Origin: a virus | Virus record (IMG/VR): IMGVR_UViG_3300037434_000034 | Coordinates: 1-56,905 of that record | DNA: 56,905 nt | Reading direction: 5' to 3' (one strand) | Shown: positions 1 to 56,905 of the stretch, one piece after another | Position numbering within the stretch: the first letter of the stretch is position 1 | How the letters are laid out: each line of letters begins with the position of its first letter | Notes under the pieces: model-generated | What the model saw: only the letters and a program-made list of their open reading frames with translations | The model's database searches: none | Told to the model about the DNA's origin: nothing | Program-made: the position numbers and the translations under genes

Positions 1-2131
1 CTCCCGATGCTGCATTTATTTCATAGCTGATGGGGATCACCCTATTTGCGACTGCCGAATAGGGGGTAAGGCTTGCCACGTAGGCAACACTACTGTCGGG
101 TGAGGTAATTGAGATCACACCACCCGAAATATTTATCGGGTACGTACTGGTATATGTCGTTGGGGCTGTTCCGCTTGATGCCGATGTTACCCGTCCTTTA
201 GAATCTACAGTAACTGTAGAATAGGTATATGTGGCAGGTGAGGCGTTTACGGTAACTATCGTGGGGTTTGGATAAGACCCCGTTAAATCACCTCCTGCTG
301 TACCTGAGGGTGCCGCTGTAATGGTATTGTTTGATCCATAGGTAATAGGGGTAGCGTTAACACTTGTTGCTGTAGTGGCGTTTGTACCACCATATCCTAT
401 GTCTAATTTAGTTCCCTGCCATGTACCAGTCCCAATAGTTCCTACACTTGTTAAAGAAGAGGTTACCACAGTCGGGTTAAGTGTCGTTGTTGTTAATGTA
501 TTCGCTGATGCTGTTATAGTATAAGCATTACCCGTTGTCATTGGGGTAGTATTTACGGTTAGTGTTTGTGCTGCCGGAGCGATGTTAACAGTAGTTACCG
601 ATGTTACTCTACCTTGCGCATCTGTAGTTATTTCAGGTATCGTCGTACTACTTCCATAAGTTCCAGATGTTCCTACAGACGGCATAGATATCGTACCGGA
701 TGTAGTAATAGTTCCTCCAGATAACCCAGTTCCTGCTGTTATGCTAGTTACAGTACCACTTGCAGGGTTTACCCAAACATATCCAGTTCCACCAGTATTA
801 ACTTCAAGCATTTGGTTCGCACTACCAATGGGTATTTCTCCATAAACTGTCGATGAAGTTGCATAAGGAATAGCATATTGCGTTGTAGTTGATTTATTCA
901 ATCCTCCATTTGCTGTAGGTAAAATTCCTGTAACGCTAGTAACCAAAGATACAGGGGCAACATTAATAGCTTGGGTCATTGTATTATATGTCAAACCTGT
1001 TCCTATTTGTATCTCCTGATATGCTGTAGTATTACCAGAACCTAAGAGAACTTCATTAGTTGATGCTGGTTGTAATTTAGCATAAGTTACTGCATTATTA
1101 GCAATATCCCCTGTAACAACTTGTCCCCAGGATGGATTACCTGAAGCATTGCCGTGTAAAAGAGTTGTATTAGTTCCCTGATTATTAAATAATGATGATG
1201 CTAATATAGGACTAAAATATGAAGGAGCACCGGATGACGTTCCCCCTAAGATAGTATTGGCTGATATTGGAGTTAGTGAATAAGATATGACAGGGGTAGT
1301 CGTACTTGTTGTTACAGATGATGTAAATACCGGAGATAAGTTCCCGGATGAAACACTTGTTACTGTACCAGATCCACCTGATGTTATACTATATGATGTT
1401 ACTCCGGTTATTTGACCCTGAGCATTTACCGTATACCCAGGTATAGAAGTAGAACTACCATAAGTACCGGGAGTTACAGTAGTATTGGTTATAGCTACTG
1501 AATAAGAAGGTGTTCCAGATAAAGATTGCGAAGTATTACCACTTACCGTTATACCATTACCTGCAGTCACATTCATACTTCCTATAGGAGTAGCACTGAT
1601 AGTATTGTTAGACCCATAAGTTATAGGTGTAGTATTGATACTTGTTTGCACAGAGCTATTAGTTCCCCCATTAGCAATAGGAAGTATGCCAATAACCCCT
1701 GTAGTTAATGGTAATCCTGTTTCGTTAGTACCAACTAAAGCAGATGGGGTTCCTAAGTTCCATGTTCCGGGTAATATACCATTGGTATATAACGATAAAA
1801 CTGGTGTAGTTCCTCCAGTGCTGTTTATCTGGTTAGTAGTTCCGGACACACTAGTTACTCCACTCCCTCCCCCACTACCAGTATACCATGCCCCATTAGA
1901 ATAGTAGTAAAAAGTATTGTTGCTGCTATTTATATAAACCAGGCCATTTGTAACCCCATTACAAGATAAGGTTCCTACAGAAGGAACTGATGCATACACA
2001 GGTATACCAAGACCTAAAGAAAACGTTCCTCTATTCCAGGTATTACCATAGTTAGAAGAAGGCAAACAAGGTTGCTGCCCCTTTACAAAACAGGATATGA
2101 AAAGTAATATGATAATTAAGTAGTATCTCAT
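1..2131 (-). CDS. Tail fibre-like repeat protein with signal peptide (partial, runs off left edge)
   Basis: I read this frame directly: it opens with ATG at 2131, overlapping the previous gene's stop (TAATG), and stays open to base 1, giving at least 710 codons with the C-terminus missing. The first 20 residues, MRYYLIIILLFISCFVKGQQ, look like a Bacteroidota Sec signal peptide. The rest is low-complexity and rich in Gly, Ser, Thr and Asn. It carries recurring motifs such as GTVTSV, TYGSSTxIP and TPITYGSNNTI, typical of beta-rich trimeric fibre shafts. It is last in the visible tail operon, which suits a receptor-binding or appendage protein. A signal peptide is odd for a phage fibre. Alternatives are a secreted or surface-displayed adhesin. 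Fibre-like architecture is fairly sure; the exact role is inferred. Confidence 0.75.
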   Translation of the reverse strand, partial: MRYYLIIILLFISCFVKGQQPCLPSSNYGNTWNRGTFSLGLGIPVYASVPSVGTLSCNGVTNGLVYINSSNNTFYYYSNGAWYTGSGGGSGVTSVSGTTNQINSTGGTTPVLSLYTNGILPGTWNLGTPSALVGTNETGLPLTTGVIGILPIANGGTNSSVQTSINTTPITYGSNNTISATPIGSMNVTAGNGITVSGNTSQSLSGTPSYSVAITNTTVTPGTYGSSTSIPGYTVNAQGQITGVTSYSITSGGSGTVTSVSSGNLSPVFTSSVTTSTTTPVISYSLTPISANTILGGTSSGAPSYFSPILASSLFNNQGTNTTLLHGNASGNPSWGQVVTGDIANNAVTYAKLQPASTNEVLLGSGNTTAYQEIQIGTGLTYNTMTQAINVAPVSLVTSVTGILPTANGGLNKSTTTQYAIPYATSSTVYGEIPIGSANQMLEVNTGGTGYVWVNPASGTVTSITAGTGLSGGTITTSGTISMPSVGTSGTYGSSTTIPEITTDAQGRVTSVTTVNIAPAAQTLTVNTTPMTTGNAYTITASANTLTTTTLNPTVVTSSLTSVGTIGTGTWQGTKLDIGYGGTNATTATSVNATPITYGSNNTITAAPSGTAGGDLTGSYPNPTIVTVNASPATYTYSTVTVDSKGRVTSASSGTAPTTYTSTYPINISGGVISITSPDSSVAYVASLTPYSAVANRVIPISYEINAASG

Positions 2132-2739
2132 TAGTATGCTGTAATTGTATATGTCTCTGTTGTGTTAAATAATCTTCCTCCAAGTAATGTAATACCTCCT
2201 GTAGTGCTATTGAAAGAATAGTCTACAGTATTAGTTAACGGTCCATATCCCGAAAGTTCTATAGATACTGACTTACCTTCCAGTAATGGTAATCCTGTAG
2301 TACTGTTAATCGGTAAAAATGTACTAGACCCATTAATAGGACCACCTACATTACCTACAGTAAATTGTTCTATAATCAATGATGAAACAGGAGTATTAGG
2401 TGAAGGTAAAACTACCTGAACACTTTGTAAGTTAACATTCTGTATAGGGTTATAGCAACCCTTACTCTCATAGGCACTATCTACCTGGGGGAATGGCGAC
2501 CCTCCATAAACAGGATAAGCAATGATATTTACGATAGTATTCTGTGCAATTTTACAAAGAGTGTTTTGACAATCAGATTCTTTCTGCCAATCAGCAAGTA
2601 CTTTCTTTCGATTAATAGCATAATAGGAAACAGGATCATAACCAACCTTAACCCCCCATTCTCCTGCCATATACATAGCAAAATAGAGACTGGTGTAGTC
2701 ACTGTTAATTGATCGTAACTCTTTCCTATAATTATCCAC
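2131..2739 (-). CDS. Virion-associated protein, probable tail/fibre assembly
   Basis: A 202-residue protein with a GTG start that overlaps the upstream Cys-rich gene by 8 nt. The N-terminal third is charged and helical (MDNYRKELRSINSDYTSLYF). It has a short Cys pair (DCQNTLC). The C-terminal half is beta-rich, with runs such as NSTTGLPLLEG and FNSTTGGITLLGG that resemble the fibre gene immediately downstream. Tight coupling to that gene (TAATG) suggests co-translation and a shared structure, for example a fibre adaptor. No family recognised. Confidence 0.6.
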   Translation of the reverse strand: MDNYRKELRSINSDYTSLYFAMYMAGEWGVKVGYDPVSYYAINRKKVLADWQKESDCQNTLCKIAQNTIVNIIAYPVYGGSPFPQVDSAYESKGCYNPIQNVNLQSVQVVLPSPNTPVSSLIIEQFTVGNVGGPINGSSTFLPINSTTGLPLLEGKSVSIELSGYGPLTNTVDYSFNSTTGGITLLGGRLFNTTETYTITAY

Positions 2740-2944
2740 TGTTTCTATTCTTTAAAAGTTGTTCTATACTTTGTATCAAACTCTGTTGCATACTAACGTT
2801 TTGTGTACTTTGTACTATAGCTTGTGAACTTCTTTCTACTCCTGTGTAGCACTTACTACAGCATTTAATTCCTGAACTGGTAGTCATTTCTCTACAACCT
2901 GTACAACTGCAACAATCAGTTCGGCAACTCGGACACAATGCCAT
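2732..2944 (-). CDS. Small cysteine-rich protein, likely metal-binding
   Basis: A 70-residue protein whose N-terminal half holds nine cysteines: CPSC, then CCSC and C in the next few residues, then CCSKC. This suggests one or two zinc-ribbon or knuckle sites. The C-terminal half is Gln/Ser-rich and helical. It lies between two virion-type genes and overlaps the downstream one by 8 nt, so it is probably co-expressed with the tail module. No family recognised. The function could be structural (metal-stapled adaptor) or chaperone-like; both are guesses. Confidence 0.55.
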   Translation of the reverse strand: MALCPSCRTDCCSCTGCREMTTSSGIKCCSKCYTGVERSSQAIVQSTQNVSMQQSLIQSIEQLLKNRNSG

Positions 2945-2947
2945 ATA

Positions 2948-3511
2948 CTAATAATTTACACAATTTGGTTTACGCCTACTCATCTTTTCCATAAGAGCCA
3001 ATGCATAACGGTATTGATTAATACCGTCTTCGCACTGGTGTTTATCATTCACATTTACCTGTCCACTGATTAAGTAGTTACGTATAGTATCTATATTCTT
3101 AAGATAATACTCTGTTTCTGTATCAGGTAAACAATCCCCGAGATCAACTTCACACAAAAGATGGTTTAGCCTATTTATAGCATGGGTGATCCTAAGGTAT
3201 TGATACTCTACCCATACCTGAGTATTGGGGGAAACAGAATATCGCAGGTTATATATGCCATCTGGCAGATTAGGGCATATATCATTACATCCCCCGGGAG
3301 CAGCTACTCCTATAGTACAGGCATTAAGTACTAAACGAAAGTTCTGTTGGGTAATACTGATTATAGTAGGTGTGCCATAACCAGGAGGGGTTATCTGTAG
3401 GTTCTGACAGGTTACAGGAATATTAGCAGCATATATAGAAATATCCTCTACAATGAAAATACCTTCATTGTATACCGGAGGAACTTCAAGTTGTAAGATA
3501 TGTTTTGCCAC
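2948..3511 (-). CDS. Virion/tail structural protein (hypothetical)
   Basis: A 187-residue protein. The N-terminal part is beta-rich (LQLEVPPVYNEG, SISITQQNFRLVL-type strands). A four-Cys stretch (CTIGVAAPGGCNDIC) and a WVEYQYLRI strand follow. The C-terminus is helical and basic, ending near MEKMSRRKPNCVNY. It lies downstream of the 438-residue structural gene after a terminator-like hairpin and 3 nt upstream of the Cys-rich gene. A tail or ring component is plausible from position. I do not recognise the family with certainty. Confidence 0.6.
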   Translation of the reverse strand: MAKHILQLEVPPVYNEGIFIVEDISIYAANIPVTCQNLQITPPGYGTPTIISITQQNFRLVLNACTIGVAAPGGCNDICPNLPDGIYNLRYSVSPNTQVWVEYQYLRITHAINRLNHLLCEVDLGDCLPDTETEYYLKNIDTIRNYLISGQVNVNDKHQCEDGINQYRYALALMEKMSRRKPNCVNY

Positions 3512-3529
3512 TATTTTTAGAAATTAAAA

Positions 3530-3560
3530 GAGGGAAAAGGAGTTTTTATCCTTCTCCCTC
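3530..3560 (-). terminator. Hairpin terminator-like element
   Basis: A 12-bp inverted repeat (3530-3541 with 3549-3560, one mismatch, 7-nt loop) lies between the genes ending at 3581 and starting at 3511. The A-rich plus-strand sequence just below 3530 gives a modest U-tract on the minus-strand transcript. It could act as a partial terminator or RNA stabiliser. Confidence 0.5.
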
Positions 3561-3580
3561 TGTTTATAAATACTTACTTT

Positions 3581-4897
3581 TTATATAGTCTGTAACTGTA
3601 TAAAGTTTGCAGATAACGTCAAACAGCTATTTATCAAAGTGGTAAATGGTGTGATCACCGTACCTGTTGGGAAATAGATTGTTATTGCATACTCATCATT
3701 ATCTGTAACAGACTGGCTATTATATGGGCGGAATACGTTAAACTTTAGATACAAACTATCGTATAGACCCTGTAGAGCAACATTAGGCATAACCCAATCA
3801 TCCTCAATAGTCCTCATCCTTAAGCTACCTACCCATTGGTTATCGGGGAAATCCTCTTGTTTGTACCTATTCCACTCTATTAAGTTACGGGCAACTTGCT
3901 GACCTATACCACGAACCTGTAAAGGAGCAGTAATCTGTGTCCACATAGTAGGTACTGATGTATCAATAGTAGTGTTTATTACACAAGGATCAGCAGTTTG
4001 TGAGAACAATGAACCTTCTACGTAAAGCGGTTCTATTGTATATAGATCAGTTGGAGAGAAAGTACAAGTCCCAAAAGTGGTCTGTACATATGCTACAGTT
4101 ATCTGTAACCCCGCAACAACAGATATAGGATTAGATGTATTAGGTACATACGCACCTGCATTTAATACAGCAGTCTGTAATGCGGCGTTACCTGGAGTAC
4201 CTGGAGGCGGTGTACCATAAGTACCTGCAGTTGCCCTAATCACATCATATGCAGAGAATACTTCTACTGCTGTACCTGCTGATGTTTGTATGAATACCTG
4301 GGGATAGATAAAGCTGGTTTCATAAGGATCTTGTGTAATACCATCCTTCCACTGCAACATTACTGATGCAGCATCCACATTACTGGTAGTGCAGCCAGAA
4401 GTACATCCTGTACCGCAACATCCTGAAAATGCTGTAAATGATTTATAATATTGATGGTTCAGAAACTGGAGAGCAGGAGCACCAAGTAACTCTAACTGAA
4501 ATTGATAGGTAGTACCACACTGGAAAGCTGGCCCTACTGTAGAACCAGAGGTAAGATTCCAACCAAATACCGATACCTGATTTTGAGGTGCCTGTGCTTG
4601 GGTATAGATAAAGGCAGTTACCCTGGACCAATCTATGATCTTGGTATAGTCAGGTTCTTGTAAACCCCCCCATAGCGGAGTAATCTGATCTATTAAATGC
4701 CATGACCCAGAAGCAATGATACATGGTGTTAAAGTAGCTGCACTAATTGCAGTACCATAAACTCCTGTTTGCGGGGGGCATGTAAATATACCAAGTTGCC
4801 CTTTGGTAAGAAGATCTGTAGTTCCTGAAGTTGTGTAGTTAACAGTGTTGCTAACTGGGTTGTTTAACAGGTACGGTTGAAAACTATCTGGTAGCAT
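3581..4897 (-). CDS. Large virion structural protein, probable tail component
   Basis: A 438-residue protein rich in Gly, Thr, Gln and aromatic residues and short of Lys, as in extracellular beta-structured virion proteins. A compact Cys cluster (FSGCCGTGCTSGC) lies near residue 160. The C-terminal region is more ordered, with VRGIGQQVARNLIEWNRY and a WVGSLRMRTIEDDWVMP segment. It starts its own transcription unit: the upstream intergenic region carries the motif pair also found before the scaffold-like gene. Tail tube, sheath or head-fibre roles are all possible; the family is not recognised. Confidence 0.6.
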   Translation of the reverse strand: MLPDSFQPYLLNNPVSNTVNYTTSGTTDLLTKGQLGIFTCPPQTGVYGTAISAATLTPCIIASGSWHLIDQITPLWGGLQEPDYTKIIDWSRVTAFIYTQAQAPQNQVSVFGWNLTSGSTVGPAFQCGTTYQFQLELLGAPALQFLNHQYYKSFTAFSGCCGTGCTSGCTTSNVDAASVMLQWKDGITQDPYETSFIYPQVFIQTSAGTAVEVFSAYDVIRATAGTYGTPPPGTPGNAALQTAVLNAGAYVPNTSNPISVVAGLQITVAYVQTTFGTCTFSPTDLYTIEPLYVEGSLFSQTADPCVINTTIDTSVPTMWTQITAPLQVRGIGQQVARNLIEWNRYKQEDFPDNQWVGSLRMRTIEDDWVMPNVALQGLYDSLYLKFNVFRPYNSQSVTDNDEYAITIYFPTGTVITPFTTLINSCLTLSANFIQLQTI

Positions 4898-5046
4898 GTG
4901 TATATTGTTTTAGCTTTCATAAAATTAGTATTAAGTTCTATCCCCGATATGAATAGTTATTGAAAACACCTTACAAATATTCATCCCATTACTAAAAATA
5001 ATTCAGTTTTAGTAGTTATCTTTAATTCTTAATCAAGAACATAAAA
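4898..5046 (-). promoter_or_regulatory. Intergenic region with shared late-promoter-like motif pair
   Basis: This 149-nt gap between a plus-strand and a minus-strand gene holds ACACCTTACAAAT (4966-4978) and ATCCCATTACT (4983-4993). Near-identical blocks precede the scaffold-like gene (14215-14227 and 14251-14261). On the minus strand they read TGTAAGGTGT and AGTAATGGGAT. A shared phage late-promoter or activator site is inferred. The spacing differs (4 versus 23 nt). Confidence 0.4.
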
Positions 5047-5496
5047 ATGAGAACTAAAGCAAAATATGAAGGAAAGCATTTTGGGCTGTTAACTGTAATG
5101 GAATGTTTAATAGATTCTGATGGTAAGAATAAAGGAGGTGTATGGTTATGTAAATGTAAGTGTGGTGGGACTATCAGTCTTGCAGGGTATCGTTTACATA
5201 ATAGAGATAGCTGTGGTTGTCTTACTAAAAAAGCTACTGAGATACGGGCAAAGAATAATAAAAAGCCCCAGGAGGAAAAAGATATCACAAAGGCATATAG
5301 TAATTACAAAAGAAAAGGTGGAGAACTAACTAAGGAAAAATGGTTAAAAGCTATTAAAAAACCCTGCATCTTTTGTGCAAGCACTTTACTTAGGACAGAT
5401 ACTACAATATGCAATACCTGTTTCACTATGATGGGAAATCTTTCAGAAAATAAATTCCTGGAACAGGTTAAGATAATAGCGAAAGTTAGTTGTTAA
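5047..5496 (+). CDS. HNH-type homing endonuclease-like zinc protein, probably degenerate
   Basis: A 149-residue protein and the only plus-strand gene inside the left structural arm. Residues about 8-60 match the DNA-binding zinc domain often found in phage HNH homing proteins: FGLLTVMECL, then WLCKCKCGG and SCGCL. A second Cys cluster (CIFC, CNTC) follows near residues 108-127, where an HNH core would be expected. The DH...N...H residues of an active HNH site are not visible, so the nuclease may be decayed. Its 3' end overlaps the tail of the convergent gene at 5486 by 11 nt. Orientation against the operon suggests a mobile insertion. Confidence 0.55.
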   Translation: MRTKAKYEGKHFGLLTVMECLIDSDGKNKGGVWLCKCKCGGTISLAGYRLHNRDSCGCLTKKATEIRAKNNKKPQEEKDITKAYSNYKRKGGELTKEKWLKAIKKPCIFCASTLLRTDTTICNTCFTMMGNLSENKFLEQVKIIAKVSC

Positions 5497-6193
5497 ACTC
5501 AGCATTTTGAGAAAGTACTTGCTTCTTGTTATAGTTATCTAAGTCCATAGAAAGAATAGCAGCAGCATCATCTATGATCAGTTCTATAACGTTATCCGGT
5601 AATTCACAAAGAACATCTACCGTAGAAGTAGTACCGTCATCAGGATTAGTAGCACCTGCTATTTGTATATGTACAGGTCTGTGATAGTAAATAACTAATG
5701 GGTCTACTATATTAAACTCATCATTGGTCCATATCTTAAAAGTATTCCCCATGACAGTCGAAAAGGTAGTTGCCCATGCGTAGGAAGGTTGTCTATTAAC
5801 ATCAGGGAGATATGTATCTACATCGGCCTCATTACCTTCATAGATAGTCAACTGTCTTGGGGGGCAAGTATTACAACTATCTTGTGCACAAGCACTGATT
5901 CTGCACCATTCCAGGTAATCAGTAGGGAATAAATCAGACTGCCAGTATAATCCTTTATCGGTAAAGTTACCTGTCCAGGTACTAAGTAAACATTGCAGAT
6001 CATCTATTCTTCTGGTAGATGCCTCTGCTCCTGTTTTTGTCTGATTTATTCCCTCTAATTGTCTCCTGACCCATTCATCCATACCTTTGTTAAAAGCCTC
6101 TATTTCCATAAAGGGTTCAAGGTTAGCATAATCGAACGAACTCAATTTGTTCACCCGCTGCTCCAATTTCAGTTGAATGGTCTGGTTGGTCAT
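5486..6193 (-). CDS. Putative head-tail connector / ring protein
   Basis: A 235-residue protein whose start overlaps the stop of the upstream gene (ATGA type). The N-terminal part is helical and acidic (MEIEAFNKGMDEWVRRQLEG). The middle has a Cys cluster (CAQDSCNTCPP) and aromatic beta segments. The C-terminal helix, PDNVIELIIDDAAAILSMD, resembles the last helix of adaptor proteins that dock on a portal. Size and position between capsid and tail genes fit a ring or adaptor protein of crAss-like phages. This is inference from shape and context. Confidence 0.5.
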   Translation of the reverse strand: MTNQTIQLKLEQRVNKLSSFDYANLEPFMEIEAFNKGMDEWVRRQLEGINQTKTGAEASTRRIDDLQCLLSTWTGNFTDKGLYWQSDLFPTDYLEWCRISACAQDSCNTCPPRQLTIYEGNEADVDTYLPDVNRQPSYAWATTFSTVMGNTFKIWTNDEFNIVDPLVIYYHRPVHIQIAGATNPDDGTTSTVDVLCELPDNVIELIIDDAAAILSMDLDNYNKKQVLSQNAEFNN

Positions 6194-7287
6194 TATTCTC
6201 TCCAGTGGCGTTCAACTTCCTTATCTAAACTAAGTTGAACAGATTCATTAAGTTTGTTTTTCAAATATTCTACTATATCTTCTATAGTCCTTCCCATAGG
6301 AACATCCATCTTGAGATAGTATAATTGCCCATCCCCTTTAGGTTCGATAAGATGCATTTCTGTAGCATCTTTAACAATAGCTCTTACACGTAATGCGTCT
6401 ATCGGCATATCGTAGTAATCGAGAAATCTCTGAACAGTTACCCGGGTATCATGTTCTACAGTTTTACCATCCAGGTAATTACACACATCGTCATACATCT
6501 GATCTGCAGGAGTATAGTTAGGACCACCTTTCTTGTACATAGATGCCCCCGATGTAGCAGTAAGTTTAGCTATATAAAATAGTTTATTCTGGTCATTGGT
6601 TAACATGGTGTCCATATACCCGCCAGCCTTATTACGTAGTTTCTTAAACTTCGTTTTGATATCTGAAGTTTCTTCTGGTTGGTCCAGATAGAAATTATAC
6701 CCAGGTTCATTAATAGCTATCTGCATAGAGGGGGCTACTAATGATAATCCACCCGCTTCTATAGCATGAAAAATAACAAGATCGTGAGGATTAGTAAGAT
6801 CAAGTTCTTTACCATCATTACTGATCTTCAACTCTACTTTATCCCAGTAAGTCTCAATACGATCACCTTTAGCATCAAACTTATCAGGTCCTGTACTATT
6901 AAAAGTAGTTACCTTCTTCCAAAAATCATCTTCCGGAGTACCATACTTTTCAAAACAGGTCTCCTTGGAAACATCATAGTTATTAGCTATGGTATTTTCC
7001 AGGTATGTAACAACCTCACGTATGCTTCTGATCTTTGCTCTTTTTTCAGCATCTGGCAATCTTTGTACCTCTGCAGTTTTTTCATCAAGACCTGTGATAT
7101 AGGTTTTGTAACCATTCTTTTCTGTAAGTCCAATGTGGTCATACTGAAATGTACCGGGGAATAATGCTTCCCCATACTTTTCAAGACCCATCTTCTCCTC
7201 TCCTGATGAATAAGGCTTAATGGCTATACGACCTCTTACCCTATTGATCTTTGGGGCTTTTAACTCTTCTAATTCTAAGTCAGGCAT
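6193..7287 (-). CDS. Virion protein of unknown role, downstream of lysis cassette
   Basis: A 364-residue protein beginning MPDLELEELKAPKINRVRGR. I chose the ATG at 7287 over a TTG nine codons upstream because only the former is a normal start. The protein is charged, mixed alpha/beta and lacks membrane segments. Recognisable stretches include YGTPEDDFWKKV and YKKGGPNYTPADQMYDDV. It overlaps the connector-like gene by one base, so the two are probably translationally coupled. Possible roles are a stabilisation or internal virion protein. No family assigned. Confidence 0.55.
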   Translation of the reverse strand: MPDLELEELKAPKINRVRGRIAIKPYSSGEEKMGLEKYGEALFPGTFQYDHIGLTEKNGYKTYITGLDEKTAEVQRLPDAEKRAKIRSIREVVTYLENTIANNYDVSKETCFEKYGTPEDDFWKKVTTFNSTGPDKFDAKGDRIETYWDKVELKISNDGKELDLTNPHDLVIFHAIEAGGLSLVAPSMQIAINEPGYNFYLDQPEETSDIKTKFKKLRNKAGGYMDTMLTNDQNKLFYIAKLTATSGASMYKKGGPNYTPADQMYDDVCNYLDGKTVEHDTRVTVQRFLDYYDMPIDALRVRAIVKDATEMHLIEPKGDGQLYYLKMDVPMGRTIEDIVEYLKNKLNESVQLSLDKEVERHWRE

Positions 7288-7346
7288 AAAGTAATAATTT
7301 GGTTTGAAAACCAAAGGTATAACGGATTATTTTATTATACAACTAT

Positions 7347-7769
7347 TTAAGTTGTTGCTGGTAAAAATAATTGCTGAACATCATCAATATATTCATCGAT
7401 AGTTTTTACACTACCATCAAGAATACTGGTAATCTCTGCAGCAAGATGATGAAGAGCACCATTAAAGATGGTGGCATCACCTACAGCATTTTTAAGATAA
7501 GGAGCAACACGATTAAGTACTGCTATGATCTCATTCAGATAAGTAGTACCATTTGGTAGTAAAGAAGCTATTTCTGTAACAAAAGGACTTTCCAGGTCTG
7601 CAATAACTACGGGTTCTATAGTAGTTGCATTCTGTACAAGATTAGCAAACTTATCTACTATATTCGTAGCAGATAGAGTAATGTCTACAATACCTGTATC
7701 TACCTTTTGTTCCAGGTTCGCTAATTCTGTCTTAGCATTAGTAAGGAGTGTTCTGAAATTGATTGACAT
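7347..7769 (-). CDS. Helical hypothetical protein
   Basis: A 140-residue, largely helical protein with amphipathic repeats (MSINFRTLLTNAKTELANLE, TIDEYIDDVQQLF). It has no Cys, no membrane helix and no signal peptide. It lies between the candidate spanin gene and the virion gene at 6193. It might be a minor virion or lysis-timing protein; the sequence does not decide. Confidence 0.55.
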   Translation of the reverse strand: MSINFRTLLTNAKTELANLEQKVDTGIVDITLSATNIVDKFANLVQNATTIEPVVIADLESPFVTEIASLLPNGTTYLNEIIAVLNRVAPYLKNAVGDATIFNGALHHLAAEITSILDGSVKTIDEYIDDVQQLFLPATT

Positions 7770-7795
7770 ATATTTAATTTTTAAGAGTTAACTAT

Positions 7796-8380
7796 TTAAT
7801 TTTTCTTTTTTCTACCCCATACTATCCATCCTAGTAATACCCCCACTAATATGCCACCTACCCATCCTATCCAGGGCACGGAGAATAGAGAAACACTTAC
7901 GGAAGTACTACCTTTAACATCTGTTTTGACATTACTCTTTTTGGCAGAAGATGAATCTATATTAGACCTTTTATGATCATTAATAGTTATATCCTTTTTA
8001 TCAAACTGTAATTTAAAGGTTGTGTCACGAACTACCAAGTTAAGAATAAGTTTACCATGATCGTAAATAGCAACTGCAGTTGCATTTTGTACGTTCTTAA
8101 CTGCTCTTAGGGGTTTAGAACTATACGTAATTACCCCGGTAGAAATAGTAATAACGTTAGCAGTTGTTGTATCAGAACCGTTAGAACCAGTAATACCAAC
8201 TGTAGTATCTGCAGTCTCCTCTTGTATATGAGTAGCTTTTTGATCATCTACTTTTGCTTCTACAGCCTTTTGTGTATTATCAGTTACCGTTGCTGTAACA
8301 TGGGAACTGTGAGAAAACTTTGCTCCTATGCACCCCGAGAGTAGACATAAGATAACTGAGATGTAGAATAGTTGTTTCAT
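7796..8380 (-). CDS. Candidate unimolecular spanin (u-spanin)
   Basis: A 194-residue protein. The N-terminus is a lipoprotein signal, MKQLFYISVILCLLSGC, with lipobox LSGC at residues 14-17, so Cys17 would be lipidated and placed in the outer membrane. A charged, Thr/Val-rich periplasmic region follows. Near residues 165-188 comes a single transmembrane helix (WIGWVGGILVGVLLGWIVW), ending in a basic GRKKKN tail that should stay in the cytoplasm. Lipobox plus C-terminal membrane anchor is the defining layout of u-spanins, which fuse inner and outer membranes in the last step of lysis. It sits beside holin-like genes. No sequence family is recognised; the assignment rests on topology and context. 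Confidence 0.65.
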   Translation of the reverse strand: MKQLFYISVILCLLSGCIGAKFSHSSHVTATVTDNTQKAVEAKVDDQKATHIQEETADTTVGITGSNGSDTTTANVITISTGVITYSSKPLRAVKNVQNATAVAIYDHGKLILNLVVRDTTFKLQFDKKDITINDHKRSNIDSSSAKKSNVKTDVKGSTSVSVSLFSVPWIGWVGGILVGVLLGWIVWGRKKKN

Positions 8381-8399
8381 GTTATAGTTGTTTTGTTTA

Positions 8400-8636
8400 T
8401 TATATTATTTTATGTTTTTCCATTTCTGATATAATCATTTCCCACTTTTCTTTACTGTCATATTCGTACAGTATTGTTGCATCCTTCGTTTGAATCTCAA
8501 TAGCATAATATGTCCTGTCTACCTGCCATGATTGAAACGATTCTATATCTCTTTTGATAGACATTTGAATTATTCCATCGAATTTTATTCGGAATCGATC
8601 AAATGTTGTTTCAGAAGTTATCGTCATATCACTCAT
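8400..8636 (-). CDS. Small hypothetical protein in lysis cassette
   Basis: A 78-residue soluble protein. Alternating strands (RFRIKFDGIIQMSIKRDIES, YYAIEIQTKDATILYEY) and a C-terminal helix suggest a small PH-like or beta-barrel fold. Its start overlaps the stop of the gene upstream. Function unknown. Confidence 0.5.
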   Translation of the reverse strand: MSDMTITSETTFDRFRIKFDGIIQMSIKRDIESFQSWQVDRTYYAIEIQTKDATILYEYDSKEKWEMIISEMEKHKII

Positions 8637-8914
8637 GGTTGTTTTGTCGGTATAAATTCAATGTCGCCTATGCCGCCGCCAGTTCGATAATCATCAAAGT
8701 CTGCATCTTGCCAACGTTGATAGTTGTCGCCTTCATCTAAATCCATCTGTGAAAGCTCATTCCATAATTCGCGTTTTTCTACTGGTATCATATACCAATG
8801 GCAGAAATCATCTTGGCTAAAAAAGTATGCTTGTTTCATGTTGTTTGCCTTATTAATAAGGTCAACATTATTTAATGCCAGTTCTGAAATAATATCTAGA
8901 TCGGTGATTTTCAT
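8633..8914 (-). CDS. Small acidic hypothetical protein in lysis cassette
   Basis: A 93-residue, acidic, Trp/Tyr-rich protein (SQDDFCHWYMIPVEKRELW, DEGDNYQRWQDADFDDY). It overlaps both neighbours by 4 nt, as in tightly coupled phage operons. No membrane helix or known motif. It could regulate lysis; that is only suggested by position. Confidence 0.5.
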   Translation of the reverse strand: MKITDLDIISELALNNVDLINKANNMKQAYFFSQDDFCHWYMIPVEKRELWNELSQMDLDEGDNYQRWQDADFDDYRTGGGIGDIEFIPTKQP

Positions 8915-9282
8915 ACTGGTTGTTTTATCTCTAGCGAAGATACATCAGTTTTTGTTACAGTAGTAGTATTGGGGCTATTACCTTTCCATAAACTAATAAC
9001 TTGTGCTACAGTAGCTACCCCAAGAAGGAGTAAGATAAATGCAAGAAAGGCATACATATGCCCATCTACAAACTCCTGTTTTTTAATAGTGTTGATAATT
9101 TCACATGTACAGGTAGTTAAGGTAAATAGAAAAGCACAAAGTCTTTTAGCACTGGGACTATCCCCTTCACTGAGTGCTCTACTTATCCAATTCCATTTTG
9201 TAAATAAAAAGATAATAGCAACAATACCTGCAATAGCAAGTATGGTATAATCAGCATATACAAAATTATGAGTCGGAGTCAT
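8911..9282 (-). CDS. Holin-like membrane protein with three predicted helices
   Basis: A 123-residue protein with hydrophobic segments near residues 11-27 (TILAIAGIVAIIFLF), 48-62 and 77-95 (AFLAFILLLLGVATVAQVI), then a polar C-terminal tail. Size, topology and its place among other small membrane proteins next to a candidate spanin suggest a holin or antiholin. No endolysin gene is visible in the window. Confidence 0.5.
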   Translation of the reverse strand: MTPTHNFVYADYTILAIAGIVAIIFLFTKWNWISRALSEGDSPSAKRLCAFLFTLTTCTCEIINTIKKQEFVDGHMYAFLAFILLLLGVATVAQVISLWKGNSPNTTTVTKTDVSSLEIKQPV

Positions 9283-9634
9283 CTTTTTTCATATCTAGTT
9301 TAAATATCTTACTAACAGCATATCTCCAATCTATGACAGTAACAAAGAGCATAACATCTCTACTGATCAGGGAAGCAAAAGGTACTATTATCCCTGGGTT
9401 AAAATTAGTGTGTTGAGTACACCATCCCCAAGACAAAAAGCCTATACAGAAAGCTACACAACTTGTACCAAAGACATACCAAAAGCTGATATGTTTTTTG
9501 GTCACTATATCAAACCCAAACTTTCCTAACAGCCCTATAGATACATAAGCTAAAAATGCTCCCCATTTAGACAAAAACTCTAGGATTTCTTCGTATGTAT
9601 CTTTGTGCATTTTATGATTCTGAATACTGTCCAT
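9266..9634 (-). CDS. Holin-like protein
   Basis: A 122-residue protein with hydrophobic segments near residues 25-43 (GAFLAYVSIGLLGKFGF) and 50-70 (FWYVFGTSCVAFCIGFLSW), and a third in the C-terminal half. It ends in a charged tail (KLDMKKDDSDS). The layout resembles phage class I and LydA-type holins that form membrane lesions for lysis. It overlaps the next gene by 17 nt and the previous gene by 55 nt. Which cassette member is holin and which antiholin cannot be told from sequence. Confidence 0.5.
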   Translation of the reverse strand: MDSIQNHKMHKDTYEEILEFLSKWGAFLAYVSIGLLGKFGFDIVTKKHISFWYVFGTSCVAFCIGFLSWGWCTQHTNFNPGIIVPFASLISRDVMLFVTVIDWRYAVSKIFKLDMKKDDSDS

Positions 9635-9927
9635 AATGTAATTAAAACTCCAAATGTTTTTTCAATCGCATCAAAGTTATATGGATTGCCAAGAGCTTCA
9701 TCAAAGAAGTTATTAAAAGCAAGCCATCCAACCCAAGTCCAGAGAATTATAACATACTGGTTATTTTTTCTACTGTTTGCCCCTATAGCCATTAACAAAA
9801 ACGATAGTGCCTGCATCTTACAGAAGAAATCCCCGAACTCCTTACTGGGAATATGTGGAATCCACCTTGGTATCGTATTAACTAATACACACGTAACTAT
9901 ACAGAAAATATTAATAGTCTGCCGCAT
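9580..9927 (-). CDS. Small membrane protein of lysis-type cassette
   Basis: A 115-residue protein with an N-terminal hydrophobic stretch (INIFCIVTCVLVNTI) and two more segments (ALSFLLMAIGA, VIILWTWVGWLAFNNFF). The C-terminus is basic (KCTKIHTKKS). It overlaps the following holin-like gene by 55 nt. It is a plausible lysis accessory or antiholin; no family recognised. Confidence 0.5.
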   Translation of the reverse strand: MRQTINIFCIVTCVLVNTIPRWIPHIPSKEFGDFFCKMQALSFLLMAIGANSRKNNQYVIILWTWVGWLAFNNFFDEALGNPYNFDAIEKTFGVLITLWTVFRIIKCTKIHTKKS

Positions 9928-9928
9928 T

Positions 9929-10204
9929 TTACCTGATAATAATTGGTCTACCTCCTACAAATGAGTTTCCGGTAATTGTGTATGGACCTTGCTGACTAGT
10001 AAAACTAGCACTGATATCTCCTGTAGTGGGGAGAATAATAGTACATAACTGTTGATTATTATTACTATCCGTATCTATAAACCACTGTGGGTTATCCGAA
10101 ACTAAAGTACTAATGGCAATATTATCAAAAGAAGCATCTCCGCAAGAAGATATAGTATCTGTTGATACATTAACCCCTGGAAAAGAAACACATTGAATTT
10201 GCAT
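9929..10204 (-). CDS. Small beta-rich hypothetical protein
   Basis: A 91-residue protein rich in Ser, Thr, Ile and Asn with no charged helix, starting MQIQCVSFPGVNVSTDTISS. The composition is like small virion decoration or fibre-associated proteins. It opens the lysis-type cluster just downstream of the LAGLIDADG gene. Function unknown. Confidence 0.5.
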   Translation of the reverse strand: MQIQCVSFPGVNVSTDTISSCGDASFDNIAISTLVSDNPQWFIDTDSNNNQQLCTIILPTTGDISASFTSQQGPYTITGNSFVGGRPIIIR

Positions 10205-10222
10205 AGTGTGTGATTTTAAAAG

Positions 10223-11107
10223 TTAATAATTATTCGGTAATGATAATAACTCTAAATACTTTTGGTACTTTCTATCCAGATAAACTGTGGCATCTTTATA
10301 CAGTAAATTCATTATTTGCATTGCTGGTTTTCCTGTAGAATCCATACTATATAACTCATTTTCTCTTGGGGCTTTCTTTGTATTAGATGCACATGTTATA
10401 CCCGATATCTTTATAAAATTTAAGAACTCGTCTATAGTACTATTATTACCGCTTAACCCTACTTTAGGATAATAGTAAACTTTTGCATCAGGTTTATCGT
10501 TATTAGCACCTTTGCTATGTGAAAGACCTACCCAACCATCACCATCAACTACCCCTCTCCAAAAATCCCTAGAATATTTTAAAAGATCATGAGGGGTTAT
10601 ACTATATGTTTTATTAGAAGTAAACCCTAAATCTTTTAATCTATTATAGAGTTGAGTATCTGCTACTTTTACTCTAAACATCTTACCTCCAAAAGTAATC
10701 TGCCCCTTTAGTCCTCTATTCTCTTTTTTAGGTGTACAGTCTGTAATATTTAACTGACCTCCTAAAAACTGGTTAAACTTTTCTAAATGACCTTTATCTA
10801 CTTCCGCAAGAGCAACCCCGACTGTTGGTGCTTTTTTTTCAATACTTCCATCTGCATACAGAAAACCTATCCAGTACAGTGATTCAGGGGTTAGAATATC
10901 AAAAGCATCACTTTTGACATATTTTATCCCCATACACAACCTTTGAGCTTCTCCTTTAGTACGAAGTATTCCCATATCTTTAATCTCTCTTCGTAAAGTA
11001 CCTCTATCTGTATTCATTCTTTCAGAAACTTGAATAGCAGATAATCCCGATAAATAAAGAGCTTTCATCTCTTGTCTCTGTTCTTCTGTATATACTGTTC
11101 TTTTCAT
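10223..11107 (-). CDS. LAGLIDADG homing endonuclease with N-terminal helix-turn-helix
   Basis: A 294-residue protein from the ATG at 11107; the TTG nine codons upstream is less likely. Residues about 5-48 form a resolvase-like helix-turn-helix (LYLSGLSAIQVSERMNTDRG). Two LAGLIDADG motifs follow: SLYWIGFLYADGSI near 76-89 and FWRGVVDGDGWVGLS near 182-196. Each carries the expected acidic residue. Such free-standing enzymes cut an unoccupied site and spread by repair. It sits just after the major capsid gene's terminator, a typical intergenic insertion near a conserved gene. Activity looks intact from the motifs. Confidence 0.88.
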   Translation of the reverse strand: MKRTVYTEEQRQEMKALYLSGLSAIQVSERMNTDRGTLRREIKDMGILRTKGEAQRLCMGIKYVKSDAFDILTPESLYWIGFLYADGSIEKKAPTVGVALAEVDKGHLEKFNQFLGGQLNITDCTPKKENRGLKGQITFGGKMFRVKVADTQLYNRLKDLGFTSNKTYSITPHDLLKYSRDFWRGVVDGDGWVGLSHSKGANNDKPDAKVYYYPKVGLSGNNSTIDEFLNFIKISGITCASNTKKAPRENELYSMDSTGKPAMQIMNLLYKDATVYLDRKYQKYLELLSLPNNY

Positions 11108-11177
11108 TGAACAAAGATACAAAGAGATTTTCAATTTTGTACTATACTTACTTAGTTATTTTTATAGAAATTTTTAA

Positions 11178-11206
11178 AAACACCCTACTTATAAGGCAGG
11201 GTGTTT
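11178..11206 (-). terminator. Terminator downstream of major capsid gene
   Basis: A 9-bp stem, AAACACCCT (11178-11186) with AGGGTGTTT (11198-11206), lies between the capsid stop and the homing endonuclease. The minus-strand transcript continues into TTTTTAAAAATTT, giving a U-tract. It should separate the abundant capsid message from downstream genes. Confidence 0.7.
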
Positions 11207-11230
11207 GTTTTTTACAAAGATATATATAAA

Positions 11231-12868
11231 TTATCCACCATATGCCTTTTTTGTAACGACATTGTAGGGAACTATCTTGAGTAGCTTTGTATTGTCTATT
11301 ACCTGCAGACTCTTGTGATCCATAGTCATACGAACTTTGTACCCGGAGAAGTCACCAGAGCTTTGGAAACCCTTAGTACGTCCCATATAGTCAGTATCAC
11401 CATTGATATACCTCCACTTAAAATCATCCTCATCACCTGCACGTTTCATTAAGAAGATGTTATCTTCCGGGTTATCTGTAATATCCCATATGATGTAACA
11501 ATAAGATGATGTACGATAACCATCTACCCAGGGGTTTTCTATATCATTAGCTAGTACCGGGTCAAGTGCAGGATTAACTACAAATTTGAGGTTAGCAAGG
11601 AAAGGTATTGTATAAGATGTGTAGGCAAAACCAAAGTCCAGGTCAAGTCCTTTACGGGTAATTGCGCCAACTTCGGAAGCATTTATGATCAGACCTGAAT
11701 TGATAGCCATTGTCTTAATAGCATTATTCATCTGGCGCATACCTGCAATACCTGTCTGTACGATCAACTTACGGTCAGGATCTGGACCTACAAAGTCCAC
11801 CCTCCCCCTGAAGAAGTTGTAAACCTGATTCTCAATGATGTTGGGAGTAAATGTGCCGATGTTATATACAGTCTTAAATGCATTATCCATCTGCCTCCAA
11901 AGACCTACTGTAGTCCTTACCATATCAGGACCATCGGAAGTTGTTCTGCCCCCAAGACCCCACATAAGGTTATTTTCTACATCTTCTACCATTTTAGTGA
12001 TAGCTGCTTGTTCTATAGAAGTAACCAGGGTCTTAGTGATCCATCCTTCTTCCATAGCCTTTGCAATTCCTGCCTGTCCTAATCTTCCTGCAGCATCTGG
12101 TATAGATACTATTGAAGGATCACGTTTATCAGTGTCATGAAGCTGCCATATCTCACGCATTGGTATACCCTTGGTTTTTACACCTTTTGCGTTCATCATA
12201 GCTTCTGCACGATTACTTATAGAGTAGGAAGCATTTGCTACACCTCCACCTACGAAGTTGTAGTACTCTCTTATACCTGTACGGGTAAATACTTCTGAGT
12301 AACGTTCCCCATAATCAACTGCCTTAACAGAAGATTTACGGAAGAAAGAAGTTTGTGGAGTAAGGTATTTGTTATCAAGATAAACACCGTTATTGTTATT
12401 CATCAACCTTACGGTATAAATGAACTCGTTATTACCTAGAGAGATGATCTCATTATCGCATACTCGCATTTCCAAACCTGACATCTTATCATAAGAGATA
12501 ATGTCTGTGTAGGAAAAAGCTCTACGATTAAATGCCAACTGGAAAGGTTGACCTGCTAAACCTTTCTTGGTATTAGTAGGGTTTATGTCCCTGGTAATGT
12601 GGGGCATATCATTAATGATAGGGGAACTCCAGGTATACCGGCCCATTGGATCTTGTACTGTCTTTATGTTCTTGCCCCCGAAAGAAGACATGAGGTATAG
12701 GGGGGTTGCTGTCTGCTGCATCTGAGACCAGTACTCTATGATACCAAGATCATCAGGTTTAGCATTTTGCATAATATTGTACAGGTGATAACTGTCAATA
12801 TTAGCTCCGAGATCATAGACCTTATCACGGAAGAATACCGAATTTAAATTTTGGGACGGCGTTGCCAT
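11231..12868 (-). CDS. Major capsid protein (HK97-like, crAss-type)
   Basis: A 545-residue protein starting MATPSQNLNSVFFRDKVYDL. It directly follows the scaffold-like gene, 23 nt apart, and is followed by a strong terminator, as usual for the most abundant virion protein. It has extended mixed alpha/beta sequence without repeats, an N-terminal arm, and segments such as GLEMRVCDNEIISLGNNEF and NFFRGRVDFVGPDPDRKLIV. The length is compatible with crAss-type capsid proteins. The call rests on gene order (terminase, portal, scaffold, capsid), size and general resemblance; a fold prediction would settle it. Confidence 0.78.
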   Translation of the reverse strand: MATPSQNLNSVFFRDKVYDLGANIDSYHLYNIMQNAKPDDLGIIEYWSQMQQTATPLYLMSSFGGKNIKTVQDPMGRYTWSSPIINDMPHITRDINPTNTKKGLAGQPFQLAFNRRAFSYTDIISYDKMSGLEMRVCDNEIISLGNNEFIYTVRLMNNNNGVYLDNKYLTPQTSFFRKSSVKAVDYGERYSEVFTRTGIREYYNFVGGGVANASYSISNRAEAMMNAKGVKTKGIPMREIWQLHDTDKRDPSIVSIPDAAGRLGQAGIAKAMEEGWITKTLVTSIEQAAITKMVEDVENNLMWGLGGRTTSDGPDMVRTTVGLWRQMDNAFKTVYNIGTFTPNIIENQVYNFFRGRVDFVGPDPDRKLIVQTGIAGMRQMNNAIKTMAINSGLIINASEVGAITRKGLDLDFGFAYTSYTIPFLANLKFVVNPALDPVLANDIENPWVDGYRTSSYCYIIWDITDNPEDNIFLMKRAGDEDDFKWRYINGDTDYMGRTKGFQSSGDFSGYKVRMTMDHKSLQVIDNTKLLKIVPYNVVTKKAYGG

Positions 12869-12891
12869 TTTTATATATATTTAAGTTGTGA

Positions 12892-14163
12892 TTAATTAAC
12901 TTTTCTGAGTACATTTGATTGATTAGGAATACGTTTAACAACTTTTTCAGGTTGAGCAGGTTGTTCAGATGTACCAAGACCCTGGTTCAATTTTACCAGT
13001 TTAGTAATCTTTTCTGCAGCAGCACTCTCACCTTGTGAACGAATAGCAGTAAGAGCAGCTTTTTTGTCATTCAATATCCAACTAGCTATCATAACTGCTT
13101 CATAATCAGGTTCTACATACTGGGCTTTTTCTAAACCATACCCTAGGTAGTTAACTGGTTTACCACTCCAGGGGCCAGGTACTGTAGATACCATGTTATT
13201 ACCAAGCTCCCGGGCAAACTTTTTATCTAGTTTTACACCAGCTAGTTCGTTCTTTTCCAAGGTTTGGAAAACGTTATTTGAGTAAAATTGTGCTAGTTTT
13301 GCCTGTTGCTGTTTTTGTTCTTCTGCTACCCTGATATGAGCTTCTACCTGTTGTTTCTGCATGTTATCCAGTGCAGGTTTGAACTCAGTAGCTTTTTTAG
13401 CTATTTTGTTGGCATCTTTCCAATCTTCAATCTGTTCTGCTATTTGATCTTCTGTACCAAACCCTGTAGCCTGCAGGTAGTTACGGGCAATTAATACCTG
13501 GTCTTCTTCTTTAGCAGGATCAAGTGCCTTAACTTCTTCTACATGAGAAAGTGCCCGGAAAAGTCCTTTTAAGTCCTGTCCACCTTCCGCAACATATGCA
13601 GCAGCATATTGTAATTCGTCAGGGAGAGAGTCGAAGAACTCTTTAGGTGTTTGTGCCCGTAGTTCATCTTCTTTAGCTTTCCAGTTACTATCTAGTATGC
13701 CATGAAGTTCTTTTTCAGGAAGAGTAGCAAGATATTGTTCTACCGTTTGTTTCTTAGCATCGAAAGGTGCATCATCAGGTATACCAAATTCATTAGCTTC
13801 TATCTTTTGTGCCAGGTAGGACACCATAGCATTTTTATCAGTCTTAGGACGACCAGCTTTTTCAGCAGCTTCAGGAGTTTCAACTACTGAAGTATCTACC
13901 AGTTGGTTACTGGCATCATCTAATACATTAGCAAGTTTCTTATCATCAATTGTTTCAACTTCTGCAACAGGAGTTTTAGTATCAGCTACTACTTTCTTTT
14001 CTGGTTCAGGGGTGTCTAATGCCTTAGAAGCATCATTATCCAGTAATATGTTAGTAGGTTGAGCAGCTTCTGCAATCAGTACATCTTCTGCCCCTGTACC
14101 AAACATTCCGTCCAGTGCACTCAAATCAACTGATTCGGATAAAATCATTGTATCATTCCTCAT
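12892..14163 (-). CDS. Scaffolding-like protein between portal and capsid genes
   Basis: A 423-residue, acidic, Ala/Glu/Lys/Gln-rich protein. The N-terminal part is probably disordered (TPEPEKKVVADTKTPVAEVE). A long predicted coiled coil lies near residues 260-300 (MQKQQVEAHIRVAEEQKQQQ). Position between portal and major capsid gene, acidity and coiled-coil content are the usual signature of a head scaffold or scaffold/protease substrate. No protease motif seen. Upstream lies a candidate late promoter. Confidence 0.62.
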   Translation of the reverse strand: MRNDTMILSESVDLSALDGMFGTGAEDVLIAEAAQPTNILLDNDASKALDTPEPEKKVVADTKTPVAEVETIDDKKLANVLDDASNQLVDTSVVETPEAAEKAGRPKTDKNAMVSYLAQKIEANEFGIPDDAPFDAKKQTVEQYLATLPEKELHGILDSNWKAKEDELRAQTPKEFFDSLPDELQYAAAYVAEGGQDLKGLFRALSHVEEVKALDPAKEEDQVLIARNYLQATGFGTEDQIAEQIEDWKDANKIAKKATEFKPALDNMQKQQVEAHIRVAEEQKQQQAKLAQFYSNNVFQTLEKNELAGVKLDKKFARELGNNMVSTVPGPWSGKPVNYLGYGLEKAQYVEPDYEAVMIASWILNDKKAALTAIRSQGESAAAEKITKLVKLNQGLGTSEQPAQPEKVVKRIPNQSNVLRKVN

Positions 14164-14204
14164 AAATGTTTTTGCTGTTGATGATATAAATGTAGATACT
14201 CTTT

Positions 14205-14271
14205 TTATATCAATACACCTTACAGATGTATGAGCGAAGGAGTTTGTTTTATCCCATTACTGATAATAACT
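14205..14271 (-). promoter_or_regulatory. Candidate late promoter upstream of scaffold/capsid genes
   Basis: The minus strand of this gap carries AGTAATGGGAT (14251-14261), then TACATCTGTAAGGTGT (14215-14230). TACATCTG resembles the Bacteroidota -7 element TAnnTTTG. The same blocks occur at 4966-4993, and TTACCTTACAAAT recurs at 32798-32810. The 17-mer CCATTACTGATAATAAC (14254-14270) is repeated exactly at 37062-37078. The site lies between a terminator and the scaffold start, where a promoter is needed. Confidence 0.45.
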
Positions 14272-14288
14272 TATTTTAACAATAAATA

Positions 14289-14314
14289 AGCCCCATGTAG
14301 TTAAACATGGGGCT
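14289..14314 (-). terminator. Terminator downstream of portal gene
   Basis: A perfect 9-bp stem, AGCCCCATG (14289-14297) with CATGGGGCT (14306-14314), 8-nt loop. The minus-strand message continues into TATTTATTGTT. It lies 24 nt past the portal stop codon and separates the portal unit from the scaffold/capsid unit. Confidence 0.75.
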
Positions 14315-14337
14315 GGTTGTGTGTGCTGAAATGGGAA

Positions 14338-17085
14338 TTACTTACTCTTACTGTCTTTAACTTTAACTTTATGGGCTATTTGAGTACTCTTTAACTGTTC
14401 TTTGGTTCTATTCTCTTCAGCATTGATCTTCTGTTTAGTTAGTTGCTGATCTACTTCTTTCTGTTTAGACCCCACTACAAACTTCTGTTTCTCCAGGTCC
14501 ATCTTATCTGTATGTTGCTGTTGACTCTGCTGTATTTTAGCAGTTGCTAATTGATAAGCATCTTCTCCTGCTTGTGGAGGGTTTGATCCGGCTGCTTTTG
14601 CAGCAGCAAGTAATTCAGTTTCTCTCCATTTTTCTTCTCTGTCTTTCTCATTCTCTCCAGCTTCAAACTCTTGTTTCATCTGTAGTAATTGTTGCTGGTG
14701 TTGTTGTTCTGCCTGTGCTTCCTGTTGTTGCGCCTGTTGTTGTGCTTGTTTTTCCTGTATAACTTTCTGCTGGATAGTATCTATAGTATTATTTAAGATA
14801 GATAATACAGGAATTTGTATGGCCTTAATTTTATCAAAGATGTCTATACCGCTGCTATCGTTTACCAACATCTGTTCAATCTTCTGCATGATGAACCGTG
14901 AGTTTACAGTAGTCTTGGCTTTAACATTAAAATCTCTACCCATCAACTTAGTTCCATCTATTTCAAAGAAAGCCTTTTCGTCCCCCTGAGTGATATACTG
15001 TAACCTCAAAGAAGGATTGGTAGAATTATAGTACTGGGCAAGATCTGTACGCATCTGGTGTACTCTTGGCATAAGTTCATCACAGTGTTGCGAGAATAGA
15101 TATTCTGTATGTGAATAGGAAGCAGCTTTTGCCTGGTTAATCCCTGTAGCAGTTTGTTCCTGATCAATAGGCGTTCCTGTTCTGGTAGGGTTCATACCTA
15201 CAGAGTCAAGACCTGACATCTTAAACCAATCAGATATTTTCATAAGGCCAAGTAATCGTTCTGTCTGGGAAAGATCCAATCGTTGCATATGACCTTCCCT
15301 AATAGGATTACCTTCTTTATCCCTAATAGAAGCAAGTGGAAGTATTTGACCATTCTTCATTACTGTAATTGCACTAGCTAAGTTATTTGGTCCCCAATCT
15401 TCCCCAAGAGACTGTTTAGGGAGTGAGTTAGGATCAAGAGTAAGGATAACACCGTAGTCATTAACCATAGTGTCCTGGATAAGGTTATTTGCCATATTAT
15501 AACCTATCTGCCAAGGCTTTAGGTTATCCATCATTGACCTACTCTTAGTATTGTGGTCATTAAATATTCTCCCCTCTACAGGTAACTTACACCCATAAAT
15601 GTTGTTGTCTCCTTTGAACTGGAAAGGTAACCTCCCCGGTACAGGTGTGTTAATGCCCAGATAGATAGGTGCAAATTCTGCAGAGGTTCCTTGCCATCCA
15701 ATTGCAGGAGCATTGGTTCCTATCCGCACTCCCCCCCATGTCTCATTAACCCATAGGGGGTCAAGATGTTCACCATATACCAAATTCGCTTTACTCTTTT
15801 CTTTAAAGAGTACTGTGTTATACATAGGTTTTACAGTTACCTTGTAGTCTTCTCCCACAATATCTGTAAATAAATTACCCTGATCATCAACTTTAGTTAA
15901 GTGAAAAAATTTGCGCTCTGTTTTCCAGTAAATAGTAGAAATACGTAAAAGAAACTCACCATTGATATTAACAAGGTCTTCACCTTCATTGAGTATCTGT
16001 TTAGTAATATCCCCCCCAAAACCAACATCATCTAATACAGACATAGCCTGTCTCATACCTATACCCGGCCCTGTTCGGTTCCAGTCATAACTTTTATGAC
16101 CATCCCAATACTGATCAGGTTCTTTACCATCAAGTGCATACCCGGCAGCTCTTGCACCATGAATAGTGTTAAGCGTTAACAACTGTTCTTCACTCATCAT
16201 CCATCCATACTTATCTACAGTATCGGGGACGGTAAGATAATCTATACATCCTACCCAGGCGGCATCTGATATATATCGTACAGAAGGACTCTTTCTATAA
16301 AATACTTGTGGAGGGTTCCACGTTTCTATACAGTAGTCATTATCCATCATCCGGAAGTGCCAGAACTCCCGGTCAGTAATGAGCATGTTCCTGAAATTAA
16401 CTCTCTCTAACTCAGGTATGGTAAATCGTTCATTATCTACCTGCATTTGGTGTTCTGCCCATTCCTGGTAGATATTACGATAACTCTTGTTGTAGTATTT
16501 TTGTATTTCTGGTAATGACTGAATAGTCTTAGGGTCCATCATCTGTTTCCCTTGTTCGCTATCGGGGGAAAGACCCATTTGCTGCAACTTCATTAATTGG
16601 TTAATAGCTGCTTTTGCCTCTAGTGCTTTTTCTATATCTGCCCTTTTAGCTTCCAGCATTTCATTAACCCCTATATCACTCTTATCATCAAATGTCATAT
16701 GAGATGCTCTTTTAGCAAACTCATCAGTAAGAATGTTTATAACAGTACTTGCAAAAGGATAGTTCTTAAGTTCCATAGACTCAAGTTCTTTTCCGGCATG
16801 TTCTTCAAGAGCATCGATCATATCCGCATACTCATTATCCATTCGGATATAGTCGTTCTTCTCTATCTCCCCTATAGCAAGTTTGTAGTTCTTGAGCATC
16901 CAGTTAGCGTTTTGCCGTAACTGTTTTAGACCCTGCCAGTCTACATAAGATAGCATCTGTGCTGCCCATTCTGCATCCTTTTCTTTGTTGGGAAGGAATT
17001 GAAGTGGCTGGTAGAAGCCCGAAGAGACGCCTAACTGTTTGAGTTTCTTACCTTGCTTTAACTGATACCCGCTAATTATCTCCAT
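14338..17085 (-). CDS. Portal protein
   Basis: A 915-residue protein starting MEIISGYQLKQGKKLKQLGV. It has a long alpha/beta body with crAss-portal-like stretches (WMLKNYKLAIGEIEKNDYIR, FWHFRMMDNDYCIETWNPPQ). A long Gln/Glu/Lys coiled coil follows from about residue 770 to the end (QEKQAQQQAQQQEAQAEQQ). It lies between terminase and scaffold/capsid genes, where portals sit. The C-terminal Gln-rich coil is longer than in many portals and may form the crown or contact internal proteins. The role as the dodecameric DNA entry ring is inferred from order and size. Confidence 0.75.
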   Translation of the reverse strand: MEIISGYQLKQGKKLKQLGVSSGFYQPLQFLPNKEKDAEWAAQMLSYVDWQGLKQLRQNANWMLKNYKLAIGEIEKNDYIRMDNEYADMIDALEEHAGKELESMELKNYPFASTVINILTDEFAKRASHMTFDDKSDIGVNEMLEAKRADIEKALEAKAAINQLMKLQQMGLSPDSEQGKQMMDPKTIQSLPEIQKYYNKSYRNIYQEWAEHQMQVDNERFTIPELERVNFRNMLITDREFWHFRMMDNDYCIETWNPPQVFYRKSPSVRYISDAAWVGCIDYLTVPDTVDKYGWMMSEEQLLTLNTIHGARAAGYALDGKEPDQYWDGHKSYDWNRTGPGIGMRQAMSVLDDVGFGGDITKQILNEGEDLVNINGEFLLRISTIYWKTERKFFHLTKVDDQGNLFTDIVGEDYKVTVKPMYNTVLFKEKSKANLVYGEHLDPLWVNETWGGVRIGTNAPAIGWQGTSAEFAPIYLGINTPVPGRLPFQFKGDNNIYGCKLPVEGRIFNDHNTKSRSMMDNLKPWQIGYNMANNLIQDTMVNDYGVILTLDPNSLPKQSLGEDWGPNNLASAITVMKNGQILPLASIRDKEGNPIREGHMQRLDLSQTERLLGLMKISDWFKMSGLDSVGMNPTRTGTPIDQEQTATGINQAKAASYSHTEYLFSQHCDELMPRVHQMRTDLAQYYNSTNPSLRLQYITQGDEKAFFEIDGTKLMGRDFNVKAKTTVNSRFIMQKIEQMLVNDSSGIDIFDKIKAIQIPVLSILNNTIDTIQQKVIQEKQAQQQAQQQEAQAEQQHQQQLLQMKQEFEAGENEKDREEKWRETELLAAAKAAGSNPPQAGEDAYQLATAKIQQSQQQHTDKMDLEKQKFVVGSKQKEVDQQLTKQKINAEENRTKEQLKSTQIAHKVKVKDSKSK

Positions 17086-17096
17086 AGTAATTACTT

Positions 17097-17858
17097 TTAT
17101 AATGCTTTATAATCTTTTAAATATAAAAAATCCGAATCTCCTCTTTTGATTCTGGCTATTAAAGTAGTTAATTTTACATTTAAATGTATTGATAATTCGG
17201 TTAATGAAACATATATCTCTTTAGTTTTTATATTTATTACCCCTTTGGCAGATCCTGTTATAGCTAAAAGATTACCGTTTTTAAATTCTTCTTTAGCTGC
17301 ACTTATCTTATTTATTCGTTTTGATATAGTCTCTTGAGATTGTACATGACCAATTCTAGTTTGGCGTAATCGCTCTTTTTGTTCTTCTGATAAAACTGGA
17401 GGGGATAATCTATATTTTTCTTTTAATGTTGCTATTCTTTTTGCTTGAGATTCAGGGCTTAATTTTTTACCCATGTGACTATCAACTAATTTTTTTATTG
17501 TTTCTTCGGAATGAGTATACCCCTTTAACCCTTCCCCTCCATCTGTAATATTAGATAAGCACCCTGTATTATTACATATTTTTCCATAGAGTTTTATTAA
17601 CTCAATTTCTTTTTGTTTAATAAATTCATAATCATCTGACTCTAATAGAATTTCTATATCGTAATCAGTTTTGTTTACTATTCTTTTGAAGATATTATTA
17701 TTACTTATATGTTTAGAAGTAGCTCTATAGTAAGTGTAATAATTGATATCGTCTTTATTTTTAGTACCTAATCCTATATAAAAAGGTTCATTTTTATCTC
17801 TTCTAATATATCTGTATATATAATGACGTCCAAAATTTACAATTGGATTATTCTGCAT
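17097..17858 (-). CDS. GIY-YIG homing endonuclease with NUMOD3 repeats
   Basis: A 253-residue protein inserted between the terminase and portal genes. The GIY-YIG domain opens with HYIYRYIRRD and FYIGLG (the Y-(x)n-YIG core). It continues through a helix with a conserved Glu region (IKQKEIELIKLYG) and the NITDGGEG signature. Residues about 115-200 hold NUMOD3-type DNA-binding repeats (HSEETIKKLVDSHMGKKLS, LSEEQKERLRQTRIGHVQS). The C-terminus has a NUMOD1-like segment (GVINIKTKEIYVSLTELSIH). The enzyme would nick a specific target in allelic phages. The insertion splits a conserved gene pair without disrupting either. Confidence 0.85.
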   Translation of the reverse strand: MQNNPIVNFGRHYIYRYIRRDKNEPFYIGLGTKNKDDINYYTYYRATSKHISNNNIFKRIVNKTDYDIEILLESDDYEFIKQKEIELIKLYGKICNNTGCLSNITDGGEGLKGYTHSEETIKKLVDSHMGKKLSPESQAKRIATLKEKYRLSPPVLSEEQKERLRQTRIGHVQSQETISKRINKISAAKEEFKNGNLLAITGSAKGVINIKTKEIYVSLTELSIHLNVKLTTLIARIKRGDSDFLYLKDYKAL

Positions 17859-17877
17859 GGAAAAGTAAGTTTAAAAG

Positions 17878-20073
17878 TTATCTTCTACCAATACTTTTAA
17901 AAGGATTAACCTTTGCTCTGTTCATTGCTGAACCTGGTCTACCTACACTTTTTAAAAAAGTATTTCTATCAAAATTAGGTATTTTTTGTTTATTCGTACT
18001 TTCTTCTTTCCGTTCTATCTTTTTTCTGATACCTTTAGCTTCTTGTATTTTAGCAAATGCCATCAGCGCACAGTAGGAAGATAGCCTGTCAAAGTTTCCT
18101 TTATCCTGGTATTGTTGCATCTCTCTAAGTAACCATATGAAAGATATTCTTTCTACACCATACTTAATCTTAGTTATCTCCCCTGTATCACTTGTTTCAT
18201 GTCCTAGTTCTTCTGAAAGATAGTTAATACCATACTCTAGTAATTTTTTCCAAAGTGCTGGTGTTCTGGTATATCCATACTTTTGAAATACATTTTGTTT
18301 AACATCGAGTTCTTTATCAAATAACATCTCTGATGCCGGAACTAAATACTTTGCTCTTTTCTTAGCGATCATGTAGTTGATAAAGGATGTTTTATTATTC
18401 TCTGAAAGAGTCCATGCATTATATAACTCTACCAGCATAGATATCTGTTCATTCGTTTCGTTAGGATCATCGTATCTACATACTAGTTCTGCTACTAGTT
18501 TACCCCCCTCGAGAAAAGTAGTGCTTGACCCTTCGGCATCTATTCTAACCACTTCTACTGGGGTAGCATAGATATATACAGATGCTAATGAATCACTGGT
18601 ATCTGAACGGCCAACTTCTATAGGGTCTACAGAAGCATAGTGGTTACCCCATGCAGGATTTTCCCCAGGAAACTGATGTATAACTACACAGCCTCTTTTA
18701 TCTGAAGCTGTTCTGGATATAGGGTATGGGCAAGGTTGTCGTTTACTATCTTTATATGTTATCTTATTTTCATCAGTACGTTCAAGATCAACATACTTAA
18801 GATAAACAGATCCTTCTTCGATCTTCTTAACTTGCCGTGTAGTATGTTTTACAGGGAAGACAGATACAGTTCTTATAGCAAAGGCTTCTTTGATATTCCT
18901 GGGTCTTTGAGAAACCTCTAGTTGAAAAGCCTCTGGTGCTTTTTCTTTCTCAATTCTTGCATACTCATTGTCCAGGTATTCAAGAGCTTCCTTAACTAAG
19001 GAATTCCCAAACTTATCTATGAATGGAGGCATGGACCATTGTTCCGGAATAAACAAACCTGTTTCTCCTTCTGTGCCATTCTCATCTAATAAGTTTGTAT
19101 ATACAGGATAAAAATCATTAGCTACAGGATGTAGTAAAAACTCTTTAAGAGGATTGCACTGGGATAGATCACCTACTGACCCCCCAATGACAAAGATACC
19201 TGATGTGAGGGCACCTTCTCTCATAGCTTGTCTCATAAAACCATAAGTAGTATCCGCAGTAGGTGCTATGCCTCCTTCTTCATAATCGAATTCATCAGTT
19301 GCCCCCGCTACACCAGATACAGGGTCTTTATCCATAGATACCCCGGTAATAGTAGCCATAGTACCTATCTGCACTTTTCTACCATCAACAGTTTTAGTTT
19401 CTACTTTCTGTTGCCAGGAAAATTCTTTATCTGGTAAGTTAGTACAACTCCATGCAGTTTCTTTATTGGTAAAGTTGTGATATTCAGCAAGAAACTTCCA
19501 ACAACCATTGGTGGCATTGATGTACTTTTTATCAGAGGCAGCTATCTTACCCACAAAACCTTCTTCAAAAAGATACTTGTTATAGATACGACACATATGA
19601 AAATATGTCCATGCTACTTGTCTCTTTTTTAGACATACCACATTTTTGTCATTCAGTTCAGCTAATATCTCATACAAGGCTATATGATAATGCACATCAC
19701 GTATCTCGGGGAACTCAAATTTCTTGGCAACTTTAAAGTATATCCTTAGGAAATTTATCCAATGATAGTAGAACCTGGGGAGATACCATACATCACCTTT
19801 ACCATTTTTGAAAATAACCCCTTTACGGCATTTCTCTTTCTCTGTATCCCAGTATTCAATAAAGTCCTGCGATCCTTCAGGTGCTTCACAGAACATTTTC
19901 TTCTTCTGGAAAGTTCTTGCTTGTTCGTTGAAAAGATATGCAGTTTCATCAAAGTTGTATAATCCAGGTTCTTTAAATAAACTCTTTACAAAGTCTCTGA
20001 AAGCAACTCTATCAGGAAATATAGTATATTCCCATACACCCGCGTTATAGGTAGGTATCTTATATCTAGCCAT
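17878..20073 (-). CDS. terL: Terminase large subunit
   Basis: A 731-residue protein, the ATP-driven DNA packaging motor. Visible features are an N-terminal ATPase with a Walker A-like KKRQVAWT stretch (the usual Gly is Ala) near residue 150 and an acidic Walker B-like GATDEFDYEEGG near residue 270. A C-terminal RNase H-like nuclease region follows, with YASVDPIEVGR near residue 505. The C-terminus is basic (RAKVNPFKSIGRR). Length and order next to portal fit crAss-type terminases. No small subunit is apparent. The gene at 20066 overlaps its start by 8 nt. Confidence 0.8.
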   Translation of the reverse strand: MARYKIPTYNAGVWEYTIFPDRVAFRDFVKSLFKEPGLYNFDETAYLFNEQARTFQKKKMFCEAPEGSQDFIEYWDTEKEKCRKGVIFKNGKGDVWYLPRFYYHWINFLRIYFKVAKKFEFPEIRDVHYHIALYEILAELNDKNVVCLKKRQVAWTYFHMCRIYNKYLFEEGFVGKIAASDKKYINATNGCWKFLAEYHNFTNKETAWSCTNLPDKEFSWQQKVETKTVDGRKVQIGTMATITGVSMDKDPVSGVAGATDEFDYEEGGIAPTADTTYGFMRQAMREGALTSGIFVIGGSVGDLSQCNPLKEFLLHPVANDFYPVYTNLLDENGTEGETGLFIPEQWSMPPFIDKFGNSLVKEALEYLDNEYARIEKEKAPEAFQLEVSQRPRNIKEAFAIRTVSVFPVKHTTRQVKKIEEGSVYLKYVDLERTDENKITYKDSKRQPCPYPISRTASDKRGCVVIHQFPGENPAWGNHYASVDPIEVGRSDTSDSLASVYIYATPVEVVRIDAEGSSTTFLEGGKLVAELVCRYDDPNETNEQISMLVELYNAWTLSENNKTSFINYMIAKKRAKYLVPASEMLFDKELDVKQNVFQKYGYTRTPALWKKLLEYGINYLSEELGHETSDTGEITKIKYGVERISFIWLLREMQQYQDKGNFDRLSSYCALMAFAKIQEAKGIRKKIERKEESTNKQKIPNFDRNTFLKSVGRPGSAMNRAKVNPFKSIGRR

Positions 20074-20254
20074 TATATAAACTGCAGCGAAGTAATTTTA
20101 CACTGCTTTTGGGGATATCATGTATCTTTAGTAACTCGTCCAGGGCATTATCATTATCTATACCCATAACTGTTTCATCTATGGTCATCCCCGCAAAGTA
20201 GAACATATGATTATCAAGTACTTCTACCGATATGCTATATGGTTGTTTATCCAT
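20066..20254 (-). CDS. Small hypothetical protein upstream of terminase
   Basis: A 62-residue protein (MDKQPYSISVEVLDNHMFYF) overlapping both neighbours by 8 nt. It is mixed strand/helix with no motif. It could be a very small terminase partner, but nothing in the sequence supports DNA binding. Confidence 0.45.
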   Translation of the reverse strand: MDKQPYSISVEVLDNHMFYFAGMTIDETVMGIDNDNALDELLKIHDIPKSSVKLLRCSLYNG

Positions 20255-20588
20255 GATTAACTTGTTTATCTATAGAAAACTCTACTTTTCCGGATATACT
20301 ATCTCCTTTAGATATATCTGGAAATTCTCCTACACTTCTGGATATTACATAGAGCCGTGTCATTGGTTGAAAGTACTTCAGTTGAAGATTATATACATTA
20401 AACCCTTTTCCAAGTATAGTACAGGTAATCCAATCATTATAAATATTTTCTATACGATACTGTGCCCCAGTCATCTTATCATAAGTTATCACATCCTGTT
20501 CCTGTAGATGATGACCAGGTAATATTTGAAATTCTATAGTATCTGTTTTACCTGTGTCTATTATCGCTTTAACTAAACGGTTGTTCAT
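20247..20588 (-). CDS. Small beta-barrel-like hypothetical protein
   Basis: A 113-residue, strand-rich protein. The stretch DTGKTDTIEFQILPGHHLQ then YDKMTGAQYRIENIYNDWIT suggests a small beta barrel. The YDKMTGA segment echoes SYDKMSGLEMRV in the major capsid protein, so it may be a capsid-related domain such as a decoration protein. That link is a short visual match only. It lies between the epimerase and terminase genes. Confidence 0.5.
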   Translation of the reverse strand: MNNRLVKAIIDTGKTDTIEFQILPGHHLQEQDVITYDKMTGAQYRIENIYNDWITCTILGKGFNVYNLQLKYFQPMTRLYVISRSVGEFPDISKGDSISGKVEFSIDKQVNHG

Positions 20589-20607
20589 ATAGTTTTATTT
20601 TAATTGA

Positions 20608-21621
20608 TTACTTATTTACTTGTTTATCTATCCAACTATAGAGTAGTTTCATCCCCTCTATAAGTGGTTGTGTTGGTGACCAATTCAATCGTTGTTTGAT
20701 AAGATCGTTATTACTATTCCTCCCCCTAACACCTTCAGGGCCAGGAATGTTACTAATAATTACGTTCTTCTCGGATATACCTATAACCATTTCAGCAAGA
20801 TCATTTATAGAGATCATCTCATCACTACCTATGTTAAGTATATCTGTACAATCACTTCTCATCAATCTGATTATTCCCTCTACACATTCATCTATATAAA
20901 GAAATGAACGGGTCTGTTTACCATCTCCCCAAATGTCAATCCACACAGGTGCTTCAAAGTCTATACCATCTCCGGCAATTCTACCATTTGTTCCTTCTAT
21001 AACTTTAGCAACTTTACGACATATAGCTGCAGGTGCTTTCTCCTTACCATTATTCCAGGTAGTTTCTGGACCAAAGATATTATGAAAACGTGCTATCCTA
21101 ACAGTTAATCCATAGTTACGCTCAAAAGCTTTGTAAAGTCTCTCACTAAAAATCTTCTCCCATCCATATTCACTATCGGGTGCAGCAGGGTATATAGAAT
21201 CTTCTGAACACTTTGGGTTATCCGGATCAGTTTGATTATATGCAGGATAGGCACATGCAGAACTGCTATAAAATACTCTACCTACTTTTCTTTTAACTGC
21301 TTCATTAGCAACATTCAAATTGATCATAGCAGAATTATGCATTACATTAGCATCATTTTCTCCTGTGAATATATACCCGGCACCCCCCATGTCACAGGCT
21401 AATGTATAACATTCATCGATATGTATTCCTGAAAACACTTTAGCTACTTGTAACGGATCTCGTAAATCAGCCTGTATATACTCGCTACAATACTCTTCCT
21501 GTGAAAAATATTCATTTTCCTGTTTAATATCAGCTACCCTTATATAATTACCTTCCTGTAGTAATCTTTTAGCTAAATGTGATCCTATAAATCCTGCCCC
21601 TCCTGTTATTAATATATTCAT
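20608..21621 (-). CDS. GDP-mannose 3,5-epimerase-like enzyme
   Basis: A 337-residue extended short-chain dehydrogenase. It has the NAD-binding GGAGFIGS at residues 7-14. The sequence around the active site follows plant GDP-mannose 3,5-epimerase closely: SSACAYP with Cys123, YGWEK with Tyr152 and Lys156, GKEKAPAAICRK with Lys195, and the C-terminal IPGPEGVRGRNS. The plant enzyme uses the equivalent Cys, Tyr and Lys residues. It converts GDP-D-mannose to GDP-L-galactose (and GDP-L-gulose). It opens a glycosyltransferase island. Generic sugar-nucleotide epimerase is the fallback, but the conserved Cys/Lys pair favours this reaction. Confidence 0.85.
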   Translation of the reverse strand: MNILITGGAGFIGSHLAKRLLQEGNYIRVADIKQENEYFSQEEYCSEYIQADLRDPLQVAKVFSGIHIDECYTLACDMGGAGYIFTGENDANVMHNSAMINLNVANEAVKRKVGRVFYSSSACAYPAYNQTDPDNPKCSEDSIYPAAPDSEYGWEKIFSERLYKAFERNYGLTVRIARFHNIFGPETTWNNGKEKAPAAICRKVAKVIEGTNGRIAGDGIDFEAPVWIDIWGDGKQTRSFLYIDECVEGIIRLMRSDCTDILNIGSDEMISINDLAEMVIGISEKNVIISNIPGPEGVRGRNSNNDLIKQRLNWSPTQPLIEGMKLLYSWIDKQVNK

Positions 21622-22397
21622 ATAGTTTGTATTTTTTGTTCTCGTTTATTTTGTTCTCTTTCATATGCTTTTTGTCTCATCTTTTCTATAGTTTCTGGTT
21701 TTAACTTCTTTCCCCAGTTTGGATGCTTATCACCAGAGATCGCCAATGATGCAGTTCTACAGTATTCTTCAGACATCTTTTTTCCTTTATTCCACGCAGT
21801 TTGACCTTTGTGTGACTCAGATGACTTTTTTCTTGTTTCTTCAGAAACAACCTTTCCTTTATGTGTTCTACTTATACACTCTTTCTCATAGTCAGTTCTT
21901 GGTATTCCTTTCATCTGCTTACTTGTAGATTCTGCTATCTTTCGTATTGTTTCTTCTGAGTATATACCTATCTTTCCAAAATTCCACGGTGTCTTACCAA
22001 TTAATCCTTCTGATATTTTTTTCTTTGTTTCTTCACTTGGGTTGGTTAGACCATCCCCACCATCTGTCAAATTACATAATGGTCCTAGTTTCATATCCTC
22101 TCTACCTATCTTTCGTATAATATCTATTTCCATTATTAGAGAATCTTTTTCTGATAACCCATCAGCTATATGAATTATAATTGGTTGAAGTTCATCTCTA
22201 AGGATTGCCTTTATCTTATTTGATTTATGCGAATTCTTTACACTTTTATAGTGTACTTTATTTACATGATCGTGTGATCTCTTTCCTTGGCCTTTACCTA
22301 CATAAAATGGTTCATGTCCTAGAACTACATTATCGTATATATACTGCCCAGGCTTTCTTGGGTCAAGATATATATAAACATAAAACACATTTTTCAT
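21618..22397 (-). CDS. GIY-YIG homing endonuclease with NUMOD3 repeats
   Basis: A 259-residue protein overlapping the epimerase start by 4 nt. The N-terminal GIY-YIG core reads FYVYIYLD and FYVGKGQGKRS, followed by the Glu-containing helix (LIMEIDIIRKIG) and NLTDGGDGL. At least three NUMOD3 repeats follow (NPSEETKKKISEGLIGK, YSEETIRKIAESTSKQ, VSEETRKKSSESHKG). It differs from the GIY-YIG gene at 17097, so the two are separate acquisitions or old paralogs. It sits inside the glycosylation island as a free-standing mobile gene. Confidence 0.87.
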   Translation of the reverse strand: MKNVFYVYIYLDPRKPGQYIYDNVVLGHEPFYVGKGQGKRSHDHVNKVHYKSVKNSHKSNKIKAILRDELQPIIIHIADGLSEKDSLIMEIDIIRKIGREDMKLGPLCNLTDGGDGLTNPSEETKKKISEGLIGKTPWNFGKIGIYSEETIRKIAESTSKQMKGIPRTDYEKECISRTHKGKVVSEETRKKSSESHKGQTAWNKGKKMSEEYCRTASLAISGDKHPNWGKKLKPETIEKMRQKAYEREQNKREQKIQTI

Positions 22398-22401
22398 AAG
22401 T

Positions 22402-23040
22402 TCATATATTTTCGTTTATCATAAAACTGTCCCCCCAACCATGATTGCCACTCATCACTTTCTCTCTTACAACAAATCCAAAGGTAGCAAGATATTCTTT
22501 AAGTTCTGGATATAATGCACAATTTTGATAAAGAGAAAGATCATTTACTTCTATGTATAACCATTTAACTTTGTTTAATAACTCACCAAACCCCTTGAGA
22601 CAAAGTAGTTCTGCTCCCTGGATATCGATGTTTACAAAAGGATAGTCATCAATATTTAATAAGTTATTCTGAAATAAGGTATCAAGTCGCTTGGTCTTAA
22701 GAGTAATATCCTGTACATAGTGGACCTCAGGATGTGCCTGAATATGCGTACCGAGAGCAAGAATAGAACTACTCTGTCCTTGGTTATTAGCTATATGAAA
22801 AGTTACCTCTTCATCATCTGTATCTGTCAGACAATCATTGAAGATTAAATGGTTAGAATAGGGTTGTAAATTTCCTATCAGATTCATTATCAATCCAGGG
22901 TCTGCTTCTACCCATACAGTTTTATTGACCCCATTAGAGTAGTAGTCAGGTGCTTCTTGTCCAACGTTAGCTCCTATATGTATTACACCTTTTGGTAATA
23001 TGTTGTACTTCTGTATTAGTTCCTTATATGGTATAAGCAT
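22402..23040 (-). CDS. FkbM-family methyltransferase
   Basis: A 212-residue SAM-dependent enzyme. The SAM-binding start GVIHIGANVGQEAPDYY and acidic VEADPGL follow the FkbM pattern. VNIDIQGAELLCLKGF is the family's C-terminal signature. FkbM enzymes usually O-methylate sugars or hydroxyls on glycans and small molecules. Next to another methyltransferase and a set of glycosyltransferases, it probably methylates the glycan made by this island. The acceptor is unknown. Confidence 0.85.
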   Translation of the reverse strand: MLIPYKELIQKYNILPKGVIHIGANVGQEAPDYYSNGVNKTVWVEADPGLIMNLIGNLQPYSNHLIFNDCLTDTDDEEVTFHIANNQGQSSSILALGTHIQAHPEVHYVQDITLKTKRLDTLFQNNLLNIDDYPFVNIDIQGAELLCLKGFGELLNKVKWLYIEVNDLSLYQNCALYPELKEYLATFGFVVREKVMSGNHGWGDSFMINENI

Positions 23041-23043
23041 TAT

Positions 23044-23604
23044 TTAATGTTTTATAAAGTAAGCACCTGTATCCATTATGTCATTCTCTGGTATGAGAAC
23101 TATCTCTGAGTAGTCATAACCTTTTTCCTTTAGAAAATCCCTACACGCTTTTTCTACCTGGTAATCAGGAGATAAGTAATCATGCATTGCAATTAACCCT
23201 CCTGATATAACTTTTGGGTAATAAGCAATCAGGTCTTTAGTAACTCCTTCATAACTATGATCTGCATCTACATATACCATAGATAAAGAACTATCAGGTA
23301 TCTGGTCTGCCATTGTAGATGTATCCCCCCGGAGCATGATATACTTTTGAGGTCTGTTATCATACATTGCCATACGATCTATTACCTGCAGGACATTGGT
23401 ATCATGCCACTCTTGGGTAAACCCCCCATCACCACTTTGTCCTTCTATAGTCTCCCATTTATCCACCAGATAAAGTAGTTCAGCTCCCCAATCCATAATA
23501 GTTTTAGCGAAGAGTCCTTCTGCAACGCCGAGTTCACATATTATCAATGGTAAGTTCATGCTCTTTAGCAAATCTCCTAATTGATCTCTATATCTTATTT
23601 TCAT
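23044..23604 (-). CDS. Class I SAM-dependent methyltransferase (Methyltransf_24-like)
   Basis: A 186-residue protein with the SAM motif ICELGVAEGLFAKTI, the acidic loop VDKWE, and the post-motif VYVDADHSYEGVTKDL and GLIAMHDYLSPDY. This matches the TylF/CmcI-like and Methyltransf_24 group, which O-methylate sugars and polyketides using a metal bound by the DADH and HD residues. It overlaps the GT25-like gene start by 4 nt. It is probably a second glycan methyltransferase. Confidence 0.8.
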   Translation of the reverse strand: MKIRYRDQLGDLLKSMNLPLIICELGVAEGLFAKTIMDWGAELLYLVDKWETIEGQSGDGGFTQEWHDTNVLQVIDRMAMYDNRPQKYIMLRGDTSTMADQIPDSSLSMVYVDADHSYEGVTKDLIAYYPKVISGGLIAMHDYLSPDYQVEKACRDFLKEKGYDYSEIVLIPENDIMDTGAYFIKH

Positions 23605-24983
23605 AAATGTTCTTTATACCAATGATCGCCTAAGTTAGAAAATACCGAAAATCTTGTCATACCTGTACCGATGTTACTTTCGTTATCCCTTTGTATCACA
23701 CACCCCGGGTTGAAAGCATATGTGTATAGTTGTGGCTGTAGTAATATCATAGTCCAGTCTATACCCATAGAACGGTACATGTTCTGGTCAAGAGAATCCA
23801 GGATATGAGCTAATCTGTCCTTGTTTACTATATATGCATATGTACTCCAGCAACCATAGGTACGAACTATCAGGGGGTCATCTGTTGGTTCCCAATCACA
23901 GTCTTTATCGCATCCGCACATTAACAGATCAGCATGGGTGTGTTTACCATTTTCTCTTTTGTGCCAGGTAGGTTCTTTATGGTATGTCCCCCCTAACCAC
24001 ATAATATCCCACTGGTGGTCAGTAAGAAATTCTTCCATGTGCCGTAGTCTATCTTGTATATCATCACAGAAGATTAGGTCATCTTCCATTACAAAAGCAT
24101 GTTTTCCTTGTTCTAAAGCCTTCTTCATGATCTCTACCTGACTTTCCCAACAACCAGTAGCACCTTTGGTCCTGTTCCACATAACCGCTATCTCATCCCA
24201 TCTTCTTCTTTCCCTAACCTCATCTGGTAAAAAACCTCTTTGTCTTTCTGCAGATATACCGGCCTTAACTAACTGATCTTCCATAAGTACTTTCCGGTCA
24301 GGTCTGTTATCCAGGTTCACATAACTTGTGTACGTAGTCTCGGGAGTAAGTGTTAGCAACTCCCATTTGTGAAAAGCAAAAGTTTCCAGTTTCTTCTGTT
24401 CAGGAGTGTTGTTCTCTTTAGAGAAATACTTAGCTATTTCTAAAGGGGCAAATGTCATACCTGCTCCCAGGAAATATGGACGGTAATGTGCAGTAATTTG
24501 TGTGTCTTCATTATAAGAACCATTGTATTCTTTCCAGGGGAGATTTAACTTACTTGGTAACTCTAGTAATCTTTTACTCCGGACAGATACAGAATTACCC
24601 ACTCTAACCTCTTCACCATAGATATCGAAGATAGTATTAGGTAAAAAGGGTGCGCCACAATAGTCATAGTTTAGAAACTCATCTTTCCAAAGATCAGGTC
24701 TGATAACATATCCATCAGGATGAATTAAAAGTACAAATTCTGTATCTATATACTTGTGTAGGTCATAGAAGATAAACTTGTTCCAATCATCTATATGTCT
24801 GAAAATAGTTCCAATGTTAACAATACTAATACCATTATCTTCTTCAAAAGTGGCTCCTACACTTGTAAGTAACTTAACCTCACCAAATTTAATACCTACA
24901 GAACTTTTTATAAGAGCATCTACAGCACCAGTTATATCGTTAGTACTTACACAAATAAGAGTAACGTTAGGCAAACTTTTCAT
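23601..24983 (-). CDS. Two-domain glycosyltransferase (DUF5672-like + GT25-like)
   Basis: A 460-residue protein with two halves. Residues about 1-200 resemble DUF5672, a domain common beside glycosyltransferases (LLIHPDGYVIRPDLWKDEF, DYCGAPF). Residues about 215-460 resemble GT25/LPS glycosyltransferases: YVNLDNRPDRK at the start, a GATGCWESQVEIMKKAL helix and the acidic HAFVMEDDLIF metal/nucleotide site. GT25 enzymes transfer galactose or glucose. The fusion may let one polypeptide add two residues. It overlaps the genes on both sides by 1-4 nt. Confidence 0.8.
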   Translation of the reverse strand: MKSLPNVTLICVSTNDITGAVDALIKSSVGIKFGEVKLLTSVGATFEEDNGISIVNIGTIFRHIDDWNKFIFYDLHKYIDTEFVLLIHPDGYVIRPDLWKDEFLNYDYCGAPFLPNTIFDIYGEEVRVGNSVSVRSKRLLELPSKLNLPWKEYNGSYNEDTQITAHYRPYFLGAGMTFAPLEIAKYFSKENNTPEQKKLETFAFHKWELLTLTPETTYTSYVNLDNRPDRKVLMEDQLVKAGISAERQRGFLPDEVRERRRWDEIAVMWNRTKGATGCWESQVEIMKKALEQGKHAFVMEDDLIFCDDIQDRLRHMEEFLTDHQWDIMWLGGTYHKEPTWHKRENGKHTHADLLMCGCDKDCDWEPTDDPLIVRTYGCWSTYAYIVNKDRLAHILDSLDQNMYRSMGIDWTMILLQPQLYTYAFNPGCVIQRDNESNIGTGMTRFSVFSNLGDHWYKEHL

Positions 24984-25762
24984 TAGAAATCTAGTTGGAT
25001 AAATGAAGAATGTATAAAGTTAGCATTAGCTCCTGAAAATACATAATCTTTTGGAGGTATTATTATTTGTTTATTGGGGTTACGATTGAGATAAGCTGCA
25101 ACAAATCCGAAAGTAGAGTAGCACAATATCTGGTGTTCACACCCCGAGAGTGAAATAAGATCGTCTAGTTCGCTGGTGGCATTTGAGAATAATAAGTTTA
25201 TATCTTTTGGTAAAAGATGAGTCAGGTTCTCTTCGCACCATTTCATATCATCACTGAAGACAATGAAATCTTCATATCCTTTATCTGCAAAGTATCTGAT
25301 AGCTTTTCTATAATACTCGATAGGTATCTCAGGATGTTTATCTGTAAGTTGAAGAAAATCCCCGCGACGAAAGTGTAGTCCTACACATCCTTCTTTCTTC
25401 TGATAAGGTAAGTTGAACTTCTCTAAAATGTAGTCACGTTCCGAATCAAAGTATTCAAAACTCTGCCAATAACCTATAAACTTAGTATTATCCATACGAG
25501 GGATATCCTGGTATGAAGGAGTATTGTAGGTAAATGTACCGTCCCCTTTAGGAGTAGCATGTGTAGTAAGTTCGTGGTACTCTGCAAAACCTGGTAACTC
25601 AGGCCCATTTGCCATTGAGGGGAAGTACATCTTTCTACCATCACAATGATATGCCACATCAGGTATATAGTATTCAAGGTTATTCTTTTTAGCATATGCT
25701 AACATATGAGAAATAATGTAGAATTGATTTCCTGCGCGGCCTTGAAGTGTTGTAGTGATCAT
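24983..25762 (-). CDS. GT11 family (alpha-1,2-fucosyltransferase-like) glycosyltransferase
   Basis: A 259-residue enzyme with GT11 motifs in order: N-terminal LQGRAGNQFY (family G-x-x-GNQ), GYWQSFEYF near residues 97-105, HFRRGDF at 130-136 (the GDP-sugar binding HxRRGD motif), DFIVFSDDMKWC, and SGCEHQILCYSTFGFVAAYL. GT11 enzymes transfer L-fucose from GDP-fucose in alpha-1,2 linkage. Beside a GDP-mannose 3,5-epimerase, the natural donor here may be GDP-L-galactose, a close analogue of GDP-fucose. The family is clear; the donor is inferred. Confidence 0.87.
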   Translation of the reverse strand: MITTTLQGRAGNQFYIISHMLAYAKKNNLEYYIPDVAYHCDGRKMYFPSMANGPELPGFAEYHELTTHATPKGDGTFTYNTPSYQDIPRMDNTKFIGYWQSFEYFDSERDYILEKFNLPYQKKEGCVGLHFRRGDFLQLTDKHPEIPIEYYRKAIRYFADKGYEDFIVFSDDMKWCEENLTHLLPKDINLLFSNATSELDDLISLSGCEHQILCYSTFGFVAAYLNRNPNKQIIIPPKDYVFSGANANFIHSSFIQLDF

Positions 25763-26481
25763 AAGTTAGCAATTTTATCTATTATCGATTGATGAAAACC
25801 CGATGGTGTTTTATGCACATTAGTAGTATAGTGGGATGCATGACCTACCCTATGTTCATATTCTAACCCCGGCACAAAGTAATACTTATTTCCCTGTTCT
25901 AATAATCTGTAGGCTAAATAGATAGAATCACTTGTTACGGGAATAATATCCGGGTTAAACGCGTTAAGGTAAGTATTCTTGTTTATAAAGAAGTTCATTG
26001 CGTTAAGCGCAGTAGTGAACTTATCATCTTGTATATAATCTTTAGCGTTTGCTTTATCAATAAACTTCCCCGCAAGGTGAGTAAAATTAAAATGGGGTTT
26101 AGCAAATACTGGTTGATAGATAGTATCTTCCTCCCATCTGGGAATAGAGAAGAGAGCATCTAGGTAATCTATTCCTATGATATTATCACTATCAAGAAGT
26201 ATACACCAGTCATTAGTAGCATGAGAAATGGCTATCTGTTTATTCTTGTAACAGTCCTGGTTAGCATCATTCCTAAACAACTTGATCTTGTTCTGTTGAC
26301 TATCTGAACAAAATCCCCACCATGTCCAAAACTGTCCCCATGAACCGTCAGTACTGCAGTCATCGACTATAACTATCTCATCAACTCTTACATCATCTAC
26401 TACCTGAGCAAATGATTCTAAGGTCATCTCGTAACGATTGTATGTCGGAATTACAATAGATAAAGTCCTTGTGTTATCCAT
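25759..26481 (-). CDS. GT2 family glycosyltransferase
   Basis: A 240-residue GT-A fold enzyme. It has the family start LSIVIPTYNRYEMTLESF, the VDEIVIVDDCSTDGSWGQF nucleotide-binding stretch and WCILLDSDNIIG as the DxD-type metal site near residue 118. The C-terminal part reads VPGLEYEHRVGHASH, a likely acceptor/catalytic region. It overlaps the genes on both sides by 4-8 nt. Donor sugar cannot be read from sequence. Confidence 0.85.
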   Translation of the reverse strand: MDNTRTLSIVIPTYNRYEMTLESFAQVVDDVRVDEIVIVDDCSTDGSWGQFWTWWGFCSDSQQNKIKLFRNDANQDCYKNKQIAISHATNDWCILLDSDNIIGIDYLDALFSIPRWEEDTIYQPVFAKPHFNFTHLAGKFIDKANAKDYIQDDKFTTALNAMNFFINKNTYLNAFNPDIIPVTSDSIYLAYRLLEQGNKYYFVPGLEYEHRVGHASHYTTNVHKTPSGFHQSIIDKIANL

Positions 26482-27112
26482 TTGTTCTAACTTTTATGTG
26501 TGTATAGTTACTATCTTTTTCAATAGACATAATATCGTACATATTTGTAATAGTACTTAGTCCTTCTGTAAAATCTCTCCCTGCAGCAAGTACCCGTAAG
26601 TTGTGTTGATACTCATCTTCTCTCTTTGGTCTTGGGTGAGCAAAACATTCAAACCTGCCATTCTTAGTAGATGGTGTAATACCTTTCTTTATAAAAGATC
26701 GGTATAGTAAATCATCTTCTCCCCCATACCCCTTAAACAGGTTAGAAAATCCGTTCACTAGCTGGTAATGTTCTTTAGATAATATAACTACCCCCCCAAA
26801 GAAAGTAGGGTAGGTTAACCTGTAGTCAAATTGAGATGATTCCCCCGCGATCATAGTAGGTACAGGGCAATAGGAATAGTCTACCTTCCCCACTACAGGT
26901 ATGAAATCAACATCATGTAGTATTAAGTACTTATGGTCTTTAGCAAGTAATTCGTAACCAATATTAAAGAGCAATCCTTTGTTCCAGGGAGAATTACCAA
27001 TATCTTCTATAACAGCTATGTGCATACCGGGGTAATGTTTCTGTACATGGAGTAAGAAACAAGATAAATGTGTAGGGCGATTCCTATAAGCTACTAATAC
27101 TAGTGGGGACAT
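26474..27112 (-). CDS. GT7-like galactosyltransferase
   Basis: A 212-residue enzyme resembling beta-1,4-galactosyltransferases: LVAYRNRPTHLSCFL at the start, WNKGLLFNIGYELL, the DVD metal motif in ILHDVDFIP, and FFGGVVILSKEHYQLVNGFS followed by GYGGEDDLLYRSF, the family's WGxEDD-type catalytic loop. It probably adds galactose or N-acetylgalactosamine from a UDP-sugar. Overlap with neighbours implies a single operon. Confidence 0.83.
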   Translation of the reverse strand: MSPLVLVAYRNRPTHLSCFLLHVQKHYPGMHIAVIEDIGNSPWNKGLLFNIGYELLAKDHKYLILHDVDFIPVVGKVDYSYCPVPTMIAGESSQFDYRLTYPTFFGGVVILSKEHYQLVNGFSNLFKGYGGEDDLLYRSFIKKGITPSTKNGRFECFAHPRPKREDEYQHNLRVLAAGRDFTEGLSTITNMYDIMSIEKDSNYTHIKVRTNG

Positions 27113-27773
27113 GTTTTTGAGATAACCAGTTTAAGTAATGTTGTTTAGTAGTAGCAATCTTTGGGTCAGCATGGTCAAAATAATACTTCTCTTCTTCTGT
27201 AAGATTAGTCCAGTCACTATACCAGTCAAGATGAGTAATAGGGTAATCAGCTAGTCTTATAGCATTATACTGAAAAGGTAATTCCGGTTTAACTATACAG
27301 AAGGTAGTATCTACAGGAGCAGAAAAAATGTTGTGTCTGGGGTGAGGTATCTTAGTTAACCAGTATTTACGCTCAATAGGTTCTATGATAGGTTTAAGAA
27401 TAGGGTTAGTAATATTACTAAACCTTATGGCAAGACCTACTTTGTTCTCTCTGGTGTACTTACCTAGTTCTATCATCTCTTTTATAAAACCTGCAGGTGT
27501 ATCAGGGTCAAGAGCAATATCACTATCTGTAACTACTACCCAGGGAGAAGAAAAGTTTTTTATGAAACTATTCTCCCATATACCTTTATGACCAATGTTA
27601 TTAAAATAGTGCACCATCTTTTCATTCTCCCTATACCATTCTAGTAATGGGGGGTACGTACTACCAAGATCGATTATGTGAATACCTTCTCCATACCCTA
27701 ACTCTACTAACTTTTTACAGAGAGCTTTTGTACAAGTTAATCGATCACGATTGAGAATCAGAATAGGTATCAT
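27084..27773 (-). CDS. GT-A fold glycosyltransferase-like protein
   Basis: A 229-residue protein with a GT-A start (MIPILILNRDRLTCTKALC), a HIIDLGS strand and VVVTDSDIALDPD as the DxD-like metal site. The C-terminus has DYPITHLDWYSDW, a likely acceptor loop. It resembles GT2-type enzymes but is not a close match to one family. It overlaps the GT7-like gene by 29 nt. Confidence 0.7.
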   Translation of the reverse strand: MIPILILNRDRLTCTKALCKKLVELGYGEGIHIIDLGSTYPPLLEWYRENEKMVHYFNNIGHKGIWENSFIKNFSSPWVVVTDSDIALDPDTPAGFIKEMIELGKYTRENKVGLAIRFSNITNPILKPIIEPIERKYWLTKIPHPRHNIFSAPVDTTFCIVKPELPFQYNAIRLADYPITHLDWYSDWTNLTEEEKYYFDHADPKIATTKQHYLNWLSQKHVPTSISSL

Positions 27774-27776
27774 AAA

Positions 27777-28349
27777 TTAGTTATGTATAGTTAATACCCC
27801 GTTTATCTTTTTAATATTCTTAAGCAATCCTGATCGTAAACAATCCTGAATGAATAACCAATCACTACAATATTCAGTAGGATAATTAATACCAATTTCT
27901 TTAGCTATAGAGGTCTTTATACAGAAATTCCCCCAGTCTAGTTTTGACCATTCTAACTTACTATCCAGTACCTGACAAGGCCCCACGAGATGGTTAATGC
28001 TGTTCCAGAGTACTAAGTCGGGTTCTTCTACTAATACTCTTTGTATATATTCTACTGCCTGGGATAAAAAATAATCCTGAATACTTGTCTGAAGGATATA
28101 GTCGGTAGTGCAATCTTCTATAGCCTTTTGTCTATTATGTGCCCCCCAACAGTTAGTATTAACCGGAGATTCCATATACCTAATATTCTGAAGTCCTAGA
28201 AACTCATCTCCCATATCTCTTTCAGAAGGACCATTATGAAATACTATAGCTTCAAAGTCTTGACAAGTTTGGTTAAGCATTGAAGGTACAAAAATACATT
28301 CTTGCCATTTCTCATTAAATGCTGTAGCAACTATAGTTAGTGTTTTCAT
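27777..28349 (-). CDS. GT2-like glycosyltransferase
   Basis: A 190-residue, short GT-A protein. The start LTIVATAFNEKWQECIFVPS and DFEAIVFHNGPSERDM follow the GT2 pattern. The expected DxD near residue 90 is replaced by TSIQDYFLS, so catalytic activity is uncertain. It is short for the family. It may be a partner domain for one of the adjacent enzymes. Confidence 0.68.
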   Translation of the reverse strand: MKTLTIVATAFNEKWQECIFVPSMLNQTCQDFEAIVFHNGPSERDMGDEFLGLQNIRYMESPVNTNCWGAHNRQKAIEDCTTDYILQTSIQDYFLSQAVEYIQRVLVEEPDLVLWNSINHLVGPCQVLDSKLEWSKLDWGNFCIKTSIAKEIGINYPTEYCSDWLFIQDCLRSGLLKNIKKINGVLTIHN

Positions 28350-28897
28350 TCTTCTTCCTTATCTTCTTTACTATTAACATATGTAGGTAATTGATCATAC
28401 CTTACCTTAACATTTCCGCGAACCTTAGACTGTTCTTCTTTAAGTATCTCACCAACTTTGTTAAGTATCTCTACATACTCAAGACCCTGTTTCATAAATC
28501 TGTCAATAGCCATTGCGTTACTATCTTTACCTTCTGTTATCTCGGTAATATCTAAATAGTTGGCTATCTTTTCTACCATCTTCTTCTGTCCTCTCCACAT
28601 ACGAAGTGTAGGAGTTTCATACATGATACGGCATTTCTCTATAGTTTCCAGGATATGCAGATCTTCAGGATAGAACTCAGGTTTGAGATCAAGTAGTATT
28701 ACCTCTTCCCTTTTATCTTCCGGAAGTTGTACATATGGGTTCATAGTACTATCCGGACAAGTCATGTAGAAGATATATTTGTATATCTCTAAGTAATGCC
28801 CCGGAAAGTCATCCATAACTCTTTTCAACCAAGGTATTGCATAACAATGTACCGAGGGCTTAACAGTCTTTTCAGAAACATCAAATAGGTTAATCAT
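28346..28897 (-). CDS. Hypothetical protein in glycosylation island
   Basis: A 183-residue soluble, mostly helical and charged protein (MINLFDVSEKTVKPSVHCYA, GKDSNAMAIDRFMKQGLEY). No glycosyltransferase or DNA-binding motif is visible. It lies between two glycosyltransferase genes and overlaps one by 4 nt. Function unknown. Confidence 0.55.
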   Translation of the reverse strand: MINLFDVSEKTVKPSVHCYAIPWLKRVMDDFPGHYLEIYKYIFYMTCPDSTMNPYVQLPEDKREEVILLDLKPEFYPEDLHILETIEKCRIMYETPTLRMWRGQKKMVEKIANYLDITEITEGKDSNAMAIDRFMKQGLEYVEILNKVGEILKEEQSKVRGNVKVRYDQLPTYVNSKEDKEEE

Positions 28898-28898
28898 A

Positions 28899-29996
28899 CT
28901 AGTTCATTAAACTTTCTAAAACCTGCATACGTACTTTATTCCACTTGGGTAATGAGTATTCTTCTCTTATCCAACTACCCATCTGCATACCTCTTTCTTT
29001 TGCCCAATCCTTTTCCTTAATAGACTTCCTGATATACTTTAACCAATCATCCTGTGTCTCTACAAAACATACCCCCTCACAAGGACGCAAATCACTGTAA
29101 GGGCTAACATTACTACAGATAGCGGGGATATCTCTGGTAGCAAGTTCCAGTAGTTTCAACTCACTTATATAGGAGTGCCAACTACTATCTGTAAGAGGGA
29201 CAAGCCCTACATCGGCGTGATCATAATGATGCATATATTCCCATAGAGGAAGAGTAGGTAAAATCTTGTAACTACCTGTATGTGAGAAGATCAGTTTCAT
29301 ATGATCGTATGGCCCGGTAATGTTCTCTAAGTTAAAATTACTATTATTCTTATCCCTATCTTCTTTAGTATGGAATTTCTTAGCAACTGATTTTTCATAC
29401 CCCGCCAGGATGAACTGTGCGTTGTTCCTGATATACGGATCAGAGCCTATCTTCTTAAACTTACCCTCTAGTAGTTTTACATCAGCTAAGTGACCTACCC
29501 CACCAGCATAAAGGAAAGACATCTTATCAGTAACTATCTTTTCTCCTGGTGCAAATTGACCATCCCCGAAAGGTAGTGCATTTGGTATCACTACTGTATT
29601 CTTATTAAGCTCTCTTACCTTCTCCTGTAACCGCATAGAAGTACAGATAACTAAGTTGGCTATCTTTATATGTTCTTCAGTAAGTTTATCATTACCACTA
29701 CCATTCCATTGTGGGGCGTAGGGATTACCGGGGGGAAGTATCCAATAGTCGTCTATATCTACTACTATTTTCATACCCTGTGCCTGCAGTTGTTTTAATA
29801 CTTCTACAGGAGTGGCAATACATTTGTTATAGACAAGTATATCACAGTCGATAAAATGTTCATCCTGCGCTATGAATAACATTTCTATAGAATGCTTTGA
29901 ACTCCATGATGGGTCTTTACCCATGTAGCTAAAAGGGAGAATGATCCTATGATATTCACATCCGCTTTTGTCTCTAACAACTAACTGTATCTTCAT
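28899..29996 (-). CDS. GT4/GT1-type (GT-B fold) glycosyltransferase
   Basis: A 365-residue protein with two Rossmann-like halves. The N-terminal half has GCEYHRIILPF and IVVDIDDYWILP. The linker VVIPNALPF, then MSFLYAGGVGHLADVKLLEG, and the C-terminal HADVGLVPLTDSSWHSYISELKLLE follow the GT4 layout, where E-x(7)-E-type residues bind the nucleotide sugar. It is the first gene of the island by transcription order. Donor unknown. Confidence 0.8.
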   Translation of the reverse strand: MKIQLVVRDKSGCEYHRIILPFSYMGKDPSWSSKHSIEMLFIAQDEHFIDCDILVYNKCIATPVEVLKQLQAQGMKIVVDIDDYWILPPGNPYAPQWNGSGNDKLTEEHIKIANLVICTSMRLQEKVRELNKNTVVIPNALPFGDGQFAPGEKIVTDKMSFLYAGGVGHLADVKLLEGKFKKIGSDPYIRNNAQFILAGYEKSVAKKFHTKEDRDKNNSNFNLENITGPYDHMKLIFSHTGSYKILPTLPLWEYMHHYDHADVGLVPLTDSSWHSYISELKLLELATRDIPAICSNVSPYSDLRPCEGVCFVETQDDWLKYIRKSIKEKDWAKERGMQMGSWIREEYSLPKWNKVRMQVLESLMN

Positions 29997-30364
29997 GGTT
30001 GTTCTATAAAGTATTTATCGAGTGAGTTATATAATTTCAAACATTCTTTAGCATCTTCAAAGAAATAATAACTAGTATCGGCAACACCGTTAAAATCTAT
30101 AGATACTACATACTTATCTTCAGGGTTATCGTAAAACATTTCCACACTAGTGATATCACTTCTCTTTCTTCTCCAACGGTAATTACTTTTCTTTTCTTTC
30201 CATTGTATATCTTCCTCTTCTTTGGTGGAATAGTCCGCTACTACTTTGTAGAAGATAAAACGCTCAGATAGAATCAGATATGCTTCTTTACGAACAATAT
30301 CCTTTCTTGTAGATAATTCACAAAGAGGAGTATCTATTCTAATATCCAAGGTTGTGTCTGTCAT
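29993..30364 (-). CDS. Small hypothetical protein
   Basis: A 123-residue, charged, strand-rich protein (AYLILSERFIFYKVVADYS, KYVVSIDFNGVADTSYYFF). It overlaps the nuclease gene upstream (1 nt) and the GT-B gene downstream (4 nt). The C-terminal half resembles small PH-like or stress-type barrels, but no family is recognised. It bridges the replication/recombination genes and the glycan island. Confidence 0.5.
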   Translation of the reverse strand: MTDTTLDIRIDTPLCELSTRKDIVRKEAYLILSERFIFYKVVADYSTKEEEDIQWKEKKSNYRWRRKRSDITSVEMFYDNPEDKYVVSIDFNGVADTSYYFFEDAKECLKLYNSLDKYFIEQP

Positions 30365-31191
30365 CAGTGCTTCTTAATAAGTGCTCTTTTCTTTGGGTCA
30401 GATATGTAGTCTATGAGTTTTACCACATCCCCCCGCAAGTAAGGTAGTTCTATAACTTCAATACTTTCTACAACAGGTTCGTTATTCTCATCTAGGAATG
30501 CTATTGGATAATCATACTTATCCTTTCCTGCTTCTACGAATTTTACATGATTGATCCGTAACTTCCCCGGTAGCAAAAGTGGGTTATGTTTAAGAATACA
30601 ATACATATAGATAGATAACTGCAGGGCATAATGATTAAACTGACAGTCTTCAAGATGAGTAAAAGGTTGTAACATCTTTTTCTTAGTACCTTCCCAGTTG
30701 GTAAATCCTTCTCTCTTAATCTCCTTACTGGTCTTATGATCTTCAATAGTCACTATCCCTTTCTCTACCTTAACTATATCACTCTGTCCGGTAATAGCGG
30801 GTCCGGCAAGATATACTAAATGCTCTGGGTAAACCCCGTCTCGTAACCTTTGATCAGGTGCTAACTTAACTCCATCTTCTACGATGGGAGCAAATACAGT
30901 AAGTGTGGTATCTTCCAGTAACTCCTTCTCCTTTTTATTATGATACCAATGACCAAGATCAGTAGCACGTTTACTCTCCTTCTCCCAGGCCTGTAGAATA
31001 TCTTCAGGACTAACCTTATACCATTTGTTAGGATAACGAGAACTAGGTACTCTTACAGAAGCCTTTGCTGCTTTCTCTATCTTATTAAAAGGTTCACAGA
31101 AAGCATGTACCAGGGTCGTAACTCCTAACCATTCTCTGTTATCGGAGATGATGGACTCATACCTGTGGTTTTCTGCTATAAATTTTACCAT
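30364..31191 (-). CDS. PD-(D/E)XK nuclease (Cas4/RecB-like exonuclease)
   Basis: A 275-residue protein with the core of the superfamily: an N-terminal helix with His (LGHWYHNKKEKELL), AGPAITGQSDIVKVE supplying the first Asp, IVTIEDHKTSKEI as the E-x-K strand, and the Q-x(3)-Y-like helix NHYALQLSIYMYCI. Such enzymes process DNA ends in phage recombination or help degrade host DNA. It is grouped with IHF/HU-like and zinc proteins, as in crAss-like genomes. Single-strand versus double-strand preference cannot be told. Confidence 0.8.
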   Translation of the reverse strand: MVKFIAENHRYESIISDNREWLGVTTLVHAFCEPFNKIEKAAKASVRVPSSRYPNKWYKVSPEDILQAWEKESKRATDLGHWYHNKKEKELLEDTTLTVFAPIVEDGVKLAPDQRLRDGVYPEHLVYLAGPAITGQSDIVKVEKGIVTIEDHKTSKEIKREGFTNWEGTKKKMLQPFTHLEDCQFNHYALQLSIYMYCILKHNPLLLPGKLRINHVKFVEAGKDKYDYPIAFLDENNEPVVESIEVIELPYLRGDVVKLIDYISDPKKRALIKKH

Positions 31192-31559
31192 TAGCTTCTA
31201 TTCTTAAATTGGTTCTGATACGTAACTTCATTGATTTTATTAGCCTGGTCCTGGGTAATTAACTCATCCCAAAGAGGTTCCTGCCCCATATCCTTAAGTG
31301 AACAATGACACTGCATACAAGAAGTTTTCATACCCCCCTCACACCCACATGCTGTACACCCTGGTTTACCGCTAACTACCAGTTTTTCAGAAGTACCAGT
31401 AGCATCCCAATAACCACAACTATTTGCCTCACATATACTAAGTCTTCTTGCTGCTTCTGCCTTAATCTCAGGGTCCATAGAGATGTATTCGTTATAGAAC
31501 CCTTCTAGGATGTGCCCCTTATTCTCCCAGGCTTTCTGTATCTTCTCCTTCAGTGTCAT
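31191..31559 (-). CDS. Small zinc-binding protein
   Basis: A 122-residue protein from MTLKEKIQKAWENKGHILEG. I chose this ATG at 31559 because it gives a normal start and a short 41-nt overlap with the gene before; the longer frame from 31691 begins with low-complexity sequence. The centre holds a Cys array: CEANSCGYWD, then CTACGCEGG and CMQCHC, fitting two zinc sites. The C-terminus is a short helix. Possible transcription or recombination accessory; the role is not known. Confidence 0.6.
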   Translation of the reverse strand: MTLKEKIQKAWENKGHILEGFYNEYISMDPEIKAEAARRLSICEANSCGYWDATGTSEKLVVSGKPGCTACGCEGGMKTSCMQCHCSLKDMGQEPLWDELITQDQANKINEVTYQNQFKNRS

Positions 31560-31956
31560 GATCAGTATTTTTCTTTTGTCTGATATATTCTTTCCGCATC
31601 TCTCTGAACAGCTTCTCCCTATCCCATTCTTTATTACGATCTTCTGCCAGTTGTTCCAGTAAGGCCAGTTGTTCTTTCTTCTTGAATACAATAACCTCTG
31701 CAGTATTCTTATTGAACCTTAACCAATGCCGGAGTTCACCAATCTCGTAATCCAGCTTCTTACTCCTGATCTTAAAGTACCCCATACCTGGTACTTCTAC
31801 ACGAAGGTACTTCATACTACTAACCGCTTCACGTAGTTTCTTATAGAAAAAGAGAATGAGCGTCTCTAACTCTTGTTCACTTAATCCTTTCGGTAACTGA
31901 TGCTCATTTATTTGATAATAATCATGTATGTGATCTTTTACCTTCTTCGGTATCAT
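31519..31956 (-). CDS. IHF/HU-like DNA-binding protein
   Basis: A 145-residue protein. The segment FFYKKLREAVSSMKYLRVEV followed by PGMGYFKIRSKKLD resembles the dimer helix, strand and GxF turn of HU/IHF proteins, a gene usually present in crAss-like phages. A charged helical extension follows (LEQLAEDRNKEWDREKLFRE), then an acidic tail. It probably bends DNA for replication, recombination or packaging. The beta-arm with its Pro is not obvious, so this is a moderate call. Confidence 0.5.
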   Translation of the reverse strand: MIPKKVKDHIHDYYQINEHQLPKGLSEQELETLILFFYKKLREAVSSMKYLRVEVPGMGYFKIRSKKLDYEIGELRHWLRFNKNTAEVIVFKKKEQLALLEQLAEDRNKEWDREKLFREMRKEYIRQKKNTDHDTEGEDTESLGE

Positions 31957-31959
31957 AGT

Positions 31960-32358
31960 TTAGTTATCTATGTATAATCCTTTTACATCTACCATAATAT
32001 TACCTTCGTTCTGTATCTGCATAGAGGGGTGTAGAAATACTTTCTTAGTTCCCCCGGTACTGGCTTGTTTGACTACCAATTCTTTCTCCTCAAACAGGTC
32101 TATCTTATTACGGGCACTCTGTGTACTTTTAAAAAGACCCATGCTCTTCATCTTCTTACAGACATCCAGTAATTCACTTACCCCCCATAGCCCAAGTAAT
32201 GTCAGGCACCGCAACTCTGTATCATTAACTATCTTTCTTCCTTCTTCGGAGAATACTATACCTTTAGTATGGCAATGAAGTAGTATCTGGAAGCTGATGA
32301 TCTCTTCCTTAGACATTCTACTATTACTTACATACTTCTTTATAGATATCTCACCCAT
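31960..32358 (-). CDS. Winged-helix-like regulatory protein
   Basis: A 132-residue protein. The body SKEEIISFQILLHCHTKG then ELLDVCKKMKSMGLFKSTQS and ARNKIDLFEEKELVVKQAS reads as helices followed by a wing, as in small winged-helix regulators. The C-terminus is strand-rich (NIMVDVKGLYIDN). It lies 1 nt from its upstream neighbour. It may regulate late genes or assist replication. No family assigned. Confidence 0.5.
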   Translation of the reverse strand: MGEISIKKYVSNSRMSKEEIISFQILLHCHTKGIVFSEEGRKIVNDTELRCLTLLGLWGVSELLDVCKKMKSMGLFKSTQSARNKIDLFEEKELVVKQASTGGTKKVFLHPSMQIQNEGNIMVDVKGLYIDN

Positions 32359-32750
32359 TACTTATTTTCTGTTTTCAGAGCTTCTTCTTTTTCCTGAGTG
32401 TTTTTTAGATACTCTTCATGCCCTTGTTTATGCTGAGTTAAAAAGCCAAGTGCCTGCAACTCACGAACCTTTAGTTCTAACCCTAGTAATCCTGGTATAG
32501 CAGAAAGAGGTCTGCGATTTAACAAAGCATTATTCTCCAGTTGTTCTAAAAGAAGTTTATCATACTCTGCCTGTTTGCGCATTAATGGAAGGGTCTCATC
32601 AAGGAAAGCATCAACCTGTTCTTTACTCATAGGTGTCTGAGTAGGAATATTCATATCACTAACTGGTGGAGGGGGAGTACCTGCTCCTTTCTTATACTGA
32701 TCCTCGATACTAACCTTCTCTGTGTCTGGGGTAAACTCTTTTGTTGCCAT
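32358..32750 (-). CDS. Hypothetical protein with disordered N-terminus
   Basis: A 130-residue protein. The first 45 residues are polar and Pro-rich (GAGTPPPPVSDMNIPTQTP). The rest is helical (MSKEQVDAFLDETLPLMRKQ, ELKVRELQALGFLTQHKQG). It is first in a minus-strand operon preceded by TTACCTTACAAAT, the block also found before other late genes. Function unknown. Confidence 0.55.
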   Translation of the reverse strand: MATKEFTPDTEKVSIEDQYKKGAGTPPPPVSDMNIPTQTPMSKEQVDAFLDETLPLMRKQAEYDKLLLEQLENNALLNRRPLSAIPGLLGLELKVRELQALGFLTQHKQGHEEYLKNTQEKEEALKTENK

Positions 32751-32858
32751 TTGAAATGTGTATTAATTTTTTATATGGTATTATGTTAAAAATGTTATTA
32801 CCTTACAAATGTAATATGCATAATTTGAATTTCCTATCTTTACACAAAATATTTTCAA
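32751..32858. promoter_or_regulatory. Divergent intergenic region with candidate promoters
   Basis: The minus strand carries TACATTTG (32805-32812), a match to the Bacteroidota -7 element, within the shared TTACCTTACAAAT block. No clear -33 TTTG is at the usual distance. The plus strand has TATCTTTAC (32838-32846) about 13 nt before the nuclease ATG at 32859. Both are partial matches. Confidence 0.4.
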
Positions 32859-33332
32859 ATGCTTAAGAATATTAGCAAAGTTACCGGGGATAAAGCTACA
32901 GAGATGTTTCATGTAACAGGGAAGAAGAATAGGTCTGAAGCAGAACGGCACATAGAGAATATCTTGCTGCAGTATGATGTGGAATACCAGCGGGAAATAT
33001 CATTTAGAGGACTACAGTTTAGTACCGGGGGTTTTCCAAGGTTCGACTTTGTTATACACATCCCTCATATGCTTATGGGAAAGATCAAGTTTGTAATTTG
33101 GGAATACGATGGGGAGGCATCTCATACAACAGAAGAACAACAGGAGAAAGATCAGCTTAAGACACTGTTCTGTCATCAATATGGGATAAGACTTACCAGA
33201 TGGAATAAGAATGACTACTTTCACCTGGAAGAAAGAATAGCCCATGAGTTTGATATGTACTGTGTTAAGAAAGTACGTGACTTATTATGGTTAGAAAGAA
33301 ACCCTCCAGCATATCTACGGGGGTTTAAATAA
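32859..33332 (+). CDS. PD-(D/E)XK-like endonuclease (very-short-patch/DUF559-like shape)
   Basis: A 157-residue protein on the plus strand inside a mostly minus-strand region. KKNRSEAERHIENILLQYDV gives an N-terminal helix with Glu. FPRFDFVIHIP supplies the catalytic Asp. IKFVIWEYDGEASHTTEEQQ is the E-x-D-G strand seen in small nucleases of the VSR/DUF559 kind, and YGIRLTRWNKND is a late strand. It may cut branched or host DNA. It ends at a bidirectional terminator facing the minus-strand gene at 33393. Confidence 0.6.
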   Translation: MLKNISKVTGDKATEMFHVTGKKNRSEAERHIENILLQYDVEYQREISFRGLQFSTGGFPRFDFVIHIPHMLMGKIKFVIWEYDGEASHTTEEQQEKDQLKTLFCHQYGIRLTRWNKNDYFHLEERIAHEFDMYCVKKVRDLLWLERNPPAYLRGFK

Positions 33333-33334
33333 AT

Positions 33335-33365
33335 AAACCTACTAAGTGTTATACCTAGTAGGTTT
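33335..33365. terminator. Bidirectional terminator between convergent genes
   Basis: A perfect 10-bp stem, AAACCTACTA (33335-33344) with TAGTAGGTTT (33356-33365), lies 2 nt past one stop codon and 27 nt from the convergent gene's stop. A- and T-rich flanks allow termination in both directions. Confidence 0.75.
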
Positions 33366-33392
33366 AGTGGTTTTCGTTACACCCCATACATG

Positions 33393-33665
33393 TTAGGCAG
33401 CAGGAGTAGTAAGTGTTTCCGTTACTGCTGTTAATGATGCAGTTGCTGTGTTGATAGCAGCGACTATAGTGTCCCCTTGAGCAGGTGTGATAACTCCTGC
33501 CTGGTAAGTAGAGAGTGCAGTAGTAAGTGCTGTTACAGCAGTGGTCAGGTTAGTTGTTGCGGTTTCTGTATCTGAAAAAGTGGCCATGATATGTTTTTGT
33601 TTAGTAATGATGACATAAGTTGCTATGAGTATAACTACCAGCAGTATGCAGATGATGTATAACAT
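33393..33665 (-). CDS. Small Thr/Ala-rich protein, possible N-terminal membrane anchor
   Basis: From the ATG at 33665 the product is 90 residues. It has an N-terminal hydrophobic helix (MLYIICILLVVILIATYVII), then a Thr/Ala-rich repetitive region (TTNLTTAVTALTTALSTY, AAINTATASLTAVTETL). A consensus promoter overlaps the three codons upstream, which rules out the earlier in-frame ATG at 33674. Translation from 33665 would need a nearly leaderless message. The ATG at 33587 (MATFSDTETATT) would give a soluble 64-residue protein and an ordinary leader. Both remain possible. Function unknown. Confidence 0.5.
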   Translation of the reverse strand: MLYIICILLVVILIATYVIITKQKHIMATFSDTETATTNLTTAVTALTTALSTYQAGVITPAQGDTIVAAINTATASLTAVTETLTTPAA

Positions 33666-33671
33666 AGGGTA

Positions 33672-33702
33672 CAAAGATATACACTATTATGTATCTACCA
33701 AA
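33672..33702 (-). promoter_or_regulatory. Consensus Bacteroidota promoter
   Basis: On the minus strand TTTG (33702-33699), exactly 19 nt, then TATCTTTG (33679-33672). This is an exact match to TTTG-N19-TAnnTTTG. The predicted start of transcription is near 33666, right at the downstream gene. Confidence 0.75.
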
Positions 33703-33746
33703 AGAATGTTGGTATAATTTTTAAAGAATAGCTATAAACAGTTATT

Positions 33747-33929
33747 ATGACACTTTCACTTGTAGTTATTATTGTACTGATCATCTTAATGGTAATACTT
33801 GGTCTTGGTATATTCGGGTTAATCCCCATGAGCCAGGTAGCTATTAATAGATTGTTCTTTGTACTCTTTGCTGTAATGATCCTGCTGCAGTGTTTAGGAC
33901 AGTATGGGTTTTTACCAAGGACCAGGTAA
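33747..33929 (+). CDS. Small two-helix membrane protein
   Basis: A 60-residue protein made of two hydrophobic helices (LSLVVIIVLIILMVILGLGI, LFFVLFAVMILLQCLG) and a basic C-terminus (FLPRTR). It is a lone plus-strand gene between minus-strand genes and ends at a strong hairpin terminator. It could be a holin-like or superinfection-exclusion protein. Nothing in sequence decides. Confidence 0.5.
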   Translation: MTLSLVVIIVLIILMVILGLGIFGLIPMSQVAINRLFFVLFAVMILLQCLGQYGFLPRTR

Positions 33930-33934
33930 AAAGA

Positions 33935-33964
33935 AAATACCTATCCGGAGATAGGTATTTCTAT
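33935..33964. terminator. Bidirectional terminator
   Basis: A perfect 11-bp stem, AAATACCTATC (33935-33945) with GATAGGTATTT (33950-33960), CGGA loop. It lies 6 nt past the plus-strand membrane gene and faces the minus-strand gene ending at 33993. A-rich and T-rich flanks suit both strands. Confidence 0.8.
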
Positions 33965-33992
33965 TTCAGTGTGCGGACTGAATGTAGAATCT

Positions 33993-34139
33993 TTAGCACA
34001 TCTTTCCACCCTTCTTCATAGAAGACATTCCACCTTTTTTGTAGGTAGGGGGAGTCATTGGAGGAGCCTGTTTCTTGTTCTTAACAGGTGTTACCGGAGT
34101 TGCTGGTTTTGCTGGTTTAATATTTTTTACTGCTGCCAT
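33993..34139 (-). CDS. Very small basic Pro/Lys-rich protein
   Basis: A 48-residue ORF read directly from the minus strand. It starts MAAVKNIKPAKPATPVTPVK and ends in KKGGMSSMKKGGKMC. Lys/Gly-rich C-terminal repeats with a Pro-rich linker resemble small DNA-packaged or internal virion peptides of tailed phages, but the function is not established. A TATCTTTG -7 element lies 30 nt upstream. A GroES-like gene is next upstream. Confidence 0.6.
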   Translation of the reverse strand: MAAVKNIKPAKPATPVTPVKNKKQAPPMTPPTYKKGGMSSMKKGGKMC

Positions 34140-34151
34140 GATCAATGGTTT

Positions 34152-34176
34152 TTATTGTTAACAATAATCAAAGATA
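34152..34176 (-). promoter_or_regulatory. -7 promoter element with adjacent perfect palindrome
   Basis: On the minus strand TATCTTTG (34176-34169) is followed at once by the 16-nt perfect palindrome TTATTGTTAACAATAA (34152-34167), which would cover the transcription start. A clear -33 TTTG is not at standard distance. The palindrome is well placed for a dimeric repressor. Confidence 0.45.
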
Positions 34177-34194
34177 TACAACTTTATCAAATTA

Positions 34195-34569
34195 CTATAC
34201 ATTTTCCAAAATCTTTTCTGTTTTTGGTATAGTCTTAAACCTTGCCTCTATGTGATATTCATTGAATAGCATGTACACATCTTCCCCCTGACGTAATGCA
34301 CCCATACTATTAGCTTTGAAATAGAATACAGTTACCCCCGGTAGCAAAGACTTATCTTCTACCTTGGCACCAACATTAACTATTACCCCCTTAGTTAACA
34401 TAGTCTGTTTGATCTTATCTTCAGTTGTCTCGGGGAGGAGCACACCACCTTTAGTCTTAGGTAAAGATTCAGGGCAAGGTTTGATCAGTATCTTATCTGC
34501 CTGTACTTGTATGTCAAGGATATCTTCTACTTCCGGTATCATGTAGATACTCATTACTGGTTGTTCCAT
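34195..34569 (-). CDS. GroES-like co-chaperonin
   Basis: A 124-residue protein. Residues about 23-110 follow the GroES barrel: ADKILIKPCPESLPKTKGGV with the LLPETTEDKIKQTMLTKG mobile-loop region (GGhhLP), VNVGAKVEDK, and LFNEYHIEARF at the end. It probably caps the host GroEL so that phage capsid or tail proteins fold, as T4 gp31 does. It lies in the same minus-strand unit as small virion-type proteins. The N-terminal 20 residues are an extension beyond the family. Confidence 0.82.
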   Translation of the reverse strand: MEQPVMSIYMIPEVEDILDIQVQADKILIKPCPESLPKTKGGVLLPETTEDKIKQTMLTKGVIVNVGAKVEDKSLLPGVTVFYFKANSMGALRQGEDVYMLFNEYHIEARFKTIPKTEKILENV

Positions 34570-34587
34570 ATATAGTATTTGTTTAGT

Positions 34588-34737
34588 TTACAAAAGTGTA
34601 TTAGCATTTTCTACAGGGGTAAGAGATGTCTCTTTCTTTACCCGTACCAGGTTCTTCTCCAGGTATGCAGGATGATTTACATTCACCTTTTCCCTGTGAG
34701 GCTTGTGAGTAAAGAAGTGTATGATACGTTTCCACAT
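34588..34737 (-). CDS. Very small basic protein
   Basis: A 49-residue ORF read from the minus strand (MWKRIIHFFTHKPHREKVNV ... VENANTLL). It fits tightly between two genes (2 nt to the gene upstream, 18 nt to the GroES-like gene downstream). The N-terminus is an amphipathic basic helix. Function unknown. Confidence 0.5.
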   Translation of the reverse strand: MWKRIIHFFTHKPHREKVNVNHPAYLEKNLVRVKKETSLTPVENANTLL

Positions 34738-34739
34738 AG

Positions 34740-35186
34740 TTATTTTCTTTTAGGTAAAGGGTTTTTAAAAACTTTGGGTAATTCATCTTGGTTACCTTTC
34801 TGATCTTTTAAAAACTTACTATCCATTTGATCAAGTTGTTTTAGTAACAATCTCCTATCATTACCATGTAATATCATAAATAGTAAAGGGATCATTCTCT
34901 TAGCCTGAGAAGGTTGTAACCTGTTCATATATCTATCCTCTTCCCCGGGACGAATGAAATGGATAGTGTGTAAATACGCTTCAGGGCTATTCTCTCTACC
35001 AAACCCCTCTACAAAGCAGAGATGACTTTCTTCCTGGGTATTATCCGGGTAGTCCCAGTTTCCTTTAAGAGCATCAAAGAACTTATTCATTACATCATCC
35101 CTAAGGTCACTTCTGTCAGTAGCTACAGAAGCTGTAATCATTGGCTCATTGTTAGAGTACAAATCAATTTTCAAAGTACTTTTCAT
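34740..35186 (-). CDS. Hypothetical protein
   Basis: A 148-residue protein beginning MKSTLKIDLYSNNEPMITAS. The first half is strand-rich, with a FVEGFGRENSPEAYLHTIHF stretch. The second is helical and basic (PSQAKRMIPLLFMILHGNDR, PLPKRK end). It belongs to the leading part of the left arm. Function unknown. Confidence 0.55.
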   Translation of the reverse strand: MKSTLKIDLYSNNEPMITASVATDRSDLRDDVMNKFFDALKGNWDYPDNTQEESHLCFVEGFGRENSPEAYLHTIHFIRPGEEDRYMNRLQPSQAKRMIPLLFMILHGNDRRLLLKQLDQMDSKFLKDQKGNQDELPKVFKNPLPKRK

Positions 35187-35230
35187 GTTATTTTATGTTT
35201 TAATGACCTGGCTGAATTGCTCGAAGTCTT

Positions 35231-35878
35231 TTACAAATCTAAAGGTTTCTGATAATATTTCCAAACCTTTTCTAATTGCTTAGGATCTTTTATATAGAAA
35301 TTCCAATCATCAGATTTAACTTCTTTACTTATAACATCTATATAAAAAGTCTTTGGTGTGAAGGGGAATTCTTTTATAAATTGTCTTGCTTGTACAGTAA
35401 ACTCTACCATTCCTTCTTTGTCTACCATCCATTTAGGACCACCTTCCACATAAACAGATAGATCAGATAATGGAACTTTCAATATAGCAGATCCTCCCCA
35501 ACAACTTCCTTTCTGATCCTTCCATACAATAGCATCTAAATACCAACAACCTTTATCATCTTTAAATAATGCACTACATCTTTTGTTTTGATAAAGAGTT
35601 TCTTTATTAGCATCGTATTGGGTAACATTAGACCATTCATCATTAATCCCGGTTATAGGACAGATGGGTTCTTGTAGCAATAAAGATTTAATAGCTTGGG
35701 ATAAAGCAGTTGCAACATATCCTGCAGATCCCCCGGACTGACCACTCTTACCAAATGCCTCACACAAAGCAAGTATCTCTTTGGTAAACTCTTCTACTAC
35801 AGGTCTGTTCTCCGGATCAGTAAATGACTTACTGAGTATAGACAATTCAGTAACAGCAAATGATTTTGTATTAGTCAT
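35231..35878 (-). CDS. Hypothetical protein, first gene of the leftward arm
   Basis: A 215-residue protein from the ATG at 35878 (MTNTKSFAVTELSILSKSFT); the longer frame begins with TTG. It has a Gly/Ser-rich loop (AFGKSGQSGGSAGYVATALS), a CPITG motif and a strand-rich C-terminal half with many Trp. It lies 43 nt below a consensus promoter, so it is likely the first gene transcribed leftward. No family recognised. Confidence 0.6.
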   Translation of the reverse strand: MTNTKSFAVTELSILSKSFTDPENRPVVEEFTKEILALCEAFGKSGQSGGSAGYVATALSQAIKSLLLQEPICPITGINDEWSNVTQYDANKETLYQNKRCSALFKDDKGCWYLDAIVWKDQKGSCWGGSAILKVPLSDLSVYVEGGPKWMVDKEGMVEFTVQARQFIKEFPFTPKTFYIDVISKEVKSDDWNFYIKDPKQLEKVWKYYQKPLDL

Positions 35879-35927
35879 AGTATTAAGTATGGTTCGCCTT
35901 GACACCAAAAGGTTAAGAAGTGAGATA

Positions 35928-35957
35928 CAAAGATATTAAACTTTTTAATTTTTCAAA
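35928..35957 (-). promoter_or_regulatory. Consensus Bacteroidota promoter for the leftward arm
   Basis: On the minus strand TTTG (35957-35954), 18 nt, then TATCTTTG (35935-35928). This matches TTTG-N17-23-TAnnTTTG. The predicted start near 35921 gives a leader of about 43 nt before the ATG at 35878. Confidence 0.75.
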
Positions 35958-35970
35958 AACTTTTTCCAAA

Positions 35971-35996
35971 AAAATTTAGTGTGAAAATTTAGTGTG
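35971..35996. repeat. Tandem 13-bp direct repeat in the divergent region
   Basis: AAAATTTAGTGTG occurs twice back to back (35971-35983 and 35984-35996) between the leftward promoter and the first rightward gene. It may be a regulator site controlling both arms. The rest of the gap (35997-36101) is a CCCC/TCCC-rich plus-strand leader without an ORF. Confidence 0.6.
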
Positions 35997-36101
35997 TAGG
36001 TGTGAGAGTAAACCTCCCCACATTATCTGTCTCCCTTGCTTACCCAAGAGGTCTACCCCGTAGGGTTAGATAACTATTTCTTAACAATTTAATGCTTTTT
36101 T

Positions 36102-36656
36102 ATGAGTAACAAAAACGTTGTAACAGTAGTTGCCAACAAGAGTGGCGCAGTAGTTAGTACCAGTCCAAATAACCCGGAGTTTGGTTGGTTGTGTGTAGAG
36201 TCTATTCAACCTACCTTCCAGGGAGGGTTTTTACGGTTGGGTAAAAGGGTTGCGTTCATCGCCGGTAAGGTTGATGAGCTGAACAAGTATGTAGGGGATT
36301 TGTCCCTTGTTGCAGGTAGTGAGTTACCTGGTAAGATTGTGGTGAAGGAGTCTTTAATCCCCGTTAGTGCAACAGACGCTACTATGGGTGTTAAATATCC
36401 TAATGCTGCTGCAAAGACTCAAGGTCTTGCATGTTTGGTTGATGATCAACCAGTGTATCGTAAATCGATGTATACGCCTAACGTGGACGAACTGGATATC
36501 CTGGTTCAGCACACTAATGGGGATGAGATACGTGCCTTTATGAACGCTGGTACAAAAACCCCAACTCCGGAACAAAGACTTGCTGAATTACAGGCAATTC
36601 CTAAGGCCCAGAGGACTGCTGCACAGAAAGCTGAATTAGCTGAACTTGTAGGATAG
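36102..36656 (+). CDS. Candidate single-stranded DNA-binding protein (crAss-like early gene)
   Basis: A 184-residue protein, first gene of the rightward arm. The N-terminal half is strand-rich (NVVTVVANKSGAVVSTSPNN, GGFLRLGKRVAFIAGKV). LPGKIVVKESLIPVSATDA and the later QPVYRKSMYTPNVDELDILV and QHTNGDEIR resemble an ssDNA-binding protein family I recall from crAss-like phages. The C-terminus is a short helix (LAELQAIPKAQRTAAQKAEL) rather than the usual acidic tail. It is a monocistronic unit with a long leader and its own terminator, consistent with high expression. The assignment is from memory. Confidence 0.5.
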   Translation: MSNKNVVTVVANKSGAVVSTSPNNPEFGWLCVESIQPTFQGGFLRLGKRVAFIAGKVDELNKYVGDLSLVAGSELPGKIVVKESLIPVSATDATMGVKYPNAAAKTQGLACLVDDQPVYRKSMYTPNVDELDILVQHTNGDEIRAFMNAGTKTPTPEQRLAELQAIPKAQRTAAQKAELAELVG

Positions 36657-36666
36657 TTGTAATATA

Positions 36667-36703
36667 TAGAGTGTTATCTAGCAATAGGTAACACTCTATT
36701 TTA
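36667..36703 (+). terminator. Terminator after the first rightward gene
   Basis: A perfect 10-bp stem, TAGAGTGTTA (36667-36676) with TAACACTCTA (36689-36698), 12-nt loop, followed by TTTTAT. It isolates the candidate ssDNA-binding gene from those downstream. Confidence 0.78.
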
Positions 36704-37117
36704 TCTTTACATACAGTAACTCTGAACTTTCCGTTATATATAATCATATAGTTCAATACAACTATATGGATATAAACCCACAACGAGACAATGAAATTGC
36801 CCATATCAATGGTAATTCATATACATAACTGCATTGAAAAGTATCAAAAAAGACATTCGTAAAGACATTCGGGATCAATCATACATGCAATAGTTTGTTA
36901 TATATCATAATAATTCATGTGTAGTTAATCTTATTTAAAAACATTTTGATTGTGTAAGTGATTGAGGATGAGTGAGACAGGTTTTTTATCGCCCTTTCCA
37001 CTAGTTTTTACTTTCTTTACCTTTCACCTTGCTCATAAAACCTTCGGGTGAGGTAATCTTTCCATTACTGATAATAACATCGATTCGTTTCAATCATAAC
37101 TTCATTAACCGTTTAAC
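36704..37117. other. Long noncoding intergenic region with short repeats, possible origin or leader
   Basis: No ORF longer than about 20 codons. It holds AAAGACATTCG twice with a 12-bp period (36849-36859, 36861-36871) and the 17-mer CCATTACTGATAATAAC (37062-37078), which is also upstream of the scaffold-like gene. AT-rich stretches surround the repeats. A replication origin or a cluster of regulator sites is possible, but I see no DnaA-box array. Confidence 0.4.
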
Positions 37118-37144
37118 CAATCACTGGGAAGTGAATAAACATCC
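37118..37144 (+). promoter_or_regulatory. Conserved leader hairpin element, copy 1
   Basis: The leader contains TCAC-TGGGAA-GTGA (37121-37134), 17 nt before the ATG at 37152. The same 27-nt element is at 38319-38345 with 24 of 27 identical bases, where the stem is TCAG/CTGA. The paired change C to G with G to C keeps the stem. It is probably an RNA hairpin controlling translation. Confidence 0.6.
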
Positions 37145-37151
37145 TTTATTT

Positions 37152-37502
37152 ATGGCTAAGTTACTATTAGAATTGCCTTACTCTTATTGTAAAGAGGATA
37201 TTGCTGAATGGTTATCAGATCGTTCATTGGTTCATTTGAAGTCTCATGGTAATCATTGGATTACTACAGGGGATGCACTGAAATCCTCTAAAGGGGTTAT
37301 TGCTCGTGTTGTAGATACCTGTCGTAATGAAGTTGGTGAGCCTTTTATTACTATTGCTAATAACAAATTGTCCCGTGAGGAAATGGATGAACAATTTGAT
37401 TGTCCTATATATAGTAAACCTGGTGATCCCCTTAATGCTGAAGGTCTGAGATATGTATCTGAATCTGTTGGATGGGTTGATCAGGATGAAGAATATTATT
37501 GA
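37152..37502 (+). CDS. Early hypothetical protein
   Basis: A 116-residue protein from MAKLLLELPYSYCKEDIAEW. I prefer the ATG at 37152 to a TTG at 37029 because it follows the hairpin leader shared with the gene at 38355. It is mixed alpha/beta with an acidic C-terminus (SVGWVDQDEEYY). HWITTGDALKSSKGVIARVV suggests a small DNA- or nucleotide-binding fold, but no family is recognised. Confidence 0.55.
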   Translation: MAKLLLELPYSYCKEDIAEWLSDRSLVHLKSHGNHWITTGDALKSSKGVIARVVDTCRNEVGEPFITIANNKLSREEMDEQFDCPIYSKPGDPLNAEGLRYVSESVGWVDQDEEYY

Positions 37503-37782
37503 TAGTTGACTATAAGCTAATGTAGTTGTAAAGCTACAGGGTCGAGAAAAAAGGATAGAAACCTTTCCCTCAAGTAATAGTCCAGTTCTTATGACATCTG
37601 TAACCAAGTCATAGTTTTATGTGGGAATCACTTTATCTCAAAAGTGTCCAAACAAACTTCCAGTCCGAATGCCAGTTTACTGGTATATGGTGACCTATTT
37701 TAAGGAAGGAGGGGTAGCAGCTACAGGTTCTTACCCACTTTTTAATTCATTTCTCTTAACTCTTTTTAAATCATTTTTAATT
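37503..37782 (+). other. Noncoding gap of about 280 nt
   Basis: There is no convincing ORF; one 24-codon frame starts at 37619. The sequence has several short self-complementary stretches, including GTGGGAATCAC (37621-37631), which echoes the TGGGAA loop of the leader hairpins. It may be a long 5' leader or contain a small RNA. Nothing firmer is visible. Confidence 0.35.
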
Positions 37783-38295
37783 ATGAAATACCTGATACAA
37801 GAATTCTACATTAAGCCGATGGTCTATTTTGATGATTCCGTTACAGTAGAACAGGTTATTGATTGGATCAATAACCATAAGGATGACGATAGGTTATGTC
37901 TTAGTGATCCTTATAGCTGTATTGCTATCATTCAGGCAGATGATGAGATTATCATTAAAGGAGATAATGACTATCATACCTATTATATTGCATCAATTGT
38001 TGTTGAAGAAATAAATACACCCATTATTCCCCGTCAGAGGGATAATGATACTGGCTGGTTTACTGATCTCCAGATAATAGCACTATTGAACCAGGTACAG
38101 GTATTCTCAAATGCTAATAATAACCAGGGTCTTTTGACTGTTACAGGTGACAATTACGGAGAACGTGCTGCTCATATACTCAACTGCTATCTGACCAGTA
38201 AATCAACACAGGAATCTCTTAGTAAGTTTCGTGGTCCACTATTAACAGATTACCCTAATGAAGTGCTGTACCCTAATTGTAGTAATAAACAATAA
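37783..38295 (+). CDS. Early hypothetical protein
   Basis: A 170-residue protein from MKYLIQEFYIKPMVYFDDSV. The ATG at 37783 is preferred to a GTG at 37621. It is strand-rich in the first half (IAIIQADDEIIIKGDNDYHT) and helical in the second (NNQGLLTVTGDNYGERAAHI). It is acidic overall. Function unknown. Confidence 0.5.
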   Translation: MKYLIQEFYIKPMVYFDDSVTVEQVIDWINNHKDDDRLCLSDPYSCIAIIQADDEIIIKGDNDYHTYYIASIVVEEINTPIIPRQRDNDTGWFTDLQIIALLNQVQVFSNANNNQGLLTVTGDNYGERAAHILNCYLTSKSTQESLSKFRGPLLTDYPNEVLYPNCSNKQ

Positions 38296-38318
38296 CCTCA
38301 TTCATTCATTTTATTAAA

Positions 38319-38345
38319 CAATCAGTGGGAACTGAATAAATATCC
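38319..38345 (+). promoter_or_regulatory. Conserved leader hairpin element, copy 2
   Basis: TCAG-TGGGAA-CTGA (38322-38335) lies 19 nt before the ATG at 38355. It matches copy 1 at 37118-37144 except for a compensated stem pair and one further base. See that entry. Confidence 0.6.
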
Positions 38346-38354
38346 CCTTTAGTT

Positions 38355-38753
38355 ATGGAAAAGATAATAAAGTTTAATCCGGCATTTGATAAACGTAATC
38401 CTGACCCTTCAAAGGACTATGGTATTCATTGTATGGAGATGCATATGGTTCTTAAAGGATCATTAGGTGCTATTTCATTCTCTATCTATACAGGGTGGTA
38501 TTTAGAGCACATAGATAATCATTTTGAAGCATCCGGTGCTGCTGTTTGTTATCATAGTCCTGTTGCGAAGTATGAAGATCAAACCCCTAGAGAACACAAG
38601 TGTGAGTACCTGGATGGTAATATTCCTTGCTATTCAGATTGCACCTACATAGGAGGACATGACCTATTTATAGAGTTTGTCGCTAAAGGGGAAGATTACG
38701 TATGGCAAGCCCTGGAACGTAGATATATTGGTAATTTTGGCGAACTTAAGTAA
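38355..38753 (+). CDS. Early hypothetical protein
   Basis: A 132-residue protein (MEKIIKFNPAFDKRNPDPSK) with conserved-looking CMEMHMVLKGSLGAISFSIY and five further Cys/His residues (CEYLDGNIPCYSDC). The fold looks alpha/beta. It ends directly at a terminator. Preceded by the conserved hairpin leader, so it is probably regulated together with the gene at 37152. Confidence 0.55.
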   Translation: MEKIIKFNPAFDKRNPDPSKDYGIHCMEMHMVLKGSLGAISFSIYTGWYLEHIDNHFEASGAAVCYHSPVAKYEDQTPREHKCEYLDGNIPCYSDCTYIGGHDLFIEFVAKGEDYVWQALERRYIGNFGELK

Positions 38754-38800
38754 TCCCCCGGACCAGTAGTGATATACTATTGCTCTGGGGGATATTTTTT
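38753..38800 (+). terminator. Rho-independent terminator
   Basis: ATCCCCC (38753-38759) pairs with GGGGGAT (38787-38793) in a long imperfect hairpin with further pairing inside, followed by TTTTTT (38795-38800). Confidence 0.8.
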
Positions 38801-38838
38801 AATAACTTTGTTTTTCACCTTTTTAAAGCTATTTGTTT

Positions 38839-39060
38839 ATGAAAAAAATGATCTGGATTGGTATGATACGTCAAATACCTAATCTTAAACTAGAAGACGT
38901 TGAGAAAATGAACGAGGGTATTAAGGGTGAAGTTATTGATATGTTTGGTGCTGGTTGGGCAATAATAGGAGATAAACAAGCCCAGGATAACTTTGGTCTT
39001 ATCGCAGAACATGCTAAAAGTTATGAAAAATCAGACTTTTTTAAAAAACCTGTTTTATGA
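38839..39060 (+). CDS. Small early hypothetical protein
   Basis: A 73-residue protein from MKKMIWIGMIRQIPNLKLED. The ATG at 38839 is preferred to an upstream TTG. It has an N-terminal strand and a charged helical remainder. It overlaps the HAD gene by 4 nt (ATGA). Unknown function. Confidence 0.5.
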   Translation: MKKMIWIGMIRQIPNLKLEDVEKMNEGIKGEVIDMFGAGWAIIGDKQAQDNFGLIAEHAKSYEKSDFFKKPVL

Positions 39061-39545
39061 AAATACTATTCCTTGACATAGATGGTGTGCTCAATTATGA
39101 GCAGTACTACACACGAGGTCGTAGAGATGCTCCTCATCCATTATCAGAAATATGTCCTGTAGCAATAGATAACTTAAACAGAATAGTGTCCGAAACAGGC
39201 TGTAAAGTAGTTATTAGTTCTACCTGGAGACATAGTGGTATACAGTATTGTATCAATGTGCTCAGAGAATGTGGGTTCACTGGTATGGTCATAGGTATAA
39301 CCCCTTCACTGGATAAACATGGTGAATGGGTCTGCAGGGGCAATGAAATAGATCAGTACCTAAAGTTCCACAAATTGTATAAGTATGATAGTTATTACAT
39401 AACTGATCATGACTATGCGATAATTGATGACGATAGTGATATGCTATATCGACAGCGACACAACTTCTTTGAATGTTCTCCTGTAAAGGGGTTAACTTTA
39501 GAGATAGCAGATAAAATCATTCAATTTCTTAACAATACTCAATAA
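39057..39545 (+). CDS. HAD-superfamily phosphatase-like protein (SAK-type HAD)
   Basis: A 162-residue protein. FLDIDGVLNY at residues 4-13 is HAD motif I (DxDGV). VVISSTWRHS is motif II. EWVCRGNEIDQYL and YAIIDDDSDML (motif IV acidic pair) follow the HAD domain found in Swiss-army-knife RNA-repair proteins. It probably removes phosphates from nucleic acid ends or nucleotides. It may serve RNA repair or nucleotide turnover early in infection. Substrate unproven. Confidence 0.78.
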   Translation: MKILFLDIDGVLNYEQYYTRGRRDAPHPLSEICPVAIDNLNRIVSETGCKVVISSTWRHSGIQYCINVLRECGFTGMVIGITPSLDKHGEWVCRGNEIDQYLKFHKLYKYDSYYITDHDYAIIDDDSDMLYRQRHNFFECSPVKGLTLEIADKIIQFLNNTQ

Positions 39546-39550
39546 CTATT

Positions 39551-39733
39551 ATGAAAAAGATATTACTGTTCTTATTCCCTAAGACTATCCAAAATATAGT
39601 TGATGATGCAATAATTAAACATCTTAGTGATTTAAAGGAAATTCATGACTATTGGGATAAAGAATATGAAGAACATTACAGGGTATGTGATTCTACATAT
39701 ATCCCCGAGACAGATGAAGAAAGTATGTTGTAA
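39551..39733 (+). CDS. Small early hypothetical protein
   Basis: A 60-residue protein (MKKILLFLFPKTIQNIVDDA) with a short hydrophobic N-terminus and an acidic helical C-terminus. It lies 5 nt after the HAD gene. No recognisable family. Confidence 0.45.
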   Translation: MKKILLFLFPKTIQNIVDDAIIKHLSDLKEIHDYWDKEYEEHYRVCDSTYIPETDEESML

Positions 39734-39765
39734 TTTATTTAAAAACTGTTTAAAAGTAACTAATT

Positions 39766-39948
39766 ATGCTACTACAATCAATTATACTATTCTGTGCTAT
39801 ATTTGTAACCCCTGCAGCAATAGTAGGAGCATACAATCTCGCAATGAATAAATACCCAGACACCAGAGACAGAAATCTCTGGACAGGTATCAAATCCATT
39901 ACATGTGCTCTATGGGCAATATTCTATTATCTAAGTCATAAAAACTAA
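39766..39948 (+). CDS. Small membrane protein
   Basis: A 60-residue protein with two hydrophobic segments (LLQSIILFCAIFVTPAAIVG, ITCALWAIFYYLS) separated by a charged loop (MNKYPDTRDRN). It is a probable inner-membrane early protein, for instance for exclusion or host takeover. No family recognised. Confidence 0.5.
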   Translation: MLLQSIILFCAIFVTPAAIVGAYNLAMNKYPDTRDRNLWTGIKSITCALWAIFYYLSHKN

Positions 39949-39953
39949 AGTAC

Positions 39954-40037
39954 ATGAAATCATGTTCTTTAACTATTGGCTACGGGGGAGAAGTAGAGAT
40001 ACATTTTTCTGTTTCTCCCCTTGATGAGATAAAATAG
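39954..40037 (+). CDS. Possible 27-residue peptide gene overlapping a hairpin
   Basis: A short frame (MKSCSLTIGYGGEVEIHFSV ...) starts 5 nt after the previous stop. Its DNA contains a hairpin, GGGGAGAA (39985-39992) with TTCTCCCC (40013-40020). That hairpin may instead be a processing or attenuation structure before the tmRNA. Weak support as a gene. Confidence 0.25.
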   Translation: MKSCSLTIGYGGEVEIHFSVSPLDEIK

Positions 40038-40048
40038 AAAGATTTTTA

Positions 40049-40056
40049 TAACTTTA
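40049..40056 (+). promoter_or_regulatory. -7 element for the tmRNA
   Basis: TAACTTTA resembles TAnnTTTG and lies 7 nt before the mature 5' end at 40063. A TTGA at 40021-40024 is the only -33-like sequence, 24 nt away. This is a weak promoter match, but well positioned. Confidence 0.4.
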
Positions 40057-40062
40057 CAAAAG

Positions 40063-40446
40063 GGGGACGATTGGTTTTGACAGCATGGAGTGAGTAAGAG
40101 TGGCGAAACAGACAATGACAATGAGTCCAAAGCGAATGTGTCAACAATAAAAGCAACATCTGAAAAGATTGCTCGTCAGAATGAAGGTGATCGCATCATA
40201 AATGCGTGTTTTGCTAATGATTTAGTTGAACTATATGACGGTTCTTTTGCTGAATCAGAATTAATAGCAGCCTAAAGTTCAAACCCACACGATATGGGTC
40301 AATAGTCGTCTAAGGGTAGGTAACAGCCGTAAAAACAAGGAACAGTTACAAAAGCATACCTGAAGACAGCAGGAATAAAACTAGTCATGATCGTAACTAC
40401 TCCAGGAACACATGTTTGGACCCGGGTTCGACTCCCGGCGTCTCCA
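40063..40446 (+). ncRNA. ssrA: Transfer-messenger RNA (tmRNA)
   Basis: The 5' end GGGGACG (40063-40069) pairs over 7 bp with CGTCTCC (40439-40445), one G-U pair. The 5' D-loop-like stretch TTGGTTTTGACAGC and the 3' T-arm CCGGG-TTCGACT-CCCGG complete a tRNA-like domain. The 3' end continues ACTA rather than ACCA, so CCA is probably added after processing. An open tag frame ends ...GSFAESELIAA then TAA at 40273-40275. The likely resume codon is GAA after TTTAGTT, giving ELYDGSFAESELIAA; GGT is an alternative, giving GSFAESELIAA. A CGCAT/ATGCG hairpin upstream could be pseudoknot 1. tmRNA rescues stalled ribosomes and tags nascent proteins for degradation. Identity is firm; exact tag start is not. 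Confidence 0.93.
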
Positions 40447-40485
40447 CTACTGCAGTCAAATGGCTGTAAGTATTCGCCACAATAA

Positions 40486-40523
40486 CCCCCAGATGCAGTA
40501 AGAATCGTCTGGGGGATTTTTAT
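40486..40523 (+). terminator. Terminator downstream of tmRNA
   Basis: A perfect 8-bp stem, CCCCCAGA (40486-40493) with TCTGGGGG (40508-40515), 14-nt loop, followed by ATTTTTATT. The tmRNA is therefore a separate transcription unit. Confidence 0.85.
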
Positions 40524-40583
40524 TCTCCCCTATAGAAGATAATAATATAAATCAATTAAATAAAATTTAAAACTGAAATAATC

Positions 40584-40763
40584 ATGGAAGAAATAAACAT
40601 AACATATTGGGATAATATAAATAAAACTCTCAAAAATGTACAGGTGCATAATTATGGATTAATTCAAGCTATAGAACAGATTAGGTACGAAAATGACTAT
40701 AATATCATAGTCTTATCTGTTGAGTATAGCGATATACAAGGTACAATCAATAAATTAGCATAA
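40584..40763 (+). CDS. Small early hypothetical protein
   Basis: A 59-residue ORF read directly (MEEINITYWDNINKTLKNVQ ... IQGTINKLA). It is acidic and strand/helix mixed, starts with ATG after an A/T-rich leader typical of this arm, and is followed by noncoding sequence. No family recognised. Confidence 0.5.
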   Translation: MEEINITYWDNINKTLKNVQVHNYGLIQAIEQIRYENDYNIIVLSVEYSDIQGTINKLA

Positions 40764-41043
40764 CGAAAACAACATCTTTACCTGTCTAGGGGAGGCTCAA
40801 AAGATACATAGGTAGAGATTAGTAATGACCCCCTATAGAAAAATAGAAATAGTATCCTAATAAGGTTAAGAAGAAAACCCCATAACTCGTTGATAGTCAA
40901 TATGTATAGGTTGTGATTACATACCTAGAAAGTTGTGAATAACAAACTAATCCTGCATTGCAGACCATATATAACAAAAATAATGTTGGAAATAGTTGGT
41001 AATGTAAATACAAACTATTATCTTCGTTTGTAAAACAATTGGT
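40764..41043 (+). other. Noncoding region of about 230 nt before the RepL-like gene, possible small RNA
   Basis: No ORF is convincing. The segment holds CCTGTCTAGGGG (40781-40792), the exact reverse complement of CCCCTAGACAGG at 52239-52250 inside the structured RNA. It also has local pairing (CTAGGGG near 40786 with CCCCTATAG near 40831). An antisense or kissing RNA is conceivable. A promoter for the next gene occupies 40996-41026. Confidence 0.4.
40996..41026 (+). promoter_or_regulatory. Bacteroidota-type promoter for the RepL-like gene
   Basis: TTGG (40996-40999), 19 nt, TATCTTCG (41019-41026). This is one mismatch in each element from TTTG-N19-TAnnTTTG. The predicted start near 41033 leaves about 11 nt before the ATG at 41044. 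Confidence 0.6.
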
Positions 41044-41592
41044 ATGGATACACAAACAAAGACTAAACGACAAGGACCAGAGATAGGAAGTTATGGAAGT
41101 TTTCCAGAATCACCATATATAGTAGAATTACATAGTAAATATATACAAGCAGCTCCTGAACATAGAGCAGTAGAGATTGATGGTGTACCACACGGAATAT
41201 ACGAAATACCAAAAGGTAGAACAATACCTATAGATACAGCCAAATACAGTAAGCTGTTTAAAAACTATGGTATGTTATTAGCAAACTTGAATGAAGCAGC
41301 CATTAAGATGTTTATGTATATACATGAGCATTTAGGAGTAAATTCTGATTATGTTTGTATAACCAAGGAAGACTACTTAAAGTATTATGGATACGCACCT
41401 ACTAACAAGTATACCTATTACCAGGCACTGGAAGGGCTATTAAAAGCCGATGTAATGAAAAAGAAGGCAGGTAGTACAGTATGTTACTGGATCAACCCAA
41501 ATATCCTGTTCAATGGCGATAGAACAAAGTTGAAGAATGTGAAAATAGTACCACCAGAAAGACCCTTCTCATTCAGTAAAGGGGAAGATTAG
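41044..41592 (+). CDS. RepL-like winged-helix replication initiator or regulator
   Basis: A 182-residue protein. Residues about 70-160 form a winged helix: LFKNYGMLLANLNEAAIKMF, YVCITKEDYLKYYGYAPTNK, TYYQALEGLLKADVMKKKAG and the closing YWINPNILFNGDRTKL. The last motif is typical of RepL-type plasmid replication initiators. It could recognise the phage origin or act as a transcription regulator. It has its own promoter and leads a run of small early genes. Confidence 0.65.
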   Translation: MDTQTKTKRQGPEIGSYGSFPESPYIVELHSKYIQAAPEHRAVEIDGVPHGIYEIPKGRTIPIDTAKYSKLFKNYGMLLANLNEAAIKMFMYIHEHLGVNSDYVCITKEDYLKYYGYAPTNKYTYYQALEGLLKADVMKKKAGSTVCYWINPNILFNGDRTKLKNVKIVPPERPFSFSKGED

Positions 41593-41624
41593 AAGATTAT
41601 ATAAACAATCAAAAACAATAAATC

Positions 41625-41918
41625 ATGACAAAAATCCTTGAAGAGGTAAGAGCAATTAGCTCAGAAGCAATTGCAAAAAAGCAAGATAGTGCTAAGAATA
41701 ACTATCCAAAACTAATAGAGCAGATAAAGAAAGCTGCCCAGTTAGGTAAAACTCAGTGTGAGTTTAGTGAATATGAAATAGACCAATACGCCAAGAAACT
41801 TTTAGAAGTAGAAGGGTTTTGTGTGTGGGCTACTACTCGTTCGCCAAATGAAATGGAGAAATACATGTTCAATGGTACTACCTCTAACTCAAAATCAATA
41901 TGGGTTGTAAGGTGGTGA
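41625..41918 (+). CDS. Small early hypothetical protein
   Basis: A 97-residue protein with a Lys/Ala/Glu-rich helical N-terminal half (EVRAISSEAIAKKQDSAKNN) and a C-terminal strand pair (EGFCVWATTRSPNEMEKYMF). The IDQYAKKLLEVEGF stretch resembles small phage-encoded inhibitors only in general shape. Unknown. Confidence 0.5.
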   Translation: MTKILEEVRAISSEAIAKKQDSAKNNYPKLIEQIKKAAQLGKTQCEFSEYEIDQYAKKLLEVEGFCVWATTRSPNEMEKYMFNGTTSNSKSIWVVRW

Positions 41919-41953
41919 TATTACAAATCAAAGAACTTTAAAAAATAACTAAC

Positions 41954-42187
41954 ATGAAAACAAAACTATTAAAACAAATACGTAATCGTTGGGAGTATAA
42001 GTTCCGTGGTGGATCAATAGTCGCCAGGAGAAAGGAAGATGGGTGTGTTGTGGAGCATGGTAATATGGAGCAATTTCTTCGATTTCATACAATGGATACC
42101 TTTTTTTGGGAGGGTTACAAAAAATGGATTAACCGCAAGATCCGAATAGCAGAAGAGAAAAAATGGAGAATAGAATGGTCGAAATGA
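41954..42187 (+). CDS. Small basic early hypothetical protein
   Basis: A 77-residue, Arg/Lys/Trp-rich protein (MKTKLLKQIRNRWEYKFRGG, KKWINRKIRIAEEKKWRIEW). The high basicity suggests nucleic-acid contact. No family recognised. Confidence 0.5.
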   Translation: MKTKLLKQIRNRWEYKFRGGSIVARRKEDGCVVEHGNMEQFLRFHTMDTFFWEGYKKWINRKIRIAEEKKWRIEWSK

Positions 42188-42214
42188 TTTTAATGTATAA
42201 AATAAATAACTATT

Positions 42215-42427
42215 ATGGCAAAGCAATTAAAAATACAAGTGTTTGTCCCTTGCACCATAACTATAGATAAGGACAAATACCCCACAACAGCAGAAAGTGA
42301 CAGAGTATTAAACGATATTCTCAAACAACTTTCTCTAGGAGGCTACCAAGTTGGTAATGGATGGTATAGTTATGACTTCGAGCCAACCAGTGTTAAAAGA
42401 TTAAAAAAACTATCTAATATAAAATAA
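42215..42427 (+). CDS. Small early hypothetical protein
   Basis: A 70-residue protein (MAKQLKIQVFVPCTITIDKD) with strands, a helix (AESDRVLNDILKQLSLGGYQ) and a final basic helix. It may be a small alpha/beta sandwich. Unknown function. Confidence 0.48.
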   Translation: MAKQLKIQVFVPCTITIDKDKYPTTAESDRVLNDILKQLSLGGYQVGNGWYSYDFEPTSVKRLKKLSNIK

Positions 42428-42433
42428 CTAACA

Positions 42434-42685
42434 ATGGAACAAACTAAAATAGAACACTTTCGTACCTGGTTAAGGAAAAGAATGGAAGTACAGCAGATGT
42501 GCGGAACCCCTGAAGGTTCTGCTATCATACTGGGGATTAAAACTAAGTTCGATGAAGTATTCCCCTTGATAGAAGAAATAAAAAGTCATAAAAGTCAATA
42601 TCGGGGGCTAGGGTTCGATGACTTTGCGAGAGATTACACAGAAGGATTTGGGTTTGATGACTATGATACATTTGATGAATTTTAA
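42434..42685 (+). CDS. Small early hypothetical protein with acidic tail
   Basis: An 83-residue protein with a helical N-terminus (KIEHFRTWLRKRMEVQQMCG) and an acidic aromatic C-terminus (FGFDDYDTFDEF). Acidic aromatic tails can bind host enzymes or ssDNA-binding proteins. That is only a suggestion. Confidence 0.48.
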   Translation: MEQTKIEHFRTWLRKRMEVQQMCGTPEGSAIILGIKTKFDEVFPLIEEIKSHKSQYRGLGFDDFARDYTEGFGFDDYDTFDEF

Positions 42686-42713
42686 CTTCACAAAAAACTA
42701 AAAACAAAACTAT

Positions 42714-42947
42714 ATGAAAAAGCAAGTAATCGATTATGTTCACAGCCTAGGTGGAAATGCTCACTATGCAGGGAATACTATGCATATGATAAATAATCCA
42801 GCAGGTATACCTGATGAAGTACGAGGTAGTGAAAGAACCATGTATATAGATGATCCAATGATCGAAAACGTAGTCACTCAAAGTATAGAGGAGTGTGTAC
42901 TAAACAAATTCGGATATAACTTACCATTCAAATTACAAACAAACTAA
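42714..42947 (+). CDS. Small early hypothetical protein
   Basis: A 77-residue protein (MKKQVIDYVHSLGGNAHYAG), mixed alpha/beta, with no Trp and a neutral C-terminus. It lies 28 nt after the previous gene. No family recognised. Confidence 0.45.
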   Translation: MKKQVIDYVHSLGGNAHYAGNTMHMINNPAGIPDEVRGSERTMYIDDPMIENVVTQSIEECVLNKFGYNLPFKLQTN

Positions 42948-42951
42948 CTAT

Positions 42952-43047
42952 ATGAAATACTACACAATAATGAACTTCAACTACGAATGCTTCGATTGTT
43001 ACGAACAAGATGAAGTTATTCCCTATATCTTACTCGATCAGGAGTAG
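42952..43047 (+). CDS. Very small early peptide
   Basis: A 31-residue ORF (MKYYTIMNFNYECFDCYEQD ...) with CFDC and an acidic body, starting 4 nt after the previous stop and followed at once by a terminator. It is tightly packed, so probably real. Unknown function. Confidence 0.4.
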   Translation: MKYYTIMNFNYECFDCYEQDEVIPYILLDQE

Positions 43048-43067
43048 GTAATAAGATAATATGTTAA

Positions 43068-43103
43068 CTCCCCGAGATAGATAAGTTATTCTGTTTCGGG
43101 GGA
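43068..43103 (+). terminator. Hairpin terminator-like element
   Basis: TCCCCGA (43069-43075) pairs with TCGGGGGA (43096-43103, one bulge) around a 20-nt loop. There is no strong T-run after it, so it may be partial. Confidence 0.5.
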
Positions 43104-43138
43104 TATATCACTTTTATAACAAATTAAAACTAAACATC

Positions 43139-43261
43139 ATGTCTTGGATAGAAAACTATGAAGCAGAGATAGTTCTTGAAAGAAAACAAATCGAACAGGA
43201 ACTTCAGGAACTTATAGAACAAGAGAATATTCCTAACTGGTCTTTCTGTGAAGAAGATTAA
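43139..43261 (+). CDS. Very small acidic early protein
   Basis: A 40-residue, Glu-rich helical ORF (MSWIENYEAEIVLERKQIEQ ... SFCEED). It lies directly after the terminator and 13 nt before the next gene. Unknown function. Confidence 0.42.
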   Translation: MSWIENYEAEIVLERKQIEQELQELIEQENIPNWSFCEED

Positions 43262-43274
43262 AACTCCCATTAAT

Positions 43275-43493
43275 ATGCAAACATTATATGAAATGACTTA
43301 TGTGCCAGATTACTGGATAGAGTTCGATGGCAATTACAAGAAAACTGTTCAGGATATAAGATTAAAAGATGGAACTGAAATATTAGAATGTTGGCCTAAT
43401 GCTGGTAAGTTTATATGTTTATCATGTAATAACCAAGGTGATACACCAATTTCAGAAGTTAGTCATGTTAGAAAACATAAAGAAATTGATTAG
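43275..43493 (+). CDS. Small early protein, paralog of the gene at 44508
   Basis: A 72-residue protein from MQTLYEMTYVPDYWIEFDGN. The ATG at 43275 is preferred to a GTG at 43248 that would overlap the previous gene. The core DIRLKDGTEILECWPNAGKF matches DIKLKDGTVVTNCYPNADKF in the gene at 44508. Both have a short strand-rich fold with conserved D-x-LKDGT-x-C-x-PNA-x-KF. Function unknown. Confidence 0.55.
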   Translation: MQTLYEMTYVPDYWIEFDGNYKKTVQDIRLKDGTEILECWPNAGKFICLSCNNQGDTPISEVSHVRKHKEID

Positions 43494-43494
43494 T

Positions 43495-43617
43495 ATGGAA
43501 AAGATATACATCCTAGTAAACCCGGATAAGGATAGTTCAGAAACACTCATGTTAACAGAGAAGATGTACTTTCTGCTCCCGGGGTTTAAGAAAGTTTTGT
43601 ATAAACAATTAAACTAA
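43495..43617 (+). CDS. Very small early protein
   Basis: A 40-residue ORF (MEKIYILVNPDKDSSETLML ... KVLYKQLN) starting 2 nt after the previous stop. Basic C-terminal helix. Unknown. Confidence 0.42.
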   Translation: MEKIYILVNPDKDSSETLMLTEKMYFLLPGFKKVLYKQLN

Positions 43618-43621
43618 ATTT

Positions 43622-43942
43622 ATGAATAAGTTATCAGGTTCTAATGTAATAGTAATAGATAGAACAAAAGAAGATGATGAAATAACCCCCGAGATACTGG
43701 AAAGTATTGGGTTCAAACATGTCAACAAAGCAAGTTTTCGAGGTAGTGAGATGTGGTGTTACCAATTAATGGACATAATATTGCTACGGTTTATGGCAAA
43801 TGGTTTGTTTGAAATCAATCCCCAAAACAGGACGGAAAATATAGGTGGAGAGTTAAAAACTAAAGTAGATGTAGAAAACAGAATTCTAAAACGTCTAAAT
43901 CAAAAAGCTCATGACACAAGAAAAGATAGAGAAAATAGCTAA
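43622..43942 (+). CDS. Early hypothetical protein
   Basis: A 106-residue protein (MNKLSGSNVIVIDRTKEDDE) with an alpha/beta N-terminal half and a basic C-terminus (LNQKAHDTRKDRENS). It overlaps the next gene by 32 nt. A short LESIGFKHVNKASFRGSEMW segment resembles small acetyltransferase-like or stress proteins only loosely. Unknown. Confidence 0.5.
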   Translation: MNKLSGSNVIVIDRTKEDDEITPEILESIGFKHVNKASFRGSEMWCYQLMDIILLRFMANGLFEINPQNRTENIGGELKTKVDVENRILKRLNQKAHDTRKDRENS

Positions 43943-44177
43943 AGAAGAATGGGATAGACTACAAATGTCTGAAGGTTTATTAAGTGAACTTGCACCTGCA
44001 GCATGGATACATTGGAAAAATGCATTTAAAGTTTGTATGAGTACTTATAAGTGGATGGATCAAGATATGGAAATAGCCTATTGTGAAGGGCACTCAAATT
44101 CGATGAAAAAAGAATTAGGAAAAATTGATAAAGTTCCAAAGTCAAATCAGTGGTTAAAGGAATATGAAGCTAAGTAA
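43911..44177 (+). CDS. Early hypothetical helical protein
   Basis: An 88-residue, mostly helical and charged protein (MTQEKIEKIAKEEWDRLQMS). It overlaps the genes on both sides (32 and 14 nt). No motif. Confidence 0.48.
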   Translation: MTQEKIEKIAKEEWDRLQMSEGLLSELAPAAWIHWKNAFKVCMSTYKWMDQDMEIAYCEGHSNSMKKELGKIDKVPKSNQWLKEYEAK

Positions 44178-44499
44178 TAAGCCACAAAATAACTACCCCG
44201 AGAGCAAAGAAACTACCTACAAAACTGTATACATCGACTGGAAGGTCTATGAGCCTGATGAAAATGCTGTACTTTCCTATGGTAAAAATCGTGGTAAAAC
44301 ACTTGGTTGGGTAATGGATAATGATGATAGTTATTACTTGTGGATGATAAGTAATGGTATTATAGGCTCGTGGGGGTTAGTTAAACAACGTTACCCCGAT
44401 AGCCCAAAGTCATTAGTAGGTTTTATCAGCTCAGGGGGTGAAAAATGGGTTGATATAAGAGAATGCCCAGGTACAGGAATAAGTTCACAATATTTATAA
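44164..44499 (+). CDS. Exodeoxyribonuclease X C-terminal-like protein
   Basis: A 111-residue protein. The stretch LSYGKNRGKTLGWVMDNDDS followed by YYLWMISNGIIG resembles the C-terminal domain of ExoX and of related phage proteins (fGKyrGk ... DpxYlxW). That domain probably binds DNA; no DEDD nuclease motif is present. It overlaps the upstream gene by 14 nt. Confidence 0.6.
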   Translation: MKLSNKPQNNYPESKETTYKTVYIDWKVYEPDENAVLSYGKNRGKTLGWVMDNDDSYYLWMISNGIIGSWGLVKQRYPDSPKSLVGFISSGGEKWVDIRECPGTGISSQYL

Positions 44500-44507
44500 A
44501 TAATTTT

Positions 44508-44780
44508 ATGACATATTTTGAAGAAGATAATTTTTGTAAATATAGTATCGAATGGCAACCGTATAAAGGTGATTATGATAAATTCGAGTATGATATTAAG
44601 CTAAAAGATGGAACTGTTGTAACAAACTGTTACCCCAATGCTGACAAATTTCATTCGATATCCAAAGAGTTTAATGGTAAAACTTTTCATGCAGATACTA
44701 TAGCAGAAATCAGGTTCACACCAGAAGATAAGCAGAAATTTGGTATTAATCCAGATGGAATGTACAAACAAAATTTATAA
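44508..44780 (+). CDS. Small early protein, paralog of the gene at 43275
   Basis: A 90-residue protein from MTYFEEDNFCKYSIEWQPYK. The ATG at 44508 follows a typical ATTTTATG leader and is preferred to an upstream in-frame start at 44463. It shares D-x-LKDGT-x-C-x-PNA-x-KF with the gene at 43275 and has a longer C-terminal tail. Function unknown. Confidence 0.55.
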   Translation: MTYFEEDNFCKYSIEWQPYKGDYDKFEYDIKLKDGTVVTNCYPNADKFHSISKEFNGKTFHADTIAEIRFTPEDKQKFGINPDGMYKQNL

Positions 44781-44788
44781 ACAATTTT

Positions 44789-45001
44789 ATGATAAAGGAA
44801 TTTTATAAAGATCACGATAATCCAAAAGATAGCCAGGTAATTATCTGTCTTACAGGAACACCAGAGTTTATAGCAGAAAAGTTATTGGAAATGTATAACC
44901 AATGTACTATAGGTTATGGTAAACCTATACAGGGACAAATATGGTCTTCTGGCGGTAGTTCTGAAGTAGCTACTCCTAAATGGAAAGGCATAACGTATTA
45001 A
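44789..45001 (+). CDS. Small early hypothetical protein
   Basis: A 70-residue protein (MIKEFYKDHDNPKDSQVIIC) with strand, helix (PEFIAEKLLEMYNQCT) and Gly/Ser-rich C-terminus. No family recognised. Confidence 0.45.
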   Translation: MIKEFYKDHDNPKDSQVIICLTGTPEFIAEKLLEMYNQCTIGYGKPIQGQIWSSGGSSEVATPKWKGITY

Positions 45002-45002
45002 C

Positions 45003-45122
45003 ATGAAAGGATATAACAGAATACACAGGACTTGGCAAATCATACCAAATACAATACGACATGAGTTATTTGCCAGAAAACCAAAAAATAGACATTATAA
45101 TTTCAAACAATCAAAAACTTAA
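45003..45122 (+). CDS. Very small basic peptide
   Basis: A 39-residue ORF (MKGYNRIHRTWQIIPNTIRH ...) with high Arg/Lys content, starting 1 nt after the previous stop and ending 5 nt before the AAA+ gene. It may bind nucleic acid or act as a partner for the ATPase; that is speculation. Confidence 0.4.
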   Translation: MKGYNRIHRTWQIIPNTIRHELFARKPKNRHYNFKQSKT

Positions 45123-45127
45123 ATAAA

Positions 45128-45958
45128 ATGAAAAATAAGCAAGAAAGCAAGATAGTTGGTCAGGAAACGTTAACAAACGAAGTTACCAAAATCCTGGAGA
45201 TATTTAAGAATAGTCAGTGCGAGGTAAGACCTCATTTTATTCTTACAGGTGCCTCGGGTAGTGGTAAATCATTTACTATAAAGAACATGGCAGCTAAGTA
45301 TGAGTTAGGGTTTATAGAAATTAATGCTGCTCAGTTAACTAAAGAAGGAACTTCTGGAAATAGTTTATCGAAAGCTCTTTCCCCCTTGATGCAAATGGGT
45401 TCAAAGCCAACTATCGTTTTTGTAGATGAGTTTGATAAGTTATTCATATCAGGTAATAGTAATGACTCCTGTGCACATGAATCTACTACAGGTGTTCAAA
45501 ATGAGTTTCTGAAAGTTCTTGAATCAGATACAGCTAGTGTTTTTGGTGATTATGGTAAATATGTAAATGCTCCTGCTAAGAATATATTATTCATATTCGC
45601 TGGGGCATTTAATGGTGAGAAGGATATAACACTGGACCGTCTACGAGAGATAGGACTAAAAACTGAGTTTTTGGGGCGAGTAGGTCTTGTATATAATACA
45701 AAGCCATTAAGTCTGCAGGACATGTTTGATATAATAGATCATTCAGAACTACTTGACAACTATATAAAACTATTTGAAAATGTAGATAGAGAGAAAGTAG
45801 TCTATGAACTAAAAGCACATATCCAAACTAATCATGAAATGAATACTCTAGGGGCAAGATTAATAAATACTCTTATTCATCAGTATTTCATTAAAGGAGG
45901 AAAATTAGGAGAATCACAAGTAAAAGAAATATCATTTCAAAACAAACTAAAATTATAA
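45128..45958 (+). CDS. ClpX-like AAA+ ATPase
   Basis: A 276-residue protein with Walker A GASGSGKS (41-48), Walker B TIVFVDEFDKL (95-105), sensor-1 ILFIFAGAF, an EFLGRVGLVYNT segment equivalent to the ClpX PEFIGRLPVI arginine-finger/anchor region, and a sensor-2-like NTLGARLINTL. The AAA+ core alone is present; the N-terminal zinc domain of ClpX and an obvious IGF loop for ClpP binding are absent. It may remodel or unfold proteins, or alter host ClpXP function. Its place near the phage tmRNA makes a link with tagged proteins attractive but unproven. Confidence 0.75.
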   Translation: MKNKQESKIVGQETLTNEVTKILEIFKNSQCEVRPHFILTGASGSGKSFTIKNMAAKYELGFIEINAAQLTKEGTSGNSLSKALSPLMQMGSKPTIVFVDEFDKLFISGNSNDSCAHESTTGVQNEFLKVLESDTASVFGDYGKYVNAPAKNILFIFAGAFNGEKDITLDRLREIGLKTEFLGRVGLVYNTKPLSLQDMFDIIDHSELLDNYIKLFENVDREKVVYELKAHIQTNHEMNTLGARLINTLIHQYFIKGGKLGESQVKEISFQNKLKL

Positions 45959-45962
45959 CAAA

Positions 45963-46379
45963 ATGGAAAAGAAAACAATTACGAAGAGTTCTTTAGTATT
46001 AGCCTCTCTGGGGGTAATGGGTATAGCATATACACCTGTACAAAAGAACAATCCTACAAGAGACTTTGTAGAAAGCACTTACCTGGTCAAAACCCCTAAA
46101 GGGTTAATGAAGAGTAACAGGTTATCGGAACAACGCCGGGAGATACTCAAGAATATCGCTGGTATTCGTAAAGAGATCAGGTTAACGCACCACGAATCAC
46201 AGGCTATAGATAAAGTATGTAACGATTGCTTCCAGGGGATAACAGAAAGAAGCAACAAACGCATCAGCCAACTACAGTTACAAAGAGCACAGGAACTCCG
46301 TGTACCTGTTAAGTATGTAAAGGTTGAAGTAGTAGCGCAGAGAAAAGGTATAATGATCATTGATAACTTTGAAATCTAA
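45963..46379 (+). CDS. Early hypothetical protein with hydrophobic N-terminus
   Basis: A 138-residue protein (MEKKTITKSSLVLASLGVMG) with a short hydrophobic N-terminal stretch that could be a weak signal anchor, then a basic helical body (LSEQRREILKNIAGIRKEIR). CNDCF gives a lone Cys pair. It lies 4 nt after the AAA+ gene and is probably co-translated, so it may be its partner. Unknown. Confidence 0.5.
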   Translation: MEKKTITKSSLVLASLGVMGIAYTPVQKNNPTRDFVESTYLVKTPKGLMKSNRLSEQRREILKNIAGIRKEIRLTHHESQAIDKVCNDCFQGITERSNKRISQLQLQRAQELRVPVKYVKVEVVAQRKGIMIIDNFEI

Positions 46380-46406
46380 TTATAAACAAACTAAAAAGCA
46401 AATTTT

Positions 46407-47090
46407 ATGGCTACTCAAATATTTAAAAGTTACAATGACTTTCTTGATAGAGAAGATAAATCTATCAATGGTGTTTCAGAATATTTCTCTCAAGAGAATT
46501 CTAATTGGGAAGAAATGAATATGACAAATGATTCCTGTTGGGATTGTTCAGGTTGTTCACGTTGTTCAGGTTGTTCACGTTGTTCACGTTGTTCAGATTG
46601 TTCACGTTGTTCAGGTTGTTCAGGTTGTTCACGTTGTTCACGTTGTTCAGATTGTTCACGTTGTTCAGGTTGTTCAGGTTGTTCACGTTGTTCAGGTTGT
46701 TCACGTTGTTCACGTTGTTCAGATTGTTCAGGTTTATATATACAAATTAATATCAAAAATAATGAATTACCTACTCTCAAAATACCTGTTATAGAAAATA
46801 TTCATCAAAAAGTATTAGCTGCAGTTTCTTTACCCAACTCTTTCGATATGAGTAGTTGGCATACTTGTGAAACTACTCACTGTAGAGCGGGTTGGGTAGA
46901 ATATTTAGCAGGAGTAGAAGGTAAAACCTTAGCTGAACAAACATCTACAGAATTTGCAGCAATGATGATCTACAAAGCCTCATCTAACATACCAGTTGCT
47001 CCAGTTAGATTCTATGAATCAAATGAAGTAGCGATGAAAGATATTATCCGTTGTGCTGAATTAGAAAAAGCAGGCAGTGAGAAGTCATAA
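46407..47090 (+). CDS. Cys-Ser-X tripeptide-repeat protein
   Basis: A 227-residue protein. Residues 47-109 are 21 uninterrupted units of Cys-Ser-X with X being Gly, Arg or Asp, encoded by 9-bp DNA repeats. The C-terminal domain (residues about 130-220) reads FDMSSWHTCETTHCRAGWVE ... NEVAMKDIIRCAELE, which I recall in other phage and bacterial proteins but cannot name. The Cys array could bind metals or fold as a regular three-residue helix. The repeat is in frame and its unit keeps frame when it expands. It ends before a strong terminator. Confidence 0.7.
   Translation: MATQIFKSYNDFLDREDKSINGVSEYFSQENSNWEEMNMTNDSCWDCSGCSRCSGCSRCSRCSDCSRCSGCSGCSRCSRCSDCSRCSGCSGCSRCSGCSRCSRCSDCSGLYIQINIKNNELPTLKIPVIENIHQKVLAAVSLPNSFDMSSWHTCETTHCRAGWVEYLAGVEGKTLAEQTSTEFAAMMIYKASSNIPVAPVRFYESNEVAMKDIIRCAELEKAGSEKS
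46545..46733 (+). repeat. Tandem 9-bp repeat, 21 units, in coding sequence
   Basis: Unit TGTTCAxxx with xxx being GGT, CGT or GAT. A higher-order block of six units (G-G-R-R-D-R order of third residues) recurs, suggesting duplication of larger blocks. Confidence 0.9.
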
Positions 47091-47100
47091 ACTAACATAG

Positions 47101-47138
47101 CTCTCCCCTTGACAGATAATGTTAAGGGGAGAGTTTTT
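47101..47138 (+). terminator. Strong Rho-independent terminator
   Basis: A perfect 10-bp stem, CTCTCCCCTT (47101-47110) with AAGGGGAGAG (47124-47133), 13-nt loop, then TTTTT. It ends the transcript of the Cys-Ser-X gene. Confidence 0.92.
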
Positions 47139-47151
47139 AAAACTTAAAGAA

Positions 47152-47535
47152 ATGACAAACGAACAAATAGAACAGGGAAGAAAACAAGGAATGGTTCAGG
47201 GTATTGCATTAGCATTATCTTACTCACTCCGGGGGAATAGCGAAAGAGACATATGGAAAGCAGCAGGTCTATCTATAGAAGAGTGTATAGATAACAGAGT
47301 AGATATCTTCGATATGGAGAAACTGATACCAGAGTTTGCAGAGATAGACGATACAGAAATCGTAGCAGGGTATTATATCAGCAACCTCCCCGAGAGCGAT
47401 GAAAGACGGGTACGGGCCGAAACATTTATCAGTAATATGAATCAGGAAATGATGAGCGATTTAAAAGGTAGAAAACTACATGATCAACTTGCTTATAGAA
47501 AACAACAGTACTTAGACATTTTAAAAAATAACTAA
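47152..47535 (+). CDS. Early hypothetical protein
   Basis: A 127-residue protein from MTNEQIEQGRKQGMVQGIAL. The ATG at 47152 is chosen because the earlier in-frame start lies inside the terminator hairpin. It is mainly helical and acidic, with ISNLPESDERRVRAETFISN near the middle. It overlaps the next start by 1 nt. Unknown. Confidence 0.55.
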   Translation: MTNEQIEQGRKQGMVQGIALALSYSLRGNSERDIWKAAGLSIEECIDNRVDIFDMEKLIPEFAEIDDTEIVAGYYISNLPESDERRVRAETFISNMNQEMMSDLKGRKLHDQLAYRKQQYLDILKNN

Positions 47536-47738
47536 TGGAAGAAGGAGATTATAGATCAATATATGATCTAAAGTTGCATGAAGAATGGCAAGGTGTTATG
47601 AAGTGGGGAATCAGATATAACGTTACCCGAGTACCCGGAGGATGGATATACCAAGCTATTAACAGACCTGTAAATGGGAGCGATGCTTACTTATCAGCAA
47701 CTTTTGTACCGTTCACTAAAGAACTTAAAAATAGATAA
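47535..47738 (+). CDS. Small early hypothetical protein
   Basis: A 67-residue protein (MEEGDYRSIYDLKLHEEWQG) with Trp-rich strands (VTRVPGGWIYQAINRPVNG). Small beta-rich fold. Its start overlaps the previous stop. Unknown. Confidence 0.48.
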   Translation: MEEGDYRSIYDLKLHEEWQGVMKWGIRYNVTRVPGGWIYQAINRPVNGSDAYLSATFVPFTKELKNR

Positions 47739-47741
47739 CTA

Positions 47742-47936
47742 ATGACAAAGCTAAAGAGTTACGAAGAACATGTAAAGGAGAAGTATCCAGAAGCATATGG
47801 ACAATGGGCATTAGGGCACTGTATAATTACAGATGGAGAAGATAATGCAATAAGTGATCTGATAAAGGGGACTGATAAAGCTGCCCGGGAAGAGGCATGG
47901 AAAAATGCTTACGAAAAAATAAAAGAAACTGAATGA
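47742..47936 (+). CDS. Small early hypothetical protein
   Basis: A 64-residue, helical, charged protein (MTKLKSYEEHVKEKYPEAYG). It overlaps the next gene by 4 nt. Unknown. Confidence 0.48.
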   Translation: MTKLKSYEEHVKEKYPEAYGQWALGHCIITDGEDNAISDLIKGTDKAAREEAWKNAYEKIKETE

Positions 47937-48157
47937 AGACACATATAATCAAGAACGGTGATGTGAAACTTATCCTCACCCCCGAATCAGAAATAGAAAA
48001 GATGCTTCTACAGGATCTCTTTAAACAAGAAGTGACGGTACAATCTGTAGAGAAGATACAGGTATTAAACACCGCACTGGTTGATAGTGTTATTATATCA
48101 GCAAAAATGTTAGTATTTCCAAAAGAAGATATTAAATCAAAAGAAGATATTAAATAG
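47933..48157 (+). CDS. Small early hypothetical protein
   Basis: A 74-residue protein (MKTHIIKNGDVKLILTPESE), alpha/beta. The C-terminus is a recent tandem duplication, KEDIKSKEDIK, from an 18-bp DNA repeat near 48118-48153. It lies just upstream of the DNA polymerase gene. Unknown. Confidence 0.48.
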   Translation: MKTHIIKNGDVKLILTPESEIEKMLLQDLFKQEVTVQSVEKIQVLNTALVDSVIISAKMLVFPKEDIKSKEDIK

Positions 48158-48164
48158 AGTAGGT

Positions 48165-50231
48165 ATGGAAGATCTGAAAGTAGAGGTGCTTGATATAGAA
48201 ACCTTGCTCCGGTGTTATTTGGTATGTTCTTATTGCCCCTCGACAGGTGAAAAGTTCCAGTTTGAAATATCTAGAAGAAAGAACCAATTGGATGGTTTGA
48301 TAAAGCATTTACTCGATTTTAAGAGAGATTACATAGTCGATTATAATGGTCTTACATTCGATGGCCAGGTTCTGCAATATACAATTGATAACTACGAATC
48401 TTTTTCAGATCTTTCGGCAGAACAAATAGCAGAAAAGATATCCAACTTTGCTGCAGAGTGTATAGATAGACAGAAGTATGAGCTAAAACAGGTGTATAAT
48501 CCTAACTATATGGACTTTTCCCAAATAGATCTTCTGAAGGTCTGGCACTATGATAATCGTGCTCGTAGGACCAGTTTGAAGTGGTTGGAATTTACTATGG
48601 ACTTCCCCGATATAGAAGAAATGCCAATAGACTTTCGTAAGGACTATTTGACTGATGAAGAGATAGAAGATACCATAAAGTACTGTTGGAATGATGTAAT
48701 GGCTACATATGAATTCTATAAAATAACCAGAGGTGACACACAACTAGAACTGTATCGGGGAAAGGATAAGATACAGGAACGCCTGGATGTAATGGAAGAG
48801 TTCGGTTTCGGAAAAGAATGTCTGAGTTGGTCTGATGTAAAAATAGGAGATGAGATCAATAAGAAAGGATATATGGAAGAGACTGGATGTAGTTATGGTG
48901 ATTTGTATAAGAAGAAGAAAAGCAGAAAACCTACTCCTCACTTCACTTTCGGAGACTGCATACCAGAGTATGTAAAGTTTCAGACCAAAGAGTTTAACAA
49001 TTTTCACAACTCTGTAAAGGGGAAAACTGTAAATCTCAACAAGACTAAACAAACATTTGAGTTTAGATATGGAAAGACAAATTACATCATAGCTCAAGGG
49101 GGTATTCATAGTGTTGACAAACCAAGGATAGTTACTGCAGATGAAAAACGTATTAAAAAAGATGCTGATATAGGTTCACAATACCCAAATGCAATTAATA
49201 AGAGATGTTTGTATCCGTCACAATTAGGAAAGCCTTGGAATACCAGATACGAAAAGACTACTCACCAACGAATAAATTATAAGTCAAGAGGTAAGGAAAA
49301 CAGAAAATTCAAGAGTCTTGCTGAAATGTACAAGCTCTGTTTAAATGGGGGTGGTTTCGGAATGACATCTCAAAAAGACAACTGGCAATACGATCCGTTT
49401 GTAACATTTGCCTGTACTATAGGTAATCAGTTTGAGATATTAATGTTAATAGAAGCATTGGAGATGTCAGGTATATCAGTAATATCAGCTAATACGGATG
49501 GCATTATTAGTGACATTCCCCGCGAGTTGGAAGATAAGTACTATGAAATATGTCATGAATGGGAAAGGAATGTAGGTAATGACAAAATAGGTATGCTGGA
49601 ATATGCGGACTATAAAAAGTTAGTACAGACATCAGTGAATGATTACCTTGCTATAGGGGTTGATGGGAAAGTAAAACTCAAGGGAGACTTCGTAACAACT
49701 GAGATAGAGTTACACAAGAATAAAAGTAATCGAATATCCCCGATAGCAGTATATGAATACTTTGTTAATGGTACTCCAATAGAAGAAACAGTAAGGAATC
49801 ACCGTAGAATATATGACTTCTGTATTGCCAAAAAGGCGTCCAAGGACTACTTCTACAGACAAGTAGATCGAAAGTTAGGAACTGCCAGGGATCTTAACAA
49901 ACTTGTCCGGTACTTCTGTGCAAAATCTCCTGATACCAAGTTAGATACTAAGTTGTCAGAAGAGGATGAAGTAACTTATCTGCTCCCGGGGAAATTATAC
50001 AAGATCAAACATGAGAATAGCGAAAAAACTGGTCCTAAAGTAAGTCAATGTGAATCAAGCAGTGGTTGTCAACAGTTATTTAATAGATACTATGAAGTAA
50101 AGAACTGGGAAGATTATAATATTGATTATCAGTATTATATAAATAAGGCAAATGAAATAGTTGATAAAGTTGACCCTGTTTTTAAGAGAGATAGAAAACT
50201 TAGAGAAAGTGGAGCGATATTATTATTCTAA
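48165..50231 (+). CDS. Family B DNA polymerase with 3'-5' exonuclease
   Basis: A 688-residue polymerase. Exonuclease motifs: LDIET (9-13), DYNGLTFDG (59-67) and YCWNDVMATYEFY (173-185) with Asp177. Polymerase motif A is DADIGSQYPNA near 333-343. Motif B is KLCLNGGGFG (390-399). Motif C is SANTDGII (441-448), with Asn in place of the usual first Asp of DTD. It is shorter than many cellular B-family enzymes and may lack part of the thumb. It should be the phage replicative polymerase, working with the DnaB-like helicase at 55187. Confidence 0.9.
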   Translation: MEDLKVEVLDIETLLRCYLVCSYCPSTGEKFQFEISRRKNQLDGLIKHLLDFKRDYIVDYNGLTFDGQVLQYTIDNYESFSDLSAEQIAEKISNFAAECIDRQKYELKQVYNPNYMDFSQIDLLKVWHYDNRARRTSLKWLEFTMDFPDIEEMPIDFRKDYLTDEEIEDTIKYCWNDVMATYEFYKITRGDTQLELYRGKDKIQERLDVMEEFGFGKECLSWSDVKIGDEINKKGYMEETGCSYGDLYKKKKSRKPTPHFTFGDCIPEYVKFQTKEFNNFHNSVKGKTVNLNKTKQTFEFRYGKTNYIIAQGGIHSVDKPRIVTADEKRIKKDADIGSQYPNAINKRCLYPSQLGKPWNTRYEKTTHQRINYKSRGKENRKFKSLAEMYKLCLNGGGFGMTSQKDNWQYDPFVTFACTIGNQFEILMLIEALEMSGISVISANTDGIISDIPRELEDKYYEICHEWERNVGNDKIGMLEYADYKKLVQTSVNDYLAIGVDGKVKLKGDFVTTEIELHKNKSNRISPIAVYEYFVNGTPIEETVRNHRRIYDFCIAKKASKDYFYRQVDRKLGTARDLNKLVRYFCAKSPDTKLDTKLSEEDEVTYLLPGKLYKIKHENSEKTGPKVSQCESSSGCQQLFNRYYEVKNWEDYNIDYQYYINKANEIVDKVDPVFKRDRKLRESGAILLF

Positions 50232-50242
50232 AAAATTAAGTT

Positions 50243-50839
50243 ATGTCAAGAACAATAGAATCAATTAAAGAGAATGAGGTGGTTTGGTGCAAATCCCCCG
50301 AAGAGGCGAAAGAGTTTTGTAAGTTACTTGCTATTGCAGGGAAAAGAACGAGAAATGGCGATAGTTATGCCATAGTTGTAAATAATCATATCGGTGAATT
50401 ATGTTACAATATTAGTCGGGGCGCATGTGGAGATAGACCGTTTTATGAACAGGAATTAAAAATTATTACCCCCGCTACAGAGTTTATAGAAGATCAGCAA
50501 AGTGATCCTATATTAACACCCGATCATCTAGGAATTTACAAACAGGGTCAGGAAGCAAAAAAAGAAGGAATACCTAAAAGCGATAACCCTTATATAGGAG
50601 TTGTTGGTAATGCTGAGAAAATATGGTCGGATGGATATGAAAGTGTAAATAACTTAGTAAAAATATCCTATGTACAAGTGAAAAGTGTTCCTTATCAACT
50701 ATGTCCAATGTGTCATGGAGAAAAACAAATAGTTAGTAGTTTAAGAAGGTCGCAAGATGGACAAGTACAATCATCAATAACGATAAAGTGTCACATCTGT
50801 AAAGGGGAAGGTATTATCCCTCAATTTGTAATAGAGTAA
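50243..50839 (+). CDS. Zinc-binding protein with DnaJ-type CxxCxG motifs
   Basis: A 198-residue protein. The C-terminus has CPMCHGEKQIV and CHICKGEGIIP, the paired CxxCxG zinc motif of DnaJ. The middle resembles ADQQSDPILTPDHLG-type linker sequence. The N-terminal half is alpha/beta (NEVVWCKSPEEAKEFCKLLA). It lies 11 nt after the polymerase gene, which suggests a replication or repair role. Unknown family overall. Confidence 0.6.
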   Translation: MSRTIESIKENEVVWCKSPEEAKEFCKLLAIAGKRTRNGDSYAIVVNNHIGELCYNISRGACGDRPFYEQELKIITPATEFIEDQQSDPILTPDHLGIYKQGQEAKKEGIPKSDNPYIGVVGNAEKIWSDGYESVNNLVKISYVQVKSVPYQLCPMCHGEKQIVSSLRRSQDGQVQSSITIKCHICKGEGIIPQFVIE

Positions 50840-50855
50840 CTAAAAACAAAAACTC

Positions 50856-52133
50856 ATGAAATATTTAAAAATTACTAATAAAGGAGAAATTGATTGGCGG
50901 TTAATCTCCTTGTTAGGGGGAACTACAAAAAGAGAAAATAGTGCAGCTATTGGTAGATATGGATCAGGTCTGAAGTATGTATTGGCATTTCTTTTACGGG
51001 AAAACCTTGCGTTCAAAATATTCTCCGGAATAAAAGAAGTAGTAGTATCAGTAGATACAGAGAGTATACGAGGTGAAGAGTTTGATATCATCTGTATAGA
51101 TGGGCATAGAACCTCAATAACAACTAAAATGGGGCCTGATTTTCAGACATGGCATTGTGTAAGGGAATTGTGGAGTAATGCCATAGATGAAGGAGAGAAT
51201 AGCTGGAGCATAGGATCAGAAGTTTCCCCGGTAGCAGGTATGACACACTGGTATATCCAGTTAGATAAACAGATACAAGAAGTTATTAAAGATTGGGATA
51301 AGTACTTCATTCATCATCAAAAACCCTTGTGGGGAAATGAGTACTACAAAATTTATCCTGGTGGGCAGTCTCTAAGAATATACAAAAGTGGTGTTCTTGT
51401 ACATGAAGATACCAGTAAACCAGCACTGTTCGCATATGATTCTATGTTAGCAGAGATAAACGAGTTACGTGAGTTCAAGGGTTCTCAAAGTTGTGCAGTA
51501 GTACATGCTTTATCAGAAAGTAATGAGGATGTTGCTAAGTACTTTTTCGAGAATATCAAAGAAAATATGTACGAGGGCGATATGGACTGGAATTGGTTTG
51601 TGGGTTCCTGGTCAGAGGACTGGAAAAATGTGTTGGGAGATGCTAAGTTGATATACCCGAAAGCAATGGATGATATAAAGAGCAAGGGGATAACTCTGGA
51701 CGAAGTAAAATTGATAGTAGTACCACAATGCGTATATAAAGAACTAACTAAGTTCTTTCCTGGTATAGGGGCACTAAAAGCAGCAGATAAAAGTAGTCAG
51801 TTTTATGAAAATTATGATGAGAAGTTAGAGTTCCGGGTAAAACAGTGTTTGGCTATTCTGGAAACTTGTGAATATGTAATGCATCCAGAGTTAGAGTTTC
51901 GTTATGGGTTCTTTGAAGATAAAGGAACTATGGCAAGAGTTAACCTGGATGAAAAGATAGTATACATAAGCCAAACCATGCTCAATAAATCACTCTTTGA
52001 CATAACAGCAATGTTAATAGAAGAGAATGAGCATTTTAACACAGGATTGACAGATGAAAGTCGTGCGTTTCAACAGCACTGGATAAATCTCTACACAAAA
52101 GAGTTACTTACCCGGCATGAGGTAGAAGTTTAA
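50856..52133 (+). CDS. GHKL-type ATPase-like protein with a C-terminal histidine motif
   Basis: A 425-residue protein. IGRYGSGLKYVLAFL near residues 32-46 resembles the GHKL G-box, and HCVRELWSNAIDEGE near 92-106 resembles the N-box (E..NA.DEG) that binds ATP through Mg. The order of these boxes is reversed relative to MutL, Hsp90 and gyrase. The C-terminus has MLIEENEHFNTGLTDESRAF, a His-containing motif I recall in related phage proteins. The enzyme may be an ATP-driven switch or repair protein. No confident family. Confidence 0.6.
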   Translation: MKYLKITNKGEIDWRLISLLGGTTKRENSAAIGRYGSGLKYVLAFLLRENLAFKIFSGIKEVVVSVDTESIRGEEFDIICIDGHRTSITTKMGPDFQTWHCVRELWSNAIDEGENSWSIGSEVSPVAGMTHWYIQLDKQIQEVIKDWDKYFIHHQKPLWGNEYYKIYPGGQSLRIYKSGVLVHEDTSKPALFAYDSMLAEINELREFKGSQSCAVVHALSESNEDVAKYFFENIKENMYEGDMDWNWFVGSWSEDWKNVLGDAKLIYPKAMDDIKSKGITLDEVKLIVVPQCVYKELTKFFPGIGALKAADKSSQFYENYDEKLEFRVKQCLAILETCEYVMHPELEFRYGFFEDKGTMARVNLDEKIVYISQTMLNKSLFDITAMLIEENEHFNTGLTDESRAFQQHWINLYTKELLTRHEVEV

Positions 52134-52152
52134 AAATAAAGTCAGAGAAAAG

Positions 52153-52183
52153 TTTGCATAATTAAAAACAATGTGTAATTTTG
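52153..52183 (+). promoter_or_regulatory. Consensus Bacteroidota promoter for the structured RNA
   Basis: TTTG (52153-52156), exactly 19 nt, TAATTTTG (52176-52183). This is a full match to TTTG-N19-TAnnTTTG. The predicted start, near 52190, falls just before the first helix of the RNA. Confidence 0.85.
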
Positions 52184-52189
52184 TGTTGT

Positions 52190-52663
52190 CAAGTGGACCC
52201 TTGGAAAGCACTCTTGACAGAAACTTACTGAATTAATTCCCCTAGACAGGAGAATGCAGATAAAGAATAACCTCAATCAGAACCTTCCAAGGGTCCATAC
52301 GATTGGGGTTTTCTTGTTCTGTTACTAATCCTCATGATACCTGTAAACGAGTATAACCAGGTAAATTAATAACACAGTAAAACCAGAAAGTCTATAGGCT
52401 GCAGTAGATCCTGTAAGATTTAGCTAACTATAGAAATAAGAATGGATGTTGTGAAATTTCCTGCTCTGTGTGTAACTTCACAACAGGACCTCGTGAGAAC
52501 TGTAAATGCAGCATCCCCCCGAAGTCGAGGGAACATAGATTAAGAAGCTATGAGGTTGAGGTTGGTACTGAATTGAAAAGAAGATACTCAAATAACTCTT
52601 CTTGAACCTACTGAGAGTACCTCAAACCCCTTCGGGGTAAAAAGGGAAGGTCTCACGAGGGAA
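52190..52663 (+). ncRNA. Large structured noncoding RNA of unrecognised class
   Basis: No ORF of useful length in about 470 nt, yet many long perfect helices: TGGACCCTTGGAA (52194-52206) with 52285-52297 (13 bp); CCTCGTGAGA (52489-52498) with 52651-52660 (10 bp); TGTTGTGAA (52447-52455) with 52477-52485 (9 bp); TCTATAG (52391-52397) with 52428-52434; TACCTG (52338-52343) with 52358-52363; AAGAAGA (52578-52584) with 52597-52603; TTGAGGT (52556-52562) with 52619-52625; and ACCCC-TTC-GGGGT (52626-52638). It has its own promoter. It resembles large ornate phage RNAs in style (GOLLD or ROOL), but I do not see their sequences, nor group I, group II or RNase P signatures. The 3' end is not fixed; it could also act as leader to the genes after 52700. 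Confidence 0.75.
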
Positions 52664-52699
52664 AAAGTTCTTATCAAAATAAGTGTAAGTGTAAAACGT

Positions 52700-52906
52700 A
52701 TGGAAAACGAACTAATAGAAGTAGAAATAACTGTCAGTAAGAAAAACAAATTCAAGTTACTGGTAGATGAGTATACAGCAAGTAATTTACAGGCATGTAT
52801 AGATAACTGGAGTATGAGAACAAATAAGTATACACAGCAGTCATTAGCAGACTATATAAATAGTAAGGATTATGCAGGATGTAAAGCAAAAATAATAAAA
52901 TCGTGA
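52700..52906 (+). CDS. Small early hypothetical protein
   Basis: A 68-residue protein (MENELIEVEITVSKKNKFKL), strand-rich then helical, with a basic C-terminus (YAGCKAKIIKS). It starts about 40 nt after the structured RNA. Unknown. Confidence 0.48.
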   Translation: MENELIEVEITVSKKNKFKLLVDEYTASNLQACIDNWSMRTNKYTQQSLADYINSKDYAGCKAKIIKS

Positions 52907-52909
52907 GTT

Positions 52910-53146
52910 ATGGTAATAACAAATGAAATAGTTACAAAAGCAGAAGAGTTAGAAGAAACTTTTCACGCACAAATAAATCAGGTAATAGAGAAAGGAAGTA
53001 GTGCTGTTAGTTATGAAAGTATGAGATCAGCAGTAGTTAATCTCAAATTAGCAGAACTGGAGTTACGTATAGAGAAACTGGAAAATGGTAAAGTAGATAA
53101 ACTTTCCCCCTCAGAAGCAAGTGAACTTTTAAAAGATATTAAATAA
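52910..53146 (+). CDS. Small helical early protein
   Basis: A 78-residue coiled-coil-like protein (MVITNEIVTKAEELEETFHA, LKLAELELRIEKLENGKVDK). It starts 4 nt after the previous stop. Unknown. Confidence 0.5.
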   Translation: MVITNEIVTKAEELEETFHAQINQVIEKGSSAVSYESMRSAVVNLKLAELELRIEKLENGKVDKLSPSEASELLKDIK

Positions 53147-53166
53147 CAATCAAAAAATCAAAAACA

Positions 53167-53454
53167 ATGTTAAAAACACCAAGTACACAGCAATTAGTAG
53201 AAGTAGCTAATGAAGGACTCGTAGCACTTTTAGACCAAAATGTATTAATCTTTTGTTTTAACTATTTCTATTATGGTAAATTAGTAGGAGTAAATGATAG
53301 TTGTATAAAACTGCAAAATGTATATCAGGTATTTGAAACTGGTGCGTTTAGTGATAGTAAGTACAAAGATGCTCAAAAGTTAGCAGAAGAATGGTATATA
53401 CAGATATCAGCAATTGAAAGTTTTGGTAAATCGTTTAAGGTTACTTCTCTTTAA
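53167..53454 (+). CDS. Early hypothetical protein
   Basis: A 95-residue protein (MLKTPSTQQLVEVANEGLVA). ILIFCFNYFYYGKLVGVNDS-like strands and a C-terminal LAEEWYIQISAIESFGKSFK suggest a small beta-barrel (Sm/PilZ-like) domain. No family confirmed. Confidence 0.5.
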   Translation: MLKTPSTQQLVEVANEGLVALLDQNVLIFCFNYFYYGKLVGVNDSCIKLQNVYQVFETGAFSDSKYKDAQKLAEEWYIQISAIESFGKSFKVTSL

Positions 53455-53464
53455 AACTAATTTT

Positions 53465-53668
53465 ATGCAAATAGCAAGTAGGCCACATGCAAATAGATAT
53501 AGGTCAAGGTCAAGGTCAGGGTCATGGTCATGGTCATGGTCAAGGTCAGGGTCATGGTCATGGTCATGGTCAAGGTCAGGGTCATGGTCATGGTCAGGGT
53601 CAGGGTCAGGGTCAAGGTCATGGTCATGGTCAGGGTCAGGGTCAAGGTCAGGGTCAAGGTCAGTATAA
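53465..53668 (+). CDS. Dipeptide-repeat protein on a hexanucleotide minisatellite (reading frame uncertain)
   Basis: From the ATG at 53465, which follows a typical AATTTTATG leader, the product is 67 residues. It begins [12 protein letters not shown], then runs of Arg-Ser, Gly-Ser and Trp-Ser. A second ATG at 53487 in another frame, in the same local context (ATGCAAATAG is duplicated 22 bp apart), gives a 64-residue Gly-Gln/Gly-His repeat ending YKKFL. In that frame the A/G changes of the repeat are silent, which favours the Gly-Gln/Gly-His frame. Either may be translated. Function unknown. Confidence 0.4.
53502..53663 (+). repeat. Tandem hexanucleotide repeat, 27 units
   Basis: GGTCAx with x being A, G or T, perfectly in phase over 162 nt. 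Expansion or loss of units keeps every reading frame open. Confidence 0.95.
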
Positions 53669-53714
53669 AAAATTTCTATAAACCCTATCACTTATTGATT
53701 AAATCGTACACAAA

Positions 53715-54323
53715 ATGAACTTAATAGATATAAACGAATCGCAAATTAAAGCTTTAAGTAAAGTTTCTCTTAACCTCACACACTTTTGGTTACTACACCT
53801 ACTCTCGGGGGTAGATACAGTAGTATATATCCCCCAGATAAGAGAAAGAAAGTTATTAGAAGATAGAGGGTTAATTAGTAAGAAAGGTATCCTACCAGCA
53901 GGGGAAGCGTTTTATAAACAGATATGTGATACTAAGTTAGAAACCCCCGTGAGTAAGAAAGTGAAGGAAGAGGCAATAGATAATGGTTTTAGTGAGTTCT
54001 GGAATAGTTATCCAGCAAGTGCTAACTTCTCATATCGGGGAATGACATTCAAGTCAGAGAGAGCCTTAAGAAGCAATAAGCAAGTATGTGAGATGCTATA
54101 CAACGCAGCTATCTCTAAAGGGGAAGTAACCAAAGAACAGATACTGGCAGCACTTAAATACCAGGTACGGGAAGCAAAAGAAGCAAGTTTTAAAACAGGT
54201 ACAAATAAGCTACAGTTCTTCCCTGGGGTAGAACCCTATTTGAGACAAGAAAAGTATATGGCTTTCATAGAAGTAGCTACAGAACATTCAGATGAACAAC
54301 CAAGTGATTCTTGTTGGGCATAG
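53715..54323 (+). CDS. Candidate helicase loader / replication protein
   Basis: A 202-residue protein. The N-terminal part looks like a winged helix (LNLTHFWLLHLLSGVDTVVY, ERKLLEDRGLISKKGILPAG). FSEFWNSYPASANFSYRGMT carries the FW-x-x-YP motif seen in phage replication proteins that load DnaB. A helical domain follows (ILAALKYQVREAKEASFKTG) with LQFFPGVEPYLRQEKY. It lies two genes upstream of the DnaB-like helicase, consistent with loader function. Inferred. Confidence 0.58.
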   Translation: MNLIDINESQIKALSKVSLNLTHFWLLHLLSGVDTVVYIPQIRERKLLEDRGLISKKGILPAGEAFYKQICDTKLETPVSKKVKEEAIDNGFSEFWNSYPASANFSYRGMTFKSERALRSNKQVCEMLYNAAISKGEVTKEQILAALKYQVREAKEASFKTGTNKLQFFPGVEPYLRQEKYMAFIEVATEHSDEQPSDSCWA

Positions 54324-54344
54324 TTAAACCAAAAAAATAACAAA

Positions 54345-55028
54345 ATGGATATAGCAATAATAGCACAGGAGAAAATAAATAAACTTGTGTCAGATGGTTC
54401 AATAGACACCATGATAGAAACACAGATAAAGAAAACACTGGAATCAACAATAAGTGATGTATTCAGGGAATATAGTGATTTTGGTAAGGATTTGAAAAAG
54501 GTAATCAGCGATAAGTTAAAAGTTAACCTTGAACAAATTGATATTCCCCTATACAGCAATAAAATAATGCAGGTTATAAAAACTACATTGGTGGCAACTG
54601 CATTAGAACCATCCATAAAAAGGATACAGGAATCAGTAAATAGTTGTCTTAATCAAATAGAAAAGAAGAACTGGAAATTGTCAGAGATCATACGAAAATA
54701 TCTAAATGACAATTATGGAAATGAAGATGCTACCTATGAAACAACAGAACCTGAATATAGTAGTTTCTGGGTCAATATAGGGAATAAAAAAGCATCATAC
54801 AGTTATGGTACTAAAAATGATAAAGATCTACGGTTAATAGTAGACAGCAAGACAAATGTGATCAGGAATGTATGGTATCAAAATAAGCCCCTGAATGGTT
54901 TAAAAGTAGATAGGTTATACAATTTTGAAATGTTCCTAATGGGGTTATGGATAAATGAATGTGTACTGGAAATAGATGAAGATGAATCCGATGAAGCCTG
55001 TATAAGAGAAAATGAATGTCACTGTTAA
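54345..55028 (+). CDS. Hypothetical protein in replication cluster
   Basis: A 227-residue protein. The N-terminal half is helical (DIAIIAQEKINKLVSDGSID, SVNSCLNQIEKKNWKLSEII). The C-terminal half is strand-rich with an acidic end (EIDEDESDEACIRENECHC) and several Cys. It lies between the loader candidate and helicase genes. Function unknown. Confidence 0.55.
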   Translation: MDIAIIAQEKINKLVSDGSIDTMIETQIKKTLESTISDVFREYSDFGKDLKKVISDKLKVNLEQIDIPLYSNKIMQVIKTTLVATALEPSIKRIQESVNSCLNQIEKKNWKLSEIIRKYLNDNYGNEDATYETTEPEYSSFWVNIGNKKASYSYGTKNDKDLRLIVDSKTNVIRNVWYQNKPLNGLKVDRLYNFEMFLMGLWINECVLEIDEDESDEACIRENECHC

Positions 55029-55040
55029 AAATCAAAAATT

Positions 55041-55190
55041 ATGTACATAGTAATAGAATGTTGGCCTGATGCAGAACATGCAGAAATAGTAAGTGTACCA
55101 GAAACAGGTTGGAACAAAACATTTGATACAAGAGAGGAAGCACAAGAAGAAGTTGATGATTGTCAAAATGGAATAATAATAGAGATATGA
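55041..55190 (+). CDS. Small acidic protein overlapping the helicase start
   Basis: A 49-residue ORF read directly (MYIVIECWPDAEHAEIVSVP ... NGIIIEI). Its TGA overlaps the helicase ATG (ATGA at 55187-55190), implying translational coupling. It is strand-helix mixed and acidic. Unknown. Confidence 0.5.
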   Translation: MYIVIECWPDAEHAEIVSVPETGWNKTFDTREEAQEEVDDCQNGIIIEI

Positions 55191-56356
55191 GTTTAAGCTC
55201 CGAGTTAGATCATCAAATACAAGTAGCAAGGAAAGGTAAATCAGGAGTAATCCCTGTAGCATACAATCGTGTAAAAGATTATATAGACATTGCTAAAAAC
55301 ACACTCTATAGTATAGCTGGAGAAACAGGTGTAGGTAAAAGCACCCTTGCTGTTGATATGTTCCTAGTAAATCCGATTATGTGGTATCTGGCTAATAAAA
55401 ACGACAATATCAAACTATCGGTTATCTATCTGTCAATGGAGCGAAAGTTGTATATGATGACCAGCCGAATTATCAGCAGATTGATCTATGAGGAACAAGG
55501 TATAGAAATTCCCCCGAAGAAGATATTGGGCCGTAATGGGGGGTATCAATTAACAGATAGTGAATATGCCTTAGTACAAGAGTATTACAAACGAATAGAT
55601 GAATGGGAAAAGGACGATGTGTTGATATGTCAGGAAGGTTCAAAGAATAGTACCGGGATAAGTATGTTCCTGGAAGAGTTTGCTAAGAGAAATGGTAAAA
55701 TAACACTAAAGGATAAAGAAGATAAGAGTTATGAGAACATCCTGGCAAAACCAAAAACATACGAACCAACTCACCCAAATCATATAGTAATTATCATCAC
55801 TGATCATATAGGTATCTTAACCCCGGAAGACAAGGGTGCAAAAACAAAGAGTACTATAGATGTATTCAGTAGGGTAATGAGGGAAGCAAGGGATGTATAT
55901 GGGTTTTCCCCGGTAATAGTGCAACAGATGAATAGAAACCTCTCAGATGTACATAGACATAAAATGGGGGAACTAAAACCTAAGTTGAGCGACATCGCCG
56001 ATAGTTCAAACACTAGTCATGATTCCGATGTAGTCATTATTCTACATGACCCCTTGAGGCATAATGGGGAAGTTAGAGAAGCAGGTTTTGATGTTAAACG
56101 ATTTAAGGATAAATTTCACAGGAATTTTTATAGATCATTGCACATAGTTAAGAACAGTTTTGAGGCTTCTGACGTACCTTTCCCAATGGGCTTTCATCCA
56201 ATTTACGGTATGTTAGCCACACTACCTCGAGGGGATAAAATTACGGAAGATATCTACAGAGAAGTATTATCAGGTCAGTACTTTCTTAGTAATGGGGATA
56301 GTCAAGAGAACATCGAAGAACAAGTTAAAAAACCATTTAAGTTTGGACAAAAATAA
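55187..56356 (+). CDS. DnaB-like replicative helicase (SF4)
   Basis: A 389-residue protein from MSLSSELDHQIQVARKGKSG. The ATG at 55187 overlaps the previous stop and is preferred to an upstream TTG at 55160. Walker A is GETGVGKST (45-53). SVIYLSMERK follows as motif H1a. Walker B is VIIITDHIGIL (201-211). FSPVIVQQMNR is motif H3, and DSDVVIILHDP is H4-like. The N-terminal primase-interaction domain of bacterial DnaB is missing, as in several phage helicases. It should unwind DNA at the fork with the family B polymerase. Confidence 0.87.
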   Translation: MSLSSELDHQIQVARKGKSGVIPVAYNRVKDYIDIAKNTLYSIAGETGVGKSTLAVDMFLVNPIMWYLANKNDNIKLSVIYLSMERKLYMMTSRIISRLIYEEQGIEIPPKKILGRNGGYQLTDSEYALVQEYYKRIDEWEKDDVLICQEGSKNSTGISMFLEEFAKRNGKITLKDKEDKSYENILAKPKTYEPTHPNHIVIIITDHIGILTPEDKGAKTKSTIDVFSRVMREARDVYGFSPVIVQQMNRNLSDVHRHKMGELKPKLSDIADSSNTSHDSDVVIILHDPLRHNGEVREAGFDVKRFKDKFHRNFYRSLHIVKNSFEASDVPFPMGFHPIYGMLATLPRGDKITEDIYREVLSGQYFLSNGDSQENIEEQVKKPFKFGQK

Positions 56357-56363
56357 ATAAGTT

Positions 56364-56558
56364 ATGATAGAAAATCCTACAGAAAAACAATTAGAATCAG
56401 TACTACAAAAATTAAAAGATGCTGATCCACAATTCGATTTAAACATTGAATTTGGCAGATTGCTGATGATACATATCAATGATTTTACCCCTGAACAAAG
56501 GAATAGATATGATGAACTAAAAGTAATTTTAAAACAAAATTATGGAACAACAAAATGA
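56364..56558 (+). CDS. Small hypothetical protein
   Basis: A 64-residue helical protein (MIENPTEKQLESVLQKLKDA). It overlaps the next gene by 17 nt. Unknown. Confidence 0.48.
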   Translation: MIENPTEKQLESVLQKLKDADPQFDLNIEFGRLLMIHINDFTPEQRNRYDELKVILKQNYGTTK

Positions 56559-56778
56559 TAATGCCCCCGAGACACAGAAAAGTTATGTGCAGGAATTTTT
56601 AGAACAAGTTAAAGATACAGATGGTAATTATCAAAAACTGTTTGCAGAAGATTGTATAGAAAGATATATGACAAGTACTGACTTTCAAGGTTTCTGTAAA
56701 GAACTGGAAGCACTACAAAATATGAGAGATGCACTAGGTGACTATCTAAAGTATTTAGAAACTAAACATGAACAGTAA
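56542..56778 (+). CDS. Small hypothetical protein
   Basis: A 78-residue acidic helical protein (MEQQNDNAPETQKSYVQEFL, GFCKELEALQNMRDALGDYL). It overlaps the previous gene by 17 nt and the next start by 1 nt. Unknown. Confidence 0.48.
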   Translation: MEQQNDNAPETQKSYVQEFLEQVKDTDGNYQKLFAEDCIERYMTSTDFQGFCKELEALQNMRDALGDYLKYLETKHEQ

Positions 56779-56905
56779 TGGGATACAGTACACAGTTTAA
56801 AGGAGAGTTGCAATTTACAAAAGAATTAAAAGCAACAGAGTTAGCTAAGATAAAAAGTTTCTTAGGAGAAGATTGTAGAGATCATCCTGAATGGGGAAGA
56901 ACCGA
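56778..56905 (+). CDS. Hypothetical protein, partial at right edge
   Basis: ATG at 56778 overlaps the previous stop (TAATG). The first 42 residues (MGYSTQFKGELQFTKELKAT, then FLGEDCRDHPEWGRT) resemble a widespread phage family beginning MGYST-F-G, of unknown function. It continues past the window. Confidence 0.6.
   Translation, partial: MGYSTQFKGELQFTKELKATELAKIKSFLGEDCRDHPEWGRT

Follow-up and report, generated by a model that had tools for sequence, protein, structure and literature searches.

The replication locus and its non-coding gap

The window (the whole stretch of DNA analysed here, 56,905 nt) is IMG/VR virus record IMGVR_UViG_3300037434_000034 and is taken as a fragment of a phage genome, since sister contigs run more than 9 kb beyond its end without further match to it. 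Within a rightward gene block, 566 nt without a credible gene separate a 425-aa ORF from a 68-aa ORF, and this gap holds the putative structured RNA considered here. The features of the replication module are the following, with positions counted in the window:

48165-50231: DNA polymerase
50856-52133, + strand: upstream ORF, 425 aa, phrog_8203
52153-52183, + strand: Bacteroidota-type promoter TTTG-N19-TAATTTTG, a match to a consensus string
52188-52663, + strand: putative structured RNA, about 475 nt, non-coding
52700-52906, + strand: first downstream ORF, 68 aa, no assigned family, 36 nt past the RNA end
53715-54323, + strand: replication-initiator-like ORF (weak match)
54345-55028, + strand: ORF among the downstream replication genes
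55160-56356, + strand: DnaB-like helicase

The first-pass annotation had described the RNA as free of ORFs, and our list of reading frames of at least 40 aa agrees with that description in that the only frames overlapping the RNA are 44 to 55 aa long, namely 45 aa with a GTG start on the + strand (52468-52605) and 44 aa (52142-52276) and 55 aa (52588-52755) on the - strand, none of them a convincing gene. Further downstream, Pfam and PHROGs gave no family match for the three ORFs at 52700-53454, and the 78-aa ORF at 52910-53146 shows seven differences from the sister contigs (six non-synonymous and one synonymous) in comparison to none in the 1.2-kb helicase gene. An array of 26.8 copies of the hexamer GGTCA(T/A/G) lies at 53502-53662, just before the replication-initiator-like gene; it could be either iteron-like or part of a repeat protein, and it is one of the few differences between sister contigs downstream of the RNA. 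Another tandem array, with 9-bp and 27-bp periods, is found at 46544-46734 inside the ORF at 46407-47090.

The 425-aa protein has eight relatives in bacterial genomes, and the better ones (43% to 53% identity) carry mostly Bacteroidota titles, such as Chitinophagaceae MAG, Bacteroidetes MAG, Deminuibacter and Niabella (the last two of which we take to be Bacteroidota), along with one uncultured bacterium, so that a Bacteroidota host is likely for this phage; three weak relatives were titled as other phyla. The profile search of solved structures returned nothing for this protein. Its structure model (mean pLDDT 71, pTM 0.54) matched Hsp90 chains weakly over its length in the fold search, with a best E of 4.3e-04 and a low TM-score, and small archaeal metallopeptidases of the selecase kind with a Foldseek probability of 1.00 and E of about 1e-03. 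Together with a reading of its motifs, these matches weakly suggest an Hsp90-like GHKL N-terminus followed by a selecase-like small-metallopeptidase region.

The promoter reported by the first-pass annotation was located at exactly the positions listed above. As a string it is weak, with six matches in the window in comparison to 2.6 expected and 1 of 100 shuffles with at least six, and it is the sole + strand match of the consensus scan beyond 42674. In Bacteroidota the promoter consensus is given as TAnnTTTG at -7 and TTTG near -33, the -33 box not being found in Flavobacterium, according to the part of PMC7366714 that we cite. The position of the boxes would place the transcript start at or near 52188.

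Folding of the RNA and a diverged allele of its 5' domain

The exact Watson-Crick search recovered the three long perfect helices listed previously, with 13 bp at 52194-52206/52285-52297, 10 bp at 52489-52498/52651-52660 and 9 bp at 52447-52455/52477-52485, in comparison to 1 of 200 dinucleotide shuffles with a 13-bp helix and 1 of 200 with at least three helices of at least 9 bp. The 9-bp helix is absent from the minimum-energy fold, where its strands are paired otherwise. The minimum-energy fold of 52313-52668 alone contains 10 predicted helices of at least 5 bp, consistent with the previous count of at least eight. The minimum free energy of the whole RNA was -127.1 kcal/mol, which is moderately low (z -2.24, 1 of 100 shuffles as low), and the best local fold of eight sub-stretches was 52255-52325 around hairpin P3, described below (z -5.5, 0 of 200 shuffles as low). 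When 471 windows of 481 nt each were scanned, those over the RNA all fell outside the 25 with the lowest GC-corrected energies. A helix of at least 12 bp was present in 14 of them, three of these lying over the RNA, and the window as a whole holds other helices of 12 to 16 bp. The overall folding energy of the RNA is thus ordinary for this phage genome, and the helix counts are modest evidence, insufficient by themselves as a case for an RNA, which is supplied by the comparison with a second allele. The same scan gave its lowest and second-lowest GC-corrected energies (z -3.5 and -3.0) for the windows starting at 33481 and 33601; the gap at 33333-34194 between the leftward and rightward gene blocks, which contains an 11-bp helix, is a candidate for a second structured RNA or a control region.

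The second allele is carried by contig 3300030020_000071 (L010/L015), which belongs to the same phage lineage and differs from the window by 13 substitutions, gaps uncounted, from 52319 to the window end, and by zero substitutions from the sister contig L011 past 52319 in the regions listed. Ahead of the junction at 52319, it carries a cassette in which the 198-aa ORF is mosaic, the 425-aa ORF gives way to a 554-aa homologue, and the 5' domain of the RNA has diverged, with 39 substitutions in 125 nt (about 31%) plus indels, while the 3' part of the RNA is unchanged. The exchange, with 50213-52318 of the window corresponding to 128-2994 of the contig, looks like a recent cassette replacement in phages that are otherwise nearly identical. 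The 554-aa protein differs from the 425-aa protein in its C-terminal part and contains a stretch that weakly resembles PRiA4_ORF3 and scores under the Pfam cut-off. The 5' domain has the following predicted elements, all on the + strand:

52188-52193 with 52213-52218: hairpin P1, 6 bp, whose 19-nt loop carries the 5' strand of P2
52194-52206 with 52285-52297: P2, a loop-to-loop helix of 13 bp (12 in L015), crossing P1 and P3
52236-52255: small hairpin AUUC-CCU/AGG-GAAU with one C-A mismatch, between the kissing hairpins (in L015 a 6-bp AUUCCC/GGGAAU)
52257-52259 with 52319-52321: CAG/CUG at the P3 base
52269-52278 with 52301-52310: hairpin P3, 10 bp, whose 22-nt loop carries the 3' strand of P2

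The results showed that 28 of the 29 window pairs in P1, P2 and P3 are kept in the second allele, all as standard pairs, with four changed on both sides, four changed on one side, one missing on both sides and none broken; the count is fitted to the structure, since the strands were registered by hand from helices found in each allele, and it comes from one comparison of two alleles. In P1, GUCAAG/CUUGAC became GUCAAU/AUUGGC, through a both-sided change of GC to UA and a one-sided change of UA to UG. In P2, GC to AU and UA to GC were both-sided, and the pair absent on both sides is a CG pair. In P3, AU to GC was both-sided and three changes were one-sided via G-U. The covariation check proposed with the first-pass annotation therefore leaves a fold standing for the 5' 135 nt or so. 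P1 and P3 together contain four G-U pairs, one of them in the window and three in L015; these would become A-C mismatches on the opposite strand and, along with the promoter, support the + strand as the probable RNA strand. Both promoter boxes are retained as well, at 2836 of the diverged allele, with an 18-nt spacer unrelated to the 19-nt spacer of the window.

To judge how easily such helices survive by chance, we used 20000 random mutants, each changed at 39 of 125 nt by substitution alone and with uniform bases. Of these, 53 retained P2 at 12 bp or more, 361 retained P3 at 9 bp or more and 1076 retained the 6-bp P1, in comparison to one mutant with both P2 and P3 and none with all three. 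The 5' domain has P2 as its longest helix in either allele, at 14 bp each when the neighbouring pair or pairs are counted; P3 ranks second in L015 and third in the window, where an unshared 11-bp helix is longer. The linkers flanking P2 are also similar, with 0, 6, 6 and 3 nt in the window in comparison to 1, 5, 5 and 3 nt in L015. The two-sequence MAFFT alignment, on which P1 and P2 could not be placed, showed one both-sided change, a number reached by 246 of 500 shuffles and hence without power; in it, 97.4% of cells were paired in comparison to 32% to 53% for slid versions, as expected for a structure drawn from the same sequences. An alternative 8-bp helix at 52269-52276/52556-52563 was discarded, as by its letters it would be lost in the swapped allele.

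Calculated as a duplex, P2 has -23.3 kcal/mol in the window and -19.2 kcal/mol in L015. When nested models that all included the small hairpin were compared, P2 gave -22.3 in comparison to -15.8 for P1 and P3 together, and since P2 outweighs them a switch between P2 and P1 plus P3 may be possible. The topology is very likely a kissing-hairpin pseudoknot at the extreme 5' end, that is, two hairpins whose loops would be paired over 12 to 13 bp. Because P1, P2 and P3 are kept by compensatory change and the promoter boxes are kept around an unrelated spacer, the 5' domain of about 135 nt is, with high confidence from the two alleles, a conserved RNA fold under selection. The natural swap onto a nearly identical genome further suggests that this domain could fold without matching changes in the 3' domain.

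The 3' domain is predicted from its minimum-energy fold, with the following elements on the + strand:

52322-52663: 3' domain, predicted structure
52391-52397 with 52428-52434: 7-bp helix
52489-52498 with 52651-52660: 10-bp helix
52578-52584 with 52597-52603: 7-bp helix
52626-52638: hairpin ACCCC/GGGGU

The copies differ beyond 52318 within the RNA at two substitutions (52591 and 52643), and since they are nearly identical the 3' domain is uninformative on covariation. It may be a second structured domain, less certain than the 5' domain.

Distribution of the RNA and search for known families

The RNA was found in four records, which comprise three different sequences (the window, 3300029914_000181, 3300028854_000088 and 3300030020_000071), so that the collection of homologues recommended earlier did yield a diverged 5' allele. 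Two copies 99.6% identical to the window and the swapped contig are all the copies found in the viral-contig and genome-contig scans, in which the viral-contig searches may omit records very near the window; the loci L001/L011/L016/L021, L002/L013/L017/L022 and L010/L015/L023/L028/L090/L091 are repeats of three contigs. A further contig of the same phage, 3300028909_000138 (L012), stops short of the RNA, since its match to the window begins at 53646.

Three patterns built from loop letters common to the two alleles, which would miss homologues with other loops, gave known copies along with chance stretches. The pattern TTCCAAGGGTCCATAC gave five stretches (two known copies and three by chance), GAATRCAGATAA...TCAGAAC gave eight (three known and five without similarity), and GGAAAG...CAGATAA...TCAGAAC gave 51, of which 50 were examined, the known copy L022 being left out; among the best 12 of these 50, the longest P2-like helix was 9 bp apart from two known copies. 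A covariance model, R1, was built from P3, the small hairpin and the three basal pairs of the 5' domain, with P1 and P2 left out. On 30 sources, only the window and L015 were convincing; the next match (26.5 bits, E 0.016) was the opposite strand of the same place, and the remainder had E of at least 2. On the records behind 16 loci, many of them fragments, R1 matched one, the L010 contig, and one of the other 15 was L012; a DNA query on the same 16 records gave a match at E up to 1 in six, with only the L010 contig credible. In the sampled Bacteroidota genomes, R1 matched 0 of 396 from the host order and 0 of 395 from the phylum (under stricter filters and without a positive control), and the 3' domain DNA matched 0 of 396 (also without a positive control). 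The blastn search of phage records gave 22 records with short matches covering 4% to 6% of the query at E of 2 to 7.

In six relatives (L003-L008, 44% to 58% protein identity), no copy of the RNA was found behind the upstream gene, suggesting that the 425-aa gene is not an obligate partner of the RNA. Likewise, no RNA match came from related phages that have a homologue of the polymerase or of the upstream gene, which argues that such replication modules do not generally need it. The searches did not find the donor of the swapped 5' domain, in which a related RNA would be expected as far as the junction or beyond. The known distribution of the RNA is narrow.

For known families, we used the 4227 covariance models of Rfam 15, presumably including those of GOLLD and ROOL. 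At the gathering score, the only match in the whole window was the tmRNA at 40063-40447, a phage tmRNA gene with the tag ELYDGSFAESELIAA. To E 10, 52100-52720 and the second allele gave no GOLLD, no ROOL and no fitting family, and 52100-52720 gave no group I or group II intron, RNase P RNA or tmRNA match; the matches to freshwater-1, DdR5, snoR77Y, RAGATH-25, Anti-Q and mir-2208 were rejected as all far below their own gathering scores. The earlier statement that the RNA has no recognised family is thus upheld at both thresholds. No tRNA was found in the window, itself a fragment, and the tmRNA stands alone, 12 kb from the RNA. Our literature search, in which the candidates of PMC8040213 were judged by their description, found no account of the RNA. 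That study reports 3161 candidates for structured RNAs in human microbiomes; 28 lie close to integrase, sortase or phage domains, and one, neighbouring phage-related domains, occurs mostly in Bacteroidetes.

Possible roles of the RNA and comparison with known systems

We favour, at a probability of roughly 0.48, the reading of the RNA as a structured 5' leader of the phage replication operon over that of a free GOLLD- or ROOL-like RNA. The consensus scans place a promoter at the 5' end and find, on the + strand between the RNA and the 52700 ORF, neither a terminator-like site nor a promoter of either type scanned for, which makes a leader the simplest reading. Against it stand the length, as about 475 nt is longer than usual phage leaders, the lack of family matches for the three ORFs that follow, the failure to match the RNA in related phages, and the fact that the terminator scan is a simple consensus scan. 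As a leader, the RNA would be transcribed from about 52188, and its first 135 nt or so would fold alone into the P1 and P3 hairpins, with loops joined by the 12- to 13-bp P2, locking the 5' end; a second structured domain would then follow and stop 36 nt short of the operon's first ORF. This lock may protect the transcript 5' end and pace folding, the 3' domain may set what portion of the operon undergoes translation or read-through, and the RNA and the replication operon would be co-transcribed. The natural swap of the 5' domain suggests that the 5' cap is a module acting on an unchanged 3' part. A search for antisense targets within the phage was also made and put aside, with 0 direct and 3 antisense 13-mers in comparison to about 0.8 expected for both together.

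The main rival, which we regard as a real possibility though the less probable of the two, is a free-standing large structured phage RNA of the GOLLD or ROOL style, abundant in infection and possibly self-assembling, with P2 joining two copies and the 3' end made by processing. The promoter boxes just ahead of the first helix in both alleles, the length with its multi-helix prediction and the lack of a convincing ORF would all fit such an RNA, as would the kissing loops that, in the cited portion of PMC12286853, are assembly contacts of GOLLD and ROOL. However, the absence of a GOLLD, ROOL or fitting Rfam match to E 10, of a tRNA in the window and of a terminator-like site before the next gene speaks against it, as does a folding energy ordinary for this phage genome, and P2 could also form inside one molecule. 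Of the overall reading in the first-pass annotation, a promoter-preceded structured RNA without an Rfam family has stood, now with a 5' domain held by compensatory changes; its extension as one ornate RNA over all 470 nt and the free-standing GOLLD or ROOL style have not been borne out. A bolder and, in our opinion, unlikely extension is a modular class of phage RNA in which an autonomous 5' kissing-hairpin cap with a 12- to 13-bp loop-loop helix moves between phages as a cassette along with the upstream gene while the 3' domain stays, and in which P2 would pair between molecules for an RNA-only assembly in the replication compartment.

We consider it highly improbable that the element acts as DNA in the replication module, for example as an origin with hairpins: its location between the DNA polymerase and the initiator-like and DnaB-like genes and the hexamer array that follows would agree with this, but P2 crossing P1 and P3 suits single-stranded RNA, the G-U pairs of P1 and P3 favour a + strand RNA, the promoter faces the element, and the cumulative GC skew turns near 33 kb rather than 52 kb. 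Least probable of all is a leftover non-coding spacer with helices by chance or drift and no selected fold, which the unexceptional overall energy and the narrow distribution would allow, but which would have to account for three crossing helices surviving about 31% substitution when none of the 20000 random mutants keeps all three.

To our knowledge, phages have yielded few large structured RNAs of unknown function. For the present RNA, which lacks an Rfam family and heads a replication operon, the natural domain swap is direct evidence of a 5' kissing-hairpin fold. The RNA is small enough for probing and structure solution, and it is an added candidate for how Bacteroidota phages may guard or regulate early transcripts.

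Among known systems, the favoured leader reading is closest to the manA and wcaG motifs, which the consulted part of PMC2864571 gives as structured RNAs upstream of cyanophage genes; the likeness is that of a structured RNA upstream of phage genes, whereas no known motif is matched here and no terminator or ribosome-site switch is recognised. GOLLD is likewise phage-encoded, large, structured and of unknown function, but many of its members exceed 800 nt in comparison to about 475 nt here, in a gap of 566 nt between the flanking ORFs, and both GOLLD and ROOL, the latter in phages or prophages, are frequently located near tRNA islands, in contrast to a window with no tRNA and an RNA with no Rfam match. 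The less conserved 5' region and conserved 3' region of GOLLD, as described in the portion of PMC12286853 used here, superficially resemble the swapped 5' and constant 3' parts of this RNA, although here the constancy of the 3' part comes from recent shared ancestry or recombination and not from deep conservation. The likeness to ROOL lies in a phage-encoded RNA with pseudoknots and kissing loops, going by the same portion of PMC12286853.
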